Assembly (NCBI GenBank): GCA_902595635.1
Contig: CACJQT010000003.1
Location: 1-64,000, forward strand
DNA: 64,000 nt
Source: an uncultured Pelagibacteraceae bacterium
GTDB lineage: Bacteria > Pseudomonadota > Alphaproteobacteria > Pelagibacterales > Pelagibacteraceae
Direction: 5' to 3'
Of the stretch, positions 1 to 64,000 are shown piece by piece. Below the pieces are notes generated by a model, which was not told the origin of the DNA, did no database searches, and was given only the letters and a program-made list of their open reading frames with translations. The translations under genes were made by a program, and so were the position numbers. Numbering within the stretch: position 1 is the stretch's first letter; each line of letters begins with the position of its first letter.

Positions 1-149
1 ATTTATATTTAGAGAAAGAGGGGGATCCTCTTGTTGTACAAACAGATGGAGACACAAATATTAAAGTAGGAGACACCGTTAAAATAGGTTTTGATCCATT
101 TCGTTGCCATTTATTTGATAATAAAGGTATTTCTTTTAAAAATTCCTAA
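1..149 (+). CDS. ABC transporter ATP-binding protein, C-terminal fragment (TOBE region)
   Basis: Open from the left edge in frame 3 and stops with TAA at 147-149; about 48 residues are visible, too short for the ORF track. The residues (VGDTVKIGFDPFRCHLFD) look like the C-terminal TOBE/OB-fold end of MalK/UgpC-type sugar ABC ATPases, which typically close with a phrase like 'FDPERLHLFD'. It lies just upstream of a matching binding protein and two permeases, so it is probably the ATPase of that importer. The nucleotide-binding domain is outside the window. Confidence 0.72.
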   Translation, partial: LYLEKEGDPLVVQTDGDTNIKVGDTVKIGFDPFRCHLFDNKGISFKNS

Positions 150-261
150 ATCAATCTCAGGTAGTATTGTGTAATTTACATACTTGTTATTCTTCCTTTA
201 AATGTTCATTATGTGTTAATTTTTAAATAACTTTAGAAAACAAGAAAAAAGAGGGGAATAT

Positions 262-1590
262 ATGTTTAAAAATATATTAATAACAATCTCTGCAATAGCT
301 TTTGTTTTTAATTCAATTGCATTTGCAGATATTAAATTCTGGACGACAGAAACTCAACCAGCAAGGATGGCTAAACAAGAAGAGATGGCTAAAGCTTTCG
401 AAGCTAAAACTGGAATTGGAGTTGAAGTTATCCCGATTGATGAAAAAGATTTAGGAACAAGAGCTACTGCAGCTGCTGCAGCAGGGGATCTTCCTGATGT
501 AATTTATCATACACTTCAATATGTATTGCCATGGGCTGAAGCTGGAATTTTAGACGTTGATGCAAATAATGATGTGGTTAAATCACTTGGAAAGAAAACC
601 TTTGCACCAGGTGCTTTGAAAATGGCTAGTGCTGGAGGTAAAATTGCAGCGGTGCCAGTTGATGGTTGGACACAAATGGTTGTTTATAGAAAAGATCTAT
701 TTGAACAAGCTGGATTGGAACCACCAACAACATATGCAAACATTGAAAAAGCTATAGATGCTTTATCTAGCAATGAAATGTTCGGATTTGTTGCAGCAAC
801 TAAAACTGATGAAAACTTTATGAGTCAGGTTTTAGAGCATGTTCTACTTGCGAATGGAGTTAACATTGTAAAAAAGGGTGGAACAAAAAAACAAGGAAGA
901 GCTTTAAAAAATTCTTTACAGTTTTATAAAAAATTAGCTAAAGCTAGTCCTCCAGGTGAACTTTATTGGAAACAATCAAGAGAACTTTATTTTGCTGGCA
1001 AAACTCCAATGATAATATGGTCTCCATTTATTATGGATGAATTAGCTGGTTTAAGAGACTCAGCTCCACCAACAATTAACAGTGATCCTACATCACCAGA
1101 ATTGGCATCTAAAACTGGTTTTATAACTAATTTTAGTGGACCAAATAATGTAAAAGGTGCAGCTTGGGCAGATGTTAGATACTTTGGTATAACAGCAGAT
1201 GCAGATACTGATGAAGCTAAGCAGTTTATTCTTTATTCAATGGATGAAGGATACACAAGTACTTTATCTATAGCACCAGAAGGTAAGTTCCCTGTAAGAA
1301 GAGGAAATGCAAGTGATCCAAATGCATTTACAACAGCTTGGAGTAAACTACCTGTTGGAGTTGATAGGAAAGCTCCTTTAACAGATCTATATTCAGCAGA
1401 TGTAATAAATAATATTGTTGCTGGTTTAGATACCGCTAATAGATGGGGTGTTAAAGAAGGTGAATTATCGAGAGCATCTAAAATTATTAACAATAAATTT
1501 ATAAATAGAATCACTAGACAATACATAGACGATCAATTGACGCTAGATGAAGCAGTAGATGAAATTAATACTGTGCTAGCTAGTTTCTAG
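262..1590 (+). CDS. Sugar-type ABC transporter substrate-binding protein (family 1)
   Basis: Periplasmic solute receptor of a carbohydrate-type ABC importer. The 442-aa product starts with a Sec signal peptide (Lys then a hydrophobic stretch ending FAFADI, cleavage near residue 22), followed by a bilobed SBP_bac_1-type protein with the typical 'AAAAAGDLPDVIYH' region near residue 70 and 'GKTPMIIWSPF' near 248. The start is supported by the purine-rich GAGGGG at about 252-257. It is followed by two permeases and a GH63-like hydrolase of glucosylglycerate/mannosylglycerate type, so the ligand may be such a sugar-acid osmolyte. The ligand itself cannot be read from sequence. Confidence 0.88.
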   Translation: MFKNILITISAIAFVFNSIAFADIKFWTTETQPARMAKQEEMAKAFEAKTGIGVEVIPIDEKDLGTRATAAAAAGDLPDVIYHTLQYVLPWAEAGILDVDANNDVVKSLGKKTFAPGALKMASAGGKIAAVPVDGWTQMVVYRKDLFEQAGLEPPTTYANIEKAIDALSSNEMFGFVAATKTDENFMSQVLEHVLLANGVNIVKKGGTKKQGRALKNSLQFYKKLAKASPPGELYWKQSRELYFAGKTPMIIWSPFIMDELAGLRDSAPPTINSDPTSPELASKTGFITNFSGPNNVKGAAWADVRYFGITADADTDEAKQFILYSMDEGYTSTLSIAPEGKFPVRRGNASDPNAFTTAWSKLPVGVDRKAPLTDLYSADVINNIVAGLDTANRWGVKEGELSRASKIINNKFINRITRQYIDDQLTLDEAVDEINTVLASF

Positions 1591-1603
1591 TAATTTAAAA
1601 AAT

Positions 1604-1641
1604 TAAAAAAAGCGGGTAATATTAATTATCCGCTTTTTTTT
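1604..1641 (+). terminator. Intra-operon hairpin with T tract (terminator/attenuator)
   Basis: AAAAAAAGCGGGTAAT pairs with ATTATCCGCTTTTTTT around a 3-4 nt loop, with one G-T pair, and ends in a T run. It sits between the binding-protein stop and the first permease ATG, which directly abuts the T tract. Such hairpins commonly let the periplasmic receptor be made in excess over the membrane subunits by partial termination and 3' protection of the first cistron; that role is inferred. Confidence 0.82.
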
Positions 1642-2901
1642 ATGAGTACAAAACTTGCAAAAATTGAAAAAAGAACAGCTTATCTTTTAATACTACCATC
1701 GGTTTTTTTGGTATTTTCTATAATATTATTTCCAATATTCTCAAATATTTGGATTAGTTTTAAAAATGTAGAACTTAAAGATTTAAGAATTCCTGAACCA
1801 AGAGCAAAAAAATTAGTAAAATCAATTAAAGATAATCCAACTGAAATAAAAATAATTTATAAATTAAGAAATAGTTCTCTTACACAAGAAATTACTAATG
1901 TAAAATTTAAAGATAAATATCCAGATAATATTGAACCAACAAATTTAGATAATAGATGTCAATATAAATCAAATCTACTTAAGTGTGACCTAGGTAATTG
2001 GCCAAAAAAATATCGAGAAAATTTAGAAATAGTTTTTCAAAATACTAATAATCAAGAAATTTCTAAGAAGGAAATAAAATCTTATAAACCTAAACTATCA
2101 GGTAAATCAAAAAATATATTATTAACTTATGAATTTACATTAAATAATTTCAAAAAAGTAATTAAAGACAGAGCGTTTATAGATCTATTATCAACAACTT
2201 TTTATTACACTTTTTTTGGAACCATCGGTGCAATAGTTTTTGGAATTTTGGCTGCACAAATGGTAAATCAAAAATTTTTTGGAAGAACATTTATGAGAAG
2301 CGTTTTGTTGTTTCCTTATGTTGCACCAGTAGTTGCTCTTGCTTATACCTGGGAACTTTTACTTGATCCAACAAGTGGAACTTTAAATAATTTATTAATT
2401 AATTATCAAATTATTGATGGACCAATAAATTTACTAGGACAAAAATATTTAACTTTAAATATACTTGGTTTTGATTTTAAATTAAGGTTAGCATTAACAA
2501 CTGTAATTATTTTTGAAATTTGGAGATATTTTCCTCTAGCATTTTTATTTATTCTCGCTCGTCTTCAAGCAGTTCCAAAAGAGCTATATGAAGCAGCTGA
2601 TGTTGATGGTGCAAATCCTTTACAAAAATTTCTTAATATTACTTTACCCCAGATATTAGCAGTGATTTCAATTCTATTTATGATCAGATTTATTTGGAAT
2701 TTTAATAAATTTGAAGACATCTTCTTACTTACTGGGGGAGCATCAGGCACAAGAACATTGCCAATCAATGTATATCAACAAGGTTTTTCAATCGGGGATA
2801 TTGGTATGGGTTCTGCAGTCTCTATTGTGATTGTAGTGTTTCTGTTAATCTTTATGTTTATCTATTTTAAACTTTTAGGAAAAAGAGCTGATGAAAATTA
2901 A
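1642..2901 (+). CDS. Sugar ABC transporter permease (MalF/UgpA type) with a DUF11-like periplasmic insert
   Basis: Inner-membrane subunit of the importer, 419 aa. TM1 is at about residues 12-35. The BPD_transp_1 core follows from about residue 170, with the ATPase-coupling EAA loop near 313-330 (EAADVDGANPLQKF). Unusually, residues about 40-165 form a soluble insert between TM1 and the core. Its pattern (NSSLTQEITNVKF, then NRCQYKSNLLKCDLGNW) resembles the beta-sandwich DUF11 repeat and has a Cys pair that could form a disulphide. Family members are usually about 290-320 aa. The gene overlaps the next permease by 11 nt and has no clear Shine-Dalgarno because its ATG abuts the hairpin. Confidence 0.85.
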   Translation: MSTKLAKIEKRTAYLLILPSVFLVFSIILFPIFSNIWISFKNVELKDLRIPEPRAKKLVKSIKDNPTEIKIIYKLRNSSLTQEITNVKFKDKYPDNIEPTNLDNRCQYKSNLLKCDLGNWPKKYRENLEIVFQNTNNQEISKKEIKSYKPKLSGKSKNILLTYEFTLNNFKKVIKDRAFIDLLSTTFYYTFFGTIGAIVFGILAAQMVNQKFFGRTFMRSVLLFPYVAPVVALAYTWELLLDPTSGTLNNLLINYQIIDGPINLLGQKYLTLNILGFDFKLRLALTTVIIFEIWRYFPLAFLFILARLQAVPKELYEAADVDGANPLQKFLNITLPQILAVISILFMIRFIWNFNKFEDIFLLTGGASGTRTLPINVYQQGFSIGDIGMGSAVSIVIVVFLLIFMFIYFKLLGKRADEN

Positions 2902-4084
2902 AAACATATTTACTTATTGTTTTATCTCATCATTATTTTTGTTTTCATTAGTTTGTATTTGGAAAATCCTAGTTACATTGCAAGGAATTGAATTAACAAA
3001 TTTTAACTTTAATAAATTATTTATATTTGGAATAACTCTTTGTGCAATAAATCTTCTTATTGGGAAAAAATTAAATTTAAATATTAAAATTACTATACTT
3101 GCACTTTTATTTTCTATCTTTGATTATTTCATCTCAATAAATTTACCTATTTGGTATAGTTTTGGCATATTTTTAATTTCGTTATTTTTTTTCAATAATA
3201 TAAAAGATTACGACAAAAACTTTTTGTCAAAAAATCATTCTTCTCAAAAATTATTCTTTAATTTTTTAACATTATTCGGAATTACTCTGTTCTCTTTTGT
3301 AATTCTTTTCCCTTTTTATATGATGTTAGTTACAAGCTTTAAAACCCAAGCATTATTATTATTAAACCCCTTAGACTTTAGTATTAACTTTGCACAAGGA
3401 TTGCCAGAGTTGTTCAAATCTTATTTTATAGTATTTAAAGATTACAATTTTGGAAGATATATGCTAACGAGTACAATAGTCTCCTTAGGAACAGTCATTA
3501 TAACATTAATTTTTGCAATACCGGCTGCTTATGCAGTTGCAAGACTTAATTTCTTTGGAAAAAATTTTTTATCAACATCCATATTGATAATTTATTTATT
3601 TCCAGCGATAGTTTTAGTGATACCTTTGTACACAATTTTTAGTCAACTTGGTTTAAGAAATTCTATTGAGGGTTTACTAATAGTTTATACAGCTACGACT
3701 TTACCTGTAGCTATATATATGTTGCAAGGTTACTTTAAAAGTATACCAAAAGAATTAGAAGAAGCAGGGATAATAGATGGTCAAAATTGGCTTGGTATAA
3801 TTTTTAAAATTATACTTCCGCTAAGTTTACCTGCAATATCATCAGTAGCTTTATATGTATTTATGATAGCTTGGAATGAGTTTTTATTTTCACTAATGTT
3901 TTTAGACCGCCCAAATACTTTCACATTATCAAGAGCTATTCAGTTTCTAAATGTTGGGGCTGAAACACCTAGACAATATTTGATGGCAGGATCTGTAGTA
4001 GTAACTTTGCCTATTTTAATAATTTTTGTTTATTTTGAAAAATATTTAGTAAGTGGTCTTACCGCAGGAAGTGTTAAAGGATAA
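2891..4084 (+). CDS. Sugar ABC transporter permease (MalG/UgpE type) with extra N-terminal TM segments
   Basis: Second inner-membrane subunit, 397 aa against about 270-300 for typical MalG/UgpE proteins. The first roughly 120 residues contain about four added hydrophobic segments, then a cytoplasmic Lys/Asp-rich linker near 105-122. A standard BPD_transp_1 core follows: 'ILFPFYMMLVTSFK' near 140-153 and the EAA loop 'EEAGIIDGQNWLGIIFK' near 291. It overlaps the previous gene by 11 nt and shares one base with the following hydrolase (TAATG), indicating translational coupling. The added helices may pack against the insert of the partner permease; this is speculation. Confidence 0.84.
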   Translation: MKIKNIFTYCFISSLFLFSLVCIWKILVTLQGIELTNFNFNKLFIFGITLCAINLLIGKKLNLNIKITILALLFSIFDYFISINLPIWYSFGIFLISLFFFNNIKDYDKNFLSKNHSSQKLFFNFLTLFGITLFSFVILFPFYMMLVTSFKTQALLLLNPLDFSINFAQGLPELFKSYFIVFKDYNFGRYMLTSTIVSLGTVIITLIFAIPAAYAVARLNFFGKNFLSTSILIIYLFPAIVLVIPLYTIFSQLGLRNSIEGLLIVYTATTLPVAIYMLQGYFKSIPKELEEAGIIDGQNWLGIIFKIILPLSLPAISSVALYVFMIAWNEFLFSLMFLDRPNTFTLSRAIQFLNVGAETPRQYLMAGSVVVTLPILIIFVYFEKYLVSGLTAGSVKG

Positions 4085-5343
4085 TGCAAAATAAAGTAGA
4101 AGAGGCAAAAAAAATATTATTAGGTAATAGAAAAAACGGTTACACACTTCCTACTAATAACAAATTATATCCTGCTCAATGGAATTGGGACTCAGCATTT
4201 ATAGCGCTCGGTTATTCTTACTTTAATTTAGATTTTTCAATTACAGAAATTGAAACTTTACTTAATGGTCAGTGGGATGATGGTATGGTACCCCACATTC
4301 TTTTTCATGATAAAGATACATCTTATTTTCCAAATCATACGACTTGGAAATGTGGAAAAAATATTCCATCATCAGGTATTACTCAGCCACCAGTTTTAGC
4401 CAGTATTTTGACGAAAATTGTTGAAAAAAATCAACTTAGTAATGAACAACATTCAAGAATTGTAAATATAATAAAAAAAATTAAAAATTATCATGATTGG
4501 TTCATAAAATTCAGAGATCCTAATAAAACCGGCCTTGTATCCATATTACATCCTTGGGAGAGCGGGTATGATAATTCACCAATTTGGGATCAGCCAATGA
4601 GCAATATCAAAGTCGATAAAGACCTTAATTATAAAAGAAGAGACCTTGAAGTTTCAAACTCTGATGAGAGACCTTTAAAAACTGATTATGATAGATATGT
4701 AACTTTAAGGGATCAATTTAGGAATAATCAGTATGATCCACATAAATTGTATGAGATTTCTGATTTTAATGTAGTAGATGTTGGATTTAATGCTTTATTT
4801 TTGAGAGCAAATAAAGATCTACTTAGCTTAGCTAAAAATTTTGATTTAAATTTTGATGATTTAAATAATTTTGTATCCAAAACTGAAAATGAAATATTAA
4901 AATTATATGATGATAATATTAATGATTTTGTCTCAAAAGATTTAAAAACTAACTTGAATATCGTTGTTCCATCAATAACAAATTATTTTACTCTCTATGC
5001 AAATTTACAAGATGATGAATTAAATAAAAAAATTATTAATAATTTAAAAAATCATAATATTAATGACAATTACTATTTCTCAACAATAAAACCAAATCAT
5101 CCTTCATTTGAAGAAAAAAGATATTGGAGAGGTCCAATATGGATAAATTGTAATTGGTTGATTTATCAAGGACTTATCAAAAAAGAGCCAGAATATGCAA
5201 ATGAAATCAAAAAAAAAACTTTAGAATTAATTGAAGAAAAAGGTTTCCATGAATATTACAGTTATAAAGATGGATCAGTTATGGGCGCGAATAATTTCTC
5301 ATGGAGCGCAGCTTTATATTTAGACCTGGTTCTAGAAAATTAG
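4084..5343 (+). CDS. GH63/MGH1-like glycoside hydrolase, probable glucosylglycerate or mannosylglycerate hydrolase
   Basis: Cytoplasmic (alpha/alpha)6-barrel type hydrolase of 419 aa with no signal peptide. GH63-type signatures are visible: 'QWNWDSAFIALGY' near residue 31, 'HPWESGYDNSPIWD' near 157 (catalytic Asp region), 'YWRGPIWINCNWLIYQGL' near 350, and the C-terminal 'GANNFSWSAALYLDL'. Bacterial relatives of this size hydrolyse glucosylglycerate or mannosylglycerate. Translational coupling to the importer suggests that an imported osmolyte is split into hexose and glycerate for catabolism. Substrate choice between the glucosyl and mannosyl forms, or glucosylglycerol, is not resolved. Confidence 0.8.
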   Translation: MQNKVEEAKKILLGNRKNGYTLPTNNKLYPAQWNWDSAFIALGYSYFNLDFSITEIETLLNGQWDDGMVPHILFHDKDTSYFPNHTTWKCGKNIPSSGITQPPVLASILTKIVEKNQLSNEQHSRIVNIIKKIKNYHDWFIKFRDPNKTGLVSILHPWESGYDNSPIWDQPMSNIKVDKDLNYKRRDLEVSNSDERPLKTDYDRYVTLRDQFRNNQYDPHKLYEISDFNVVDVGFNALFLRANKDLLSLAKNFDLNFDDLNNFVSKTENEILKLYDDNINDFVSKDLKTNLNIVVPSITNYFTLYANLQDDELNKKIINNLKNHNINDNYYFSTIKPNHPSFEEKRYWRGPIWINCNWLIYQGLIKKEPEYANEIKKKTLELIEEKGFHEYYSYKDGSVMGANNFSWSAALYLDLVLEN

Positions 5344-5352
5344 ATTAGATTT

Positions 5353-6687
5353 TTAGTTTTTATTTAGAAAAGTTTCAGATGAATCATCCATTGCTTTTGC
5401 CCAAGCTGTGTGATGAACAGGAGCTACTGACCCTGTAACTGGAGATGAAAAAGATTTATTTCTATACGTTGATATATCTTCAACTTTATGATGTTCCCAT
5501 TCTTTAAAATGTTTTCGGATTAGTTCAAAATCTATTTTTGGATAATCCGACATCTCATGTAATTCTTTTGTGTATTCAGTCTGAAAATCAATCATCTGAT
5601 CAGGATTTTCTAGTTTTTCTTCTAAATCAACCCATTTATTAATATCTTTTTCAATATCCCCACCACTTGGCATATTTATTTTCCCCATTATAACATCTCT
5701 TGCATACCAAGCTTGGCAATCGAACATATTAAATGTGTGAAACTGGTCTTGCATTCCTAGATACAAAAGTTTGTGATTATCTTGCCAAACAATACCTTTG
5801 TATAATTTTGGGGGATAGAGTCTATTTCTTGTTTTAAGTTTTAAATTTTCTTCCAAGAAAGGAAAATGATGCAGGTAACCAGTACATAGAATTATTACAT
5901 CTGCATCTTGTTCGGTTCCATCTTTAAAAATTGCTTTTTTTCCCTCTAATCTATCTAAATAGAATACTTCCTTCATTCCGTCAGGCCATTTAAAACCCAT
6001 AGGATTATGCCTGTAGCCAATTGTTACACTTTTTGCTCCATATTTATTGCATTGAAGTGCAATATCCTCAGCGGAATAACTGCTTCCTAAAACTATAATA
6101 TTTTTTCCTCTAAATTCTTCGGCATCTCTAAAATCATGTGAGTGCATTATTCTTCCAGGAAATGAACTCATACCTTTATATTCCGGTATAAAAGGAACTG
6201 AAAAATGACCAGTAGACACCACAACATAATCAAAATGATCTGTTAAAATTTTATCATTTTCTTTATCTTGGTAGCTAACCTCAAACTTATCTGATTTAAA
6301 AACTGTATTAACTACTCTTGTATTAAATTTAATTTTATTTCTTAAATTTCCTTTACTTACTCTACTCGTGATATAATCATAAAGTACTTCTCTAGGTGGA
6401 AAAGATGGAATTGGCTTACCAAAGTGTTCATCAAAAGAATAATCTGCAAATTCAAGACACTCTTTAGGTCCGTTCGACCAAAGATATCTATACATGCTAT
6501 TATGAACTGGATCTCCATATTGGTCAGATCCTGTTCTCCAGCTATAATTCCAAAGTCCGCCCCAATCACTTTGTTTTTCAAAGCAAACTATTTCAGGGAT
6601 CTTATCTCCTTTTTTTTCGGCATGTTCAAAAGCCCTCAGTATTGATAAACCACAAGGTCCAGCACCAATTATAGCGACTTTAGTCAT
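5353..6687 (-). CDS. tmm: Trimethylamine monooxygenase (flavin-containing monooxygenase)
   Basis: Oxidises trimethylamine to trimethylamine N-oxide with NADPH and O2. The 444-aa product has the FAD motif GAGPCGLSILRAFE at the N-terminus, the FMO fingerprint 'FPGRIMHSHDF' near 172-182, the NADPH-binding 'GSSYSAED' near 201 and 'ILCTGYLHHFPF' near 267. Stretches such as 'YRYLWSNGPKE' and 'LYLGMQDQFHTFNMFD' closely match the bacterial Tmm proteins described from roseobacters and SAR11, rather than generic FMOs. It is divergent from the Fe-alcohol dehydrogenase and has a good RBS (AGAGGA) on the minus strand. A TMAO demethylase (tdm) is not in this window, so the next step must be encoded elsewhere. 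Confidence 0.9.
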   Translation of the reverse strand: MTKVAIIGAGPCGLSILRAFEHAEKKGDKIPEIVCFEKQSDWGGLWNYSWRTGSDQYGDPVHNSMYRYLWSNGPKECLEFADYSFDEHFGKPIPSFPPREVLYDYITSRVSKGNLRNKIKFNTRVVNTVFKSDKFEVSYQDKENDKILTDHFDYVVVSTGHFSVPFIPEYKGMSSFPGRIMHSHDFRDAEEFRGKNIIVLGSSYSAEDIALQCNKYGAKSVTIGYRHNPMGFKWPDGMKEVFYLDRLEGKKAIFKDGTEQDADVIILCTGYLHHFPFLEENLKLKTRNRLYPPKLYKGIVWQDNHKLLYLGMQDQFHTFNMFDCQAWYARDVIMGKINMPSGGDIEKDINKWVDLEEKLENPDQMIDFQTEYTKELHEMSDYPKIDFELIRKHFKEWEHHKVEDISTYRNKSFSSPVTGSVAPVHHTAWAKAMDDSSETFLNKN

Positions 6688-6763
6688 GATAATTTTTCCT
6701 CTACAATTAAAATTATAAATATATTGTACTAAGAAAAATAGAAAAATTAAATATTATTTTAAT

Positions 6764-7921
6764 ATGAAAACTAATTGGAATTATCCTACTACAATTTGGG
6801 TTGGAGAGAATAGGATTCAAGATTTAAGCATAGCCTGTAAAAATTTGAAAATTGATAAACCACTATTTGTCACAGATAGGGATTTAATTAATCTAAAAAT
6901 GGTTCAAGATATAATTAAAGATTTAAAAAAAACCCATAATCATCTTCAAGTTTTTTCAAATTTTTCAGGTAATCCTGTGGGTGAGAATGTGGAAGAGGGT
7001 GTAGGTGAGTTTAAGAAATTAGGTTGTGATGGAGTTATTGCATTTGGTGGTGGCAGCGGTCTTGATGTAGGAAAAGCTATTGCTTTTATGTCAGGACAGT
7101 CTAGACCAATATGGGATTTTGAAGATATAGGTGATTATTGGAAAAGAGCAGATGAAACTAACATTGCACCTATCATTGCTGTACCCACTACAGCAGGGAC
7201 AGGATCAGAAACTGGAAGAGCATCAGCTATAATCAATAAACAAACAGGTATAAAAAAAATTATTTTCCACCCGAAATTTTTACCTTCAATAGTAATTTTA
7301 GATCCTAATTTAACTTTAGATCTTTCTCCAAGATTGACTGCAGCGACAGGTATGGATGCTTTGGCACACAATTTAGAAGCTTTTTGTGCACCAGGATTTC
7401 ACCCGATGGCTGATGGAATTGCGATTGAGGGAATGAAGTTAATTAAAAACTCATTAATTAAAGCTGTTAAGAACGGTAAAGATTTAAATGCTAGAGCAGA
7501 ATTATTAGCTTCAGCTAGTATGGGCTCTACCGCTTTTCAAAAAGGGCTTGGTGCTATTCATTCTTTAAGCCACCCTATTAATGCGCAATTTAATGTTCAC
7601 CACGGTTTATCAAATGCAATCTTTATGCCTTATGTATTAACTTTTAACAAAGAAATGATTGAAATTAGGATAATTTCTATATGTGATTATCTCGAACTCG
7701 ATAAAAGTTTTGATAGTTTTTTACACTGGATTTTAGAACTAAGAAAAGAATTAAATATACCACATAAATTATCAGAAATTGTTGATGTAAATAAAATAAA
7801 TTTAGAGCAGTTATCAGTTATGGCATTAGAAGATCCTTCAACTTCTACCAATCCAAGGACAATGAGTAAGGATGACATGAAAGCACTTTATGAACACAGT
7901 ATTTCGGGTAAATTATTTTAA
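6764..7921 (+). CDS. Iron-containing (group III) alcohol dehydrogenase
   Basis: NAD(P)-dependent alcohol/aldehyde oxidoreductase, 385 aa, full length for the Fe-ADH family. NAD-binding 'AFGGGSGLDVGKAIAF' lies near residue 93, 'VPTTAGTGSETGRAS' near 140, and the metal-ligand region is intact: 'GMDALAHNLEAF', 'GAIHSLSHPI' and 'VHHGLSNAIFMPY'. A related SAR11 enzyme has been linked to methanol and short-chain alcohol oxidation in one-carbon metabolism, and the neighbours here (tmm, fhs, sox) fit such a role. Its stop shares one base with the start of the amidotransferase gene. The actual alcohol is unknown. Confidence 0.87.
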   Translation: MKTNWNYPTTIWVGENRIQDLSIACKNLKIDKPLFVTDRDLINLKMVQDIIKDLKKTHNHLQVFSNFSGNPVGENVEEGVGEFKKLGCDGVIAFGGGSGLDVGKAIAFMSGQSRPIWDFEDIGDYWKRADETNIAPIIAVPTTAGTGSETGRASAIINKQTGIKKIIFHPKFLPSIVILDPNLTLDLSPRLTAATGMDALAHNLEAFCAPGFHPMADGIAIEGMKLIKNSLIKAVKNGKDLNARAELLASASMGSTAFQKGLGAIHSLSHPINAQFNVHHGLSNAIFMPYVLTFNKEMIEIRIISICDYLELDKSFDSFLHWILELRKELNIPHKLSEIVDVNKINLEQLSVMALEDPSTSTNPRTMSKDDMKALYEHSISGKLF

Positions 7922-8703
7922 TGAAAAGAATTCTTATAGTTGAAGGTAACCTTAGAGAAGAAAATCAAAGCTTTACAGATGGTGGAATTAAAACTCATAC
8001 TGAAAGTTTAAAAGATAGTATTAGTTATTTTACAGATCAATTAGAAATTGATGTTGTTAATCCATCATCAGATGAAAATATTAATGAAGTAGCTAAAGAT
8101 TTAACTAAATATCATGGAATGATATGGGGTGGTAGTAGTTTAAATATTTACAATGATACTCCAGAAATAAGAAGACAAATAAACTTTATGAGGGAATGTC
8201 AAAAGAATATAAAAAACATATTCGCAATATGTTGGGGAATGCAAGTTGCTGTGACCGTTGCTGGCGGTGAAGTAAAGAAATGCCCTAATGGTGCTCACAG
8301 GGGAATAGCTCATGATATAGAAATAAATGAAAACGGACTTAAACACCCACTTTATAAAAATAAAAATAAAAAATTTAATACTCCTGCGTTTAATTTTGAT
8401 GAAGTTGTAAAATTACCTGAGGGCTCTACATTACTTTCATCAAATCCTATAAATAAAGTCATGGGTATAAATTTTAATGTTGGTTCAACGAATGTATGGG
8501 GAATACAATATCACCCAGAGATAACTTATGCCAAAATGATAAGCTTAATTCATTTTAGGAGAGATCGACTTTTAGAAAAAAAAGCATTTATTGACCAAAT
8601 GGAAATAGACTCTCATGTAAAAATTATAGAAGATGAAAATAAAATTTCAAATAAAGATGCAAGGATGAGAGAATTAGAAAATTGGCTAAATAATTTAAAT
8701 TAG
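7921..8703 (+). CDS. Class I glutamine amidotransferase-like protein
   Basis: Single-domain GATase1-fold protein of 260 aa. The nucleophile elbow '[12 protein letters not shown]' supplies the catalytic Cys near residue 101 and '[12 protein letters not shown]' near 196 supplies the His-Glu pair, so the triad looks complete. Stand-alone members act as glutaminase partners or hydrolyse gamma-glutamyl compounds; no synthetase domain is fused here. It is translationally coupled to the Fe-ADH gene, which suggests a shared pathway, and its 3' end overlaps fhs by 4 nt tail to tail. A role in gamma-glutamyl-amine turnover next to methylamine genes is conceivable but unproven. Confidence 0.8.
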
Positions 8704-10379
8704 AACAAGCCTTCTATTTCACCTTTTTCATTAAGCTTAATAGAGTCTGCTGCAGGAACTCGAGGAAGTCCTGGCATTGTCATGATGGCTCCACATATAA
8801 CAACAATAAATTCTGCACCTGAAGATAATCTTACTTCTCTAATTGGTAATGAATGGCCTGTTGGAGCACCTTTTGCGTTTGGATCAGTAGAAAAACTATA
8901 TTGTGTTTTCGCTACACATATAGGTAAATTTCCATAACCCGCTTCTTCAAAAGATTTTAATTGATCTTTTATTTTACTGTCAGCAACAACTTCGTTTGCT
9001 CGATAAATTTCTTTTGCAACAGTTTCAACTTTCTTTAACAAAGGTGTTTTTTCATCATATAAAAATTTAAAATTTGCTTGTTTTTGATCAATCAAATCTA
9101 CAACATGTGAAGCAAGTTCTTTTGTTCCTTCTCCACCATTTGACCAATGAGTGCATAAAGTAGCTTTAACTCCCATATTATCACAAGCATTTATTAACTC
9201 TTTTACCTCATTATCAGTATCAGCAATAAAATGATTAACAGCAACTGCTACTGGTAAACCAAATTTTTTTACGTTTTCAATGTGTCTTTCTAAATTTACT
9301 AAACCTTTTTTTAGCGCTTCTACATTTTCATTTTTTAAATCATCTTTAGCTACACCGCCGTGCATTTTTAATGCTCTGATTGTTGCAACAATAACTACAC
9401 ACTCAGGTTTTAAATTTGATTTTCTACATTTAATATCTAAAAATTTTTCTGCTCCTAGGTCTGCTCCAAATCCAGCTTCAGTTACAACATAATCAGCTAG
9501 TTTTAAACCTGCTTTAGTTGCTATTACAGAGTTACAACCGTGCGCAATGTTTGCAAAAGGACCACCATGAATAATTGCTGGATTATTTTCTAACGTTTGA
9601 GTTACGTTAGGCCTAATTGCTTCTTTTAACAAAACAGTCATTGGTCCGTGGGCATTTAAATCTTTCGCAAAAATAGGCTTTCTATCTCTAGTATAAGCAA
9701 CTGTAATATTACCGATTCTCTTTTCCAAATCTTCAAGATCATTTGCTAAACAAAAGATAGCCATTATCTCAGATGCTACTGTAATATCAAAACCATCTTC
9801 TCTTGGAAAACCATTCGCAACTCCACCCAAATTAATATTGATAGATCTTAAAGATCTATCATTCATATCCATAACTCTTCTCCAGACTACTCGTCTTACA
9901 TCTATGTTTAATTTATTTCCCCAATAAATATGATTATCAATTAACGCTGACAATAAATTGTGAGCAGATGTAATTGCATGGAAGTCTCCTGTGAAATGTA
10001 AATTGATTTGTTCCATTGGAACAACTTGAGCATATCCACCACCTGCTGCTCCGCCTTTCATTCCAAACGAAGGACCTAAACTAGGTTCACGTAAACACAC
10101 TATAGAATTTTTACCAATTTTATTTAATCCATCATTTAAACCAACTGACGTAGTGGTTTTTCCCTCACCTGCAGGAGTTGGCGTAATAGCAGTAACTAAA
10201 ATTAATTTTCCATTTTGTTTATCTTTTAAACTATCTAAATATTCTAAATTTATTTTAGCAATATGACGTCCCATAGGGCTAAAAGCACTTGGTTCATCTG
10301 GAACATTAATTTTACCCAAAATCTCATTTATGGGTTTCATTTTTGCTTCTCTTGCAATTTGGATATCTGATTTTGACAT
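8700..10379 (-). CDS. fhs: Formate--tetrahydrofolate ligase
   Basis: Reversible ATP-dependent interconversion of formate plus THF and 10-formyl-THF. The 559-aa length matches the family (about 555-560). The ATP-binding loop '[16 protein letters not shown]' lies near residue 67. '[25 protein letters not shown]' follows, quoted here only as recognition of the conserved family block near 95-120, with 'HFTGDFHAI' after it. In SAR11 one-carbon metabolism Fhs is considered able to run toward formate and ATP when methyl groups are oxidised. It is transcribed divergently from soxB across a 121-nt AT-rich gap, next to tmm, Fe-ADH and the sarcosine oxidase genes that supply C1 units. Confidence 0.97.
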
Positions 10380-10500
10380 AAATCTAATTACTTATTAATG
10401 AGCAGAATTACTATCCTTTTTTGTCACGTATTTAAACATCTAAAAAATATATATAAAAAAAATTAGCAAAAACTTATATTTAATTTTATAAAACTTACTA

Positions 10501-11757
10501 ATGCAGAAATATTCAGTATTTAGTCTAATCAAAAATGCTTTTTCCAATCATCAAAATTGGGAAGTTGCTTGGAAAGATCCAACTCCAAAAAGTGAATATG
10601 ATGTAGTCATCATTGGAGGCGGAGGACACGGTCTTGCTACTGCATATTATTTAGCAAAAGAACATAACATTAGAAATGTAGCTATCATTGAGAAAGGCTG
10701 GATTGGTGGTGGAAATGTTGGTCGAAATACAACTATCATAAGATCAAATTTTATGTACGATGCTAATGCAAGATTCAATGAATTTGGAATGGATTTATGG
10801 AGAAACTTAAGTCAAGAACTGAACTTTAATGTGATGTTTTCTCCAAGGGGAATAATAAACTTAGCCCACTCAGATGCTCAAATGAACGCATATGCTCGTA
10901 GAGGAAATTCTATGAGATTAAATGGAATAGATGCAAAGTTATTGGATAGAGACGAAGTTAAAAAATTAATTCCAATGGCTGACTTTAGTGATGAAGTACG
11001 TTTCCCAATTTTTGGAGGATTAATGCAACCAAGCGCTGGTACCGCAAGACATGACGCTGTTGCTTGGGGTTATGCACGTCAAGCAGATGATATGGGAGTA
11101 GATATAATACAACATTGTGAGGTCACTGGTTTTGATGTTGTTAATGGAAAGATAAAAGGAATTAGAACTTCAAGAGGAGATATTAAAGCAAAAAAAGTTG
11201 GATTATGTGTTGCAGGTAGCACAAATATATTAGCTGAAAAATTAAATATGACACTACCAATAGAAACTCATGTACTGCAAGCTTGTGTTTCAGAACCTGT
11301 AAAACCATTATTAGACGGAGTAGTAACTTTTGGTGCAGGTCACTTTTATATAAGTCAATCAGATAAAGGTGAGATGGTAATGGGTGGTGATCTTGATGGA
11401 TATAATAGTTATGCTCAAAGAGGTAACTTGCCAACTATACAACATGTATTGACAGGTGGCTTAGCTTTGTTTCCATTTTTAAGTAGATTAAAAATGTTAA
11501 GGACATGGGGAGGTATCATGGATATGTCCATGGATGGTTCTCCAATAATTGATAAAACTCATATTGAAGGTTTATATTTAAACTGCGGATGGTGTTATGG
11601 AGGTTTTAAATCAACTCCTGTCTCAGGTTGGACATTTGCTCATACAATTGCACAAGATCAAGTTCATGAATTAAATTCAGAATTAAGATTAAATAGATTT
11701 TCTACAGGCCATCTTTTAGATGAAAAAGGTTTAGGAACTAAAACCTGGATTGGTTAA
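10501..11757 (+). CDS. soxB: Sarcosine oxidase, beta subunit
   Basis: FAD/FMN-bearing catalytic subunit of heterotetrameric sarcosine oxidase, which demethylates sarcosine to glycine and passes the methyl group to THF. The 418-aa protein has the dinucleotide-binding motif 'DVVIIGGGGHGLATAYYLA' near residue 34, 'GWIGGGNVGRNTTIIRSNF' near 72 and a DAO-type C-terminus 'GLYLNCGWCYGGFKSTP'. It is first in the canonical soxBDAG order and is separated from soxD by 2 nt. The start has no strong Shine-Dalgarno, but upstream codons are not available because the region is AT-rich with stops. Confidence 0.97.
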   Translation: MQKYSVFSLIKNAFSNHQNWEVAWKDPTPKSEYDVVIIGGGGHGLATAYYLAKEHNIRNVAIIEKGWIGGGNVGRNTTIIRSNFMYDANARFNEFGMDLWRNLSQELNFNVMFSPRGIINLAHSDAQMNAYARRGNSMRLNGIDAKLLDRDEVKKLIPMADFSDEVRFPIFGGLMQPSAGTARHDAVAWGYARQADDMGVDIIQHCEVTGFDVVNGKIKGIRTSRGDIKAKKVGLCVAGSTNILAEKLNMTLPIETHVLQACVSEPVKPLLDGVVTFGAGHFYISQSDKGEMVMGGDLDGYNSYAQRGNLPTIQHVLTGGLALFPFLSRLKMLRTWGGIMDMSMDGSPIIDKTHIEGLYLNCGWCYGGFKSTPVSGWTFAHTIAQDQVHELNSELRLNRFSTGHLLDEKGLGTKTWIG

Positions 11758-11759
11758 AA

Positions 11760-12029
11760 ATGTTATACATCAAATGTCCTTATTGCGGTTTAAGAGCACA
11801 AAAAGAATTTTCATATGGAGGTGATGCAACTGTAAAAAGACCTAATATAAATGAAGAAGTATCAAGTGAAGATTGGGATAATTTTGTTTATATGAGAAAA
11901 AGTCCAAGAGGGAAACATATAGAGTTATGGCAACATATAGCTGGATGTAGACAATGGATTAAGGTGCAAAGAGACACTGCTACACACGAAATTTTCCAAA
12001 CAGCAAAAGTCACAGAAGAAATAAGATGA
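11760..12029 (+). CDS. soxD: Sarcosine oxidase, delta subunit
   Basis: Small zinc-binding subunit of heterotetrameric sarcosine oxidase, 89 aa. The Cys pair 'IKCPYCGLR' near residue 6 and the later 'HIAGCRQW' near residue 59 supply the His/Cys metal ligands known for this subunit. It stabilises the complex rather than catalysing the reaction. The gene overlaps soxA by 4 nt (ATGA), as expected for a tightly coupled operon. Confidence 0.95.
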   Translation: MLYIKCPYCGLRAQKEFSYGGDATVKRPNINEEVSSEDWDNFVYMRKSPRGKHIELWQHIAGCRQWIKVQRDTATHEIFQTAKVTEEIR

Positions 12030-15022
12030 GCCAACCATTTAGATTAAATAAAGAGGGATTAATTAATCGAAACAAAAAAATATCTTTTACTTTTAATGGT
12101 AAAAAATTATTTGGATATGAAGGTGATACAATTGCATCTGCTTTAATAGCAAATGGAATACACTTGGTCGGTAGAAGTTTTAAATATCATAGACCGAGAG
12201 GTTTTTTTGGTGCAGGAGTAGAGGAGCCAAACGCAAAACTACAAGTAGAATTCAATGGTCATTCAGAACCTAATGTTAATGCAACAGAAATGGAACTCGT
12301 TGAAGGTTTATCAGCTACTAGCCAGAATTGTTGGCCATCAGTTAATTTTGATATTGGTGCAATTAATAATTTTTTAAAAATGTTTTTCCCTGCAGGGTTT
12401 TATTACAAAACATTTATGTGGCCTAAAAGTTTCTGGTATAAAATTTACGAACCTTTCATAAGAAAAGCTGCAGGTTTAGGGGTTGCTTCAATAGAAAAAG
12501 ATAAAGAAAGATATGAACATAAATTTGAGTATTGTGATTTGTTAGTTACTGGATCTGGACCATCTGGATTAGCAAGCGCTTATGCTGCTGCAAAAAATGG
12601 AGCAAAAGTAATTTTAGCTGAAGATAAACCAAGATTTGGAGGAACACTTTTAACCGACGATGTAAGCATCGATAATTTATCAGGAAAAGATTGGGCAGAA
12701 AAAATAATTACTGAATTAAAATCTATGCCTAATGTAACTGTAAAAAATAGATCTCAAGTTTTTGGTTACTATGATCATAATATGCTGGTTATGTTTGAGA
12801 GAGTTAGTGATCATTTAGAGAAAAAATCAAAATTCACTCCAAGACAAAGACTTTGGTATATTAGAGCCAAAGAAACAATTTTATCAACGGGATCAATTGA
12901 AAGACCAATTGTATTTGGAAACAATGATACTCCTGGAATTTTTTTATCAGCAGCTGCAAAAGAATATATGAAAGTCTACGGAGTTTTAGTAGGAAAAAAA
13001 CCTTTAATATTTACAAATAACGATAGTGCATATGAAACAGCTTTAGAGTTTAAAAAAAATAATGTTGAACCAATTATATTAGATACAAGAGAAGAACATT
13101 CATCAGAATTAATCGATGAAGCTAAATCAAAAGGAATTGACATAAGATTTTCTCACGGTGTTATTGTTGCTAATGGATACAAAAAAGTTAAATCTGCAAA
13201 AATTGGTAAACTGAATAAAGATAAAAATTCTTTTGAGAAAATAGAAACGGTAGATTGTGATTGCATTTGCGTGTCTGGATTTTGGACACCATCTGTACAT
13301 TTAGCATCACAATCAGGAAATAAACTTAAGTATGAAGAAAAAATTGATGCATTTATTCCAGATAAGAAAAAACAACACGAGACCTCAGTTGGTGCAGCAA
13401 ATGGATCTTTTACTTTAGAAGAAAGTTTAAAAAATGGTTTTGAAAATGGTTCAAATCTTTCTGCTAAAATTACAGATACTAAAACAGAAATTGCAATTCC
13501 AAATGTAAATGAAAAAAAATATGGTGTTCATGATAAGTTTTGGTGCATGCCATTACCTAAAAATGAAAATCCAAAAAGATTTGTTGATTTTCAAAATGAT
13601 GTATCTGTTTCAGATATAGAAATTGCACTAAGAGAAGGTTACAGATCAATAGAGCATGTCAAAAGATATACAACTCTTGGAATGGCAACAGATCAAGGGC
13701 GTACAAGTAATTTAAATGGTCTTCAGTTGGTATCTAATATAGAAAATAAAATAGTTCCTGAAGTAGGACACACAACATTTAGACCACCTTTCACTCCAAT
13801 TACTATCGGGACAATAGTTGGTCGTGAAGTAGGTATGGAATATATGCCGACTAGAAAAACTCCAATGCATGAATGGCATGAGAAAAATAATGCTGTTTTT
13901 GTTGATGCAGGTGCTTGGAAGAGGCCTCGATATTACAAACAAGGTAATGAAACTTTATTTGAAGCTTCAAAGAGAGAGGCAAAAAATGTTAGAGAGAACG
14001 TCGGTATCTGCGATGTAACAACATTAGGAAAAATTGATATCAAAGGTCCAGACGCAGCAGAATTTTTAAATAGAGTTTATACTAATGCTTGGATGAAATT
14101 ACCTGTTGGAAAAGCAAGATATGGATTAATGCTTAGAGAAGATGGAATTGTCATGGACGATGGAACAACAACAAGAATTTCAGAAAATCATTATCATATG
14201 ACTACTACAACAGCACAAGCTGCGAATGTTTTATCTCACTTAGAATATTATCTTCAAATTGTTTGGCCTGAATTAAATGTAAACGTCGTTTCTACAACTG
14301 AGCAATGGGCAGGAGCCGCAATTGCAGGACCTAAATCAAGAGACATATTATCAAAATTATATCCAGACCTAGACGTATCAAATAATGCTTTGCCTTTTAT
14401 GGGCTATAAAGAAGCAGAATTTTTTGGTGTTCCGTCAAGAATTTTTAGAATTTCATTTTCTGGTGAGCTTGCATATGAGATTAATGTCAAATCAGATCAT
14501 GGCATGTTCATGTGGGAGAAAATGATGGAAGTAGGAAAAGAATTTGGAAATCAGCCTTACGGAACTGAAGCTTTATCAACATTAAGAATTGAAATGGGAC
14601 ACGTTGCAGGACCAGAATTAGATGGCCGAACAATCCCATCAGATGTTTCATTAAATGGATTAGTTTCAAAGAAAAAAGATTTTATTGGCAAAAATTCTTT
14701 AGGAAGAGAAGCATTTAATGTTGAGAGCAGACAAAAAATTGTTGGACTTATTCCAATTGATAGAAAGTCTAGTATTCCTGAAGGATCTCATATCGTCCAA
14801 GATCAGAATGCAAAATTACCAAACCCTAAACTTGGCCATGTTTCTTCTTCTTGTTGGAGTGTAGAAAATAATAATCCATTTTCACTAGCAATTATGAAAG
14901 ATGGAAAAAATATGATAGGTAAAAAGTTTTTTGCGGTATCACCATTAAAAAATAAATCAATTGAAGTAGAAGTTATTTCTTCTCATTATGTTGATCCTGA
15001 AGGAAAAAGAGTTAGATCATGA
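12026..15022 (+). CDS. soxA: Sarcosine oxidase, alpha subunit (with C-terminal GcvT/folate domain)
   Basis: 998-aa subunit with an N-terminal ferredoxin-like plug domain ('GYEGDTIASALIANG', 'GRSFKYHRPRGFFG', residues about 15-100), a pyridine-nucleotide-disulphide-type domain starting at 'LLVTGSGPSGLASAY' near 172, and a GcvT-type THF-binding domain from about residue 600 ('EASKREAKNVRENVGICDV'). The C-terminal domain transfers the oxidised methyl group of sarcosine to THF as 5,10-methylene-THF. The length matches the family. It overlaps soxD and soxG by 4 nt each. Its product links methylamine breakdown to the neighbouring fhs gene. Confidence 0.97.
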   Translation: MSQPFRLNKEGLINRNKKISFTFNGKKLFGYEGDTIASALIANGIHLVGRSFKYHRPRGFFGAGVEEPNAKLQVEFNGHSEPNVNATEMELVEGLSATSQNCWPSVNFDIGAINNFLKMFFPAGFYYKTFMWPKSFWYKIYEPFIRKAAGLGVASIEKDKERYEHKFEYCDLLVTGSGPSGLASAYAAAKNGAKVILAEDKPRFGGTLLTDDVSIDNLSGKDWAEKIITELKSMPNVTVKNRSQVFGYYDHNMLVMFERVSDHLEKKSKFTPRQRLWYIRAKETILSTGSIERPIVFGNNDTPGIFLSAAAKEYMKVYGVLVGKKPLIFTNNDSAYETALEFKKNNVEPIILDTREEHSSELIDEAKSKGIDIRFSHGVIVANGYKKVKSAKIGKLNKDKNSFEKIETVDCDCICVSGFWTPSVHLASQSGNKLKYEEKIDAFIPDKKKQHETSVGAANGSFTLEESLKNGFENGSNLSAKITDTKTEIAIPNVNEKKYGVHDKFWCMPLPKNENPKRFVDFQNDVSVSDIEIALREGYRSIEHVKRYTTLGMATDQGRTSNLNGLQLVSNIENKIVPEVGHTTFRPPFTPITIGTIVGREVGMEYMPTRKTPMHEWHEKNNAVFVDAGAWKRPRYYKQGNETLFEASKREAKNVRENVGICDVTTLGKIDIKGPDAAEFLNRVYTNAWMKLPVGKARYGLMLREDGIVMDDGTTTRISENHYHMTTTTAQAANVLSHLEYYLQIVWPELNVNVVSTTEQWAGAAIAGPKSRDILSKLYPDLDVSNNALPFMGYKEAEFFGVPSRIFRISFSGELAYEINVKSDHGMFMWEKMMEVGKEFGNQPYGTEALSTLRIEMGHVAGPELDGRTIPSDVSLNGLVSKKKDFIGKNSLGREAFNVESRQKIVGLIPIDRKSSIPEGSHIVQDQNAKLPNPKLGHVSSSCWSVENNNPFSLAIMKDGKNMIGKKFFAVSPLKNKSIEVEVISSHYVDPEGKRVRS

Positions 15023-15597
15023 AAAATGTTTCTGCACTAGAAAATATTCATAAACATGGATTGTTTGGCAATCACGATAGTAAAGATGAGCTAATAAATA
15101 TTAGAGAAATCAAAGATATTTTGATTTATCAGATTGTTAAATATAAAAAATCTTTAATTAGTATTGATAAAATAAAAATAGATAATTTAAATTTACCCCA
15201 GACTCTTTTGGTATCTTCAAATCTTAATACAAGAATTTTATGGATGGGACCTGATAATTGGTTAGTCGTTTCAAAGAATAAAGAAATAGAAAAATCTATT
15301 TTAGAAAACCTAAGTCATGATGATTTTGCATTAACTGATCTATCTCATTCAAGAACAATACTTGAATTAGAAGGTTCTTTGGTAGATGAAGTATTGAAAA
15401 AAGGTTGTCCATTAAATTTAGATGGCCTTGATGAAGGGAAATGTTCTAATTCTGCTTTTCATGCAATTACAATAACTATTGATTTTATTAGTTCAAATCC
15501 AAGAAAAGTAAGAATATTCGCTTTAAGAAGTTTTGGTGAATCTCTTTATCATTCAATAACTGATGCTTGTTTAGAATTTGGCTATAAAGCTGAATAA
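15019..15597 (+). CDS. soxG: Sarcosine oxidase, gamma subunit
   Basis: 192-aa subunit that completes the sarcosine oxidase heterotetramer. Gamma subunits are short GcvT-related proteins with weak conservation; here the 'RILWMGPDNWLVVS' stretch near residue 73, 'LTDLSHSRTILELEG' near 112 and 'LRSFGESLYHSI' near 173 fit the family. The call rests on these plus its position, overlapping soxA by 4 nt. It ends 3 nt before the convergent MFS transporter. Confidence 0.9.
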   Translation: MKNVSALENIHKHGLFGNHDSKDELINIREIKDILIYQIVKYKKSLISIDKIKIDNLNLPQTLLVSSNLNTRILWMGPDNWLVVSKNKEIEKSILENLSHDDFALTDLSHSRTILELEGSLVDEVLKKGCPLNLDGLDEGKCSNSAFHAITITIDFISSNPRKVRIFALRSFGESLYHSITDACLEFGYKAE

Positions 15598-15600
15598 AAA

Positions 15601-17217
15601 TTATTCTGAAGTTTTAAATTTAGTTTTTTGAATAATAACCACAAACACAATTGGAATTATTAAAGTTATTAGTGTTACTGTTATCAACAAAATACCTAGA
15701 TCTGAATAATCGGCAGTGGTAAGAATAGCGTTTGTTACCTTATCCTTTACCTCTCTAGTAATAACATAAATTTCATTTAAATATTTAGTTCCTAAAGCAC
15801 TTGCTGATAAAGCAAGATTTGTAAAAGATGCGAATACTGCAAAGAAAGTTGCTTTTAAGTGCGACGGAGCATTTTTAGCAATCCACGCGAGCAAAGGTAT
15901 CATTGAGACTTGTCCCAAAGGTGACTCAAGTGCAGTATTTAATATTGCAATAAACTTGGCATCAACAACTCCATTAGTAATTGATGATGTCCAATTGTGA
16001 AATCCATAATACATACCAACACTTGGTAAAAATAAAATTGCGCCTGCAACAGATAAAATTACTATTATTCTAGCTATAGAGTTGTTTGCCATAAATGGTC
16101 TTAATAAAATAATACCAACAAGCGTTAAAACAGAGGCTATAAGAGATAATACAGAAAAAAATTGTTCATTGAATTCAAGTACATCAATTTCAAACCAAGA
16201 TAAACTCGGACCAGGTCCTGGCATTGCTCTAAAAATAAAAATTATTATTGCTGTCCCTACAACAGTAAGTCTTAAATCCTGAGGAAGTTCTTTAACTAAT
16301 TTATTCATTAAAAATAGAATAATTGCCATTGAACCTACAAAAACAATTTCTTGAGCAAATGGCACTTTGAATGATCCAATACCTAAAGTGAAAATAACAA
16401 AAACTAAACTTCCACCTAATATCCACCAGTTTACTTCAGTTTTTTCTGAAGGAGCATAATCTTGATCACCCTCAAGACCTTGTTCAATAAGTTTTCTTTT
16501 CTTTTGATTTTTTAAATATGAAGCGAGAAATATTCCAAGAACGGATACAATTGGTATAATTAAAGCATATATATAGATTGAACCGTATAAACTTATCTTA
16601 TCTGCTTGTTCAAGATCGTCTACTCCTTTAAAGAGGATAACGTTAGCTAAAGCAACTAAAACAGTTCCACCAATTATTGCAAATCTTCCAAGAGTTTGCA
16701 TTGTTGTATGCATAAGCTTGATTTCATCTCTTGAAAATTTATTTCCATTGTCATCAACTAAAGGAACAGCCTCTACAGTCATAGCATCAGCCACAACATC
16801 TTGAACAACATAACCAATCGGAGCAAGTAAAACACTGATCACAAACCATGTTTCTACTGAAAGAATTGATGACATCCACTCAGTATGAATTATTAAACCG
16901 TACATTATAATTAAACTTAATGAGATTAACGATGCTCCAACAAAAACCATGTAATTTTTTTTATTCCAGATTAGATCAACAAGATGACCTAAAGGCATCT
17001 TCAATGCCCATGGAATTCCAGCCCAAAAACCCAGTCCAGCAAGAAAAGCAGCAGATAAGTTCAGATAGTCTTTAACAAAAAAAGTTCCAACAATACCTGT
17101 TAGTCCTGAAATACCAGCAGCAAGATAAATCATCAATGGTGGTAGATAGGTCCACTTAAACTGTCTTCCTAAATCTATTAAAGTACTATCTATAAATCTC
17201 AAAATTTTATTACTCAT
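15601..17217 (-). CDS. MFS transporter, BT1 (folate/biopterin)-like
   Basis: 538-aa polytopic membrane protein with at least 12 predicted TM segments. The N-terminal half has a BT1-like layout: 'GIPWALKMPLGHLVDLIW' near residue 65 and 'GYVVQDVVADAMTVEAVP' near 135, where BT1 folate/biopterin carriers have a similar V(V/A)DA motif. A Lys-rich cytoplasmic loop near 236-260 separates the halves. It follows the folate-dependent sarcosine oxidase operon tail to tail. Folate or pterin transport is a family-level inference; a generic MFS substrate remains possible. It starts 4 nt after a gene of unknown function on the same strand. Confidence 0.68.
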   Translation of the reverse strand: MSNKILRFIDSTLIDLGRQFKWTYLPPLMIYLAAGISGLTGIVGTFFVKDYLNLSAAFLAGLGFWAGIPWALKMPLGHLVDLIWNKKNYMVFVGASLISLSLIIMYGLIIHTEWMSSILSVETWFVISVLLAPIGYVVQDVVADAMTVEAVPLVDDNGNKFSRDEIKLMHTTMQTLGRFAIIGGTVLVALANVILFKGVDDLEQADKISLYGSIYIYALIIPIVSVLGIFLASYLKNQKKRKLIEQGLEGDQDYAPSEKTEVNWWILGGSLVFVIFTLGIGSFKVPFAQEIVFVGSMAIILFLMNKLVKELPQDLRLTVVGTAIIIFIFRAMPGPGPSLSWFEIDVLEFNEQFFSVLSLIASVLTLVGIILLRPFMANNSIARIIVILSVAGAILFLPSVGMYYGFHNWTSSITNGVVDAKFIAILNTALESPLGQVSMIPLLAWIAKNAPSHLKATFFAVFASFTNLALSASALGTKYLNEIYVITREVKDKVTNAILTTADYSDLGILLITVTLITLIIPIVFVVIIQKTKFKTSE

Positions 17218-17220
17218 AAA

Positions 17221-17661
17221 TTATTCTGTTAAATTTAATAATATTAATCCATTTTGTTTAGTTTCTTTACACCAAAGTTCATAACTTTCACAAACTCTCC
17301 ACAAATGATCAAATGCTCTTTGAGATAATTCCAAAGGAAAGTGACTTTTTGCATAATATAATTTTGGGATTTTCATTAATTGTTTAATCATAGTATCTTT
17401 TTGTATTTGTAAAAGTCTTATAGTTTCTTGATTAATCTTTTTTTTTGTAGATTTATCTACGTAGTCATTGCTCTCAAGTTCTTTAAACCATTTATCATGA
17501 AAATTTCCTGAACTAATTTCATTATAATCATCTGATGCAATAAATATTTCAAAAGCTTGAATATTAGTTAAATTAGGGTTCTTAATTTTGATTTCATATA
17601 TCTTTTGATAAATGATTTCGGCAACATATAATACAAATGGTCTCGATTTATCAGTTTCCAA
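17221..17661 (-). CDS. Conserved-looking hypothetical protein
   Basis: Predicted soluble, mostly helical 146-aa protein that I do not recognise. There is no signal peptide or TM segment. It is rich in Lys, Ile and aromatic residues, with one Cys-containing stretch near the C-terminus ('WRVCESYELWCKETKQ'). It lies between a GNAT gene (10 nt upstream) and the MFS transporter (3 nt downstream), all on the minus strand, so it is likely cotranscribed with them. Codon use and AT content match the neighbours, supporting a real gene. Confidence 0.7.
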   Translation of the reverse strand: METDKSRPFVLYVAEIIYQKIYEIKIKNPNLTNIQAFEIFIASDDYNEISSGNFHDKWFKELESNDYVDKSTKKKINQETIRLLQIQKDTMIKQLMKIPKLYYAKSHFPLELSQRAFDHLWRVCESYELWCKETKQNGLILLNLTE

Positions 17662-17671
17662 ACTAAACTCC

Positions 17672-18142
17672 TCAAATATCTACTGAATAATAGCATGAAT
17701 TAGGATCATCTTTATAGTGCGCAAAAGGCCCACACTCTTTAAAACCAAAACTTTTAAAAAGTTTTCTAGCGGGTGCAAAAAAATCACCTGCACCAGTTTC
17801 GACACTTAGTTTAGTAATTCCTATTTGTTTAGATTTTTCAATAAGATGTGAAATTATTTTTTCACCATATTTTTTATTTCTAAATTTATCTGAAACTCTT
17901 ATAGATTTAAATTCTCCATGCGTTTCATCAAATAATTTTAAAGCTCCACAACCAATTAATTCATTATTTTCCCATAAACTCCAGAATTTTATACTTGGAT
18001 CCTTTAATCCAGGAATATCTAATACATGAGAACTCCCCTCAGGAGAAACTGATCTCAATTCAATAAAATGCTTAGTTAGCAACTCATTTACCTGCGGATC
18101 ATCAAAATTATTTTCTATTGATTTCATAGTTTTGAAAAACAT
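17672..18142 (-). CDS. GNAT-family N-acetyltransferase
   Basis: 156-aa acetyl-CoA-dependent acyltransferase. The GNAT core is clear: 'LIGCGALKLFDETHGEFKSIRV' across residues 61-82, acetyl-CoA-binding 'RNKKYGEKIISHLIEKS' near 87-103 (a variant of the R/QxxGxG/A loop with K-Y-G), and 'FKSFGFKECGPFAHY' near the C-terminus. Members with this pattern resemble the YhbS/ElaA-like small-molecule acetyltransferases, but the substrate is unknown. It is divergent from the SRAP gene with a 36-nt spacer. Confidence 0.85.
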   Translation of the reverse strand: MFFKTMKSIENNFDDPQVNELLTKHFIELRSVSPEGSSHVLDIPGLKDPSIKFWSLWENNELIGCGALKLFDETHGEFKSIRVSDKFRNKKYGEKIISHLIEKSKQIGITKLSVETGAGDFFAPARKLFKSFGFKECGPFAHYKDDPNSCYYSVDI

Positions 18143-18178
18143 ATAATCTAAATTTAGATTAAACCAAGAAAATTAAAT

Positions 18179-18802
18179 ATGTGTGGAAGATACGTAATAA
18201 CTAGCCCTGTTACAAAAACAAAAAAACTTGTTAAGTCAGCTATACAAGTTGAAGATACTGAAAATTATAATGCACATCCTTTTCAAAAATTACCTGTAAT
18301 TAAAAAATATAATAATGGAAATACTCTAGAAAATTTAAAGTGGGGAGTAGTACCTAGCTGGGCTAAGCAAAAAGATTTTAAACCTTTAATAAATGCAAGA
18401 CTAGAAACTATAGATGAAAAAGTTTCTTTCAAAAAATTAATTCGACTACATAGATGTGTAGCTGTAGCAGATGGTTTTTATGAGTGGAAAAGAGAAAAAG
18501 AAAATAAAACACCTTATTATTTTTTAAGAGAGGATAAAAAGCTTATGTATTTAGCGGCTATTTATGACAATGATCAATTTTGTTTAATAACCGAGGACGC
18601 AGATGAAAATATTAAAGAAATACATCATAGACAACCTGTTATAATTAATGAAAATGATGTTAATAGATATTTAAATCTTGAATTAACAGGATCGAGTTTT
18701 CTTAAAGAGTGTAAAAAAACAAAATTAAACTTTCATGAAGTTTCAAAGGAAGTTAATAAACCTACAAACAATAATATTTCTTTGATACAAACTATATCTT
18801 AA
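18179..18802 (+). CDS. yedK: SRAP-domain protein (HMCES/YedK family), abasic-site shield
   Basis: Covalently captures abasic sites in single-stranded DNA. The invariant N-terminus MCGRY is present, so Cys2 becomes the catalytic residue after Met removal. 'PLINARLETIDEKVSFKKL' near residue 70 gives the conserved Asn, 'ADGFYEWKRE' near 98 the conserved Glu, and 'IHHRQPVII' near 149 the active-site His. The 207-aa length is normal for bacteria. It stands alone between a divergent GNAT gene and convergent purK and is likely monocistronic. Confidence 0.93.
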   Translation: MCGRYVITSPVTKTKKLVKSAIQVEDTENYNAHPFQKLPVIKKYNNGNTLENLKWGVVPSWAKQKDFKPLINARLETIDEKVSFKKLIRLHRCVAVADGFYEWKREKENKTPYYFLREDKKLMYLAAIYDNDQFCLITEDADENIKEIHHRQPVIINENDVNRYLNLELTGSSFLKECKKTKLNFHEVSKEVNKPTNNNISLIQTIS

Positions 18803-18804
18803 AA

Positions 18805-19848
18805 CTATTTTTCTATAGTTGTTAAATGTCCCATTTTTCTTTTAGCTTTAACTTCTTTTTTTAAATAATCATAAAAAAATTCATTTTCTTTAAATTTTTT
18901 ATTTTTATATTCTAATATATCCTCACCAATCAAATTAAGCATTTTTGCATTATAAATTTTTTTTGTTTCTAATTTTTCAAGTCCACATACAGCTCTTATA
19001 TGATTTTCAAATTGGCTAATGTTGTGTGAATTTATAGTTAGGTGTCCAGAATTATGCACTCTTGGCGCAACTTCATTAGCATATAAATTATTATTTTTAT
19101 CTATAAAGAATTCAACGCACATAGTACCAATATAATCAAGCTCTTCAGCTACTTTTTTTGCCCAGTCCAATGCTTTATTTTTAATTTCATCACTTATATC
19201 AGCAGGAATTTTGGAGTGTTTTAAAATCTGGTCTTCATGATAATTTTCAATTGGATCATAAATTTCATATTTTTGGTGACCAAATCTTGTAACCACAACT
19301 GAAATTTCTTTTTTTAAATTTACTATCTTTTCTAAGATGTAGCCTTTTGAAAAATCGAAATCATTGTTTAAATCATTTGCATTATTTATTTTATATTGGC
19401 CCTTTCCATCGTAACCTAGTGTACAAGTTTTCAATAAACCAGGTATAAATTTATCATTTATTTTTATATCATCTAAATCATTTATACTTACATACTGAGT
19501 TGTAGTTATATTATTTTTATTTAAAAATTCTTTTTCAGTTAGTCTATTTTGGATTAATTTATTTATTTCAGGGCTAGGTAATACAGACTTTATTTCATTA
19601 ATTTTTTTCAATATTTCATATGGAATATTTTCAAACTCATATGTTACAAGATCGACTTTTTCTAAAAAGTTATTGATAATATTTATGTCTTGGTAATCTC
19701 CATAAATAAATTCATCAGCAAAATTGATTGCAGGTGCATCTTTATCGTCAGATAAAATAACCGTTTTAATATTTAGTTTTTTTGCTGCGGATGCTAATAG
19801 ACTTCCTAATTGTCCACCGCCTATTATTCCTAGATCAGGTTTAGACAT
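18805..19848 (-). CDS. purK: 5-(carboxyamino)imidazole ribonucleotide synthase
   Basis: ATP-grasp enzyme of de novo purine synthesis that carboxylates AIR to N5-CAIR. The 347-aa protein starts with 'LGIIGGGQLGSLLASAAK', shows 'TYEFENIPYEILKKI' near residue 68, and has the ATP-grasp block 'VAEELDYIGTMCVEFFID' near 235 and 'NEVAPRVHNSGHLTI' near 258. It lies 3 nt downstream of purE on the same strand, the usual purE-purK pairing. Confidence 0.96.
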   Translation of the reverse strand: MSKPDLGIIGGGQLGSLLASAAKKLNIKTVILSDDKDAPAINFADEFIYGDYQDINIINNFLEKVDLVTYEFENIPYEILKKINEIKSVLPSPEINKLIQNRLTEKEFLNKNNITTTQYVSINDLDDIKINDKFIPGLLKTCTLGYDGKGQYKINNANDLNNDFDFSKGYILEKIVNLKKEISVVVTRFGHQKYEIYDPIENYHEDQILKHSKIPADISDEIKNKALDWAKKVAEELDYIGTMCVEFFIDKNNNLYANEVAPRVHNSGHLTINSHNISQFENHIRAVCGLEKLETKKIYNAKMLNLIGEDILEYKNKKFKENEFFYDYLKKEVKAKRKMGHLTTIEK

Positions 19849-19851
19849 TAA

Positions 19852-20346
19852 TTACTTTGGTCTTTTTTTTACTTTTGATGTTTGTTTTTTTCGCCAATTT
19901 AAAAGTGTTTTTTTTACATTGTTATCATACGTAGCTATAATTGAAGCAGCATATAAACCAGCATTGATTGCACCATCTTCTCCAATAGCAACTGTACCAA
20001 CAGGAATTCCTTTTGGCATTTGAGCAATTGATAGTAGGCTATCTAAACCTTTTAACTTTTTACTTTCGATGGGAACACCTATGACTGGAATTCTAGTTAT
20101 TGCGGCAATCATACCAGGTAAATGCGCTGATCCTCCGGCCCCAGCAATAATAATAGAAATATTATTATTTTCTGCTTTCTTTGCATAGGTATAAAGTCTA
20201 TCAGGAGTTCTGTGTGCAGAAACGATATTTGTCTCATAATTTACTTTTAAAATCTTTAGAACTTTTTCACAATTCTTCATGGTTTTGTAATCAGACTGAC
20301 TACCCATTACAATTGATACTTTATGTGATTTTTTTTTGTATATCAT
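19852..20346 (-). CDS. purE: N5-carboxyaminoimidazole ribonucleotide mutase
   Basis: Converts N5-CAIR to CAIR. Class I PurE features are clear in the 164-aa protein: 'VSIVMGSQSDYKTMKNC' at the N-terminus with the substrate-binding Ser-Asp pair, 'VSAHRTPDRLYTYAKKA' near residue 42 with the catalytic His, and 'IIAGAGGSAHLPGMIAA' near 66. It starts the purEK operon, divergent from the M19-like gene. The C-terminus carries a Lys/Arg-rich extension. Confidence 0.96.
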   Translation of the reverse strand: MIYKKKSHKVSIVMGSQSDYKTMKNCEKVLKILKVNYETNIVSAHRTPDRLYTYAKKAENNNISIIIAGAGGSAHLPGMIAAITRIPVIGVPIESKKLKGLDSLLSIAQMPKGIPVGTVAIGEDGAINAGLYAASIIATYDNNVKKTLLNWRKKQTSKVKKRPK

Positions 20347-20450
20347 GAAACTAATATCAATTTACAGATATTTCCTTTAAATTGCAATTTTTAGCTAAGG
20401 ACAGTTTAAGTTAGTGACAATCATAATAATAATAATAGTGTATATCAAAT

Positions 20451-21419
20451 ATGAATTATCGAATTGATAATCTTCAGTATTGTAAATGGTCTAGAGAAAT
20501 CTTTGAAATAAATAATAAAGCTGGATTGAATGCAGTTCACGTAACGTTAGTTTATCATGAAGACTATGATGAATTTCAACAAAGAATAAAAGAGTGGAAT
20601 AAACATTTCGAAGAAAATAAAGATCTTATATTTCTAGGCAATAACTACAATGATATTACAAAAGCAAAAGAAGAAAACAAAACTGCAATTTTTTTTGGAT
20701 TTCAAAATTGTTCACCAATTGAAGACGACATAGCTCTTATAGAAAAAGTACACTCACAAGGTTGTCGATTTATGCAATTAACTTATAACAACCAATCATT
20801 ATTAGCCACTGGATGTTATGAAAAAAATGATAGCGGAGTTACAAATTTTGGAAAAGAGGCTATTAAAGAAATGAATAGAGTAGGTATCGTTGTTGACATG
20901 TCTCATTCAGCAGAGAAAAGTACACTTGATGCAATTGCAATTAGTCAAAAACCAATTGCGATCACTCATGCAAATCCAACTTTTTGGTTTGAAGCAAAAA
21001 GAAATAAATCTACAGAATTATTAAAAGTTTTATCCGATAGTGGAGGAATGTTAGGATTGTCATTGTATGCTCATCACTTAAAAGATGGAACGAATTGTAA
21101 AATAGAAAGTTTTTGTGAAATGGTTGCAAGAACAGTTGAAATTATGGGTATTGATAATGTTGGAATAGGATCAGACTTATGTTTAAACCAGCCAGACAGT
21201 GTAGTTGAATGGATGAGAAATGGAACTTGGTCAAAATCAAAAAATTTTGGCGAAGGTAGTAAAGATAAACCTGGTTTTCCAAAACAACCAGATTGGTTTT
21301 TGGATGCAAGAGGATTTAATAATATAAACACAGAACTAAAAAATAAAGGTTTTCACGAAGAAGAGATAAATAAGATACTTGGCAATAACTGGTTTAATTT
21401 TTATAAAGGAATTAATTAA
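20451..21419 (+). CDS. Divergent M19 (renal/membrane dipeptidase)-family amidohydrolase
   Basis: 322-aa protein of the peptidase M19 fold. 'VVDMSHSAEKSTLDAI' (near 148), 'PIAITHANPT' (near 171) and 'VGIGSDLC' (near 233) match the C-terminal metal/substrate loops of renal dipeptidase. The canonical N-terminal HxD zinc motif is replaced by 'RIDNLQYCKWSREIF', typical of a distinct subgroup. It may therefore bind one metal, or act on something other than dipeptides. The gene shares one base with the 550-aa unknown gene and probably forms an operon with the DUF3726-like and zinc-ribbon genes. Confidence 0.8.
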   Translation: MNYRIDNLQYCKWSREIFEINNKAGLNAVHVTLVYHEDYDEFQQRIKEWNKHFEENKDLIFLGNNYNDITKAKEENKTAIFFGFQNCSPIEDDIALIEKVHSQGCRFMQLTYNNQSLLATGCYEKNDSGVTNFGKEAIKEMNRVGIVVDMSHSAEKSTLDAIAISQKPIAITHANPTFWFEAKRNKSTELLKVLSDSGGMLGLSLYAHHLKDGTNCKIESFCEMVARTVEIMGIDNVGIGSDLCLNQPDSVVEWMRNGTWSKSKNFGEGSKDKPGFPKQPDWFLDARGFNNINTELKNKGFHEEEINKILGNNWFNFYKGIN

Positions 21420-23071
21420 TGCAAGTTCCACTAAGAGATCCTAAAATTGTAATGAAACTTTCTAGGCTTGGATCTTTTCATCAATCTAAATTATCTTTTC
21501 TAAGATCATTTTTAAATGAGTTCAAAGATTGGAAATATAACAGAGATTTTTTTGATTTGAATGATAGGGGATATGGAGTAGCTGTTTATTCATTTTCAAA
21601 AGATAAAAAAACATATTCTTTAGTTTGTTTTGCTAATGAGCTTAAAGATGAGGAAAGATCTGATAGAGTAATAGCAACTAAATGGGATGCTGCATTTGCT
21701 TTGTATGATGGCATTCCTTCAAAAATTGATATTGATAGACTTTCACAAAATGTCCCTAAACAAGAAGTAGGGAGACTTTCTTATAAAGAACTAACTCTCT
21801 CAAGAGCAAATAGATCAGTTAGAGCATTTAATTATGTGGTCGAGTGTTTATCAAAAGGTATCCAGCCCAATACTAATGAGCTTTCAAAAGTTGGATACTT
21901 GTACAGAACAACTGCAGTATATGGCTCAGGAAAATTTGGATTAGCAGACAGGTTTAGAATTAAAAATAGAGATGAAATTAATGGTCCTTTTAGATTGGAA
22001 ATGATGTTAGTTTACCTTGTAAGACAATTTACTTTCGATCAAGTCAATCATATAGCAAAACATAAAAATCCTAAAGATGCTGTAGAACTGGACTTGGATA
22101 TTTGCAGAAATTTAGGAATTGGTAATTCAACTGGATTGGGAATGGCACCATTTATTGTAAACCACCCTTCATTGTTAAATAATTGGATTCTAGCTAAAGA
22201 AACAGCTTTAAAAAAAATAAGAGAAATAGAAAAAGTATCAGAAGAAGAGTTTAAAATTTTTTACAACTGTTTAACAAAATCTTTAAAAAATGTAACTTCA
22301 TGGAATACTGATAGTGAATATCAAAAGAAGAAAATTGAGAATTTAATTAATGATTTACAAAATTTAATCAATTATTTGAAAGACAATATTCATAAATCAA
22401 ATTTTTATATATTCGACAAATTATACAATTGGGCGGAGGAAAATTTATCCGAAGAAGGAGTTGAGTATTTGGTTTCTATAATGATGGAGCCATATAATAA
22501 AATAACTGATCCTTTAATTTCTCAAATGAGTTCAGACGAGGATAGTAGTTTTAATATACCTGTAGACAGAACTATAAATGACCTAAGAGAAATAATTGAA
22601 AAAAATTATTCAGATATTTTAAAAATTGATTTTTCAAAAAATGAAAATAATAAAAAATTTTGGTTCATTTCAAAAAATAAAGAAGAACCTAGGATTGGAG
22701 ATCGGTTTGAAGATAATGGCTCAGAACTTGAGCAGCCTACAGCTATTGCTAGAGATATTAAAAAACTTTATGAAACTATTTTTACATTAAAAAACAGCTT
22801 AAAGATTGGCAATTTTCTAGTACAGAACAATGATTTAAGACATATTGTAAGAAGAGTGTTTATAACAGAGAAATATCCATATTCTGAAATTCAAGATAAC
22901 ACCATTGGCTCAAAATTAGTTCCTATTGATATGTTAAGACTTAAACTATCTTTTTTTGGGGCGGTAAAGTTTGATCCAAGATCTGACAAATGGTTAAGGA
23001 TTTGTATGTTTCAAGGAGCTCCATTACCAAATGAACTAAATTCATTTAATCAATATTGGATATATAACTAA
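21419..23071 (+). CDS. Uncharacterised 550-aa protein in M19/DUF3726 operon
   Basis: I cannot assign a named family. The protein looks soluble, with no signal peptide or TM helix. The N-terminal half (about 1-270) is compact and Arg/Asp-rich, with blocks such as 'FDLNDRGYGVAVYSFSK' and 'RTTAVYGSGKFGLADRF' and a Gly-rich 'CRNLGIGNSTGLGMAPFIVNHP' near 236, which could be a phosphate- or nucleotide-binding loop. Residues about 275-350 look helical or coiled-coil. The C-terminus includes 'NDLRHIVRRVFITEKYPY'. It is translationally coupled to the M19-like gene and lies 8 nt upstream of the DUF3726-like gene. Confidence 0.85.
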   Translation: MQVPLRDPKIVMKLSRLGSFHQSKLSFLRSFLNEFKDWKYNRDFFDLNDRGYGVAVYSFSKDKKTYSLVCFANELKDEERSDRVIATKWDAAFALYDGIPSKIDIDRLSQNVPKQEVGRLSYKELTLSRANRSVRAFNYVVECLSKGIQPNTNELSKVGYLYRTTAVYGSGKFGLADRFRIKNRDEINGPFRLEMMLVYLVRQFTFDQVNHIAKHKNPKDAVELDLDICRNLGIGNSTGLGMAPFIVNHPSLLNNWILAKETALKKIREIEKVSEEEFKIFYNCLTKSLKNVTSWNTDSEYQKKKIENLINDLQNLINYLKDNIHKSNFYIFDKLYNWAEENLSEEGVEYLVSIMMEPYNKITDPLISQMSSDEDSSFNIPVDRTINDLREIIEKNYSDILKIDFSKNENNKKFWFISKNKEEPRIGDRFEDNGSELEQPTAIARDIKKLYETIFTLKNSLKIGNFLVQNNDLRHIVRRVFITEKYPYSEIQDNTIGSKLVPIDMLRLKLSFFGAVKFDPRSDKWLRICMFQGAPLPNELNSFNQYWIYN

Positions 23072-23079
23072 AGTAATTA

Positions 23080-23688
23080 ATGAGAAGTTATAGTGAAATT
23101 GACACGATTGTTAAACGTTCAACAAAAGCGAAAGGTTTCTCTTGGGGAGTTGCAGAAGAAATAGGAAAGAACATCAAGCAACTCGAGTTATTTGGTTTAC
23201 CAGGAATAAAACATATAAACCAATATTTTAAGATTTTTAATAATGAGAAGTTTGAAAATTGCCAATCTTTTAACAAAAGCAACAGACCTCAAAACTTTTA
23301 CTGTCCAATTAAACTTGGATTAAGTTTTTTTGATCAATCTATCTCTATCCAAGAACTAAATGATATAGAAATTGAAAAAATGGCTTACCCATTGATATTT
23401 TTGCCGTTTGTCAGCAGATCTTCGGAAATAACAGGAAAGAGAATTTTTTTAAAGATAGATCAAAAAGAATTTTTATTAAATTTCAATCAATCAATTTATT
23501 CAAATTATTTAAGTAGTGAGGTTGTAGAAAAAGCTGATGTAATTAAAATCCAATTCTTAGAAAACAAGAATAATTTTTCCGAAGAAGATTGGAAAGAATT
23601 AACAAAATTATCTGAAAACACATTTGTTGAAGAAACAGATGAGTTAAAACAAAAAACCGCAGGAGCAGGATTAACAGATAATGACTGA
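23080..23688 (+). CDS. DUF3726-like protein
   Basis: 202-aa protein of unknown function. The N-terminal pattern 'SYSEIDTIVKRSTKAKGFSWGVAEEIGKNI' (shortened recognition: residues 3-32) fits the DUF3726 family, whose members open with an '(A/S)xxKAaxGaGxsWGlAEEaG' theme. No catalytic motif is evident to me. It shares 8 nt with the downstream 55-aa zinc-ribbon ORF and follows the 550-aa gene closely, so the four genes appear cotranscribed. The DUF assignment comes from memory of the pattern and needs a profile search. Confidence 0.72.
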   Translation: MRSYSEIDTIVKRSTKAKGFSWGVAEEIGKNIKQLELFGLPGIKHINQYFKIFNNEKFENCQSFNKSNRPQNFYCPIKLGLSFFDQSISIQELNDIEIEKMAYPLIFLPFVSRSSEITGKRIFLKIDQKEFLLNFNQSIYSNYLSSEVVEKADVIKIQFLENKNNFSEEDWKELTKLSENTFVEETDELKQKTAGAGLTDND

Positions 23689-23848
23689 TAACTTTGAATA
23701 TAAATCGGACAAATCAGATAAAAATGAATTAAATGATATTTGTGATGAATGTAAAAAAGAAGATGAGACAGTAACTCAAAATTTAATACTCACAGGATAT
23801 AAACTTTGTAACTCCTGCAGAACATCTAAAACTTTATTTCCGCTTTAA
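23681..23848 (+). CDS. Small zinc-ribbon-like protein (55 aa), absent from ORF track
   Basis: ATG at 23681 overlaps the end of the DUF3726-like gene by 8 nt and the TAA is at 23846-23848. The translation has an acidic/Lys N-terminus followed by two Cys pairs, 'DICDECKKED' and 'KLCNSCRTSK', spaced by about 17 residues. This is a four-Cys zinc-ribbon or rubredoxin-like knuckle. The overlap with the upstream gene, the paired CxxC motifs and native-like codon use support a real gene. It ends in a 4-nt convergent overlap with the YIP1-like gene. It may be a metal-binding partner of the operon's enzymes. Confidence 0.72.
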   Translation: MTDNFEYKSDKSDKNELNDICDECKKEDETVTQNLILTGYKLCNSCRTSKTLFPL

Positions 23849-24390
23849 ATATTTGTACTTATAGGTAATGAATTAATTTTTGTCATTACAAATGAAATTG
23901 TCAAAAAAGAAATAATTAAAAAAGACAAAAATACAATTCCAAATGCTTTTAAATTTGATTTTAAATTTAAAATATGTCGTGTTGCAATGATTAATGAAGC
24001 AAAAATCCAAAATTGAGTAAGAAAAATAATTAAAAGAACTAGTTCTGGTGTGACAGCAAAAAATCTTATAAGGCCTGGAGCGTGTGCGTACCCAACAGCT
24101 ATAAGAACTCTTTTAAATGGAATTTTTCTATCTTTATCAGGAAAAATTTTAACTCCAATTACAAATATAAAAATTGCCCACACCAGCCAAGTTAATAATG
24201 CTGTTAAACCAGATATACCAACAGACGTTTTAACAATTGTGTTCGCTGCGATAGCACCAGCAACCCCATCTAAAATCATGATAAGAATTGCAAAATAAAT
24301 TCCAGCTTCCCCATAATATCTTGGAGTTCTATAAAGAGTTTTATCAAGCTTTAACGATTTAAAAACAATATCTAAAAACTGAGCAAACAT
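23845..24390 (-). CDS. YIP1-like integral membrane protein
   Basis: 181-aa protein with about five hydrophobic segments. The N-terminal cytoplasmic stretch 'KLDKTLYRTPRYYGEAG', the 'IFVIGVKIFPDKDRKIPFKRVLIAVGYAHAPGLIRFF' loop (residues about 92-128) and a C-terminal pair of helices fit the bacterial YIP1 superfamily. Function in bacteria is unknown. It overlaps the zinc-ribbon ORF tail to tail and may be preceded by a 32-aa membrane micro-ORF on the same strand. Confidence 0.75.
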   Translation of the reverse strand: MFAQFLDIVFKSLKLDKTLYRTPRYYGEAGIYFAILIMILDGVAGAIAANTIVKTSVGISGLTALLTWLVWAIFIFVIGVKIFPDKDRKIPFKRVLIAVGYAHAPGLIRFFAVTPELVLLIIFLTQFWIFASLIIATRHILNLKSNLKAFGIVFLSFLIISFLTISFVMTKINSLPISTNI

Positions 24391-24398
24391 TAATTATC

Positions 24399-24497
24399 TT
24401 TATTTTTTTTTTGCGCCTTATATGAAACGATTAATGGGAATATTATTAGAGCAATAGCGATTATAATGCAAACAACTATGAAAAAGGTTTTCGTCAT
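24399..24497 (-). CDS. Possible single-TM micro-protein (32 aa)
   Basis: A minus-strand ATG at 24497 opens a 32-codon frame: MTKTF, then a hydrophobic run (IVVCIIIAIALIIFPLIV) and a Lys-rich tail, giving a textbook single TM segment with positive-inside end. It lies between the hairpin after the DmdA-like gene and the YIP1-like gene. The 3' end depends on the exact length of a T homopolymer (11 on the plus strand as printed). No strong Shine-Dalgarno is seen. It could equally be chance in AT-rich DNA. Confidence 0.4.
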
Positions 24498-24498
24498 A

Positions 24499-24525
24499 TT
24501 TAGGGGGAATTAAATTCCCCCTAAA
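24499..24525 (-). terminator. Perfect 12-bp inverted repeat after the DmdA-like gene
   Basis: TTTAGGGGGAAT pairs perfectly with ATTCCCCCTAAA around a 3-nt loop, GC-rich for this genome. It lies 10 nt beyond the stop of the minus-strand DmdA-like gene, so it probably terminates or stabilises the MetF-like/DmdA-like transcript. On the minus strand the T run precedes the stem instead of following it, so it is not a textbook intrinsic terminator. Confidence 0.65.
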
Positions 24526-24535
24526 AAAATTTTTA

Positions 24536-25891
24536 TCACTTACTGACTACTTCTCTTGTATTTGCGTTGTAAGACTCTGTAAATGGAATATCAACTACAA
24601 CTGCATCAACTGGCTCCCCAGGTTTATCAGAATATTTTTCTGGTAGGTGGACTTTAAATTTCGATCCAACTTTACCTCTTGGAAAACCATTTGCATTCAG
24701 CGTGCCATCAAAAGGTACATATCCCATAGCAATATTTTTCCCTTTTTCTGGGTGATACCAAGGAGAAGTTACAAATCCTACAGGCTCACTGCCATTTTCT
24801 GAAATTAACCAAAAATCTGGAGCGTATTCTTCAATAGGTTTTCCTCCTAATTCAAGTCCAACTAATTGAAGCTTGTAAGGTTTATGACCTGCTTTTAAAT
24901 CAGCTTTCATTTTCTCGAGGGCTTTTTTACCAACATAATCACCTTTTTTGTTCCATTCACCTTTTCCAGATAAAGAAACTTGATATCCAAGATTACATTG
25001 AAAAGGATTATGCTCATGATCCATATCTTGTCCCCATGAAAGAATTCCAGCCTGAATTCTTCTATGGTGAGCAGGAGCAATCACCATTAAGTTATGTTTT
25101 TTACCTGCTTCAAGAACAGCATTCCACATATCTTCGGCATATAAAGTTGCTTCTCTTAAATATATTTCAAATCCAGACTCGCCTGAAAAACCTGTTTGAG
25201 AAATAATACAACTTCTTCCACCAACTTTTGCAGACGCCAAACCGTAAAAAGGCATGTTGTCTATGTCAACTTCACTTCCACAAAGATCTTTCATTAAAGC
25301 TTTTGCTTTAGGACCTTGAATTTGTACAGGACAAGCATCTATTTCATTAATTTGAACATTAAACCTTTCATCTGCATTTACTCCTTGCAGATATAATCCA
25401 ATATCACTATCTGATAAACTAAACCAAAATTCATCTTTAGATATTCTTAAAAGAATAGGATCATTTAATACTCCTCCGTATGCATTACACAGAATTACAT
25501 ATCTTCCTCTCATTGGAGAAATTTTTGTAGCATCTCTTGTAATTACATAATCAACAAATTTTTCTGCATCTGGTCCTTTAACTTGTATTTGTCTTTCAAC
25601 AGCAACATTCCACATTGTTACATGATTTTTAATTGCCTCGTACTCAACCATTGCACCACCATCTTCAGGTTTTACATAACCTCTTGGATGATAAATTCTG
25701 TTATAAACAGTTGCTCTCCAACATCCTGCTTTCATAGATAAATGCCAGTATGGAGATTTCCTTACTCTTGTTGATATTAGCATCTCAACTTTAGTAGGTC
25801 CGCTTTGTCTTAAATTGTATGGTACTTTTCTATCAGACTGATCTACTGATGTTGTATGTCTTAGTTTACTATAGTCAAATTCATTAGACAT
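24536..25891 (-). CDS. DmdA-like GcvT-family THF-dependent methyltransferase/demethylase
   Basis: 451-aa aminomethyltransferase-fold protein. The central region follows DMSP demethylase closely: 'VTMWNVAVERQIQVKGPDAEKF' (residues about 90-111), 'GGVLNDPILLRISKDEFWFSLSDSD' and 'DIDNMPFYGLASAKVGG'. It also has an extra N-terminal segment of about 45 residues and a longer C-terminus than the roughly 369-aa DmdA. It is therefore best read as a DmdA paralogue moving a methyl group from an unknown methylated N, S or O substrate to THF. The gene overlaps the MetF-like gene by 8 nt, which would process the resulting methyl-THF. Confidence 0.82.
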   Translation of the reverse strand: MSNEFDYSKLRHTTSVDQSDRKVPYNLRQSGPTKVEMLISTRVRKSPYWHLSMKAGCWRATVYNRIYHPRGYVKPEDGGAMVEYEAIKNHVTMWNVAVERQIQVKGPDAEKFVDYVITRDATKISPMRGRYVILCNAYGGVLNDPILLRISKDEFWFSLSDSDIGLYLQGVNADERFNVQINEIDACPVQIQGPKAKALMKDLCGSEVDIDNMPFYGLASAKVGGRSCIISQTGFSGESGFEIYLREATLYAEDMWNAVLEAGKKHNLMVIAPAHHRRIQAGILSWGQDMDHEHNPFQCNLGYQVSLSGKGEWNKKGDYVGKKALEKMKADLKAGHKPYKLQLVGLELGGKPIEEYAPDFWLISENGSEPVGFVTSPWYHPEKGKNIAMGYVPFDGTLNANGFPRGKVGSKFKVHLPEKYSDKPGEPVDAVVVDIPFTESYNANTREVVSK

Positions 25892-26612
25892 AGTTATTCT
25901 CCTTCAACCACTTGTTAGTTTCCTTCAAGCCGCCGAATGTATAAATGTGGAAATAATCAGTATGCGATTTAACTTTCCCAATTAAATCATTAGGGTCTTT
26001 AGGTTTCAATAAATCTAACGCCTTACTAAAATTAGATTTAAGAAAGTTAATGGAATTTTTTGCCCCTACAATATTAGCAAATTTAATTAAGCTAGATATT
26101 TTCATTGGCCCAGTTATTCCAACATGAACTGGTATTGTTTGTTTTGAAATAAAATCTATAATAGGCTGAGTATCCATTAGCCACTGTGTAACTATATAAT
26201 CAGCATAAGGCTTTTTATCTATCATAGCTTTTTCTAAATCAGAGTCGGATATATCAGGACTCCCCTCGGGATGTCCAGCAATTCCAATCTTGATACCATC
26301 AAAAAACCCTGTCTCTAGCATTTGATATGAGCTATCAAATTTTCCGATCGGGTCACGACTTCCACCTATCACCAAGACCTGCTTAACACCCAAATCTTTA
26401 CATCTAGAAACATAATCTTTCAGCTGATTTTCGTCATTTATTGACCTTGCTGGGAAGTGAGGAACTGGATTAAATCCCTCTTTAACTAACTCTCCAGACT
26501 GTTGAGCGGTCTCTTTATAATCACCCCCAGGTAGCATTGTTACATAAACATCTTTTACCTTTGGCAAGGTGCTTAAATCAGTTTTAGGACCTATTTCTAA
26601 AGAAAAATTCAT
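25884..26612 (-). CDS. MetF-like methylenetetrahydrofolate reductase family protein
   Basis: Short MTHFR-fold protein. 'FSLEIGPKTDLSTLPKVKDVYVTMLPGG' (residues about 2-29 of the trimmed form) gives the N-terminal barrel strands. 'GVKQVLVIGGSRDPIGKFDSSYQML' and 'GIKIGIAGHPEGSPD' match the flavin/folate-binding blocks, and 'YIVTQWLMDT' resembles the MetF 'TQFFFD' strand with changes. The track ORF begins at 26663, but the internal ATG at 26612 gives a conventional N-terminus; neither has a good RBS. At about 242 aa it is shorter than housekeeping MetF (about 290). It probably oxidises methyl-THF made by the coupled DmdA-like enzyme. Confidence 0.78.
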   Translation of the reverse strand: MNFSLEIGPKTDLSTLPKVKDVYVTMLPGGDYKETAQQSGELVKEGFNPVPHFPARSINDENQLKDYVSRCKDLGVKQVLVIGGSRDPIGKFDSSYQMLETGFFDGIKIGIAGHPEGSPDISDSDLEKAMIDKKPYADYIVTQWLMDTQPIIDFISKQTIPVHVGITGPMKISSLIKFANIVGAKNSINFLKSNFSKALDLLKPKDPNDLIGKVKSHTDYFHIYTFGGLKETNKWLKENNYV

Positions 26613-26716
26613 AAGTAAATTCTTAATTATTTTATATTCCGTGTCTATAAAAATATTAAACAACTGAACACATTGTAACCCATTGTCATGATCTGAAAAT
26701 TTAATTAAGTTTAGAC

Positions 26717-27934
26717 ATGGAAAATAAATTATCTCAAATTACAGAATTATTCTCCAAAACAAGACAACAAACTCTATCCCTGTGCGAGAACTTAGAGGCT
26801 GAGGATATGGTAATACAGCCCAGCAAAAATGTTAGTCCTCTTAAGTGGCATCTTGGTCACACCACATGGTTCTTCGAAAAATTCATCTTGTCAGAATTGG
26901 ATGAAAGTTACAAACCTTTTAACAAAGATTATAACTACATATTTAATTCGTATTATAATTCTGTAGGTGAGTACAATCCTCGAAATAAGAGAGGTTCACT
27001 AAATAGACCCATCTTAAAAGATGTTGTAAAATATAGACATTATGTAACTGAAAATATTATTGATTTTTTAAAAAGGACAAAAAATAACAGGACATCATTT
27101 TTAGTTGAACTAGGTTCAAATCACGAACAACAGCATCAAGAATTAATGTTAATGGATATTAAAAATATTTTTTACAACAATCCATTGATGCCGACTTATA
27201 ATTCTAACGATGATAAACCAACCGCTAAAGAAGAAAATGAATTGACATTAAAAACTAGTAAAAAATTTAAATATGGAAACAACGAGGATATTTTTTGTTA
27301 CGATAACGAATTACCAGTATCAGAAACACAATTAGATCCTTTTAAAATTTATTCATTTATTACTAATGGAGAATGGAAAGAATTTATTAATGATGGAGGA
27401 TATAAAAATCATGAGTATTGGTTATCTGATGGATGGGATTTTGTAAATAATAACAAATTAGAAAAACCAATGTATTGGATAGATAATAATAATTATTTTA
27501 CATTAAACGGTGTAAAAAAAATTGATAATGAAAAGCCAGTTTCTCATATAAGTTTCTATGAAGCGGATGCTTTTGCAAGATACAAAAACAAAAGATTACC
27601 AACTGAATTTGAACTAGAGTATTTTTTAAAACAATCTGAAAAAAAAGGTAATTTTTTAGAGAATAAAATTTTTCATGAAGTAGAAGAAAAAGCAGACGAT
27701 GTTTATGGAAATTTATGGGCTTGGACCTGTAGTAATTACACACCTTACAAAAAATACAAACCATATGAAGGAAATCTAGGAGAATATAATAATAAGTTCA
27801 TGTGTAATCAGTTTGTCCTAAAAGGTGGCTCACATTCTACATCTATTAATCATGTCAGAGCATCTTATAGAAATTTCTTTTACCCAAGTGATACTTGGCA
27901 GTTTTGTGGTGTCAGACTAGCTGATGACATCTAG
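26717..27934 (+). CDS. egtB: Ergothioneine biosynthesis sulfoxide synthase
   Basis: Non-haem iron enzyme that oxidatively couples a thiol to hercynine. The 405-aa protein has an N-terminal DinB-type domain with 'LKWHLGHTTWFFEKF' near residue 43 and the iron-binding HX3HXE motif 'NHEQQHQELMLMDI' near 132. The C-terminal formylglycine-enzyme-like domain shows 'KPVSHISFYEADAFARYKNKRLP', 'YGNLWAWTCSNYTPY' and 'CNQFVLKGGSHST'. The separate adjacent methyltransferase argues for EgtB rather than OvoA, in which the methyltransferase is usually fused. Its TAG overlaps the egtD GTG start by one base. Confidence 0.93.
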   Translation: MENKLSQITELFSKTRQQTLSLCENLEAEDMVIQPSKNVSPLKWHLGHTTWFFEKFILSELDESYKPFNKDYNYIFNSYYNSVGEYNPRNKRGSLNRPILKDVVKYRHYVTENIIDFLKRTKNNRTSFLVELGSNHEQQHQELMLMDIKNIFYNNPLMPTYNSNDDKPTAKEENELTLKTSKKFKYGNNEDIFCYDNELPVSETQLDPFKIYSFITNGEWKEFINDGGYKNHEYWLSDGWDFVNNNKLEKPMYWIDNNNYFTLNGVKKIDNEKPVSHISFYEADAFARYKNKRLPTEFELEYFLKQSEKKGNFLENKIFHEVEEKADDVYGNLWAWTCSNYTPYKKYKPYEGNLGEYNNKFMCNQFVLKGGSHSTSINHVRASYRNFFYPSDTWQFCGVRLADDI

Positions 27935-28896
27935 TGACTAATTTAAAATTAATAAACATAAACAATCAAATTCAAGATGATAAAAAATTAATCTTACAAG
28001 GATTATTAAATAAAAAACAAAAATATTTACTACCTAAATATTTTTATGATGAAAAAGGTTCGAGGTTATTTAATAAAATTACAAACCTCAAAGAATATTA
28101 CCCAACAAATAAAGAGTTAGGAATACTAGGTAACTTACAAAAAGAAATAAGAAAGAAATTACCAATTAATTCAACAATTGTAGAATTTGGTAGTGGCTCA
28201 AATAAAAAAATTAATAAATTTATAAAATCATTAAGTGAGCCCAAAGAATACATTCCTATAGATATTAGCAAGGAATATTTGTTTGAAAATGCATCAATAA
28301 TTGCAAAAAAATTCTCAGATTTAAAAGTAACTGCAATATGTGCAGACTTTAGTCAGACAAATAAATTAAATAAAATTTTAAAAAATAAAAAAAAAATTGT
28401 CAGTTTTTTTCCAGGATCGACCATAGGAAATTATTTACCTAAAAATGCAACAAAAATACTTAAAAATTTTTCAAAAATTATAGGCAAAAATTCTTATTTA
28501 GTAATTGGGGTAGATTTAATCAAAAATAAGAAGACTCTTGAAAATGCTTACAATGATAAATTGGGAGTTACAGCTAAATTTAATAAAAATATATTAAATG
28601 TAGTAAACAAAATTTGTAATTCTAATTTTCAAACTAAGAATTTTGATCATAAAGCATTCTACAATTTAAAAAAAAATAGAATTGAAATGCATCTTATTTC
28701 AAAAAAAAATTTCACGTTAAAAATTAATAAAAAGAATATAAAATTTAATAAAAACGAAACTATTCATACTGAAAATTCTCACAAATATTCAAAAAATAAC
28801 TTTGTTAAATTAGTTAACAAATCAGGCTTTAAAGTTTTAAAACATTTTACAGATAAAAGAAATTATTTTGGAGTTTTTTTATTAAAAGTGAAGTAA
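27934..28896 (+). CDS. egtD: L-histidine N-alpha-methyltransferase
   Basis: SAM-dependent trimethylation of histidine to hercynine, the first step to ergothioneine. The 320-aa protein starts at a GTG overlapping the egtB stop. It has 'KYFYDEKGSRLFNKITNLKEYYPTNKE' (around residues 36-62), the hallmark of this family. The SAM-binding strand is 'STIVEFGSGSNKK' near 79, followed by 'EYIPIDISKEYL' near 103, 'SFFPGSTIGNYLP' near 157 and C-terminal 'IEMHLISKKNF'. It is Lys/Asn-rich, even for this genome. Together with egtB it forms a two-gene ergothioneine core; egtC and egtE are not adjacent. Confidence 0.93.
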   Translation: MTNLKLININNQIQDDKKLILQGLLNKKQKYLLPKYFYDEKGSRLFNKITNLKEYYPTNKELGILGNLQKEIRKKLPINSTIVEFGSGSNKKINKFIKSLSEPKEYIPIDISKEYLFENASIIAKKFSDLKVTAICADFSQTNKLNKILKNKKKIVSFFPGSTIGNYLPKNATKILKNFSKIIGKNSYLVIGVDLIKNKKTLENAYNDKLGVTAKFNKNILNVVNKICNSNFQTKNFDHKAFYNLKKNRIEMHLISKKNFTLKINKKNIKFNKNETIHTENSHKYSKNNFVKLVNKSGFKVLKHFTDKRNYFGVFLLKVK

Positions 28897-28904
28897 GTTT
28901 TATT

Positions 28905-29534
28905 ATGGCTCAAAAAGACGTAGGTAACAAAATTCCCATCTATAAGCTAAAAGAAACTGATGAAGTAATGAAATATTATGATGAGTGGGGAGATGGTAAT
29001 AAATATGATAAGGATATGGTCGATTGGAACTACACAGGACCAAAAGAAACAACAAAAGTATTTTCAGAATTCCAAAAAAACAAAGATGCAAAAATTTATG
29101 ATGCTGGTTGTGGAACTGGATTGGTGGGTATTGAATTAAAAAAATATGGTTTTAAAAATTTTCATGGGGCAGATCTTTCAAAAAAGTTATTAGAATTAGT
29201 ACCAAATGATCTTTATGAAAAGCTTGAACAAGTAGACTTGAATAAACCCATTAATAAAAAAGATGACGTATATGACTCTGTTATGTGTGTTGGTACATTT
29301 ACTTTTGGACATGTAAAGCCACCAGCTTTGGAGGAATTTATCAGGATTACAAAGAACGATGGATTTATCTGTTTTACTATTAATGAGGGAATACATGAAG
29401 AATATGGTTTTGATAAAAAAATTGAACAACTTAAAGAGCAAAATAAGTGGAAAGAAATAAAATTTTTTAAATCAGATTACATTGCAAGCAAAGACGTAAA
29501 TGCTTGGTTAGGGTTATATCAAGTGATAAAATAA
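28905..29534 (+). CDS. Class I SAM-dependent methyltransferase (METTL27-like)
   Basis: 209-aa Rossmann-fold methyltransferase. Motif I is 'IYDAGCGTGLVGIELKKYG' near residue 63. 'NFHGADLSKKLLELV' near 84 supplies the acidic ribose-binding residue, and 'YDSVMCVGTFTFGHVKPPAL' near 122 the post-II region. The N-terminus ('MKYYDEWGDGNKYDKDMVDWNY') is typical of the METTL27/Williams-Beuren-27-like group of unknown substrate. It lies 8 nt after egtD and 3 nt before the Rieske oxygenase, so it belongs to the same transcription unit. Confidence 0.83.
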   Translation: MAQKDVGNKIPIYKLKETDEVMKYYDEWGDGNKYDKDMVDWNYTGPKETTKVFSEFQKNKDAKIYDAGCGTGLVGIELKKYGFKNFHGADLSKKLLELVPNDLYEKLEQVDLNKPINKKDDVYDSVMCVGTFTFGHVKPPALEEFIRITKNDGFICFTINEGIHEEYGFDKKIEQLKEQNKWKEIKFFKSDYIASKDVNAWLGLYQVIK

Positions 29535-29537
29535 ACC

Positions 29538-30713
29538 ATGTCAGAAATTTACAATATTATAGATAAACAAAAGTTAGATATTGTATCTAAACCAATTAGT
29601 GAAGCTCATGGTTTACCAAATGAATGTTACATCAGTAAAGAATATACTTTAATTGAAAGAAAAAAATTATTTGAAGATAAGTGGATTGTAATTGGAGTTG
29701 GAAGTTCTATTCCAGATGAAGGTGATGTGAAACCAATTGATTTACTTGGAATACCCTTACTTATTGTTAGAACAAAAAATAAAGAAATAAAAGTTTTTCA
29801 CAATATTTGTAGTCATAGAGGAGTAAAATTAGTTAAAGAAGCTGGCAAAATTAGAAATGTTATGAGGTGCTCATATCATTCATGGTCTTATGACTTAGAA
29901 GGAAAGTTAATTGCTACACCTCATATAGGAGGCATGAATATTCATCAAACACCTGAATTTGATAAATCAAAAAGTAATTTAAAAGAGATAAGATCATATA
30001 TTTGGTTGGATCTGATTATGATTAATATTAACAACAATGAAATTTCATTTGAGGATTACATTAGTCCTTTAAGTAAAAGATGGGAAAAATTTTGGCCATT
30101 GAAAGATAGAGAATTAATTCATCATGCAAATGATTATGGTTATTTTAAATTAGATGCAAAATGTAATTGGAAATTTGCAATTGAAAATTATTGTGAGAGC
30201 TATCATTTGCCTTGGGTTCATCCAGGATTAAATTCTTATTCAAAATTAGAAGATCATTATCATATACAAGGTCTTCCAAATCGTTTCGCTGGACAAGGAA
30301 CAGTAGTTTACAATCCAAGGTTCGAAGGAAATGAAAAGTTCCCATGCTTTCCTAATTGGCCGAAAGATAAAGAAAATATAGCTGAGTACGTAGCACTATT
30401 TCCAAATGTAATGTTAGGAGTTCACAAAGATCATTATTATGCTTATTGGTTAGAGCCAATCAATCATAAGTTTACTATAGAACATATGGAAATTTATTAT
30501 GTAGGTGATGAAGCGGCAAATTCAACAAAATATAAATCTCTAAGACAAAAAAATCACAAACAATGGGAAGATATTCAAAAAGAAGATGTAGATATAATTC
30601 AAAGTATGCAAATAGGTAGAAACTCTCCAGCTTATAATGGTGGTAATTTTTCTCCGAAGATGGACAATCCAACACATCATTTTCATAAGTGGGTTGCTGG
30701 TAATTTAATTTAA
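29538..30713 (+). CDS. Rieske non-haem iron oxygenase, alpha subunit (GbcA/CntA-like)
   Basis: 391-aa ring-hydroxylase-type oxygenase. The Rieske cluster is 'NICSHRGVKLV' plus 'RCSYHSWSYD' near residues 91-115, and the mononuclear iron site region is 'AIENYCESYHLPWVHPGL' near 214. Relatives of this size remove N-methyl groups from quaternary amines such as glycine betaine, carnitine or stachydrine, releasing formaldehyde. No FAD/ferredoxin reductase partner is adjacent. Location next to egtB-egtD makes a betaine such as hercynine or a related trimethylammonium compound a candidate substrate, by inference only. Confidence 0.85.
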   Translation: MSEIYNIIDKQKLDIVSKPISEAHGLPNECYISKEYTLIERKKLFEDKWIVIGVGSSIPDEGDVKPIDLLGIPLLIVRTKNKEIKVFHNICSHRGVKLVKEAGKIRNVMRCSYHSWSYDLEGKLIATPHIGGMNIHQTPEFDKSKSNLKEIRSYIWLDLIMININNNEISFEDYISPLSKRWEKFWPLKDRELIHHANDYGYFKLDAKCNWKFAIENYCESYHLPWVHPGLNSYSKLEDHYHIQGLPNRFAGQGTVVYNPRFEGNEKFPCFPNWPKDKENIAEYVALFPNVMLGVHKDHYYAYWLEPINHKFTIEHMEIYYVGDEAANSTKYKSLRQKNHKQWEDIQKEDVDIIQSMQIGRNSPAYNGGNFSPKMDNPTHHFHKWVAGNLI

Positions 30714-30728
30714 AGTTAAAACCTAAAA

Positions 30729-31133
30729 ATGAAAATTATATTAATCATGGGACTTCCAGGCGCAGGAAAAACTACATTAGCTGATGAACTTGCTCCTTTA
30801 TTAAATGCAAAAAGATTAAATGCAGACGAAGTAAGAAAAGCTGCAAACGATTGGGATTTTTCAGAAGAGGGAAGAACAAGGCAAGCAAAAAGAATGGCAG
30901 AATTTGCATTAAAATTAAAAGACGAAGGAAATTATGTGATTGCAGATTTTATTTGCCCAACTCCAAAGGCTAGAAGTCTATTTCCTGCGGATTATGTAGT
31001 TTGGGTAGATACAATAAAAGAAGGTAGATTTGATGACACTAATAAAATGTTTGTTAAACCAGAAAAATATAATTTTCATGTTACCACACAAGATGCTAAG
31101 TCTTGGGCACCAAAGATTTTAAAGGAGATATAA
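30729..31133 (+). CDS. Small APS-kinase-like P-loop kinase
   Basis: 134-aa nucleotide kinase. The Walker A motif is 'GLPGAGKTTLADEL' near residue 7, 'RLNADEVRKAANDWDFS' near 30 resembles the adenylylsulfate kinase substrate loop, and 'NYVIADFICPTPKARSLF' near 71 matches the APS-kinase lid region. It is shorter than a complete CysC (about 200 aa) and no sulfate adenylyltransferase is nearby, so sulfate activation is doubtful. It lies 2 nt upstream of a small nucleotidyltransferase, suggesting a phosphorylate-then-nucleotidylate pair. Confidence 0.8.
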   Translation: MKIILIMGLPGAGKTTLADELAPLLNAKRLNADEVRKAANDWDFSEEGRTRQAKRMAEFALKLKDEGNYVIADFICPTPKARSLFPADYVVWVDTIKEGRFDDTNKMFVKPEKYNFHVTTQDAKSWAPKILKEI

Positions 31134-31135
31134 AA

Positions 31136-31510
31136 ATGACGTATCAATGGGATAACAAAAAACCAACAGCTCAAATGTTAGGAAGATGGCAACCGTTTCA
31201 TGATGGTCACTATACTCTATTTAAGGAAATTATAAAAAAAACAGGACAAGTATGTATTCAAATTAGAGATGTACAAGGTGTTGACGATAACCCATTTGAT
31301 TTTGAAACTGTCAAAAAAAATATTGAGGAAAAACTTAATCCAGAGTTTAAGGGCAGGTTCAAAATTATGCTTGTCCCTAATATTACAAATATTTGTTATG
31401 GAAGAGGTGTTGGATATAAAATTGAAGAAATAGTTTTGCCTGAAGAAATTCAAAAAATTTCAGCAACTAAAATTAGAGCTAAGATGAGAGAAGAAGGTAA
31501 ATTAAAATAA
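31136..31510 (+). CDS. Cytidylyltransferase-like nucleotidyltransferase
   Basis: The track ORF starts at 31103 inside the kinase gene; the ATG at 31136, after AAGGAGATATAAAA, gives a 124-aa protein with a good Shine-Dalgarno. 'GRWQPFHDGHYTLFKEI' near residue 16 contains the HxGH motif and 'ISATKIRAKMREEG' near 108 the ISxTxIR motif of NMN/pantetheine-phosphate/glycerol-phosphate type nucleotidyltransferases. The central 'VPNITNICYGRGVGYKIE' is characteristic of a small family often annotated as nicotinamide-nucleotide adenylyltransferase-like. The acceptor is unknown. Confidence 0.8.
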   Translation: MTYQWDNKKPTAQMLGRWQPFHDGHYTLFKEIIKKTGQVCIQIRDVQGVDDNPFDFETVKKNIEEKLNPEFKGRFKIMLVPNITNICYGRGVGYKIEEIVLPEEIQKISATKIRAKMREEGKLK

Positions 31511-32284
31511 GTGACTGTAAAAATAAATAAATTATCACCAGGCGTTAAAAGAATTTTAATTAATGATCCAAAAACTTATAATTCATTATCCTACAAAACT
31601 CTTTCATCTTTATTAAAGGCATTCAAAAAATTAAATAATGATAAAGAAACAAGGGTCATTATTTTAGAAGGAGCTGGAAAAGGATTTAGTGCAGGCCATA
31701 ACTTAAAAGAGGTAAGAGGTATAAAAAATAGATCTAATCATCTAAAACTTTTTAAACTTTGTTCAAAACTTATGATGCAAATTGTGGAGGGAAACAAACC
31801 AGTCATAGCAAAAGTTCATGGTGCTGCTTATGCAGCAGGATGTCAATTAGCTGCCAGTTGTGATCTTGCATATAGTACGAACTCAGCAACGTTTGCTACA
31901 CCTGGAGTAAAAATTGGATTATTTTGTAGTACACCAATGGTTGCTGTCAGTCGAAAAATTAGCAGAAAAAGAATGATGGAAATGCTACTTACCGGTGATC
32001 CAATTAGTGCAAAATATGCAAAGGAAATTGGATTAATTAATGATCATTACAGTCCAAAAACTTTGAATAAAAAAGTTTTAGATATTGCAAAAAAAATATC
32101 TTCAAAATCAAATTTAACTATCAAAATAGGTAAAAAAGGTTTTTATAAACAATTAGAAATGCCCCTTAACAAAGCTTATGATTATACAAGTAAGATGATG
32201 ACACTTAATATGTCATCTTATGATGCCAAAGAGGGTATAAGTGCATTTATCGAAAAAAGAAATCCAAGTTGGAAAAACAAATAA
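31511..32284 (+). CDS. Enoyl-CoA hydratase/isomerase family protein
   Basis: 257-aa crotonase-fold protein beginning at a GTG that abuts the previous stop. 'VIILEGAGKGFSAGHNLKEV' near residue 48 and 'VHGAAYAAGCQLAASCDLAY' near 97 form the CoA/oxyanion-hole elements. 'ATFATPGVKIGLFCSTPM' near 122 and 'GFYKQLEMPLNKAYD' near 205 resemble the ECHDC3-like subgroup. The catalytic Glu pair of true enoyl-CoA hydratase is not obvious, so the reaction is uncertain. It is the last gene of the plus-strand unit that starts with egtB. Confidence 0.86.
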   Translation: MTVKINKLSPGVKRILINDPKTYNSLSYKTLSSLLKAFKKLNNDKETRVIILEGAGKGFSAGHNLKEVRGIKNRSNHLKLFKLCSKLMMQIVEGNKPVIAKVHGAAYAAGCQLAASCDLAYSTNSATFATPGVKIGLFCSTPMVAVSRKISRKRMMEMLLTGDPISAKYAKEIGLINDHYSPKTLNKKVLDIAKKISSKSNLTIKIGKKGFYKQLEMPLNKAYDYTSKMMTLNMSSYDAKEGISAFIEKRNPSWKNK

Positions 32285-32344
32285 CCATTAAGTTGAAGTC
32301 ACTTAAAAAAAAGATTAAGTTGTAATTAAAGGAGAAAATCAATC

Positions 32345-33697
32345 ATGGATGGATGTTGTGGTCCTGGATATGCTAGTCCTGCAGAAGCAATAAAAGCACC
32401 AAAAGAAAAGCTTTTATATACTATAGCTATTTACACAGGGACAGGAATACAAAAACCAGATTACTTAGCAACAGTCGATGTTGATCCTCAAAGTCCTACT
32501 TATTCTAAAGTAATTCATAGACTTGAAATGCCAGGTATTGGTGATGAATTGCATCATATGGGATGGAATGCATGTTCTTCTTGTCATGGCGACTCAAAAA
32601 TGAGCAGAAAATATTTATTAGTTCCAGGTGTTAGATCAAATAATATTTATGTTGTTGATACTGCATCCGATCCTAGAGCTCCAAAAATACATAAAGTAGT
32701 AGATGGATCTGAAATAAAGAAAAAAACTAATTTATCAGGACCACACACAGTTCATTGCTTAGGTTCTGAAATTATCATTTCTTTTCTTGGAGACGCTCGA
32801 GGAGAAGCACCAGGAGGATATTTACATTTAAATAAAGATTTTGAAATTGTAGGTAGGTGGGAAAATTCAATGGGAGACATACCTTTTAGTTATGACTTCT
32901 GGTACCAGCCAAGACATAATGTAATGGTTAGTTCTGAGTGGGCTGCCCCAAATACTTTCATGCCTGGATTTGATTTAGAGGAAGTTGGTCATTTGAAATA
33001 TGGTAGACGACTTCATGTTTGGGATTTTAAAAAAAAAGAGCCAGTTCAAACAATGTATTTAGGTGAAGACGGTTTAATACCTTTAGAAGTAAAATTTATG
33101 CATAATCCTGACAGTAGTCATGGATTTTGTGGTGCAGCGCTAAGTGCAAATGTAATTCATTTTTGGAAATCAAAAGAGGGAAAATGGGAATGGGAAAAAA
33201 TAATTGATGTTGAAAATGAACCACATCCTGATTGGCCAATCCCTGTACCTGGAGTTATGTCAGCGATATTAGTTTCAATGAATGATAAATATCTCTATAT
33301 AAATAATTGGCTTCATGGAGATATGAGGCAATACGATATTTCAGATCCGCACAAACCTAAATTAACTGGTCAAGTTTGGATGGGTGGATTGTTAGGAAAG
33401 GCTCCAGAAGTAAATGGTGTTAAAATTGCTGGTGGACCTCAAATGTATCAATTATCTTTAGATGGCAAAAGGATGTATGTAACAACATCATTATTTTCTA
33501 CTTGGGATAATCAATTTTATCCTGAAATTAGAAAACAAGGTGGAGCAATGATTATGATTGATTGTGATGTTGAAAATGGAGGAATGAAAATTAATAAAGA
33601 TTTTATTGTTGATTTTGGTAAAGAACCAAATGGACCTAGTAGGTGCCATGAAAGTAGATATCCAGGTGGAGATTGCACAAGCGACATCTGGCTATGA
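32345..33697 (+). CDS. mtoX: Selenium-binding protein SBP56 family, probable methanethiol oxidase
   Basis: 450-aa beta-propeller protein of the SBP56/MtoX family. The N-terminal 'DGCCGPGYASPAEAI', 'YLATVDVDPQSPTYSKVIHR', 'GDELHHMGWNACSSCHGD' (residues about 64-81, His/Cys metal region) and 'SGPHTVHCLGSEI' are conserved. Bacterial MtoX oxidises methanethiol to formaldehyde, H2O2 and sulfide, relevant to DMSP demethylation in SAR11. A clear AAAGGAG Shine-Dalgarno precedes the ATG. There is no Sec signal, unlike the periplasmic Hyphomicrobium enzyme. It overlaps a ferredoxin gene by 4 nt, suggesting a redox partner. Confidence 0.85.
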   Translation: MDGCCGPGYASPAEAIKAPKEKLLYTIAIYTGTGIQKPDYLATVDVDPQSPTYSKVIHRLEMPGIGDELHHMGWNACSSCHGDSKMSRKYLLVPGVRSNNIYVVDTASDPRAPKIHKVVDGSEIKKKTNLSGPHTVHCLGSEIIISFLGDARGEAPGGYLHLNKDFEIVGRWENSMGDIPFSYDFWYQPRHNVMVSSEWAAPNTFMPGFDLEEVGHLKYGRRLHVWDFKKKEPVQTMYLGEDGLIPLEVKFMHNPDSSHGFCGAALSANVIHFWKSKEGKWEWEKIIDVENEPHPDWPIPVPGVMSAILVSMNDKYLYINNWLHGDMRQYDISDPHKPKLTGQVWMGGLLGKAPEVNGVKIAGGPQMYQLSLDGKRMYVTTSLFSTWDNQFYPEIRKQGGAMIMIDCDVENGGMKINKDFIVDFGKEPNGPSRCHESRYPGGDCTSDIWL

Positions 33698-34059
33698 CAA
33701 AGATTACAATCTCAAACAGAAATAACAGTGCATTTGAAGTCAGTGGAAAAAAACCTTTATTAAACGAATTAAGAGATCAAGGTGTCGATCTTCCTTATGG
33801 ATGTCAGTATGGAGGATGTATTACATGTGCAGCTAAACTAATTAATGGAGAAGTAGATCAACGTTCTCAAGTTGCTTTGAATAACAGACAAATAAATGAT
33901 GGATATATTATTTTATGTGTTGCTAAAGCAAAAACAGATTGCACAATTGAGATAGGAGTTGAAAGTCATGATAAATTGTATCGAAATCCTTTCCTAGACC
34001 CTTTAGAACCTCATGAATTAAAAGCAGATATCGCGAGCAAAAAGGAAGAAAAAAAATAA
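33694..34059 (+). CDS. Plant-type [2Fe-2S] ferredoxin
   Basis: 121-aa ferredoxin. The start is taken at 33694 (ATGA overlap with mtoX) rather than the track's 33673, which would add six unrelated residues. The cluster ligands are 'YGCQYGGCITCAAKL' near residue 36 (C-x4-C-x2-C) and 'YIILCVAKAKTDC' near 75. The C-terminal tail of about 30 residues extends beyond a minimal ferredoxin. Coupling to the mtoX-like gene suggests it takes or delivers electrons for that enzyme; it could alternatively serve the Rieske oxygenase, which lacks a reductase nearby. Confidence 0.88.
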   Translation: MTKITISNRNNSAFEVSGKKPLLNELRDQGVDLPYGCQYGGCITCAAKLINGEVDQRSQVALNNRQINDGYIILCVAKAKTDCTIEIGVESHDKLYRNPFLDPLEPHELKADIASKKEEKK

Positions 34060-34061
34060 AC

Positions 34062-34511
34062 ATGAACCACAACGAACCTTATAGTGCTGAATATTTAAAA
34101 GATATTTTAAGCTCAGTTAAGACAATTGCTATGGTTGGTGCTAGCCCAGATAAAACTAAATTTAGTTATGGTGTACTAAGAGTTTTGCATGAAACTGGTT
34201 ATGACATGATACCTGTAAATCCTAAACCAGGTATAAAGGAAATTAGAAATTTAAAAGTTTATCCAAATTTATCTGCTATCGATAGACCTGTTGATATGGT
34301 TGAAGTATTTAGAAAATCTGAGGATCTTTATGGAATTGCTGAAGAGGCAATATCAATTGGAGCAAAAGTATTATGGGGACAAATAGGTGTAATTAATCAT
34401 GATGCAGCAAAAATTGCTGAAGATGCAGGTTTAAAAGTAGTTATGAATAGATGTCCAAAAATTGAACTCTTCAGACCATTTTGGAAACCTCGACTAGATC
34501 TTAAAATTTAA
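34062..34511 (+). CDS. CoA-binding domain protein (YccU-like), copy 1
   Basis: 149-aa Rossmann-type CoA_binding_2 protein. 'IAMVGASPDKTKFSYGVLRVL' near residue 22 is the nucleotide-binding strand-loop, 'GYDMIPVNPKPG' near 48, and 'GAKVLWGQIGVINHDAAKIAEDAG' near 101. A conserved Cys lies in 'VMNRCPKIEL'. Family function is unclear (protein CoAlation or CoA sensing has been proposed for relatives). It is 2 nt from the ferredoxin gene and is followed by a paralogue, implying tandem duplication. Confidence 0.86.
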   Translation: MNHNEPYSAEYLKDILSSVKTIAMVGASPDKTKFSYGVLRVLHETGYDMIPVNPKPGIKEIRNLKVYPNLSAIDRPVDMVEVFRKSEDLYGIAEEAISIGAKVLWGQIGVINHDAAKIAEDAGLKVVMNRCPKIELFRPFWKPRLDLKI

Positions 34512-34519
34512 ATTAAATT

Positions 34520-34945
34520 ATGGATACAACACTTGTAGATGAAAAAATAAAAGAACTATATTTAAGTTATAGGACGATAGCAATTGTTGGAGCAAGCCCA
34601 GACTCAAAAAAAACTTCCAATATAATAATGAAATATTTAAGAAATACAGGGTACAAAGTTTTTCCCGTTAATCCAGTAACAGATAATAAAATTATACATG
34701 GTGAACCAGTTTATAAAAAGCTAACGGATATAAAAGATCATGTTGGAATTGTTAATGTTTTTAGACCTAGTGAAGAGGCTGAGGAAATAGCAAAACAAAC
34801 AATAAAAATTGGTGCAAATGTATTATGGTTGCAATTAGGAATTCATAACGAAAATGCAGCAAAATTAGTCTCTCAAAATAAAATTTATTATATCTCTAAT
34901 AAATGTATTAAAAACGAATACGACAGATTATTCAAAACTATATAA
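34520..34945 (+). CDS. CoA-binding domain protein (YccU-like), copy 2
   Basis: 141-aa paralogue of the preceding protein with the same architecture: 'IAIVGASPDSKKTSNIIMKYL' near residue 21, 'GYKVFPVNPVTD' near 46, 'GANVLWLQLGIHNENAAKLV' near 97 and 'YISNKCIKNEYDRLF' at the end, keeping the terminal Cys. It has diverged considerably from copy 1, which suggests an old duplication with separate roles rather than redundancy. It is the last gene of the mtoX unit before a 66-nt gap. Confidence 0.86.
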   Translation: MDTTLVDEKIKELYLSYRTIAIVGASPDSKKTSNIIMKYLRNTGYKVFPVNPVTDNKIIHGEPVYKKLTDIKDHVGIVNVFRPSEEAEEIAKQTIKIGANVLWLQLGIHNENAAKLVSQNKIYYISNKCIKNEYDRLFKTI

Positions 34946-35011
34946 TTACAAATTATTGAGTGTGATATTAAGACCTTTTATTTCATTTTAAATTTAAGAT
35001 AAATTTAAAAT

Positions 35012-35473
35012 ATGAAATCTAAAATTTTATTTATTTTAATTACTTTTTTTTATTTTAATTCTTTATTTGCCGATGTTTTAAAACCAAGTGTGAATATAGA
35101 TCCGAAACAAGTTGTTTTAATTCAATTAAAGGCGTTAATGAAAAATGACAGTCCATATAAAGATAGAGGAATTGAGCAAACGTGGGAATTTGCACATCCA
35201 AATAATCAAAGGATGACAGGTCCATTAGATAGATTTAAAAGAATGTTAAAAGGGGCTTCATACTCGATGCTGATTGATCACAAAGAAAATACAGTAACTG
35301 AAATTTACAAATCAAGTACCATGGCAACTTATGAAGTTGTTGTCTTGGATAAGGACAAACAATATTTTAAATTTAAATGGAAAGTTGAAAAGAATAATAA
35401 AGAAGGCAATCTTTTAGATTGTTGGCTAACAACAGCAGTTTCACAACCAATACCGATGGGATCATCAATATAA
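35012..35473 (+). CDS. Exported small protein, DUF4864-like
   Basis: 153-aa protein with an N-terminal signal peptide (Lys, then FILITFFYFNSLFA, cleavage near residue 20). The mature part has 'QVVLIQLKALMKNDSPYKDRGIEQTWEFAHPNN' (residues about 33-65) and 'GPLDRFKRMLKGASYSMLI', a cystatin/NTF2-like layout that resembles DUF4864. Function is unknown; the location is probably the periplasm. It is translationally coupled to the next small membrane protein (TAATG). Confidence 0.68.
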   Translation: MKSKILFILITFFYFNSLFADVLKPSVNIDPKQVVLIQLKALMKNDSPYKDRGIEQTWEFAHPNNQRMTGPLDRFKRMLKGASYSMLIDHKENTVTEIYKSSTMATYEVVVLDKDKQYFKFKWKVEKNNKEGNLLDCWLTTAVSQPIPMGSSI

Positions 35474-35676
35474 TGAAAAAGCCTCCAATGTATATTAGGT
35501 ACGCAATTCTAATGTTTATTTTATGCTTTCCAACAATTTCATCCACTCAACTTGGATGGTATTTTTGGGGAAGTGAAGTTGGGATTAATATTGGTATGGT
35601 AGTAGGTACAATTTCGGTTGTAGTTGCCGCTTATTTAATGTTCAGAATGGGCTGGCGTGACGCAGATGATGAATAA
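35473..35676 (+). CDS. Small two-TM membrane protein
   Basis: The track ORF starts at 35419 inside the upstream gene, but the ATG at 35473 sharing one base with the preceding stop gives a sensible 67-aa protein. It has a short basic N-terminus, TM1 'AILMFILCFPTISS' near residues 11-24, TM2 'IGMVVGTISVVVAAYLMF' near 40-57 and an acidic tail ending DADDE. No family is recognised. Coupling with the exported protein and location upstream of the DMGDH-like gene are all that can be said of its context. Confidence 0.65.
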   Translation: MKKPPMYIRYAILMFILCFPTISSTQLGWYFWGSEVGINIGMVVGTISVVVAAYLMFRMGWRDADDE

Positions 35677-35722
35677 TAGAATTTTGTTTCGTAAGTAATT
35701 AAAATTTAGTAGGAATCTGATA

Positions 35723-38155
35723 ATGAAATCCAAAGCAAAAGTAGTTGTAGTTGGTGGTGGAGTAGTAGGGGTAAGTGCTCTTTATCATTTAGCAAAAAAA
35801 GGTTGGTCAGATGTAGTTTTAATTGAAAGAAAAGAACTAACATCAGGCTCAACTTGGCATGCGGCTGGCTTATTACCATTATTTAATATGAGTTATTCTG
35901 TGGGACAACTCCATAAGTATGCTGTTAATTTATATAAAACTTTAGAAGAAGAGACAGGTAAGAACGTAGGTTTCAGTGTTGTATCAAATATTAGATTAGC
36001 AAGCACTAAAGATAGAATGGATGAATATTTTCAATACGCTGGTGTTGCTCAAACAATTGGTGTTGATGTAAAATTTTTAACTCCAGATCAAGTTAAAGAA
36101 ATCTGGCCATTATGTAATACATCAGATTTAGTTGGTGCAATACAACATCCTGAAGATGGATATATTCAACCAGCTGATTTAACTCAAGCACTTGCAACAG
36201 GTGCAAGAAATAGAGGAGCAGAAATATATAGAAATACAAATGTTGTTGGAATGAAACAAACCAAAGATGGTTGGGTTGTAGAAACAGATAAAGGATCAAT
36301 AGAATGTGAACATATTATTTCTTGTTCAGGAAATTTTGCAAGACAAACTGGAAAGATGGTTGGTTTAGATATTCCAGTCATTCCAGTTGAACATCAATAC
36401 ATTGTTACTGAACCTCATCCAGAAATTCAAAAAAGAAAAAAAGATGGATTACCAGAGATGGGAGTTTTAAGAGATAGTGATAGTAGATGGTATATGAGAG
36501 AAGAAGCAGGTGGATTAATTTTAGGACCATATGAAGATGGTGCACCAGCTTGTTATGTAGATGGACCATCAAAAGATTCTGAATATGAATTATTTCAGGA
36601 AGATTTGGATAGATTAGCACCTCATATTGAAGGTGCAATACATAGAGTCCCTGCGTTTGGAGAAGTGGGAGTTAAGAAAGTTTATAATGGAGCAATTTGT
36701 TACACTCCAGATGGTAACCCAATTGTTGGTCCTGCTTGGGGATTGAAAAATTTTTGGATAAATGAAGGTCATAGTTTTGGTATCACTGCAGCAGGTGGAG
36801 CAGGATGGCAACTTGCTGAATGGATCGTAGATGGTGAACCAACAATTGATATGCTTGGTGTTGAACCAAGAAGGTATGGAGATTATTGCTCTAAGTCATA
36901 TTTAAAAGCTAAAAATGAAGAAGCTTACAGTCACGTTTTCATAACTCACTTTCCTGATGAAGAAAGACCAGCAGCAAGACCATTAAGAACAGCGCCATGT
37001 TATGACAGAATGAAAAATTTAGGAGCAGTATTTGGTCAAAAATTTGGATGGGAAAGACCTAATTTTTTTGCAACCGATGGAATGGAGCAAAAAGACGATT
37101 GGTCATTTAGAAGATCTAAATGGTTCAATGCAATGGAAAAAGAATGCAAAAACGTAAAAGAAAACGTTGGTCTTTTAGATATGACTGCATTTGCAAAATG
37201 TAGAATTAAAGGACCTGGTGCGGAGGAATTTTTAGATAATTTAGTTGCAAACAAATTACCAAAAAAAGTTGGAAGAATTAATTTATGTCACGCTTTAAAT
37301 ACTAAAGGTGGAGTTCATTCTGAATTTACTATTATGAGAGAATCACATGATAGCTTTTATTTAGTATCAGCAGGAGCTTTCCAAAGATTAGATCATGATT
37401 GGATTTTAAAATGGATGCCTTCAGATGGTTCAGTGCAGTTTGAAAATTTAACTAATAGTAATGGAGTTTTGGTTGTTTCAGGTCCAAAAGCAAGAGAATT
37501 AATGCAAAGAGTTTCAAAAGATGATTTTTCAAATGAAAACTTTAAATGGCTAAGTGCAAAAATGGTTGATGTAGGGTACGCACCAGTAAATGCTATGAGA
37601 GTTAATTTTGTTGGTGAATTAGGATGGGAACTTCATCATCCAATTGAATATCAAAATCACATTTTTGATAAACTTATGGAAGCAGGGCAAGATCTTGAAT
37701 TAAAGCCATATGGTATTAGAGCAATGAATAGTTTGAGAGTAGAAAAATCGTATAAATTGGTTGGAACAGAACTATCAATAGAATACTCACCTTATGAAAG
37801 TGGTCTTGATAGATTTATTCATCCTAATAAAGGAAGTTTTATTGGACTTGAAGCATTGAATAAGTGGAGAGAAAAAGGTTTTGATAATAAGCTTGTTACT
37901 TTAGAGGTTCATAATCCAAAAGATGCAGATGTATTAGGCAACAACCCAATTTATGAAAATGGAAGTGTTATAGGAAGAGCTACAGGAGGAGATTTTGGTT
38001 TTAGAATTGGAAAATCATTAGCATTAGGAATGGTTAAACCAGAATTAGCAAATGTTGGACAAAAACTTAAAATTGAAATATTAGGTGAGAAATATGATGC
38101 TACAATTTTAGATGAAAGTCCTTACGATCCAGAAAACAATTTATTAAGAGCTTAA
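35723..38155 (+). CDS. Dimethylglycine dehydrogenase-type flavoprotein with GcvT domain (copy 1)
   Basis: 810-aa two-domain enzyme. The N-terminal DAO half has '[21 protein letters not shown]' near residue 8 and '[13 protein letters not shown]' near 42, where the His corresponds to the covalent FAD attachment site of DMGDH/sarcosine dehydrogenase. The C-terminal half (from about 440) is GcvT/folate-binding: '[18 protein letters not shown]', '[19 protein letters not shown]'. It should oxidatively demethylate an N-methyl amino acid, give methylene-THF and reduce ETF. The TAATG overlap with etfB strongly supports ETF as acceptor. Dimethylglycine versus sarcosine cannot be decided. Confidence 0.88.
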
Positions 38156-38904
38156 TGAAAATATTAGTCGCAGTTAAAAGAGTTATTGATTACAACGTTC
38201 AAATAAGAGTTAAAGAAGATGGTTCTGGTGTTGTTACTGACAACGTTAAAATGTCAACAAATCCACCAGATGATAATGCAATAGAAGAAGCAGTAAAAAT
38301 CAAAGAGGCTGGCAAAGCTAAAGAAATAGTTGCAATTACAATCGGTGAAGAAAAAGCTCAAGAAACCGTTAGAAAAGCATTAGCTGTTGGAGCGGATAGA
38401 GGAATACATGTCAAAGTTGATAATGTGATTGAGCCATTAGCAGTTTCAAAAATTTTGAAAAAAATTGTAGAAAAAGAAAATCCTGATTTGGTGTTTATGG
38501 GAAAACAAGCAATTGACGATGATTGCAATCAAACTGGTCAGATGCTTGCAGCTTTATTAAATTGGCCTCAAGCAACTTTTGCATCGAAAATTGAAGTTAA
38601 AGATAATGCATTAGAAGTAACTCGTGAAATTGATGAAGGTTTAGAAACTATTGAAGTAAATGTTCCAGCTATTGTTACATGTGATTTAAGACTAAATGAA
38701 CCAAGATATGCTTCGCTTCCAAATATTATGAAAGCTAAAAAAAAACCAATAGAACAGTTAAATGCTTCAGATTTAGGAGTTGATATTAATCCTAGAATCG
38801 AACAAATTAAAGTTGAAGAACCACCAAAAAGAAAAGCTGGAATAAAAGTCGCTAGTGTAGAAGAATTAGTGCAAAAATTAAAAAATGAGGCTAAGGTAAT
38901 TTAA
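38155..38904 (+). CDS. etfB: Electron transfer flavoprotein, beta subunit
   Basis: 249-aa ETF small subunit. '[19 protein letters not shown]' at the N-terminus, the ETF-beta signature region '[36 protein letters not shown]' (residues about 160-196) and the docking-loop helix are present. It carries electrons from dehydrogenases to ETF-QO. Start coupling to the DMGDH-like gene and direct abutment to etfA indicate one operon. Confidence 0.97.
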
Positions 38905-39858
38905 ATGTCAGTATTATTAATTGCAGAACATAATAATAAAGAGGTTAGACCATTTACCTATAATGCTATAACTGCAGCTTCTCAAATAAATGAGGATCTT
39001 CATGTTTTGGTTTTAGGTCATCAAGCTGATGATGTTGCAAAATCTTTATCTGAAGTTCCAAATGTAAAAAAAGTTATTCACGTTGATAATGAAATTTATG
39101 AAAACTACATTGCTGAAAATTATACAGCAGCAATAATTAAGCATGCAGAAAGTTATTCACATATTGTAAGCTCAGCAAATACATTTGGTAAAAATCTAAT
39201 GCCAAGAATTGCGGCATTACTAGATACTTCTCAAGTAAGCGATATAATTAAAGTTATTTCTGAGGATACTTTTTTAAGACCAATTTATGCAGGAAATGCT
39301 TTTGCTACGGTTAAAAGTAATGACAAAAAAAAATGTGTTACTATTAGACCGACGTCGTTTGACCCTGCTGATAAGAGTGGTGGATCTGCTGAAATTACAA
39401 AATCTGATCCAGCAGAAGCTAGTTCATCAACTAAATTTCTAAAGAAAGAAGAAGTTAAGTCAGACAGACCAGAGCTTGGAACAGCTAGAATAGTTATTTC
39501 TGGTGGCAGAGGAATGCAAAATGGCGAAAATTTTAAATTAATCAGCGATATTGCTGATAAACTTAATGCAGCAATTGGAGCATCAAGAGCAGCAGTTGAT
39601 GCAGGTTATATTACGAATGATCATCAAGTAGGACAAACGGGTAAAGTAGTAGTCCCAGATTTATATATTGCAGTTGGAATTTCAGGTGCGATACAGCACT
39701 TAGCAGGAATGAAAGAAAGTAAAGTTATTGTAGCTATAAATAAAGACGGTGAAGCTCCAATTTTTAGTGTCGCAGATTACGGATTAGAAGCAGATCTTTT
39801 TGAGGCGCTTCCTCAGTTTTTGTCAGAATTGAACAAATTAAACACTATACAAAAATAG
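38905..39858 (+). CDS. etfA: Electron transfer flavoprotein, alpha subunit
   Basis: 317-aa FAD-binding large subunit. The C-terminal ETF domain has '[19 protein letters not shown]' near residue 195, '[23 protein letters not shown]' near 224, '[17 protein letters not shown]' near 256 and '[19 protein letters not shown]' near 278, all FAD-contact motifs. It begins directly after the etfB stop. With EtfB it links the DMGDH-type enzymes to the next gene, ETF-QO. Confidence 0.97.
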
Positions 39859-39882
39859 CAAATACTGTAAGAAATTATCATT

Positions 39883-41502
39883 ATGTCCAGAGAAGTGATG
39901 GAATACGATGTTGTTATCGTAGGTGGCGGACCATCAGGAATTTCAACTGCAATTAAATTAAAGCAGTTAAATCCAGATATTAATGTCTGCCTTTTAGAAA
40001 AAGCATCTGAGATAGGTGCACATATTTTGTCAGGTAACGTGTTTGAAACACGTGCTTTAGATGAATTGATACCTAATTGGAAAGAATTAAATGCTCCAAT
40101 TAAAACAAAAGTTACAAAAGAAAAATTTTTATTTTTAGGAAAACAAAAATCAGTAAGTTGGCCAACTTGGTTACTTCCTAAGGTTCAACAAAATCATAAC
40201 AATTATATTATAAGTCTTGCAAATCTTTGTAGATGGTTAGCAGAGCAGGCTGAGGGATTAGGAGTTGAAATATTCCCAGGATTTCCAGCAAGTGAAGTTT
40301 TATATAATGACGATGGATCAGTTAAAGGTATTGCAACCCAAGATATGGGTATCGACAAAGAGGGAAATAAAAAAGATACTTATGAACCAGGAATGGAATT
40401 GCATGCAAAAGTTACAGTATTTGCAGAAGGATGCAGAGGTCACTTAGGAAAAGAATTAATAAAGAAGTTTGAATTGGATAAAGGTAAAAATCCTCAACAA
40501 TATGGAATTGGTTTTAAAGAAATTTGGGAGATAGATGAAAAAAATCATACAGAAGGTTTAGTAATGCATACTGCTGGATGGCCTTTAGACAATAACACCT
40601 ATGGTGGAAGTTTTATGTATCATGCAGAAAATAAACAAGTTTTTCTAGGTTACGTAATTGGATTAGATTACCAAAATCCTCATCTCTCACCTTTCGATGA
40701 ATTCCAAAGATTTAAAACTCATCCAGATATAAAAAAAATAATTGAAGGTGGAAAAAGAATTTCTTATGGCGCTAGAGCTTTAATTGAGGGTGGTATACAG
40801 AGTTTACCTCAGATGTTTATGCCAGGTGCTTTGTTAGTTGGGTGTGATGCAGGAACATTAAATATGCCTAAAATAAAAGGGTCACATACTGCAATGAAGA
40901 GTGGAATGATCGCTGCTGAAACAATTTATGAGCATCTTACAAAAAATTTAAATTTATCTACATATGAACAAAAATTTAAAGAAAGTTGGGTTTATAAAGA
41001 ATTACATGAGGCAAGAAATGTAAAACCAAGTTTCTCCTGGGGATTAATTTTGGGTATATTATTTACTGGAATTGACCAGATTTTATTTAGAGGAAAGCTT
41101 CCTTTCACATTAAAGCATAAGCATGCTGATCATGAAGCTTTAAAACCAGCAGATAAAATGCCAAAAATTGAATATCCTAAACCTGATAACGTTATTACTT
41201 TTGACAAAACTAGTTCGGTTTATTTAACGGGCACAATTCATGATGATAATCAACCAGTCCACTTAAAGCTTAAAGATCCAGATTTACCTATAAAATATAC
41301 TTTAGAAAAATTTGATGAGCCTGCACAAAGATATTGTCCAGCAGGAGTTTATGAAGTTCAAGAAGTAAATTCTGCTCAAAAATTTGTAATAAATGCACAA
41401 AATTGCATACATTGTAAAACTTGTGATATTAAAGAGCCATCTCAAAATATTACTTGGGTCACTCCAGAAGGTGGGGGTGGACCTAAATATGGAAATATGT
41501 AG
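39883..41502 (+). CDS. etfQO: Electron transfer flavoprotein-ubiquinone oxidoreductase
   Basis: 539-aa membrane-associated oxidoreductase passing electrons from ETF to ubiquinone. FAD motif 'DVVIVGGGPSGISTAIKLK' near residue 8, 'GAHILSGNVFETRAL' near 45, the quinone-site region near 'GHLGKELIKKF', and the C-terminal 4Fe-4S ligands 'RYCPAGVYE' and 'CIHCKTCDIKEPSQNITW' near 475-510 are all present. It completes the path dehydrogenase-ETF-quinone in a single operon. The last codon abuts the convergent DUF2237 gene. Confidence 0.97.
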   Translation: MSREVMEYDVVIVGGGPSGISTAIKLKQLNPDINVCLLEKASEIGAHILSGNVFETRALDELIPNWKELNAPIKTKVTKEKFLFLGKQKSVSWPTWLLPKVQQNHNNYIISLANLCRWLAEQAEGLGVEIFPGFPASEVLYNDDGSVKGIATQDMGIDKEGNKKDTYEPGMELHAKVTVFAEGCRGHLGKELIKKFELDKGKNPQQYGIGFKEIWEIDEKNHTEGLVMHTAGWPLDNNTYGGSFMYHAENKQVFLGYVIGLDYQNPHLSPFDEFQRFKTHPDIKKIIEGGKRISYGARALIEGGIQSLPQMFMPGALLVGCDAGTLNMPKIKGSHTAMKSGMIAAETIYEHLTKNLNLSTYEQKFKESWVYKELHEARNVKPSFSWGLILGILFTGIDQILFRGKLPFTLKHKHADHEALKPADKMPKIEYPKPDNVITFDKTSSVYLTGTIHDDNQPVHLKLKDPDLPIKYTLEKFDEPAQRYCPAGVYEVQEVNSAQKFVINAQNCIHCKTCDIKEPSQNITWVTPEGGGGPKYGNM

Positions 41503-41886
41503 TTAGGATAAATCGATTGCGAACTTTTTTAAAGTTTCAATTGGAATAAGTTTTAAAGTATTTTTATGAGTTTTCTTTAAATAAATAGGACATCCTTTTC
41601 CAGCTTCTAAAGCTCTAGCATACCATCCTGCACATACACACCAACTATCACCATCTTTCAACCCTGGAAAACCAAACTCAGGATGAGGTGTAATTAGATC
41701 ATTCCCTGCTTCTTTGCACCATTCTAAAAATTCAGTATTTACTTTTGCACATACAGTGTGAATACCATGGTCATTTTCATCTGTATTACAACATCCATCT
41801 CTATACCAACCTGTTAATGGTTCATTAGAACAAAGTTCTAAATTTTCATCCAAAACATTTTTTTGAAATTTATCCTTCATATACAT
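41503..41886 (-). CDS. DUF2237 family protein
   Basis: 127-aa Cys-rich soluble protein of unknown function. 'PLTGWYRDGCCNTDENDHGIHTVCA' (residues about 25-49) and 'DSWCVCAGWYARALEAG' near 80 are the family's signature blocks, with several conserved Cys/His that could bind metal or form a redox site. The start may be Met1 (overlapping the upstream gene by 17 nt) or Met3 (by 11 nt). It forms a minus-strand operon with the 2OG oxygenase-like gene and hisI. Confidence 0.85.
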   Translation of the reverse strand: MYMKDKFQKNVLDENLELCSNEPLTGWYRDGCCNTDENDHGIHTVCAKVNTEFLEWCKEAGNDLITPHPEFGFPGLKDGDSWCVCAGWYARALEAGKGCPIYLKKTHKNTLKLIPIETLKKFAIDLS

Positions 41887-42508
41887 TATAAATACTATTA
41901 TCTATCTTAGCATTAAATGATATCGATCTTCTTTCCTCATTTGAATTTTTAAATGGATAAACTGTGTGCATTAAATAGTTCGGGAAAAAATAAAAATCTC
42001 CTACTTTAGGTACAATTTCAAATTTTGATTTAGAAGTAAATTGTAAAGATCCATGCACTAATTCTAAATTTCCTCCAGCATAATTATGATTTTCTTTTTT
42101 TTGTTTCCAGTCCCCCAAAGTCTCAGGAACTTTTAAAAAACCAGCTCCAGATATATGTCCTCCATGCCAATGTATTGGATTATATTCATTTTCGAATTGT
42201 CTAACAATCCAACTTTCTAAAATTTTAAATTGAGTTATTTTTTTTTCAGTTTCTAATTCAATCCATTTAGATGCACAAACCTCTAAAAATTTATTCCAAC
42301 CACTAGATTTTACAAATTCACTATCTAATTTAAACTCCTGTGTCACATCACCAACTAAACTATTTCCATAATCTAAATCTGAGGATTTTTTTTTATTTGC
42401 AATTACATCATCTACATAATCATTTAATACTTTTAACAAAGCAGTCGGTATTGATACTTTAAAAATTGATGGGCCAAATGGTTTAATTCTTGAACCTTTT
42501 ATTTCCAT
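41870..42508 (-). CDS. Putative 2OG-Fe(II) oxygenase (small, uncharacterised type)
   Basis: 212-aa double-stranded beta-helix protein. 'NPIHWHGGHISGAGFLKVPE' near residue 115 carries the proximal His ligands, and 'GDFYFFPNYLMHTVYPF' near 170 followed by 'RRSISFNAKI' supplies the distal His and the 2OG-binding Arg. This matches the PF13759-like group of putative 2OG-Fe(II) oxygenases that modify unknown protein or small-molecule substrates. It lies 1 nt downstream of hisI and overlaps DUF2237. Confidence 0.78.
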   Translation of the reverse strand: MEIKGSRIKPFGPSIFKVSIPTALLKVLNDYVDDVIANKKKSSDLDYGNSLVGDVTQEFKLDSEFVKSSGWNKFLEVCASKWIELETEKKITQFKILESWIVRQFENEYNPIHWHGGHISGAGFLKVPETLGDWKQKKENHNYAGGNLELVHGSLQFTSKSKFEIVPKVGDFYFFPNYLMHTVYPFKNSNEERRSISFNAKIDNSIYNVYEG

Positions 42509-42509
42509 A

Positions 42510-42998
42510 TTAAACCTTTGTTGGATTTGGTTGCCCTTTATAAACTACTTCTGGATCAAATTTTTTTTCTTCTTCTTCAAATTTCATTTCAATTTGTCTG
42601 GCATTATCAATCTTACCTAAAGGGATAGATCTGTAAAAGCAAGATCTGTAGCCTACATGGCAACTTGCACCTTTGCCAATATCTACAGTCATCCAAACAG
42701 CATCTTGATCATCATCAATTCGAATTTCTTTTACTTTTTGAACAAAGCCACTTGTTTTTCCTTTATGCCAAATTGATTGTCTTGATCTGCTCCAGTAATG
42801 AGCTTCTTTGGTTTCAATAGTTAACTTGAAGGCTTCGACATTCATATACCCATGCATTAATATTTCTTTTGTTTTTGAGCATGTTGTAATGACTGGAATC
42901 AATCCATCATTATCGAATCTAGGAGATAAAAGCTTGCCTTCTTCTATTTCTGCTACATTTTCTCTTTTTTTAAACATATATGTGGAATTATCTAACAT
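42510..42998 (-). CDS. hisI: Phosphoribosyl-AMP cyclohydrolase
   Basis: Third step of histidine synthesis: ring opening of PR-AMP. The 162-aa monofunctional protein has 'EILMHGYMNVEAFKLTIET' near residue 46, 'AHYWSRSRQSIWHKGKTSG' near 67 and the zinc-binding 'GKGASCHVGYRSCFYRSI' near 108. No HisE (pyrophosphohydrolase) domain is fused. It is separated from other his genes and is divergent from folE, another purine-ring cyclohydrolase, with a 57-nt spacer. Confidence 0.95.
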   Translation of the reverse strand: MLDNSTYMFKKRENVAEIEEGKLLSPRFDNDGLIPVITTCSKTKEILMHGYMNVEAFKLTIETKEAHYWSRSRQSIWHKGKTSGFVQKVKEIRIDDDQDAVWMTVDIGKGASCHVGYRSCFYRSIPLGKIDNARQIEMKFEEEEKKFDPEVVYKGQPNPTKV

Positions 42999-43055
42999 AA
43001 TAATAAATATATTAAATATTTTAAAATTAAGGTTTTATATATATAAAAGCACGTC

Positions 43056-43658
43056 ATGAAATTAGTAAAAAACGAAAACGAAAAAAAAATTAATGAAGTA
43101 ACTGATAAAGAAGCTGAAGAAGCTTTTGTCAAAATTCTTAAATGGCTAGGTGAAGATCCTAGTAGAGAAGGTTTATTGGAAACTCCAAAAAGAGTTACAA
43201 AAGCATTTAAAGAATATTTCAAAGGCTACAAAGAAGATCCCAAAGCAGTTTTAGATAAAACATTTGGTGATGTTGAAGGCTATAGCGATATGGTTGTTCA
43301 AAAAAATATTTCAGTCCAAAGTCATTGCGAACATCACATGGCACCAATTATAGGAATTGCTCATGTAGCATATATTCCAAATCAAAGAGTTGTAGGATTA
43401 AGTAAAATAGCAAGAGTGGTAGAAGTATTTTCTAAAAGATTGCAAACACAAGAAAGATTAACTGTTCAGATTGCTAATACTTTAATGGAGTCGTTAGATG
43501 CAAAAGGTGTTGCGGTAACAATAGATTCAACTCATCAGTGTATGACTATGAGAGGTATAAAAAAAGAACAAGCAACTACAGTTACAAATTTTTATCTTGG
43601 ACAGTTTAAAGACGATTTAAGTTATCAAAATAGATATTTGCGATTTATTGCAAAATAA
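43056..43658 (+). CDS. folE: GTP cyclohydrolase I
   Basis: Commits GTP to tetrahydrofolate/pterin synthesis. The 200-aa protein shows 'GEDPSREGLLETPKRVTKAF' near residue 31, the zinc/catalytic 'SVQSHCEHHMAPIIGIAHVAY' near 87 and 'VVGLSKIARVVEVFSKRLQTQERL' near 113, all intact. It supplies the THF that the many folate-linked demethylases in this window need. It is followed after 15 nt by the AcuI-like gene. Confidence 0.97.
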   Translation: MKLVKNENEKKINEVTDKEAEEAFVKILKWLGEDPSREGLLETPKRVTKAFKEYFKGYKEDPKAVLDKTFGDVEGYSDMVVQKNISVQSHCEHHMAPIIGIAHVAYIPNQRVVGLSKIARVVEVFSKRLQTQERLTVQIANTLMESLDAKGVAVTIDSTHQCMTMRGIKKEQATTVTNFYLGQFKDDLSYQNRYLRFIAK

Positions 43659-43673
43659 TATTTACTGATAAAC

Positions 43674-44675
43674 ATGGCGGACTCATTTAAAGCAGTTGTA
43701 ATAAACAATCAGAACGAAAATTTTACAAGAGAAGTTAAAGAATTAAGTTTAGATCATTTTAAAGATGGTGAAGTACTAGTTAAGATAGATTATTCCGATC
43801 TTAATTGGAAAGATGCAATGATATTAAAAGATGGTGGTAAATTAGTTAAAGAGTATCCAAGAATACCAGGTATTGATTTTTCAGGGACAGTTGCACAAGG
43901 CGATGGTGAAGAATTTAAAGAAGGGGACAGAGTTATATTAACAGGTTGTAGAGCAGGTGAACTCTTTGATGGTGGATATTCTCAATACGCAAAAGTTAAA
44001 AAGGATCATATTACAAAAACACCTGAGGGAATGACAAACAAACAAGCTATGATTTTAGGAACTGCTGGTCTTACAGCTTTATTATGCGCTTTTGCAGTTA
44101 AAGCAAGAGAGGAACTATTGATGCAGTCAAAAGTTAATGATGTATTAGTAACTGGTTCCACAGGAGGTGTTGGAATGGTGGCAGTAATGGTTCTTGCTAA
44201 AATGGGTATTAACGTTACAGCGATAACTGGTAAACCAGATAAAGCAGATTATCTAAAAGAACTTGGTGCTAAAAACGTTATAGATCGTAAAGAATTTGAA
44301 GGTGAAGCAAGATTAATTGATAAAGGAACATGGGATGGTGTTGTAGATACCGTGGGTGGTAACATTTTATCTAATGCAATAGCTCAAACTAAACCAAAAG
44401 GAATTGTTGCCATATGCGGAAATGCTAGTGGCAATAAATTAAATACATCAGTAATTCCATTTATATTAAGAGCAGTCAAATTATGGGGTGTAGACTCAGT
44501 TAATATAAGTAAAAAAAGAAAAGAGTTTGTATGGGGAGAATTTCCCACTTTGCTAGATTTTAATATTTTAGAAAAATCAGTAAATACTGTTGGGTTAGAC
44601 GAATTATTGAATATCTATCCTGATATATTAAAAGGAAATTTAAAAAATAAAATAGTAGTGGATGTAAATAAATAA
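43674..44675 (+). CDS. acuI: YhdH/AcuI-family MDR oxidoreductase (acryloyl-CoA reductase type)
   Basis: 333-aa zinc-independent medium-chain reductase. 'DYSDLNWKDAMILKDGGK' near residue 40, 'YPRIPGIDFSGTVAQG' near 62, the NADPH-binding 'VTGSTGGVGMVAVMVLAKMG' near 161 and 'GRAIAxxG'-like 'KPKGIVAICGNASG' near 240 fit the YhdH/AcuI group, which reduces acryloyl-CoA to propionyl-CoA. In marine bacteria this step detoxifies acrylate derived from DMSP lysis. The exact substrate is inferred from family only. Its stop shares a base with the lysR start. Confidence 0.82.
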   Translation: MADSFKAVVINNQNENFTREVKELSLDHFKDGEVLVKIDYSDLNWKDAMILKDGGKLVKEYPRIPGIDFSGTVAQGDGEEFKEGDRVILTGCRAGELFDGGYSQYAKVKKDHITKTPEGMTNKQAMILGTAGLTALLCAFAVKAREELLMQSKVNDVLVTGSTGGVGMVAVMVLAKMGINVTAITGKPDKADYLKELGAKNVIDRKEFEGEARLIDKGTWDGVVDTVGGNILSNAIAQTKPKGIVAICGNASGNKLNTSVIPFILRAVKLWGVDSVNISKKRKEFVWGEFPTLLDFNILEKSVNTVGLDELLNIYPDILKGNLKNKIVVDVNK

Positions 44676-45565
44676 TGGATTGGGACAAATTAAAAATATT
44701 TCATGCAGTTGCTGAGGCAGGTAGTTTTACAAGTGCGACTGTCATTCTAAACCTTAGCCAATCTGCAATTAGTAGACAAATTCAATCTTTAGAAGAAGAT
44801 TTAAAAGTTAAATTATTTGAACGTCATGCAAGAGGCTTAACACTAACTGAAAATGGTGAATATGTATTTAAAACAGCACATGAAGTTATCTCTAAATTAA
44901 AAGAGGTAGAAACAACTTTAGGAGATAAAAAACACAAACCTTCCGGAAAACTGTCAGTAACAACAGTAGTTAGTTTTGGAACAACTTGGCTGACACCAAG
45001 AATACAAGAATTTATGCAATTAAATCCAGAAATTGAAGTTGAACTCATATTTGATGATAGAGAGCTAGATTTAAGCACAAGACAAGCGGATATTGGAATA
45101 TTTATGAGAAGACCAAAACAACTTAATTATATCCAAAAAAAGCTGATTGATATCAACTATCATATATATGGATCACCAAAATACCTAGAAAAACATGGAT
45201 ATCCTAAGACAATTAATGATTTAAATAAGCACAACTTTATTTCATTTGGTAGAGGAGCTCCATCTCCAGTTTATAATCCAGATTGGGCATTAAAACTTGG
45301 AATGAAAGATAATAAAAAAAGAAAAACTGTGATGAGAGTTAATAGTGTTTATGGTTTACTATTAGCCGTTCAAAGCGGTGTAGGATTGGCCGCAATTCCA
45401 GATTACTTAACTGTCAAACAACCAAACATAGTAAAAGTTTTACCTAGCGTTCAAGGTCCAACCACAGAGGCACACTTTGTATACCCTCAATCACTTAAAA
45501 ATGTTGCTAGAGTTCAAGCTTTTAGGAACTTCCTATACAGTAAAATTTCTGAGTGGGAATTTTAA
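44675..45565 (+). CDS. LysR-family transcriptional regulator
   Basis: 296-aa DNA-binding regulator. The winged HTH is at residues 2-60 ('KIFHAVAEAGSFTSATVIL', 'LSQSAISRQIQSLEEDL'), followed by a periplasmic-binding-like effector domain from about 90 with 'VYGLLLAVQSGVGLAAIPDYL' near 227. It is coupled to the AcuI-like gene, not divergent from a target as is classic. It may control the upstream acuI-like gene or distant targets. The 145-nt gap downstream holds the fbp operator. Confidence 0.93.
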   Translation: MDWDKLKIFHAVAEAGSFTSATVILNLSQSAISRQIQSLEEDLKVKLFERHARGLTLTENGEYVFKTAHEVISKLKEVETTLGDKKHKPSGKLSVTTVVSFGTTWLTPRIQEFMQLNPEIEVELIFDDRELDLSTRQADIGIFMRRPKQLNYIQKKLIDINYHIYGSPKYLEKHGYPKTINDLNKHNFISFGRGAPSPVYNPDWALKLGMKDNKKRKTVMRVNSVYGLLLAVQSGVGLAAIPDYLTVKQPNIVKVLPSVQGPTTEAHFVYPQSLKNVARVQAFRNFLYSKISEWEF

Positions 45566-45598
45566 ATAAATCATCAAAAAAATAGTACTAATTGCGAT

Positions 45599-45660
45599 TG
45601 ATTATCAATTGCGACAATATTGCAATTGATAATCATTTTCATTGAGAATAGTTATCATCC
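45599..45660 (+). promoter_or_regulatory. Fur-type operator region with a 14-nt inverted repeat upstream of fbpA
   Basis: TGATTATCAATTGC and GCAATTGATAATCA form a perfect 14-nt inverted repeat with a 9-nt spacer (45599-45635). The right arm runs into ATTGATAATCATTTTCATTG and GAGAATAGTTATCAT, which resemble overlapping Fur boxes (GATAAT-type repeats). It lies 50-110 nt upstream of the fbpA start. Iron-responsive repression of the fbp transporter is the obvious reading; the regulator could be Fur or another family member. Confidence 0.7.
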
Positions 45661-45710
45661 GCATTGCAGGACAAATTACGTTTAATATAAATTTAAATTT
45701 AAGGAGTAGA

Positions 45711-46733
45711 ATGAGAAAATTAACAATAATTTCATTGTTTTTTGCTTTAATTTCAAGTTTTACGATAGCAGCTGAGGTCAATATTTTTAGTGCAAGACAC
45801 TATGATTCTGACATTCAATTATATGAAAAGTTCACAGCAGCAACAGGAATTAAAGTAAACGTAGTATCGGGTAAAGATAAAGCCCTGCAGAAAAGAATTA
45901 CTGAAGAGGGAGCAGACTGTGTTGGAGATTTATACATCACAGCTGATGCTGGAAGATTAGGTGCATTTGCAGCTAAAGGTATGATGCAAAATGCAGGTTG
46001 GTCAAAAGCAATTAAGGACGCAGTTCCTGCACAATTTAGATCTGCTAAATGGACTGGAATAGCTAAAAGAGCAAGAATAATTTATTATTCACCTGAAAGA
46101 GTAAATGCAAACGAACTTAATGGCATGACTTACGAAGGTCTAGCTGATCCAAAATGGAAAGGTAGATTAGTAATAAGAAAATCTAACAACATTTATAACC
46201 AATCTCTAGTTGCTTCACTAGTTAAAAATAATGGTAAAGCAAAAACTGCAGAATGGTCTAAAGCTGTTGTAGCAAATATGGCCAGAACTCCTAAAGGTAA
46301 CGACCGTGCTCAAATCATGGCCGTTGCGGCTGGAGAAGCTGATATTGCTGTTGCAAACACTTATTATCATGCGTTGATGTTATCTGGAAAAAAAGGTGCC
46401 GAACAACAAGAAGCGGCAAAAAAAGTAATGCCTTTTTTCCCTAATCAACAAGACAGAGGAACACATATTAATATTAGTGGAGCTGGTATGCTTAAACACG
46501 CACCAAACAAAGCTAATGCAGTAAAATTAGTTGAGTTTTTATTATCAGAAGAGGCTCAAAATCATATTGTAAATAATACTTTTGAGTATCCAATGATCGG
46601 TGGTGTAACACCTAATGATTTAGTTCCAGGCAAAGAGATGAACTTTGTAATGGATACTAAAACAAGTGTTAAGTCATACGGTGCAAAACAAGCAGATGCA
46701 TTGGAAGTAATGTTGGCTGCCGGATGGAAGTAA
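45711..46733 (+). CDS. fbpA: Iron(III) ABC transporter substrate-binding protein
   Basis: Periplasmic ferric-iron receptor. The track ORF begins at 45642, but the ATG at 45711 follows AAGGAG and yields a proper signal peptide (RKLTIISLFFALISSFTIAA, cleavage near residue 20), giving 340 aa. The mature start 'EVNIFSARHYDSDIQLYEKF' and the adjacent tyrosine pair in 'VANTYYHALMLSG' near residue 220 match FbpA/FutA proteins, where such tyrosines bind Fe3+. It sits behind Fur-like boxes and ahead of fbpB/fbpC, separated by a 57-aa ORF and a hairpin. Confidence 0.93.
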   Translation: MRKLTIISLFFALISSFTIAAEVNIFSARHYDSDIQLYEKFTAATGIKVNVVSGKDKALQKRITEEGADCVGDLYITADAGRLGAFAAKGMMQNAGWSKAIKDAVPAQFRSAKWTGIAKRARIIYYSPERVNANELNGMTYEGLADPKWKGRLVIRKSNNIYNQSLVASLVKNNGKAKTAEWSKAVVANMARTPKGNDRAQIMAVAAGEADIAVANTYYHALMLSGKKGAEQQEAAKKVMPFFPNQQDRGTHINISGAGMLKHAPNKANAVKLVEFLLSEEAQNHIVNNTFEYPMIGGVTPNDLVPGKEMNFVMDTKTSVKSYGAKQADALEVMLAAGWK

Positions 46734-46907
46734 ATGATAGCTGTTAAAAAAAAATTTACTACGGAAGTTGATTATAATAAATCTTCCAAAGCCTGTCCTG
46801 CATGTGCTTCGGAGGGTGAAAAAATCAATAAACGTGTAAATAATAGAAAATTATCTGAAATTAAAACTAAGGAGGTTCCGCATATCCTAAAAGTATTTAA
46901 TTTTTGA
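46734..46907 (+). CDS. Small CPAC-containing protein within the iron operon (57 aa)
   Basis: ATG at 46734 begins directly after the fbpA stop and ends TGA at 46905-46907; not in the ORF track. The product is basic, with a single CxxC pair in 'SKACPACASEGEKINK' and a C-terminal 'KEVPHILKVFNF'. No TM segment or signal is present. Direct abutment with fbpA and the CxxC motif suggest a real small protein linked to iron handling, for example a metal- or Fe-S-related factor. No family is recognised. Confidence 0.58.
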   Translation: MIAVKKKFTTEVDYNKSSKACPACASEGEKINKRVNNRKLSEIKTKEVPHILKVFNF

Positions 46908-46920
46908 TTTTCTAAAGTTT

Positions 46921-46954
46921 GTGCCTATGGTTTGGTCTCCTAAGCCATAGGCAC
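46921..46954 (+). terminator. Hairpin between fbpA/small ORF and fbpB
   Basis: GTGCCTATGG pairs perfectly with CCATAGGCAC (10 bp, 14-nt loop) and is followed by TTTTGATTTT. It lies inside the iron transporter operon, downstream of the binding-protein part. As with the sugar operon hairpin at 1604, it probably lowers expression of the membrane and ATPase genes relative to the receptor. Confidence 0.78.
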
Positions 46955-46990
46955 TTTTGATTTTCATGATTATAAGGCGGATTATAATAT

Positions 46991-48601
46991 ATGAAATTTA
47001 ATTCCTGGTACCTTTCTTCATTTTTAGTTTCATTTGTTGTTGCAATTCCAATTTTAACTGTATTTGCAAGTTTCTTCCAAGAAACAACTAATTACTTTGA
47101 TATTTTAAAAAATACATTTCTAATTGAATATATTTATAATTCATTAATATTACTTTTAGGAGTTTTAGTTTTTACATTATTCCTAGGTGTTGGCTGTGCA
47201 TATGTAGTTTCATTTTATGATTTTCTAGGCGTTAAATTTTTTAAATGGGCCTTAATATTATCTTTTGCAGTACCTGCTTATATTTATGCTTATTCATTAA
47301 CTGCTTTCTTTGAAAACTTTGGAACACTATACTCAATATTGAAATCTTTATTTGGACCTGGTGAATATAATCAATCCATCCCAAAATTTGATGGTATGCT
47401 TGGTGCTATTTTATCAGTTTCTTTTTCACTATTTGGATATGTTTACGTTCTAACTAGAGCATCTTTTCATTATCAGTCTCAAAATTTAATTGAATTAGGT
47501 CAAAACCTAGGTTTTTCAAAATATAAGTCTTTCTTTACAATCATTTTACCATCTGCAAGACCAGCGATAGTTGCGGGTTTGGCATTAGTTGCTATGGAAA
47601 CATTATCAGATTTTGGAGCAGTATCATTTTTTGGAATAGCAACTCTTACTACTGGAATATATGACTCATGGATATCTTTTGATGATTTAGCTTTTGCAAA
47701 TCAACTCTCATTTTTTTTACTATTATTTATTCTAGGACTTTTTTTTATTGAGAATATCTCAAGAAAAAAAGCTCAATATCACTCTCCAGTTAAGGGAGGA
47801 ATTAAAGAAAAGAAGAAAATTAAATTAAATTTTTCAAAAGGGTTTTTAGCATTCGGATTTTGTTTTTTAGTTTTTTTAGTCAGCTTTTTATTCCCTGTTT
47901 TACAAATGTTGTATTGGACAATAATTTTTCCAAAAAATTTATTTGATTTAAATACTTTTCAATTATTTATAAACACAATTTACCTGGTTTTTTTATCAAG
48001 TGTTGTTCTAGTAATTTTTTCATTTATTTCAAATTATGGAAACAGAGTAACTAAAAGTAAATTCTTAAATTATCTTACAACATTTTCTATTACTGGTTAT
48101 GCAATCCCTGGTGTAATTTTAGCTGTAGCATTCATCACTTTTATTGCTTGGTTTGATAATACTTTTATAAAAGCTTTTGAATTTAATTCTATAAAGAGAG
48201 TATTTATAGGATCTATTTTTGGTTTAGTAATAGTTTATTTTATCAGATTTTATTCATTAGCTTATAACGGTTTGAAAACTGGTTATGAAAGAATAAATAG
48301 GTCAATTGATGAAAGTTCTTATCTTCTTGGTTACTCGAAAATAAAAACTTTTTTAGGAATTCATGTTCCTTATTTAAAAAATTCTGTTTTTCTTATAGGG
48401 ATATTGATTACTATAGAAGTAATAAAAGAATTACCTATAACTTTAATATTGAGACCATTTAACTTTGAAACATTCGCTACAACAGCATATATTTTTGCAT
48501 CTCAAGATCTCTTAGAGGCTGCAGCAGTTCCATCATTATTCTTGATATTAATTGCAAGTACATTTATTTTGATTACGTCTAAATTTATTTTGAAAGACTA
48601 A
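46991..48601 (+). CDS. fbpB: Iron(III) ABC transporter permease (fused two-domain)
   Basis: 536-aa inner-membrane permease with two BPD_transp_1 halves of about six TM segments each. EAA-type coupling loops are 'ELGQNLGFSKYKSFFTIILPSARPAI' in half one (residues about 166-191) and 'DESSYLLGYSKIKTFLGIHVPYLK' in half two (about 440-463). Fused permeases are the rule for FbpB/SfuB systems. A basic linker 'KGGIKEKKKIKLNFSKG' near 273 joins the halves. It overlaps fbpC by one base. Confidence 0.93.
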   Translation: MKFNSWYLSSFLVSFVVAIPILTVFASFFQETTNYFDILKNTFLIEYIYNSLILLLGVLVFTLFLGVGCAYVVSFYDFLGVKFFKWALILSFAVPAYIYAYSLTAFFENFGTLYSILKSLFGPGEYNQSIPKFDGMLGAILSVSFSLFGYVYVLTRASFHYQSQNLIELGQNLGFSKYKSFFTIILPSARPAIVAGLALVAMETLSDFGAVSFFGIATLTTGIYDSWISFDDLAFANQLSFFLLLFILGLFFIENISRKKAQYHSPVKGGIKEKKKIKLNFSKGFLAFGFCFLVFLVSFLFPVLQMLYWTIIFPKNLFDLNTFQLFINTIYLVFLSSVVLVIFSFISNYGNRVTKSKFLNYLTTFSITGYAIPGVILAVAFITFIAWFDNTFIKAFEFNSIKRVFIGSIFGLVIVYFIRFYSLAYNGLKTGYERINRSIDESSYLLGYSKIKTFLGIHVPYLKNSVFLIGILITIEVIKELPITLILRPFNFETFATTAYIFASQDLLEAAAVPSLFLILIASTFILITSKFILKD

Positions 48602-49656
48602 TGGCTAATAATTTTTTTGAAATTGAAAATGTATCTTTTGCTGCTGGTGGGAAAAATAAAGTTAATAATGTTTCTTTAAAAATTGAAAATGAAGGTGAAA
48701 TTGTATGTTTACTTGGCCCCTCTGGCATAGGTAAAACTACAATATTAAGAACTATTGCAGGTTTAGAAAAAATTAATAAAGGTAAAATTAATCTAAAAGG
48801 CAGAACAATTTCTTCTGAAAATATTCATATCGAACCAGAAAATCGTAATATTGCTCTATCATTTCAAGAGAATAGCTTATTTCCTCATTACAATATAGAA
48901 AAGAATATTAATCTTGGTTCAGATAGAGTGAAAGATGATAAAAAAATACAAACTAAAGAAGTAATTAATTTTTTAAACTTAAACAAAATATTAAATAAAT
49001 TTCCACATGAGATTAGTGCCGGTGAAGCCCAAAGAGCCTCTTTAGCAAGGTCATTGGTCTCTCAACCAGATTTACTAATGCTTGATGAGCCTTTATCTAA
49101 TGTAGATCAAAGTTTTAAGGAGGAAATTCAAGTTGAATTAAAGCAAATTTTAACAAATTCTAAAATAACAACAATAATTGTAACACACGATTCTTATGAA
49201 GCTTTTTATCTAGGCAGTAAATGTGGAATAATATTAAATGGTGAATTAAAGCAATATGATGATCCATATAACGTTTATCATTTACCAAATTCAGTAGAAG
49301 TAGTTAATTTTTTAAATAGAGGTACATTAATACCAGCAGAAGTTACCAGTCCGAAAAGTCTTGAAAATGAAGATTTAGGTACAATAACTGGGAATTTCGC
49401 TAGACCGTTTCCAATAGGTTCTAAAGTAAAACTATTAATACAACCAGAGGACTTACAGCATGATGATGCGAGTAATCTCAAACTTGAAGTAGTAGATAGA
49501 AAGTTTAGAGGATCAAATTTTATTTATACATTAAAAACATTAAGTAATAAATTAATACCAGTTTTTGTGCATTCTCATCATATTCATCAACATGAAGTTG
49601 ATGAAAAATTTGGTATAAAAAGACCCATCCATATCGATCATATTGTTTGCTTTTAA
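48601..49656 (+). CDS. fbpC: Iron(III) ABC transporter ATP-binding protein
   Basis: 351-aa ATPase. Walker A is 'GPSGIGKTTILRTIAG' near residue 39, Q-loop 'LSFQENSLFPHYNIEKN' near 89, Walker B 'LLMLDEPLSNVD' near 158 and H-loop 'TTIIVTHDSYEAF' near 192. The signature reads 'EISAGEAQRASLARSL', an unusual SAGE in place of the standard SGGQ. A TOBE-like C-terminal domain from about 240 ('VKLLIQPEDLQ') may sense metabolites or iron. It is the last fbp gene. Confidence 0.94.
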   Translation: MANNFFEIENVSFAAGGKNKVNNVSLKIENEGEIVCLLGPSGIGKTTILRTIAGLEKINKGKINLKGRTISSENIHIEPENRNIALSFQENSLFPHYNIEKNINLGSDRVKDDKKIQTKEVINFLNLNKILNKFPHEISAGEAQRASLARSLVSQPDLLMLDEPLSNVDQSFKEEIQVELKQILTNSKITTIIVTHDSYEAFYLGSKCGIILNGELKQYDDPYNVYHLPNSVEVVNFLNRGTLIPAEVTSPKSLENEDLGTITGNFARPFPIGSKVKLLIQPEDLQHDDASNLKLEVVDRKFRGSNFIYTLKTLSNKLIPVFVHSHHIHQHEVDEKFGIKRPIHIDHIVCF

Positions 49657-49682
49657 ATTTAATTGTATACATTACATTAAGT

Positions 49683-52121
49683 ATGAAGGAGTTACCAAAA
49701 AGTACTAAAGTAGTAGTTATTGGCGGAGGTGTTGCAGGAACATCTTGCGCTTATCATTTAGCTAAATTTGGATGGAAAGATGTAATATTGCTTGAGAGAG
49801 ATCAATTAACATCAGGAACTACTTGGCACGCCGCAGGTCTTCTAGGTCAATTAGGTGCATCATCTACAATTACCAAAATTAGAAAATATTCTTTAGATCT
49901 TTATAAAGAATTAGAAAAGACTACAGGATTATCAACCGGGATGAAGCAAAATGGAGCAATTACAGTTGCATCTACTAAAGATAGAATGCAAGAATTGCTA
50001 AGACAAGCAACCACGGCTCAATTGTCTGACGTTGAAGTAGAAGTTTTAGATCATAAAAGACTAAAAGAATTATATCCAGTAATCCATAGTGAAGATCTTG
50101 TAGGTGGTGTTTACATGCCAAAAGATGGACAAGCAGATCCTGTTGGAGTTACTAACGTTCTTGCAAAAGCTGCAAGAATGGAAGGTGCTCAAATTTTTGA
50201 AAAAACCCCTGTAAAAAAAATACTTACAAAGAATTCAAGAATAAGTGGAGTAGAAACAGAAAAAGGAATTATAGATTGTGAGTATGTAGTTATGGCTACA
50301 GGAATGTGGTCTAGACAACTAGGTGAAGAAATTAATGTTAGCGTTCCTTTATACCCAAATGAACATTTTTATATAATCACCGAGCCAATGAAAGATTTAC
50401 CCCAAAATCTTCCTGTTTTAAGAGATTATAATGCTTGTTTATATTTGAAAGAAGATGCAGGGAAAATGCTTGTTGGAATTTTTGAACCAAATGCAAAACC
50501 AGCATTTAAGGAGACGGGAAGAGTGCCCGATGACTTTTCTTTCGGCGAACTTCCTGATGATTTTGACCATTTTGAACCATATTTAGAAAAATCATTTCAT
50601 AGATTACCAATGTTAGAGAGTGCAGGAATTAGAAAATTTTTCTCAGGCCCAGAATCTTTTACTCCAGATACGCAATACTTATTAGGAGAAACTCCTGAAG
50701 TTAAAAACCTTTACACGTGTTGTGGCTTTAATAGCATCGGAATTGCTAGCTCAGGAGGAGCGGGCAGAGTAACAGCTGAATGGATGATGAACGGACATAT
50801 AAATGAGGATTTATTTTCATTAGATATTAAAAGATTTCAGAAATTTCACTCTTCAAAAAATTTTATTATGGAAAGAGTTACAGAAACACTCGGTGATTTG
50901 TATGGAATGCATTGGCCATTTAAACAGCACAATACATCAAGAAATCAAAAGCTTTTACCTTATCACGAGGAATTAAAAAATGCTGGAGCTTGTTTTGGAG
51001 TTGCGGGAGGTTTTGAAAGACCAATGTGGTATTCATTAAATGGTAAAGAACCTAAGTATGAATATAGTTTTAATTATCAAAATTGGTACCCATCAGCAAA
51101 GCATGAAACTTTGAATGCAAGAAAAAATGTTGGACTTTTTGATTTTTCAACTTTTTCAAAGTTTGATTTAAAAGGGGAAAAAACTCATCAAGAACTTCAA
51201 AAGTTATGTACCGCTAACATTAAAAACGAAATTGGTAAAACAACATATACACATATGCTGAATGAAGATGGTGGAATAGAAACAGATTTAACTGTTGTAT
51301 GTATGGATAAAAACTTTTTTAGAGTTGTAAGCTCTGCAGCTACAAGAGAACACGATAAATACCATATCTTAAAATATTTAGATGAAGACGTATCTTTTAA
51401 AGATGTAACAGAGGATATTTGTTGTCTAGGACTATTTGGTCCAAAGAGTAGGGAGATGATCTCGAAAATAAGCAATGATGATTTTAGTAACGATAAATTT
51501 AAATTTGGAACTGGAAAGTTCATAATGATAAATGGTGTTAAAGTTTGGGCTCAACGACTTTCTTACGTTGGTGAATTAGGATTTGAGCTTTATGTTGACT
51601 CAAGTTTAGCTAAGGATTTATATGAAATTCTAATTGAAGAGGGAAAAAACTTCGAACTATCTCATTGTGGAATGCATGCAATGGATATTATGAGAATGGA
51701 AAGTGGATTTGTTCATTGGGGACATGATATTTCACCTGAAGAAAATCAGTATCAAGCAGGTCTAAAATTTGCAATTAGTTATAAAAAAAATGTCAACTTT
51801 ATTGGAAAAGATGCTTTATTGAAAATTAAAGACCAAAAATTAGATAAGAGGATGATGATGTTTACTCTTAAAGACAGCAAACCTGGTGAGCCACTTTTAC
51901 TACATGAAGAACCTATTTATATGGATGACAAAATAATTGGTAGAACAACTTCAGGAAATTATTCTTTTTGTTATGATAAAAATCTTTCTTTTGGATATGT
52001 CAATTCTGGAAATACAGTTGAAACATTAAAAGACAAAAATATATATATTGAAATTGAAAAACAAAAGTATCCAGTTGAAGTATTAGAAAAGCCTTTAAAC
52101 AATAAAGATTTTAAGAACTAA
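49683..52121 (+). CDS. Dimethylglycine/sarcosine dehydrogenase-type flavoprotein with GcvT domain (copy 2)
   Basis: The track ORF begins at 49647 within fbpC; the ATG at 49683 gives a normal N-terminus and an 812-aa protein. 'KVVVIGGGVAGTSCAYHLAK' near residue 9 and '[15 protein letters not shown]' near 42 show FAD binding with the covalent-FAD His. The GcvT half starts about 430 ('LNARKNVGLFDFSTFSKF') and has 'GMHAMDIMRMESGFVHWGHD'. It is a clear paralogue of the DMGDH at 35.7 kb but has a different substrate-channel sequence, so the two may split dimethylglycine and sarcosine, or act on another N-methyl amine. No ETF gene adjoins it. Confidence 0.87.
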   Translation: MKELPKSTKVVVIGGGVAGTSCAYHLAKFGWKDVILLERDQLTSGTTWHAAGLLGQLGASSTITKIRKYSLDLYKELEKTTGLSTGMKQNGAITVASTKDRMQELLRQATTAQLSDVEVEVLDHKRLKELYPVIHSEDLVGGVYMPKDGQADPVGVTNVLAKAARMEGAQIFEKTPVKKILTKNSRISGVETEKGIIDCEYVVMATGMWSRQLGEEINVSVPLYPNEHFYIITEPMKDLPQNLPVLRDYNACLYLKEDAGKMLVGIFEPNAKPAFKETGRVPDDFSFGELPDDFDHFEPYLEKSFHRLPMLESAGIRKFFSGPESFTPDTQYLLGETPEVKNLYTCCGFNSIGIASSGGAGRVTAEWMMNGHINEDLFSLDIKRFQKFHSSKNFIMERVTETLGDLYGMHWPFKQHNTSRNQKLLPYHEELKNAGACFGVAGGFERPMWYSLNGKEPKYEYSFNYQNWYPSAKHETLNARKNVGLFDFSTFSKFDLKGEKTHQELQKLCTANIKNEIGKTTYTHMLNEDGGIETDLTVVCMDKNFFRVVSSAATREHDKYHILKYLDEDVSFKDVTEDICCLGLFGPKSREMISKISNDDFSNDKFKFGTGKFIMINGVKVWAQRLSYVGELGFELYVDSSLAKDLYEILIEEGKNFELSHCGMHAMDIMRMESGFVHWGHDISPEENQYQAGLKFAISYKKNVNFIGKDALLKIKDQKLDKRMMMFTLKDSKPGEPLLLHEEPIYMDDKIIGRTTSGNYSFCYDKNLSFGYVNSGNTVETLKDKNIYIEIEKQKYPVEVLEKPLNNKDFKN

Positions 52122-52992
52122 TTTTCTTCTTCCTACTTTCGGCCTGAATAAATAAAACTCCAAAAACTATTATTCCAATTACTCCAAAAGTTTTATTAAA
52201 ATCAAAAGGCACTCCAAATATATAAAAATTGATTAATGTTGACCAAATTAATTGTGAATATTGAAAATTAGTTACAAAAGATAAATTTGATAATTGAATT
52301 GCAAATATAATTAAAAGATGACTAGTAAAACCTAATACACCTAAAAATATCAACCAAACCCACAAACTTTTATTTGCAATAGGAGTCCAGTCTAATATTA
52401 CATAAATAGAGAAAACAATAGCCCCTACAACAGCAGCATAAAATAACGCCACTAAAGGATCATTATTACCAGAAATAAATTTTGTAAAAAATTGATATAA
52501 AGCCCAACATACTGGTGGTACCAAAGGAAAAATTAAGTCTAAACTTAAAACTTTCATACTTGGACTCATTGAATAAATTATACACCCAAAGCTTAACAAC
52601 ATTAAAATTATACCTTTAGGTGAAAGAATATCTTTTAAAAATAATGCTGTTAAAATTGATACTATTAATGGAGCTGAGAAAAACACTACATAGATATCTA
52701 CAAGGTCAAATTTTTGTAAAGAATGAATGAAAAAAAAAGTAGCAAAAACCATTAATATAGATCTAATAATATTAATTTTAAAATTGCTTTTTAAGTTTAA
52801 CTTAGGTTTTAATATTGCGAATAAAATTAAAATAATGACAAAGTGAAAAAAAAATCTACCCCAAATTACTTGATTTAATGGCATTAATGTTCCCAGATAT
52901 TTTGCAGTAGAATCTTGGCAAACTAAAATAAAAAATCCAGATATAGATAAAATTATAACTTTGGTAATAGATTTATTTTTTAATAAATTCAT
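52111..52992 (-). CDS. DMT-superfamily (EamA) permease
   Basis: 293-aa inner-membrane carrier with ten predicted TM segments arranged as two EamA repeats of five. 'FILVCQDSTAKYLGTLMPLNQVIWGRFFFHF' (residues about 21-51) and 'SAPLIVSILTALFLKDILSPKGIILML' are characteristic of the repeat ends. The tail Lys-rich 'SRKKKI' is cytoplasmic. Substrates of such exporters or importers include amino acids and metabolites; this one is unknown. Its 3' end overlaps DMGDH copy 2 by 11 nt tail to tail. Confidence 0.88.
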   Translation of the reverse strand: MNLLKNKSITKVIILSISGFFILVCQDSTAKYLGTLMPLNQVIWGRFFFHFVIILILFAILKPKLNLKSNFKINIIRSILMVFATFFFIHSLQKFDLVDIYVVFFSAPLIVSILTALFLKDILSPKGIILMLLSFGCIIYSMSPSMKVLSLDLIFPLVPPVCWALYQFFTKFISGNNDPLVALFYAAVVGAIVFSIYVILDWTPIANKSLWVWLIFLGVLGFTSHLLIIFAIQLSNLSFVTNFQYSQLIWSTLINFYIFGVPFDFNKTFGVIGIIVFGVLFIQAESRKKKISS

Positions 52993-53007
52993 AATTTTGA
53001 TTAAATT

Positions 53008-54081
53008 TTAGACTGAACTAAGATTATCTAAAATTTTTTTTGAACACTGTTCTGTATTACTAGAGCCTTGAAGATCTTTTGTTCGACTGTTTTTATCTTT
53101 AAGAGTTAATTCAATTGATTTTACTATTCTATCAGAAGCTTCTTTTTCACCTAAGTAATCCAACATCATTGCAGCTGACCAAATTTGACCCACTGGATTT
53201 GCTATCCCTTGGCCCGCAATATCTGGCGCAGATCCATGTACAGGTTCAAATAATGATGGATACTTATTAGTTGGATTTATATTTCCAGACGGTGCAATTC
53301 CAATTGTTCCAGTACATGCCGGTCCTAGATCTGATAAAATATCACCAAAAAGGTTTGATGCGACTATCACATCAAATCGTTCAGGACTTAAAACAAATCT
53401 AGCAGCTAATATATCAATGTGATACTGATCAGTTTCCACATCAGAATAATTCTTTTTATTCTCATTAAATCTTTCGTCCCAATAAGGCATTGTAATTGAT
53501 ATTCCATTTGATTTCGTTGCACTTGTTATTTTTTTTCTTTTTCTTTTTTTAGCTAATTCAAATGCAAATTGTTGAACTCTATCTATCCCATATTTTGACA
53601 TTACTGTTTCTTGAATAACAACTTCTCTATCAGTTCCTTGATACATTCTCCCACCAACTGATGAATATTCTCCTTCAGTATTTTCTCTAACAATTATCAT
53701 GTCAATATCACCAGGTTTTTTATTAGCTAATGGAGCATTTACACCCTCAAAAAGTTTTACAGGTCTTAAATTAATAAATTGATCAAATTCTCTTCGAAAT
53801 TTTAACAATGATCCCCAAAGGGTTATGTGGTCAGGATATTTATCTGGCATACCAACTGCACCAAAGAAAATTGCATCGTGTTTAATTAATTTATCTTTCC
53901 AATCATCAGGCATCATTTTTCCATGTTTTTCATAATAATCACATGATGCAAAATCATAATCCTCTATATTTAATTTGAATTGATGTTGTTGAGAAATTTC
54001 TTTTAATATTTTTTGTGCTTCAGGTATAACTTCTTTGCCAATGCCGTCACCAGCTATAGAAGCTATAGAATATTCTTTCAT
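53008..54081 (-). CDS. Tartrate/D-malate dehydrogenase (isocitrate/isopropylmalate DH family)
   Basis: 357-aa NAD-dependent beta-decarboxylating dehydrogenase. 'IAGDGIGKEVIPEAQKIL' at the N-terminus, 'INLRPVKLFEGVNAPL' near 101, the substrate loop 'IIVRENTEGEYSSVGGRMY' near 128, 'VIVASNLFGDILSDLG' near 236 and 'FEPVHGSAPDIAGQG' near 275 are conserved. The 'NTEGEYSSVGGR' loop is that of TtuC/DmlA-type enzymes rather than leuB or icd. It may oxidise D-malate or tartrate to pyruvate or glycerate products. It lies 15 nt upstream of the DMT permease and abuts guaC. Confidence 0.87.
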   Translation of the reverse strand: MKEYSIASIAGDGIGKEVIPEAQKILKEISQQHQFKLNIEDYDFASCDYYEKHGKMMPDDWKDKLIKHDAIFFGAVGMPDKYPDHITLWGSLLKFRREFDQFINLRPVKLFEGVNAPLANKKPGDIDMIIVRENTEGEYSSVGGRMYQGTDREVVIQETVMSKYGIDRVQQFAFELAKKRKRKKITSATKSNGISITMPYWDERFNENKKNYSDVETDQYHIDILAARFVLSPERFDVIVASNLFGDILSDLGPACTGTIGIAPSGNINPTNKYPSLFEPVHGSAPDIAGQGIANPVGQIWSAAMMLDYLGEKEASDRIVKSIELTLKDKNSRTKDLQGSSNTEQCSKKILDNLSSV

Positions 54082-55116
54082 CTATTTAGCGAATGTGTCG
54101 TTAAATTGCTTAGTAACTCTGACAAAAGTTGTGCACTTGCTTAATTGTTTTAAAGAGGGTGCCCCAACATATGTACAACTACTTCTTACACCACCTAAAA
54201 TATTTAAAATGGTATCATTAATTTTACCACGGTACTTAACTCTTACTGTTCTGCCTTCGCTACTTCTGTAGTCTGATAGTCCACCATAATGTTTGTTATT
54301 TGCGGTTTCAGAACTTGATCCGTAAAATTCGACATATTTAGAACCATTAGATTTTACTAATTTTCCTTTACCTTCATCATGACCTGCAAACATTCCTCCA
54401 AGCATAACAAAATCAGCTCCTCCACCAAATGCTTTAGCAACATCACCTGGACATGTGCATCCGCCATCTGCAATGATATGTGCACCTAATCCATGAGCAG
54501 CATCAGCGCATTCTATTACTGCACTTAACTGTGGATATCCAACTCCAGTTTGTATTCGTGTCGTACAAACACTACCTGGTCCAATTCCAACTTTAACAAT
54601 ATCTGCACCTGATAAAATTAATTCTTGAGTCATATCAGCAGTAACAACGTTACCTGCTATGATTGTTTTAGTTGGATATTTATCTCTAACAGATTTTAAA
54701 AATTTACTAAAATGCTCTGAGTAACCGTTTGCAACATCAATACAAATAAATTTAATGAAACTAAATTCTTTTAAAACTTTATCTAAATTTTGAAAGTCTT
54801 CTTTTTTTGTTCCAATACTTAAAGCTACATTTGGATATATTGATTTTATTTTTTTAAATTGTTTAATTTTCTTTACATCATGTTGTTTTGTTAAACATGT
54901 AATCATTCCATAATCAGATAATTTTTCAGCAACACCAAGGACGCCTACACCATCCATGTTAGCTGCCATTATAGGAATTCCAGACCATTCGTTTTTACTG
55001 TATTTAAAACGATAGGTTCTCTTTAAATTAACATCTTTTCTACTTTTAAGAGTGCTTCTTTTAGGTCTAAAAAGTACGTCGGAATAATCTAGTTTTAGCT
55101 CTTCTTCAATTCTCAC
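54082..55116 (-). CDS. guaC: GMP reductase
   Basis: NADPH-dependent deamination of GMP to IMP. The track ORF starts at 55134 (ATG), but the GTG at 55116 reproduces the family N-terminus ([20 protein letters not shown]) and gives 344 aa, close to E. coli GuaC. The catalytic Cys is in '[19 protein letters not shown]' near residue 176. '[14 protein letters not shown]' near 47 and '[27 protein letters not shown]' near the end, typical of GuaC rather than IMP dehydrogenase, are present, and there is no CBS domain insert. Confidence 0.93.
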
Positions 55117-55238
55117 AAAAATGAAGATATACATCCAATGAATGATAATTCAATTTAATAATTGACCTTATTAACGTTGTATTTGAACAATTTTAAAATT
55201 ACTGATTGAATTATAAAAATATATATTAAAGTAAATAA

Positions 55239-56114
55239 ATGTTTGAAGGTTTTAAGAGCAGATACATAAAAGTTAAAAAAGGGAAAGTCTTTTGCAAAGT
55301 TAAAGGAGAAGGACCACCTTTATTATTACTCCATGGTTATCCTCAAACTCATTTAATGTGGCACAAAACAGCTCCAGAGTTATCTAAAAGTTTTACAGTG
55401 GTTGCAGCAGACCTAAGAGGTTATGGAGACAGTTTAGCTCCACCATCTGATAATAAACATTTTAATTATTCAAAAAGAGAAATGGCTAATGACATGAAAC
55501 AAATGATGGTAAAATTGGGATATCCTAAATTTTTTGTTGCAGGTCATGATAGAGGTGGAAGAGTTGCTCATAGATTAGCAAGAGACCACAGAAAAAACGT
55601 GCTTGCTCTCAGCGTTTTAGATATTTGTCCAACTTTAGATATGTACGAACTAACTACTAGAGATTTTGCAAAAGCTTACTTTCATTGGTTTTTCTTAATT
55701 CAACCAAAATGGTTACCAGAAAGAATGATAATGAGTGATCCAAGGAAATGGATGAAGTATTGCTTAGATAAATGGTCTGGCAATCATAAATTTGGAAAAG
55801 TTGAAGAGGGTTATCTAAAGTGCTTTAAGCAACCAAAAAGAATACACGGATCATGTGAGGATTATAGAGCATCTGCTACAATTGATCTTGATCATGACAG
55901 GAACGATCGTAAGAAAAAATTAAATATTCCTGTTCAAGTTTTATGGGGAAAAAATGGAGTTATAAACAAACAATTTAAACCTATTAAAATTTGGCAAAAA
56001 TATTCAAATAAAAAAGTTGTCGGAGTTGCTGTTAAATCTGGACATTTTATACCAGAGCAAAATCCCAAAGAAACAATTAAACAATTAAAAAGTTTCTTTT
56101 TAAAAAATGTTTAA
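55239..56114 (+). CDS. Fluoroacetate/haloacetate dehalogenase-like alpha/beta hydrolase
   Basis: 291-aa alpha/beta hydrolase. 'VAGHDRGGRVAHRLARDH' near residue 97 gives the nucleophile Asp and the Arg pair that binds the carboxylate in fluoroacetate dehalogenase. 'AYFHWFFLIQP' near 145 gives the halide-pocket His-Trp, 'CEDYRASATIDLDHD' near 206 the halide-binding Tyr, and 'VKSGHFIPEQNP' near 267 the catalytic His. The active site therefore looks like a true haloacetate dehalogenase rather than a serine esterase or epoxide hydrolase. It overlaps a TauD-like dioxygenase gene by 8 nt. Confidence 0.84.
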   Translation: MFEGFKSRYIKVKKGKVFCKVKGEGPPLLLLHGYPQTHLMWHKTAPELSKSFTVVAADLRGYGDSLAPPSDNKHFNYSKREMANDMKQMMVKLGYPKFFVAGHDRGGRVAHRLARDHRKNVLALSVLDICPTLDMYELTTRDFAKAYFHWFFLIQPKWLPERMIMSDPRKWMKYCLDKWSGNHKFGKVEEGYLKCFKQPKRIHGSCEDYRASATIDLDHDRNDRKKKLNIPVQVLWGKNGVINKQFKPIKIWQKYSNKKVVGVAVKSGHFIPEQNPKETIKQLKSFFLKNV

Positions 56115-56895
56115 AATTATTCCTAATAAAAAAAATATAGGTGCAGAATTAGTCTGCGATTTAAATAAAATTAACAATTCGTCGTTAAAAAAAATAAAAT
56201 CTGCTCTTTCAAAATATGGGATGATTTATTTTAGAAACCAAAAATTAAGCTCTGATCATTATGTAAAATTTGCAAAAAAATTTGGAAAACTTGCAAACTA
56301 TCCAAGACTTAAAGGATTGAATAAAAAATATCCTCAAATAACTGTTGTTCAAAGAAAATCTACTGATAAAGGACCTAGTTTTGGGGAGCAATTTCATACT
56401 GATTCAATTTATACTAAAAAGCCACCTAGATTTACTATGTTACTATCTAAGTTAGTTCCAAAAAAAGGGCAGGCAAACACTGATTTCTGTTCTCAATATT
56501 TAGCTTATGAAAAATTACCAGCTAGTTTCAAAAGAAAGTTTAAAAATGAAAAATGTATATTTTCATCAGAAGGACCTATTTCTGTAACTAGATTGGAAAG
56601 AGAGAAAGAAAAGGGGAAAAAAACGAAAGAACTTATCTCAAAGCATAAATTAATAAAAAAAATAAATAGTAAATATACTTTATATTGTAGTCCAGGACAC
56701 TTTATACGTTTTAATAATAGTAAAATTGACAAAAAATTTAAAACTTATTTATTTAAACACCAATTAAAAAAAAGTTTTCAATATTCTTTAGAGTGGGAAA
56801 AGAACCAATTAGCCATTTGGGATAATAGATCTATGCTTCATCAAGCTACAGCTTTTAAAGGTAATAGAATTATGCATAGAATTACTGTCCAATAA
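56107..56895 (+). CDS. TauD/TfdA-family 2OG-Fe(II) dioxygenase
   Basis: 262-aa alpha-ketoglutarate-dependent dioxygenase. The HxD iron motif is 'GEQFHTDSIYTKKPPRFTML' near residue 95; the distal His and 2OG-binding Arg are in 'RSMLHQATAFKGNRIMHRITV' near 240. The substrate could be a sulfonate, a carboxylate or another small acid; the very Lys-rich sequence gives no hint. It is coupled to both the dehalogenase-like gene and the AEC carrier gene, so it probably acts on the same imported compound. Confidence 0.87.
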   Translation: MFKIIPNKKNIGAELVCDLNKINNSSLKKIKSALSKYGMIYFRNQKLSSDHYVKFAKKFGKLANYPRLKGLNKKYPQITVVQRKSTDKGPSFGEQFHTDSIYTKKPPRFTMLLSKLVPKKGQANTDFCSQYLAYEKLPASFKRKFKNEKCIFSSEGPISVTRLEREKEKGKKTKELISKHKLIKKINSKYTLYCSPGHFIRFNNSKIDKKFKTYLFKHQLKKSFQYSLEWEKNQLAIWDNRSMLHQATAFKGNRIMHRITVQ

Positions 56896-57818
56896 TGTTT
56901 CAGGTATTTCTAGGTTTAACTCCATTTATAGGTATTACTCTTATTGGTTATCTTTTAGGATATATTAAAATATTTGATTTACAGAAGGCTAGAATATTTA
57001 ATTTATTTTCATTTTATATAGCGGTACCAGCTTTAATCATAAAACTTGTTGCACAAAGTGATGTTGGTGAAATAGATGTGTCTCAAATTTCATCATATTT
57101 TTTAATGCAATTAACCAGTGGAATATTTGCTTTCTTATTAACAAAAAATACTTTCAAAAGATCAATACAAGAATCTATCATTTGGGCTCTAACAGTTGCT
57201 TTATCCAATCACGTAATATTAGTTTTACCTATTGCAGAAATATTTTTTGCAGGAAGTACGATAACTCAAATATCAGGTATTATTTTAATGGATAGTGTAG
57301 TTTTATTATCCATAGTTAGTTTCTTTTTAGAGCTTACTGTGAAAAAAAGAATTAAATTATTTCAGTTTCTAAGAAATCTAATATTAAATCCTATGATATT
57401 AGCAATCTTAATTGGATTGATAATAAGAATTTTAAAGATAAATATAGACGAAACCCCATTTGAGTATATTCTTCAAAGACTAGCAGCATGCGTGATGCCA
57501 GTTGGGCTATTTGCAATTGGTATTATTCTATCTTTTTACTCAAAAAAAGTTTTCAATAAATTAACAATTACTATTTCAATATTAAAACTTATTATATCAC
57601 CACTGATTTTGCTAATTTTAGGGTACACATTCTTTAGCTTGTCAAATCCAATTAATTTTGCTGGAGCTTTGTTGGTTAGTGTTGGCCCATGTGGAGCTAC
57701 CTCAATTGTTATGTGTTCTGCATATAATGTAAGTCCAGAAAATATTATTAAGGCAATATTTATTTCAACATTTGCTTCAATATTTACCTTTTTATTTACA
57801 ATAAATTTATTAAATTAA
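56895..57818 (+). CDS. AEC-family transporter
   Basis: 307-aa membrane carrier with about ten TM segments in the auxin-efflux/malonate-carrier fold. 'GITLIGYLLGYIKIFDLQKARIFNLFSFYIAVPALI' (residues about 14-49) and 'NHVILVLPIAEIFFAG' near 106 are typical, and the C-terminal 'ALLVSVGPCGATSIVMCSAY' near 256 matches the second repeat's Pro-Gly break. Bacterial members carry small carboxylates such as malonate or malate. It shares one base with the dioxygenase gene and may import the acid used by that enzyme and the dehalogenase. Confidence 0.86.
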   Translation: MFQVFLGLTPFIGITLIGYLLGYIKIFDLQKARIFNLFSFYIAVPALIIKLVAQSDVGEIDVSQISSYFLMQLTSGIFAFLLTKNTFKRSIQESIIWALTVALSNHVILVLPIAEIFFAGSTITQISGIILMDSVVLLSIVSFFLELTVKKRIKLFQFLRNLILNPMILAILIGLIIRILKINIDETPFEYILQRLAACVMPVGLFAIGIILSFYSKKVFNKLTITISILKLIISPLILLILGYTFFSLSNPINFAGALLVSVGPCGATSIVMCSAYNVSPENIIKAIFISTFASIFTFLFTINLLN

Positions 57819-57824
57819 ATAATT

Positions 57825-58274
57825 ATGTTTAAAAAAATATTTAGCATTCTTTTCATTTTTCTTTTTTTATCATCGATCTCGATAGCCAAAGATAAAATAG
57901 ATGAAACTATTGACAAAACTACTGATTTTTTAAAATCTATAACTAAGAAAAGTTTGAATAAGTCTCAAACGGCAGAATTTTTAAATAATTATGCAATAAC
58001 TCTTGAAGATGAGAGAAATCAAGGTGTTGTAACATATATATTTGATGAAAAAAATTACAAAAGATACCAAGATGGAAAAGTTATTTCAGAAGATGGATGG
58101 AGATTTACAAACTTAGGCAAGTTAAGAGTGTTTTCAGGAGACATCAAATTAACATGGAAATTTAAACTTGATAAGCAAAACGTAATAGTAATTAAGACTA
58201 AATTCCAACCACTTGGAAAAGAATATCCTTTTACCTATCAATTAAAAGATAAGTTCTTTGAACAATTAAATTAA
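57825..58274 (+). CDS. Exported hypothetical protein
   Basis: 149-aa protein with a signal peptide (KKIFSILFIFLFLSSISIA, cleavage near residue 21). The mature part has a Lys/Asp-rich helical start and a beta-rich C-terminal half including 'VVTYIFDEKNYKRYQDGKVISEDGWRF' (residues about 66-92). It is likely periplasmic. I do not recognise a family. It follows the AEC carrier by 6 nt and precedes a 37-aa basic ORF on the same strand. Confidence 0.72.
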   Translation: MFKKIFSILFIFLFLSSISIAKDKIDETIDKTTDFLKSITKKSLNKSQTAEFLNNYAITLEDERNQGVVTYIFDEKNYKRYQDGKVISEDGWRFTNLGKLRVFSGDIKLTWKFKLDKQNVIVIKTKFQPLGKEYPFTYQLKDKFFEQLN

Positions 58275-58388
58275 ATGTCAAAAAGATATAGTGGAAAATC
58301 ATTTAAAGACTCTAGTGTGATGAAAAAAGCTAAACTTTCTCTAAAAGAAAAACGAAAAATTAAAAAAGATAAGAAAAAGAACAAGTGA
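58275..58388 (+). CDS. Small highly basic protein (37 aa)
   Basis: ATG directly follows the preceding TAA and the frame stops with TGA at 58386-58388. The product is very Lys-rich (SKRYSGKSFKDSSVMKKAK then KEKRKIKKDKKKNK), suggesting nucleic-acid or ribosome binding if made. Below the ORF-track size limit. Direct abutment with the upstream gene favours a real ORF, but Lys codons are expected by chance in such AT-rich DNA. Confidence 0.42.
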   Translation: MSKRYSGKSFKDSSVMKKAKLSLKEKRKIKKDKKKNK

Positions 58389-58392
58389 AATC

Positions 58393-58421
58393 TTGTTTGC
58401 ATCAAAAAATAAAAGTAGTAT
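58393..58421 (+). promoter_or_regulatory. Candidate sigma-70 promoter of tRNA-Met
   Basis: TTGTTT (58393-58398) and TAGTAT (58416-58421) are separated by 17 nt and end 18 nt before the tRNA. Both elements deviate by one or two bases from the consensus. In AT-rich DNA such matches are common, so support comes mainly from spacing and position. Confidence 0.35.
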
Positions 58422-58439
58422 AAACCAACAATTATTTAA

Positions 58440-58516
58440 GGCGGGGTAGCTCAGTTGGTTAGAGCGCGGGACTCATAAGCCCGAGGTCAGTGGTTCGATC
58501 CCACTTCCCGCTACCA
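58440..58516 (+). tRNA. tRNA-Met (CAU anticodon), elongator type
   Basis: A 77-nt cloverleaf with encoded CCA. Acceptor GGCGGGG pairs with TCCCGCT (G-U ends), D arm GCTC/GAGC, anticodon stem CGGG/CCCG with loop CTCATAA, T arm AGTGG-TTCGATC-CCACT, discriminator A. The elongator class is favoured by its overall similarity to alphaproteobacterial elongator tRNA-Met. A lysidine-modified tRNA-Ile(CAU) is the alternative, judged less likely. The CCA directly abuts the stop codon of apt on the opposite strand. Confidence 0.93.
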
Positions 58517-59044
58517 TCAGTGACCAGGAAAATCTAATAAATTTTCAACTTTATATCCTTTTTTTAGCAAACTATCAGTTCCACCTAAATCAAAAAGATT
58601 AATTACAAATATAAATCCAGCTACATTACTTTCTGAAATTTCAATTAATTTAGCCGCAGCTTCTGCTGTGCCTCCAGTTGCTATTAAATCATCAATAATT
58701 AATACATTATCGTTCTTGTCAAAAGAGTCTTTATGAACCTCAATAGTAGCTGTTCCATATTCCAATTCAAAATCAATAGAATGAACTTCTGCAGGGAGCT
58801 TATTTTTTTTTCTGAGCATTATAAATGGTTTATCCAAAATATATGAAATAGCTGAAGCAAAAACAAAACCTCTTGATTCAACAGCAGCTATTTTATCAAA
58901 TTTAAATTTTTTTGATCTTTCAACAATTTGGTTAATACATTCTTTGAATGCCTTTTCATTTTTAATAAGTGTTGTGATGTCTCTAAATAAAATTCCCTTT
59001 TTAGGATAGTCTTGAATTGATCTAATATGTTCTTTTAAATCCAT
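58517..59044 (-). CDS. apt: Adenine phosphoribosyltransferase
   Basis: Salvages adenine with PRPP to AMP. The 175-aa protein has 'FDKIAAVESRGFVFASAISYIL' near residue 49, 'LRKKNKLPAEVHSIDFELEYGT' near 77 and the PRPP-binding 'NVLIIDDLIATGGTAEAAAKL' near 113. Divergent from mtnP (28-nt spacer), whose reaction releases adenine from methylthioadenosine, so the pair forms a complete adenine-recovery step. Its stop touches the tRNA-Met 3' end. Confidence 0.96.
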   Translation of the reverse strand: MDLKEHIRSIQDYPKKGILFRDITTLIKNEKAFKECINQIVERSKKFKFDKIAAVESRGFVFASAISYILDKPFIMLRKKNKLPAEVHSIDFELEYGTATIEVHKDSFDKNDNVLIIDDLIATGGTAEAAAKLIEISESNVAGFIFVINLFDLGGTDSLLKKGYKVENLLDFPGH

Positions 59045-59072
59045 AAAACTTAAATATAATCTAAATAAATAT

Positions 59073-59945
59073 ATGGCAAATAATAAATTAGCAATTATTG
59101 GTGGAAGTGGACTATATGATGTTGAAGAATTTAAAGATAGAGAAACATTAGATTTAAATACCCCATGGGGAAAACCCTCAGATCTAATTTTAAAGGCAAA
59201 CTACAATAATAAAGAAATTTATTTTCTACCAAGACATGGAAAAGGTCATTTTATTTCTCCATCAAAAATAAATTTTAGAGCAAATATTGATGCACTTAAA
59301 CAACTTGGTATTACTGACATAGTCTCCGTTTCAGCTGTTGGATCTCTAAAAGAAGATTTACCTCCAGGTAAATTTGTAATTGTTGATCAGTTTATCGATA
59401 GGACTTTTGCTCGGAATAAAACCTTTTTTGATGACGAGATTGTTGCACATGTATCAATGGCACATCCAACTTCAAGTGGGCTAATGAATGCTTGCGAAGA
59501 TGCGATTAAAAAAGAAAATATACCTTATCAAAGAGGTGGAACTTACGTTGTAATGGAAGGTCCACAATTTTCTACATTAGCAGAGTCAAACCTCTATAGA
59601 TCATGGAAAGCAGATGTTATTGGAATGACAAATATGCCAGAAGCTAAGCTAGCAAGAGAAGCAGAAATTAGATATGCTTCAGTTTCTATGGTAACAGATT
59701 ATGATTGCTGGCATCCAGATCACGAGAACGTTGATGTTCAACAAGTTATAAAAGTACTCTTAAATAATGCCGCGAAGGCAAAAAATATGATTAAAAACTT
59801 AATAGAGAACTTTGAAAATCACATTGATCCTAATGATCCAACTAATAATTGCTTAGATGTGGCAATAATTACAGCTCCAGAAAAAAGAACACAAAAAACT
59901 AAAGATAAATTAAAAACAGTAGCAGGAAGGGTTTTAAATATATGA
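59073..59945 (+). CDS. mtnP: S-methyl-5'-thioadenosine phosphorylase
   Basis: Phosphorolysis of MTA (and probably 5'-deoxyadenosine) to adenine and the sugar 1-phosphate. 290 aa, family size. 'AIIGGSGLYDVEEFKDRET' at the N-terminus with the phosphate-binding Gly-Ser, 'FLPRHGKGHFISPSKINFRANI' near 50, 'VVMEGPQFSTLAESNLYRSW' near 168 and 'VSMVTDYDCWHPDHENV' near 208 are conserved MTAP motifs. It overlaps the following secreted-hydrolase gene by 4 nt. Confidence 0.96.
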   Translation: MANNKLAIIGGSGLYDVEEFKDRETLDLNTPWGKPSDLILKANYNNKEIYFLPRHGKGHFISPSKINFRANIDALKQLGITDIVSVSAVGSLKEDLPPGKFVIVDQFIDRTFARNKTFFDDEIVAHVSMAHPTSSGLMNACEDAIKKENIPYQRGGTYVVMEGPQFSTLAESNLYRSWKADVIGMTNMPEAKLAREAEIRYASVSMVTDYDCWHPDHENVDVQQVIKVLLNNAAKAKNMIKNLIENFENHIDPNDPTNNCLDVAIITAPEKRTQKTKDKLKTVAGRVLNI

Positions 59946-60871
59946 AGAAACTATTTTTAATTGTACTATTTTTTATTATTTCTACTTACGCTTATGCTAA
60001 CGGTAAAATTTTAAAAAGTGGATTTATTACAAAAACAGCTTCAGTAGAAGAGGGTATGAAAGTTAATGACCCAAAAAATAAGATTATAATTATTTACAAT
60101 CATGGACAAAACAGAAATGACAAAGCAATAAAGAAAGAATGTATTTGGATAAATCAGATAATGAACCAAGCTTCACTAGTAGATGAGGAAATTAATGGTA
60201 AGAAAATTATGGTTTATAACTTTTGCTCCAATGATTTTGCAGGAGATATGTCACTTGAAAAAGGTTGGAATTTTAAAACTACTTATGAGGGCAAACATAA
60301 GTTAGACAAAAGGATTGAAAAAAATTTAGAGTTAGTAGAAAAATTTGTAGAAATAGGTGTGCCTAGAAAACAGATTATAATATCAGGCCACTCTTGCGGT
60401 GGTCTATTAACTTTGATGTTATTAGCTGCTCATCCTGATAAAGTAGGTGGAGGTATATCGTACATGCAGGCTTGTTTTGGCAAACTATCCTCTAAATACA
60501 AAGTTAAAAAAGTTGGCCCTGTTGAAGCCATAGCTAAATATACAAAAAAAAGACCTGGAGGAGCTGAACTTAGACAAAGACAGATTGATAACATTAAAAA
60601 GTTAAATAAAGTTCCAGTTCTAGCATTTACACATCCAAAAGATAAGTATGAAGGACTATTATCTGATTGGTTAGAGGAAGTTCCTGGTGTTAAAAGAATT
60701 ATCATTTCAGAAGATTTTAAAATAAATGGAAAAACTTGTGTAATGAAAGGAAAAGATTGGGAAGAAAAGCTTTCAGAAAGAAAAAGCGGAGGTCATGAAA
60801 TGAATATGGGGATTTGTTTTCAGTATTATAATCCTACAATTAAAGATTACATAGCTTCAAGAATAAAATAA
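59942..60871 (+). CDS. Exported alpha/beta hydrolase-like protein between mtnP and mtnA
   Basis: 309-aa protein with a signal peptide (KKLFLIVLFFIISTYAYA, cleavage near residue 19). The mature region has an alpha/beta-hydrolase core: 'KIIIIYNHGQNRNDKAI' near residue 47 (oxyanion strand), nucleophile elbow 'IISGHSCGGLLTLMLLAAHP' near 146, 'PVLAFTHPKDKYEGLL' near 223 as likely Asp loop and 'SGGHEMNMG' near 283 as likely catalytic His. Substrate unknown. Translational coupling to both salvage genes is odd for a periplasmic enzyme and may be only operon packing. Confidence 0.77.
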   Translation: MKKLFLIVLFFIISTYAYANGKILKSGFITKTASVEEGMKVNDPKNKIIIIYNHGQNRNDKAIKKECIWINQIMNQASLVDEEINGKKIMVYNFCSNDFAGDMSLEKGWNFKTTYEGKHKLDKRIEKNLELVEKFVEIGVPRKQIIISGHSCGGLLTLMLLAAHPDKVGGGISYMQACFGKLSSKYKVKKVGPVEAIAKYTKKRPGGAELRQRQIDNIKKLNKVPVLAFTHPKDKYEGLLSDWLEEVPGVKRIIISEDFKINGKTCVMKGKDWEEKLSERKSGGHEMNMGICFQYYNPTIKDYIASRIK

Positions 60872-61947
60872 TGAAAATTAATGGCCTTGAATATAAAACA
60901 ATTTGGTTTGATGAAGAAAAACAAGTTGTAAAAATAATAGATCAAACGAAGCTACCACATAAATTTATAATAAAAGAATTAAGTTCAGTTAAAGACGCTA
61001 TAAATGCTATCAAAACAATGGAAGTTCGAGGTGCTCCATTAATCGGAGGCACAGCTGCATTTGGATTAGTTCTAGCTATAAAAGAAAACAACAGTTTAGA
61101 TTTTATAAAAAAAAGTTCGAAAGAATTAGTTGCTTCTAGACCGACGGCTATAAATCTTCAGTGGGCAGTTCATAGAATGAATAACAAGTTGTCATTTGTT
61201 GAACCTGGAGATTTATTTAATGTTGCACTCAATGAAGCTAAAGAAATTTGTAAAGAAGATGAGGAATTTTGTGAAAGTATTGGTAAAAATGGATTAAATA
61301 TTATTAAGGAAATATATAATAAAAAAAAAGATACCGTAAATATTCTCACACATTGTAATGCGGGTTGGTTAGCTACAATAGATTGGGGAACGGCAACTTC
61401 TCCTATTTATCATGCACATAAAAAAGGAATACCAATACATGTTTGGGTAGATGAAACTAGACCAAGAAATCAAGGAGCAAACCTTACATCCTATGAGCTT
61501 AATGAAGAAGAAATTCCAAATACAATTATAGCAGATAATACCGGTGGAATATTAATGCAGAGAGGACAGGTCGATATGTGTATTGTTGGGACAGATAGAA
61601 CATTATCTAACGGAGATGTGTGCAATAAAATTGGTACGTATTTAAAAGCTCTTGCAGCTCATGATAATAAGGTACCTTTTTATGTTGCTTTACCAAGTTC
61701 AACGATAGATTGGAATTTAAAAAACTCTAAAGATATTCCAATAGAAGAAAGAGATCCAAAAGAACTCTCTCATGTGGATGGAATTAACAAAGATAATAAA
61801 GTTGATAAAGTTTTAATATATCCTGAAAAAAGTAAATCATTAAATTTAGCTTTTGATGTAACACCTGCTAAATATGTTACTGCATTAATAACAGAAAAGG
61901 GAGTCTGTGATGCCTCTTCTGAGGGCTTAAAAAAGTTATTTAATTAA
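60871..61947 (+). CDS. mtnA: S-methyl-5-thioribose-1-phosphate isomerase
   Basis: Isomerises MTR-1-P (or 5-deoxyribose-1-P) to the ribulose-1-P form. 358 aa. 'MEVRGAPLIGGTAAFGLVLA' near residue 50, 'LTHCNAGWLATIDWGTA' near 159 with the catalytic Cys, and 'VGTDRTLSNGDVCNKIGTY' near 238 with the catalytic Asp are intact, distinguishing it from eIF2B-like relatives. It shares one base with the upstream gene and ends directly against the convergent aldolase fusion. No mtnB/C/D genes of the classic Met cycle are visible here. Confidence 0.95.
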   Translation: MKINGLEYKTIWFDEEKQVVKIIDQTKLPHKFIIKELSSVKDAINAIKTMEVRGAPLIGGTAAFGLVLAIKENNSLDFIKKSSKELVASRPTAINLQWAVHRMNNKLSFVEPGDLFNVALNEAKEICKEDEEFCESIGKNGLNIIKEIYNKKKDTVNILTHCNAGWLATIDWGTATSPIYHAHKKGIPIHVWVDETRPRNQGANLTSYELNEEEIPNTIIADNTGGILMQRGQVDMCIVGTDRTLSNGDVCNKIGTYLKALAAHDNKVPFYVALPSSTIDWNLKNSKDIPIEERDPKELSHVDGINKDNKVDKVLIYPEKSKSLNLAFDVTPAKYVTALITEKGVCDASSEGLKKLFN

Positions 61948-63981
61948 TTATCTTAAAGAAGCTGCAATATTTCCACCGTCTACAGTTAGCACTGCTCCAG
62001 TTGATTTTTTTGATATCGCAAGATGATAAAAAGCTTTGGCCACATCATCTGCTTTAACTTCGCTTAAAAGTAGATTGCCACTCATATATTGATCCGTGGT
62101 TACTTCTCTTGCTTTTGCTCTTTGTTTAATCATTTTATCATTTAATAAACCGCTTCTAATTCTATCAGCGTTTATACCGTTTGATCTAATACCCAGGTGT
62201 CCATAATCAACTGCATATTGTTTACACAAATTTAAAAGCGCAGACTTGGGCAAACCATATGGTCCAAAATTTTTACCAGGATTAACTGATTGCTTAGATA
62301 TATTAAATAACAAACATCCATTTATATTTTGTTTTTTCATAATTTTTACAGCCTCTGATGCACAATTTTGATGTGAGAAAAAATTATCTTCAAAACTTTT
62401 TCGAAGTATTTCATCATTAACTTCTGCAATTGATCCACCAATAGCAGTACCAGCATTAGATATTAAAATATCTACACCCCCGTATATCCCCAAAATTTTA
62501 TTAAATGCTTTTTTTACACTTTGTTTATTGGTTACATCACAATGAATACAAAGATCACTTATTTTTGTCTGTAAATCATTTATCTTACTTTTATTAATAT
62601 CAAGCAAAACAACTTCTGCTCCGTATTTTTTAAATAATTTATAGGTTGCTTTACCAATTTCACCAGTGCTACCAGTGATAACTACAACGTTGCCTTGCAA
62701 CTCTTTTTTTGCTTTATTTAATTTTGCTTGTTCCAAGGACCAATACTCGACATCAAATAAGTCTTTTTTTGATAAGAATTTATATCTAGACGTCTCTTCA
62801 ACACTTGAAATTACATTGGCATTAGTTTGAGTTAAATCTCCTGCAATTTTTGCAGCTTTTAAGGTATCTCCTACTGTAAATAAACCAAAATTCTGAATTA
62901 GAATTACTCTTGGAGATGTATCAAGCATTACTTTTTTTTCTTTAGTTTTTTTCTTATTAGCTTCAAAATAATTTTTATATTTTCGCCGGTATTCCTTGAA
63001 TTTTTTTTCAGCTAAATTTTTAAATTCATCTAAAGCACAGTTCGGTTTTGGTGATATTATTAATGGAAATGGTTTAACTCTTATAACATGATCAGGAGTA
63101 GCTGTTCCCTCATTTGAATACCTATTTATATCTTTACCATTAATAAAATAATCTAACTTACTATTTTTTTTAAAATTTAATATAAATTTATTATCATTTT
63201 TTTCTGATAAAAGACCTCTCAATATAGGAGCTATATCCGCAATTGAGAAATTAAATTTACTTTTCTTTATCTGTTTTATTTTTTTCTTTTTTAGTTTGGT
63301 TAAAGTTTTTTCAGCATCAGATATATACTTAATCATTAAACTATAAGCATCTTTTGCATTATCAGCAAATGTAAAAATACCGTGGTTTAATAAAATTAAA
63401 CAGTTTATATTTGGGTTTTTAGAATAAATTTCATTTATTTTTTGCGCTAATTTAAATCCTGGCATTACATAGGGTACTATTGCAGTTTTTTTACCAAATA
63501 TTTTTTTTGATAACATTTCTCCATTTGGTCTATTAGTAATTTTCATAATTGCATCTGAATGAGTGTGATCGACAAATTTAAATGGTAAAAATGCATGTAA
63601 AAAAGTTTCAACTGATGGATTGGGCGACTTTGTATCTATCAAATTTTTTTTTTGAAAAGCAACCATGTCATCATCAGAGAGCGTTTTCTTTTTTTTCATA
63701 GTAAGCAATGGATTTAATTTAACAGCTGGCAAACCTGCTGGTTCAATTTCAGCCATATCCCATCCACTGCCTTTTACGCAAAGAACATCATAATATTTAC
63801 CATCTATATCTTTGATTTTTGTCTTAACTGATGTATTGCCACCACCATGCAATACCAATTCTGGATTTCTTCCTAGAAGCCTGGTTGTATAAACTCTTAA
63901 AGCCATATCTTCAGAATGACCTAATTTCTTATACTTTTTAATATATTTTTTAGCTTCGCTTTCTGACCAATTGTTTTTCAA
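61948..63981 (-). CDS. Class II aldolase/short-chain dehydrogenase fusion (RhaD-like bifunctional type)
   Basis: 677-aa fusion. The N-terminal class II aldolase domain (about 1-400) has 'VLHGGGNTSVKTKIKD' near residue 38, zinc-type His in 'FVDHTHSDAIMKI' near 136 and 'CLILLNHGIFTF' near 195. The C-terminal SDR domain (about 425-677) has 'VVVITGSTGEIGKATYKLF', the 'LISNAGTAIGG' block and catalytic 'YGLPKSALLNL' (Tyr-x3-Lys). Such fusions are usually called rhamnulose-1-phosphate aldolase/alcohol dehydrogenase. Facing mtnPA, it could instead split methylthioribulose-1-P or deoxyribulose-1-P and reduce or oxidise the aldehyde released. Confidence 0.88.
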   Translation of the reverse strand: MKNNWSESEAKKYIKKYKKLGHSEDMALRVYTTRLLGRNPELVLHGGGNTSVKTKIKDIDGKYYDVLCVKGSGWDMAEIEPAGLPAVKLNPLLTMKKKKTLSDDDMVAFQKKNLIDTKSPNPSVETFLHAFLPFKFVDHTHSDAIMKITNRPNGEMLSKKIFGKKTAIVPYVMPGFKLAQKINEIYSKNPNINCLILLNHGIFTFADNAKDAYSLMIKYISDAEKTLTKLKKKKIKQIKKSKFNFSIADIAPILRGLLSEKNDNKFILNFKKNSKLDYFINGKDINRYSNEGTATPDHVIRVKPFPLIISPKPNCALDEFKNLAEKKFKEYRRKYKNYFEANKKKTKEKKVMLDTSPRVILIQNFGLFTVGDTLKAAKIAGDLTQTNANVISSVEETSRYKFLSKKDLFDVEYWSLEQAKLNKAKKELQGNVVVITGSTGEIGKATYKLFKKYGAEVVLLDINKSKINDLQTKISDLCIHCDVTNKQSVKKAFNKILGIYGGVDILISNAGTAIGGSIAEVNDEILRKSFEDNFFSHQNCASEAVKIMKKQNINGCLLFNISKQSVNPGKNFGPYGLPKSALLNLCKQYAVDYGHLGIRSNGINADRIRSGLLNDKMIKQRAKAREVTTDQYMSGNLLLSEVKADDVAKAFYHLAISKKSTGAVLTVDGGNIAASLR

Positions 63982-64000
63982 TGTTTATCCTCGATAAATT

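Follow-up and report, generated by a model that had tools for sequence, protein, structure and literature searches.

The N-methylglutamate dehydrogenase genes mgdABCD were described in a study of trimethylamine regulation (PMC13390433, 2026), which located them in R. pomeroyi (SPO1585-1588) next to tmaR, a regulator of the AraC type, and reported tmaR-mgd pairs also in strains that lack the upstream trimethylamine genes. The same paper states that Mgd takes part in the catabolism of homarine, citing a report of a conserved pathway (Ferrer-Gonzalez et al. 2026, Nat Microbiol 11:1531); that pathway is known here through the citing paper. Homarine (N-methylpicolinate) is an abundant phytoplankton osmolyte (PMC12817926).

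Here, we describe an operon in a 64,000-nucleotide stretch of DNA (referred to as the window) from an uncultured SAR11 bacterium of the Pelagibacteraceae and compare it with described systems. The homarine operon is reportedly named homABCDER. Homarine contains six skeletal carbons and an N-methyl group, and N-methylglutamate contains five. The trigonelline pathway of Acinetobacter (tgnABCDE) is similar in that the ring of an N-methylpyridinium carboxylate is opened, followed by an aldehyde dehydrogenase (ALDH) and a hydrolase. It differs in using a flavin monooxygenase pair, whereas the candidate ring-opening proteins of the window match no such family, and in its end products.

A four-gene operon and its proteins

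The operon consists of four plus-strand genes at positions 20451-23848. It is real, and its recurrence is far beyond chance: the same gene order was observed in other SAR11 genomes at protein identities of 50-80%. ORF coordinates reproduced exactly the spacing given in a preliminary description of this DNA, with a 1-nt overlap between genes 1 and 2, an 8-nt gap between genes 2 and 3 and an 8-nt overlap between genes 3 and 4.

The first gene (20451-21419, plus strand) encodes a 322-aa protein of the Peptidase_M19 family (PF01244, E-value 7e-72, 242.6 bits against a gathering score of 26). It is clearly homologous to M19 membrane dipeptidases (3id7, 1itq) and to the nearest solved structure, 2i5g, an "amidohydrolase" (E-value 1e-58). 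The protein had been described as lacking the N-terminal HxD motif and keeping the later His/Asp loops, and alignment to 3id7 agreed on both points, the retained loops being DMSH, THAN, RN and GSD. In addition, the bridging Glu is replaced with Gln (FGFQN versus MGAEGG in 3id7) and the next His with Tyr (LTYNN versus LTHND). These two changes are also present in 2i5g, which shares the FQN sequence at the bridging position, and thus represent a feature of the subgroup. HxD, the bridging Glu and the later His/Arg/Asp positions are established metal ligands of the M19 family; without HxD and the bridging Glu, the SAR11 protein does not have the binuclear zinc site of membrane dipeptidases. We propose it as a putative N-formyl or amide hydrolase.

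The second gene (21419-23071, plus strand) encodes a conserved 550-aa protein, designated B550. As previously noted, it lies outside known families: no Pfam or NCBIfam family was matched, and PDB sequence searches with both the protein and its profile gave no credible match. Its Gly-rich GIGNSTGLG loop, which had also been pointed out, is almost invariant among homologs. The invariant residues include a single His, many Arg and no Cys, and no cofactor motif was recognized among the conserved residues. The predicted structure was good (pLDDT 85.6, pTM 0.88) and had no clear fold match in PDB (no Foldseek hit with E ≤ 0.001, best Z of 3.8 in a second look), an absence that does not prove a new fold. 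Homology of B550 to Ldh_2 or DUF3726 was also searched for and not found.

The product of the third gene (23080-23688, plus strand; 202 aa) does belong to DUF3726, as had been suggested (PF12525, E-value 3e-18, 65.8 bits against a gathering score of 22.1). A PDB sequence search with its profile yielded no credible match. Its structural model (pLDDT 90) aligned over about 160 residues with 15 Ldh_2 entries at Z scores of 9.0-10.7, the next unrelated entry having a Z of 3.9. The top 20 Foldseek hits were all Ldh_2, though with E-values of only 0.006 or worse, and a profile comparison (hhalign) gave a weak, in-register match (E-value 4e-4). The model thus points to the fold of Ldh_2 enzymes, such as type II malate/lactate dehydrogenases and delta1-piperideine-2-carboxylate reductase (1wtj). 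In contrast to these, DUF3726 has lost approximately 120 residues from the middle of Ldh_2, lacks a full-length cofactor domain, has the catalytic SHG replaced and carries a conserved C-terminal tail, GAGAGLxDND. Judged from the model, DUF3726 has a miniature version of the Ldh_2 fold that lacks the catalytic His. Because the tail is conserved yet was of low confidence when the protein was folded alone, the modeling suggests that it may dock on B550. In a Natrinema species (a haloarchaeon), the protein in the DUF3726 position (L165:13713-14663) is longer and looks intermediate between Ldh_2 and DUF3726; this haloarchaeal relative scored 36.2 bits against PF02615, just under the cutoff of 38.8.

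The fourth gene (23681-23848, plus strand), a 55-aa micro-protein with two CxxC pairs that resembles a zinc ribbon, also proved to be real and conserved in SAR11. Among 113 SAR11-type loci, it was detected in 94; its Cys residues were invariant and it had a conserved SKTxFP end. Pfam matches to ZZ or C4 families were sub-threshold and no confident family name could be given. The protein occurred only in the genus of the window (25 of 61 relatives, none in SAR11 family f2). It was also seen in five SAR11 assemblies (G016, G020, G021, G029 and G036) in which B550 was not detected, although these assemblies may be incomplete. Since it occurs where B550 was not found, the protein may not be strictly tied to the pathway. 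Its role in SAR11 is probably accessory or regulatory.

Distribution and gene partners of the module

B550 was present in 42 of the 61 relatives, although two of these matches were weak (E-values of about 1e-4), and in 58 of the 387 genomes sampled from the class. Phylum-wide, 38 of 397 genomes had it, with three families outside the class among them; it was also seen in one haloarchaeon. To describe its partners, we used a class-wide sample of 54 loci, 52 of them outside the SAR11-like family f27; non-SAR11 loci from named organisms were taken from plasmid records. An M19 gene was located within 6 kb of B550 in 46 of the 54 loci, and DUF3726 was detected by BLAST in 46 as well; in nearly all loci, the ORF directly 3' of B550 had a DUF3726-type N-terminus. 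M19 and B550 distances were correlated (r=0.86; 0 of 2000 shuffles). Genes 1-3 form a module found across Alphaproteobacteria, in some other Pseudomonadota and in one haloarchaeon. Co-conservation in other genomes, which the preliminary description had made its refuting test, thus holds widely for these three genes, and it does not extend to gene 4, which is confined to one SAR11 genus.

B550 and DUF3726 are adjacent almost everywhere, and in Mesorhizobium a single 814-aa protein combines the two by fusion. This pairing supports the earlier idea of a multi-subunit enzyme as far as these two proteins are concerned, and we consider them a putative two-subunit enzyme.

Additional partners recur. 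Among the 54 loci, 17 had an ALDH (at least 50% identity), 22 an Ldh and 13 a betaine-type transporter; transporters near the module were often of this type (BCCT, glycine-betaine ABC genes). The recurrent order outside SAR11 was LysR, ALDH, M19, (BCCT), B550, DUF3726, Ldh. Alpha-ketoglutaric semialdehyde dehydrogenases are the nearest relatives of the ALDH of the module, in keeping with a C5 semialdehyde. The operon in the window contains no ALDH, Ldh or transporter gene, and a close ALDH ortholog was not found in SAR11. In Phaeobacter inhibens DSM 17395, the module occurs twice on plasmid pPGA1_262 (L160 and L167), once beside mgd and once beside dmdA.

A divergent B550/DUF3726/M19 branch was present mostly in rhizobia (L164:13716-17390, L169, L159), accompanied by IclR, a polyamine-type ABC transporter, an aminotransferase and another ALDH. 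These different partners suggest that this branch probably acts on another substrate. We found no published function for DUF3726 or for the S. meliloti genes of this branch in the literature.

Neighboring genes for N-methylglutamate dehydrogenase

An mgdABCD set is located on the plus strand 4.9 kb upstream of the operon. It comprises mgdA (SoxB-like, 10501-11757), the proposed functional partner of the operon; mgdB (SoxD-like small subunit, 11769-12029; Pfam SoxD, E-value 3e-34); mgdC (SoxA-like large subunit, 12026-15022); and mgdD (SoxG-like, 15019-15597), which scored below the NCBIfam cutoff. Next to it, a formate--tetrahydrofolate ligase is encoded on the minus strand (8700-10379). The sox-like neighbors of the module were annotated as sarcosine oxidase, a name that we dropped in favor of Mgd on the basis of gene context and phylogeny. 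The roseobacter beta subunit was 79% identical to the Paracoccus copy flanked by gmaS-mgsABC and only 51% identical to the soxB copy flanked by glyA. In a maximum-likelihood tree, the window copy (10501-11757) grouped with Mgd with full support. Thus, within the N-methylglutamate dehydrogenase/heterotetrameric sarcosine oxidase family, 10501-15597 falls in the Mgd clade, whereas SAR11 keeps a second copy that groups with SoxB.

Similar linkage was seen in Ruegeria TM1040 and Phaeobacter, in which mgdABCD-AraC-LysR lies beside ALDH-M19-BCCT-B550-DUF3726(-Ldh). Mgd genes were adjacent to or near the module in these two and in genome G114. Among the 54 class loci, mgd lay near the module in only 3. 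Within the genus of the window, an Mgd copy was present in 12 of 13 B550-positive and 2 of 7 B550-negative genomes (Fisher p 0.007), a co-occurrence that is weak by itself, given the physical linkage of the genes and the incompleteness of some genomes. For SAR11 family f2, which has the module, an mgd ortholog was not found; all three loci read had gmaS upstream of the module, and two of them also had a convergent ALDH. The GmaS-like protein of these loci is a type III glutamine synthetase (L217:6486-7823; also L218 and L224).

The window also contains a gene similar to DMSP demethylase (24536-25891). Its score of 237 bits, under the NCBIfam dmdA cutoff of 410, places it in a divergent clade. 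The ergothioneine genes egtB-egtD (26717-28896) adjoin the pair formed by this dmdA-like gene and a methylene-THF-reductase-like gene. An SBP56/methanethiol-oxidase-like protein (32345-33697) occurs in the same window as the dmdA-like gene; it had a Pfam E-value of 3e-207 and scored far below the NCBIfam MtoX cutoff.

A candidate homarine module and alternative functions

With a probability of roughly two in three, we interpret the operon as the form taken in SAR11 by a module that catabolizes homarine or a ring carboxylate very similar to it and likewise N-methylated. What we observed directly is that the module is conserved, which genes accompany it, that mgd lies nearby and that B550 is paired with DUF3726; from these we infer the substrate and every reaction of B550, DUF3726, M19, ALDH and Ldh, with moderate support for the pathway. 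Judging from the citing paper, Mgd would be used both here and in the homarine pathway, and the five enzyme genes plus LysR that stand beside mgd in roseobacters would fit an operon of five genes plus R. Compared with that arrangement, the SAR11 operon is missing ALDH, Ldh, transporter and LysR genes at the locus and includes a zinc ribbon in addition.

In the proposed route, B550 with its partner DUF3726 would attack and open the N-methylpyridinium ring, leaving one ring carbon on the nitrogen as a formyl group; B550, as the main subunit, and DUF3726 are cast in this role because they are left over once the other steps are assigned. The ALDH, which is in the operon outside SAR11 and, in the genus of the window, would be supplied from elsewhere, would then oxidize the C5 semialdehyde, and the M19-like protein would hydrolyze the N-formyl (amide) bond. 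An Ldh-family reductase, where present, may reduce the imine or enamine. Finally, mgdABCD would convert N-methylglutamate to glutamate and a C1 unit, and the released formate could be used by the formate--tetrahydrofolate ligase beside mgd. A more far-reaching proposal, to which we give somewhat less than even odds, is that B550 and DUF3726 form an unrecognized type of two-subunit enzyme, composed of a large subunit whose fold matches none known and a shortened relative of Ldh_2 that is itself non-catalytic and supplies, through its conserved tail, the missing part of the active site. Such an enzyme would open N-methylpyridinium rings by unusual chemistry, and its substrates would differ between roseobacters, rhizobia and haloarchaea; SAR11 would have added a zinc ribbon specific to its lineage.

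Several observations count against homarine: no mgd ortholog was found in f2 despite the module, few class loci have mgd close to it, the operon of the window comes without ALDH, Ldh or transporter, dmdA-like neighbors are present in several lineages, and a divergent rhizobial branch has other partners. It is conceivable, though unlikely, that the substrate of the module is a different betaine or N-heterocycle (e.g., trigonelline, a proline betaine or an N-methylated amino acid) and that methylamine is released from it, the link to mgd running via gmaS-mgs-mgd. The f2 loci, with gmaS upstream and mgd not found, would suit methylamine release, and the transporters near the module vary. However, SAR11 genome G311 (99% complete) has both the module and mgd, and neither gmaS nor mgsC was found in it, so that a source of N-methylglutamate other than methylamine would be needed; moreover, in roseobacter loci mgd directly accompanies the module, with no gmaS or mgs in the stretch shown.

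A role in DMSP or glycine betaine metabolism appears very unlikely, as both pathways are generally known to operate without these genes. Although dmdA-like genes adjoin the operon in the window, in f27 genomes and in one Phaeobacter copy, and betaine transporters occur, linkage to dmdA was limited to a minority of module loci, and the majority had no dmdA above the aminomethyltransferase background of ~20-27%. We give hardly any credence to the idea that the three genes serve to process peptides or some compound other than a betaine and that their neighbors reflect general osmolyte islands: M19 proteins include dipeptidases and the rhizobial branch has polyamine-type transporters, but the metal ligands required by M19 dipeptidases are lost, and the ALDH/Ldh/BCCT partners recur across families.

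The preliminary description had envisaged a new metal-dependent small-molecule pathway. A small-molecule pathway is supported; metal dependence is not, since three canonical metal ligands are missing from the M19-like protein, and the invariant residues of B550 include just one His and no Cys. Nor is the pathway likely to be new, given that PMC13390433 cites a 2026 publication of a homarine pathway in which Mgd is used: the operon is probably a member of this newly described pathway rather than a categorically new system.

The comparison with Ldh_2 gives DUF3726 a concrete evolutionary origin. If the homarine assignment is true, B550/DUF3726 would represent an enzyme type to which neither a fold nor a reaction family is assigned here. 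SAR11 ranks with the ocean's most abundant groups of bacteria, and homarine is plentiful as an osmolyte of phytoplankton; a SAR11 homarine route, if true, would therefore tie a major metabolite to a major consumer.
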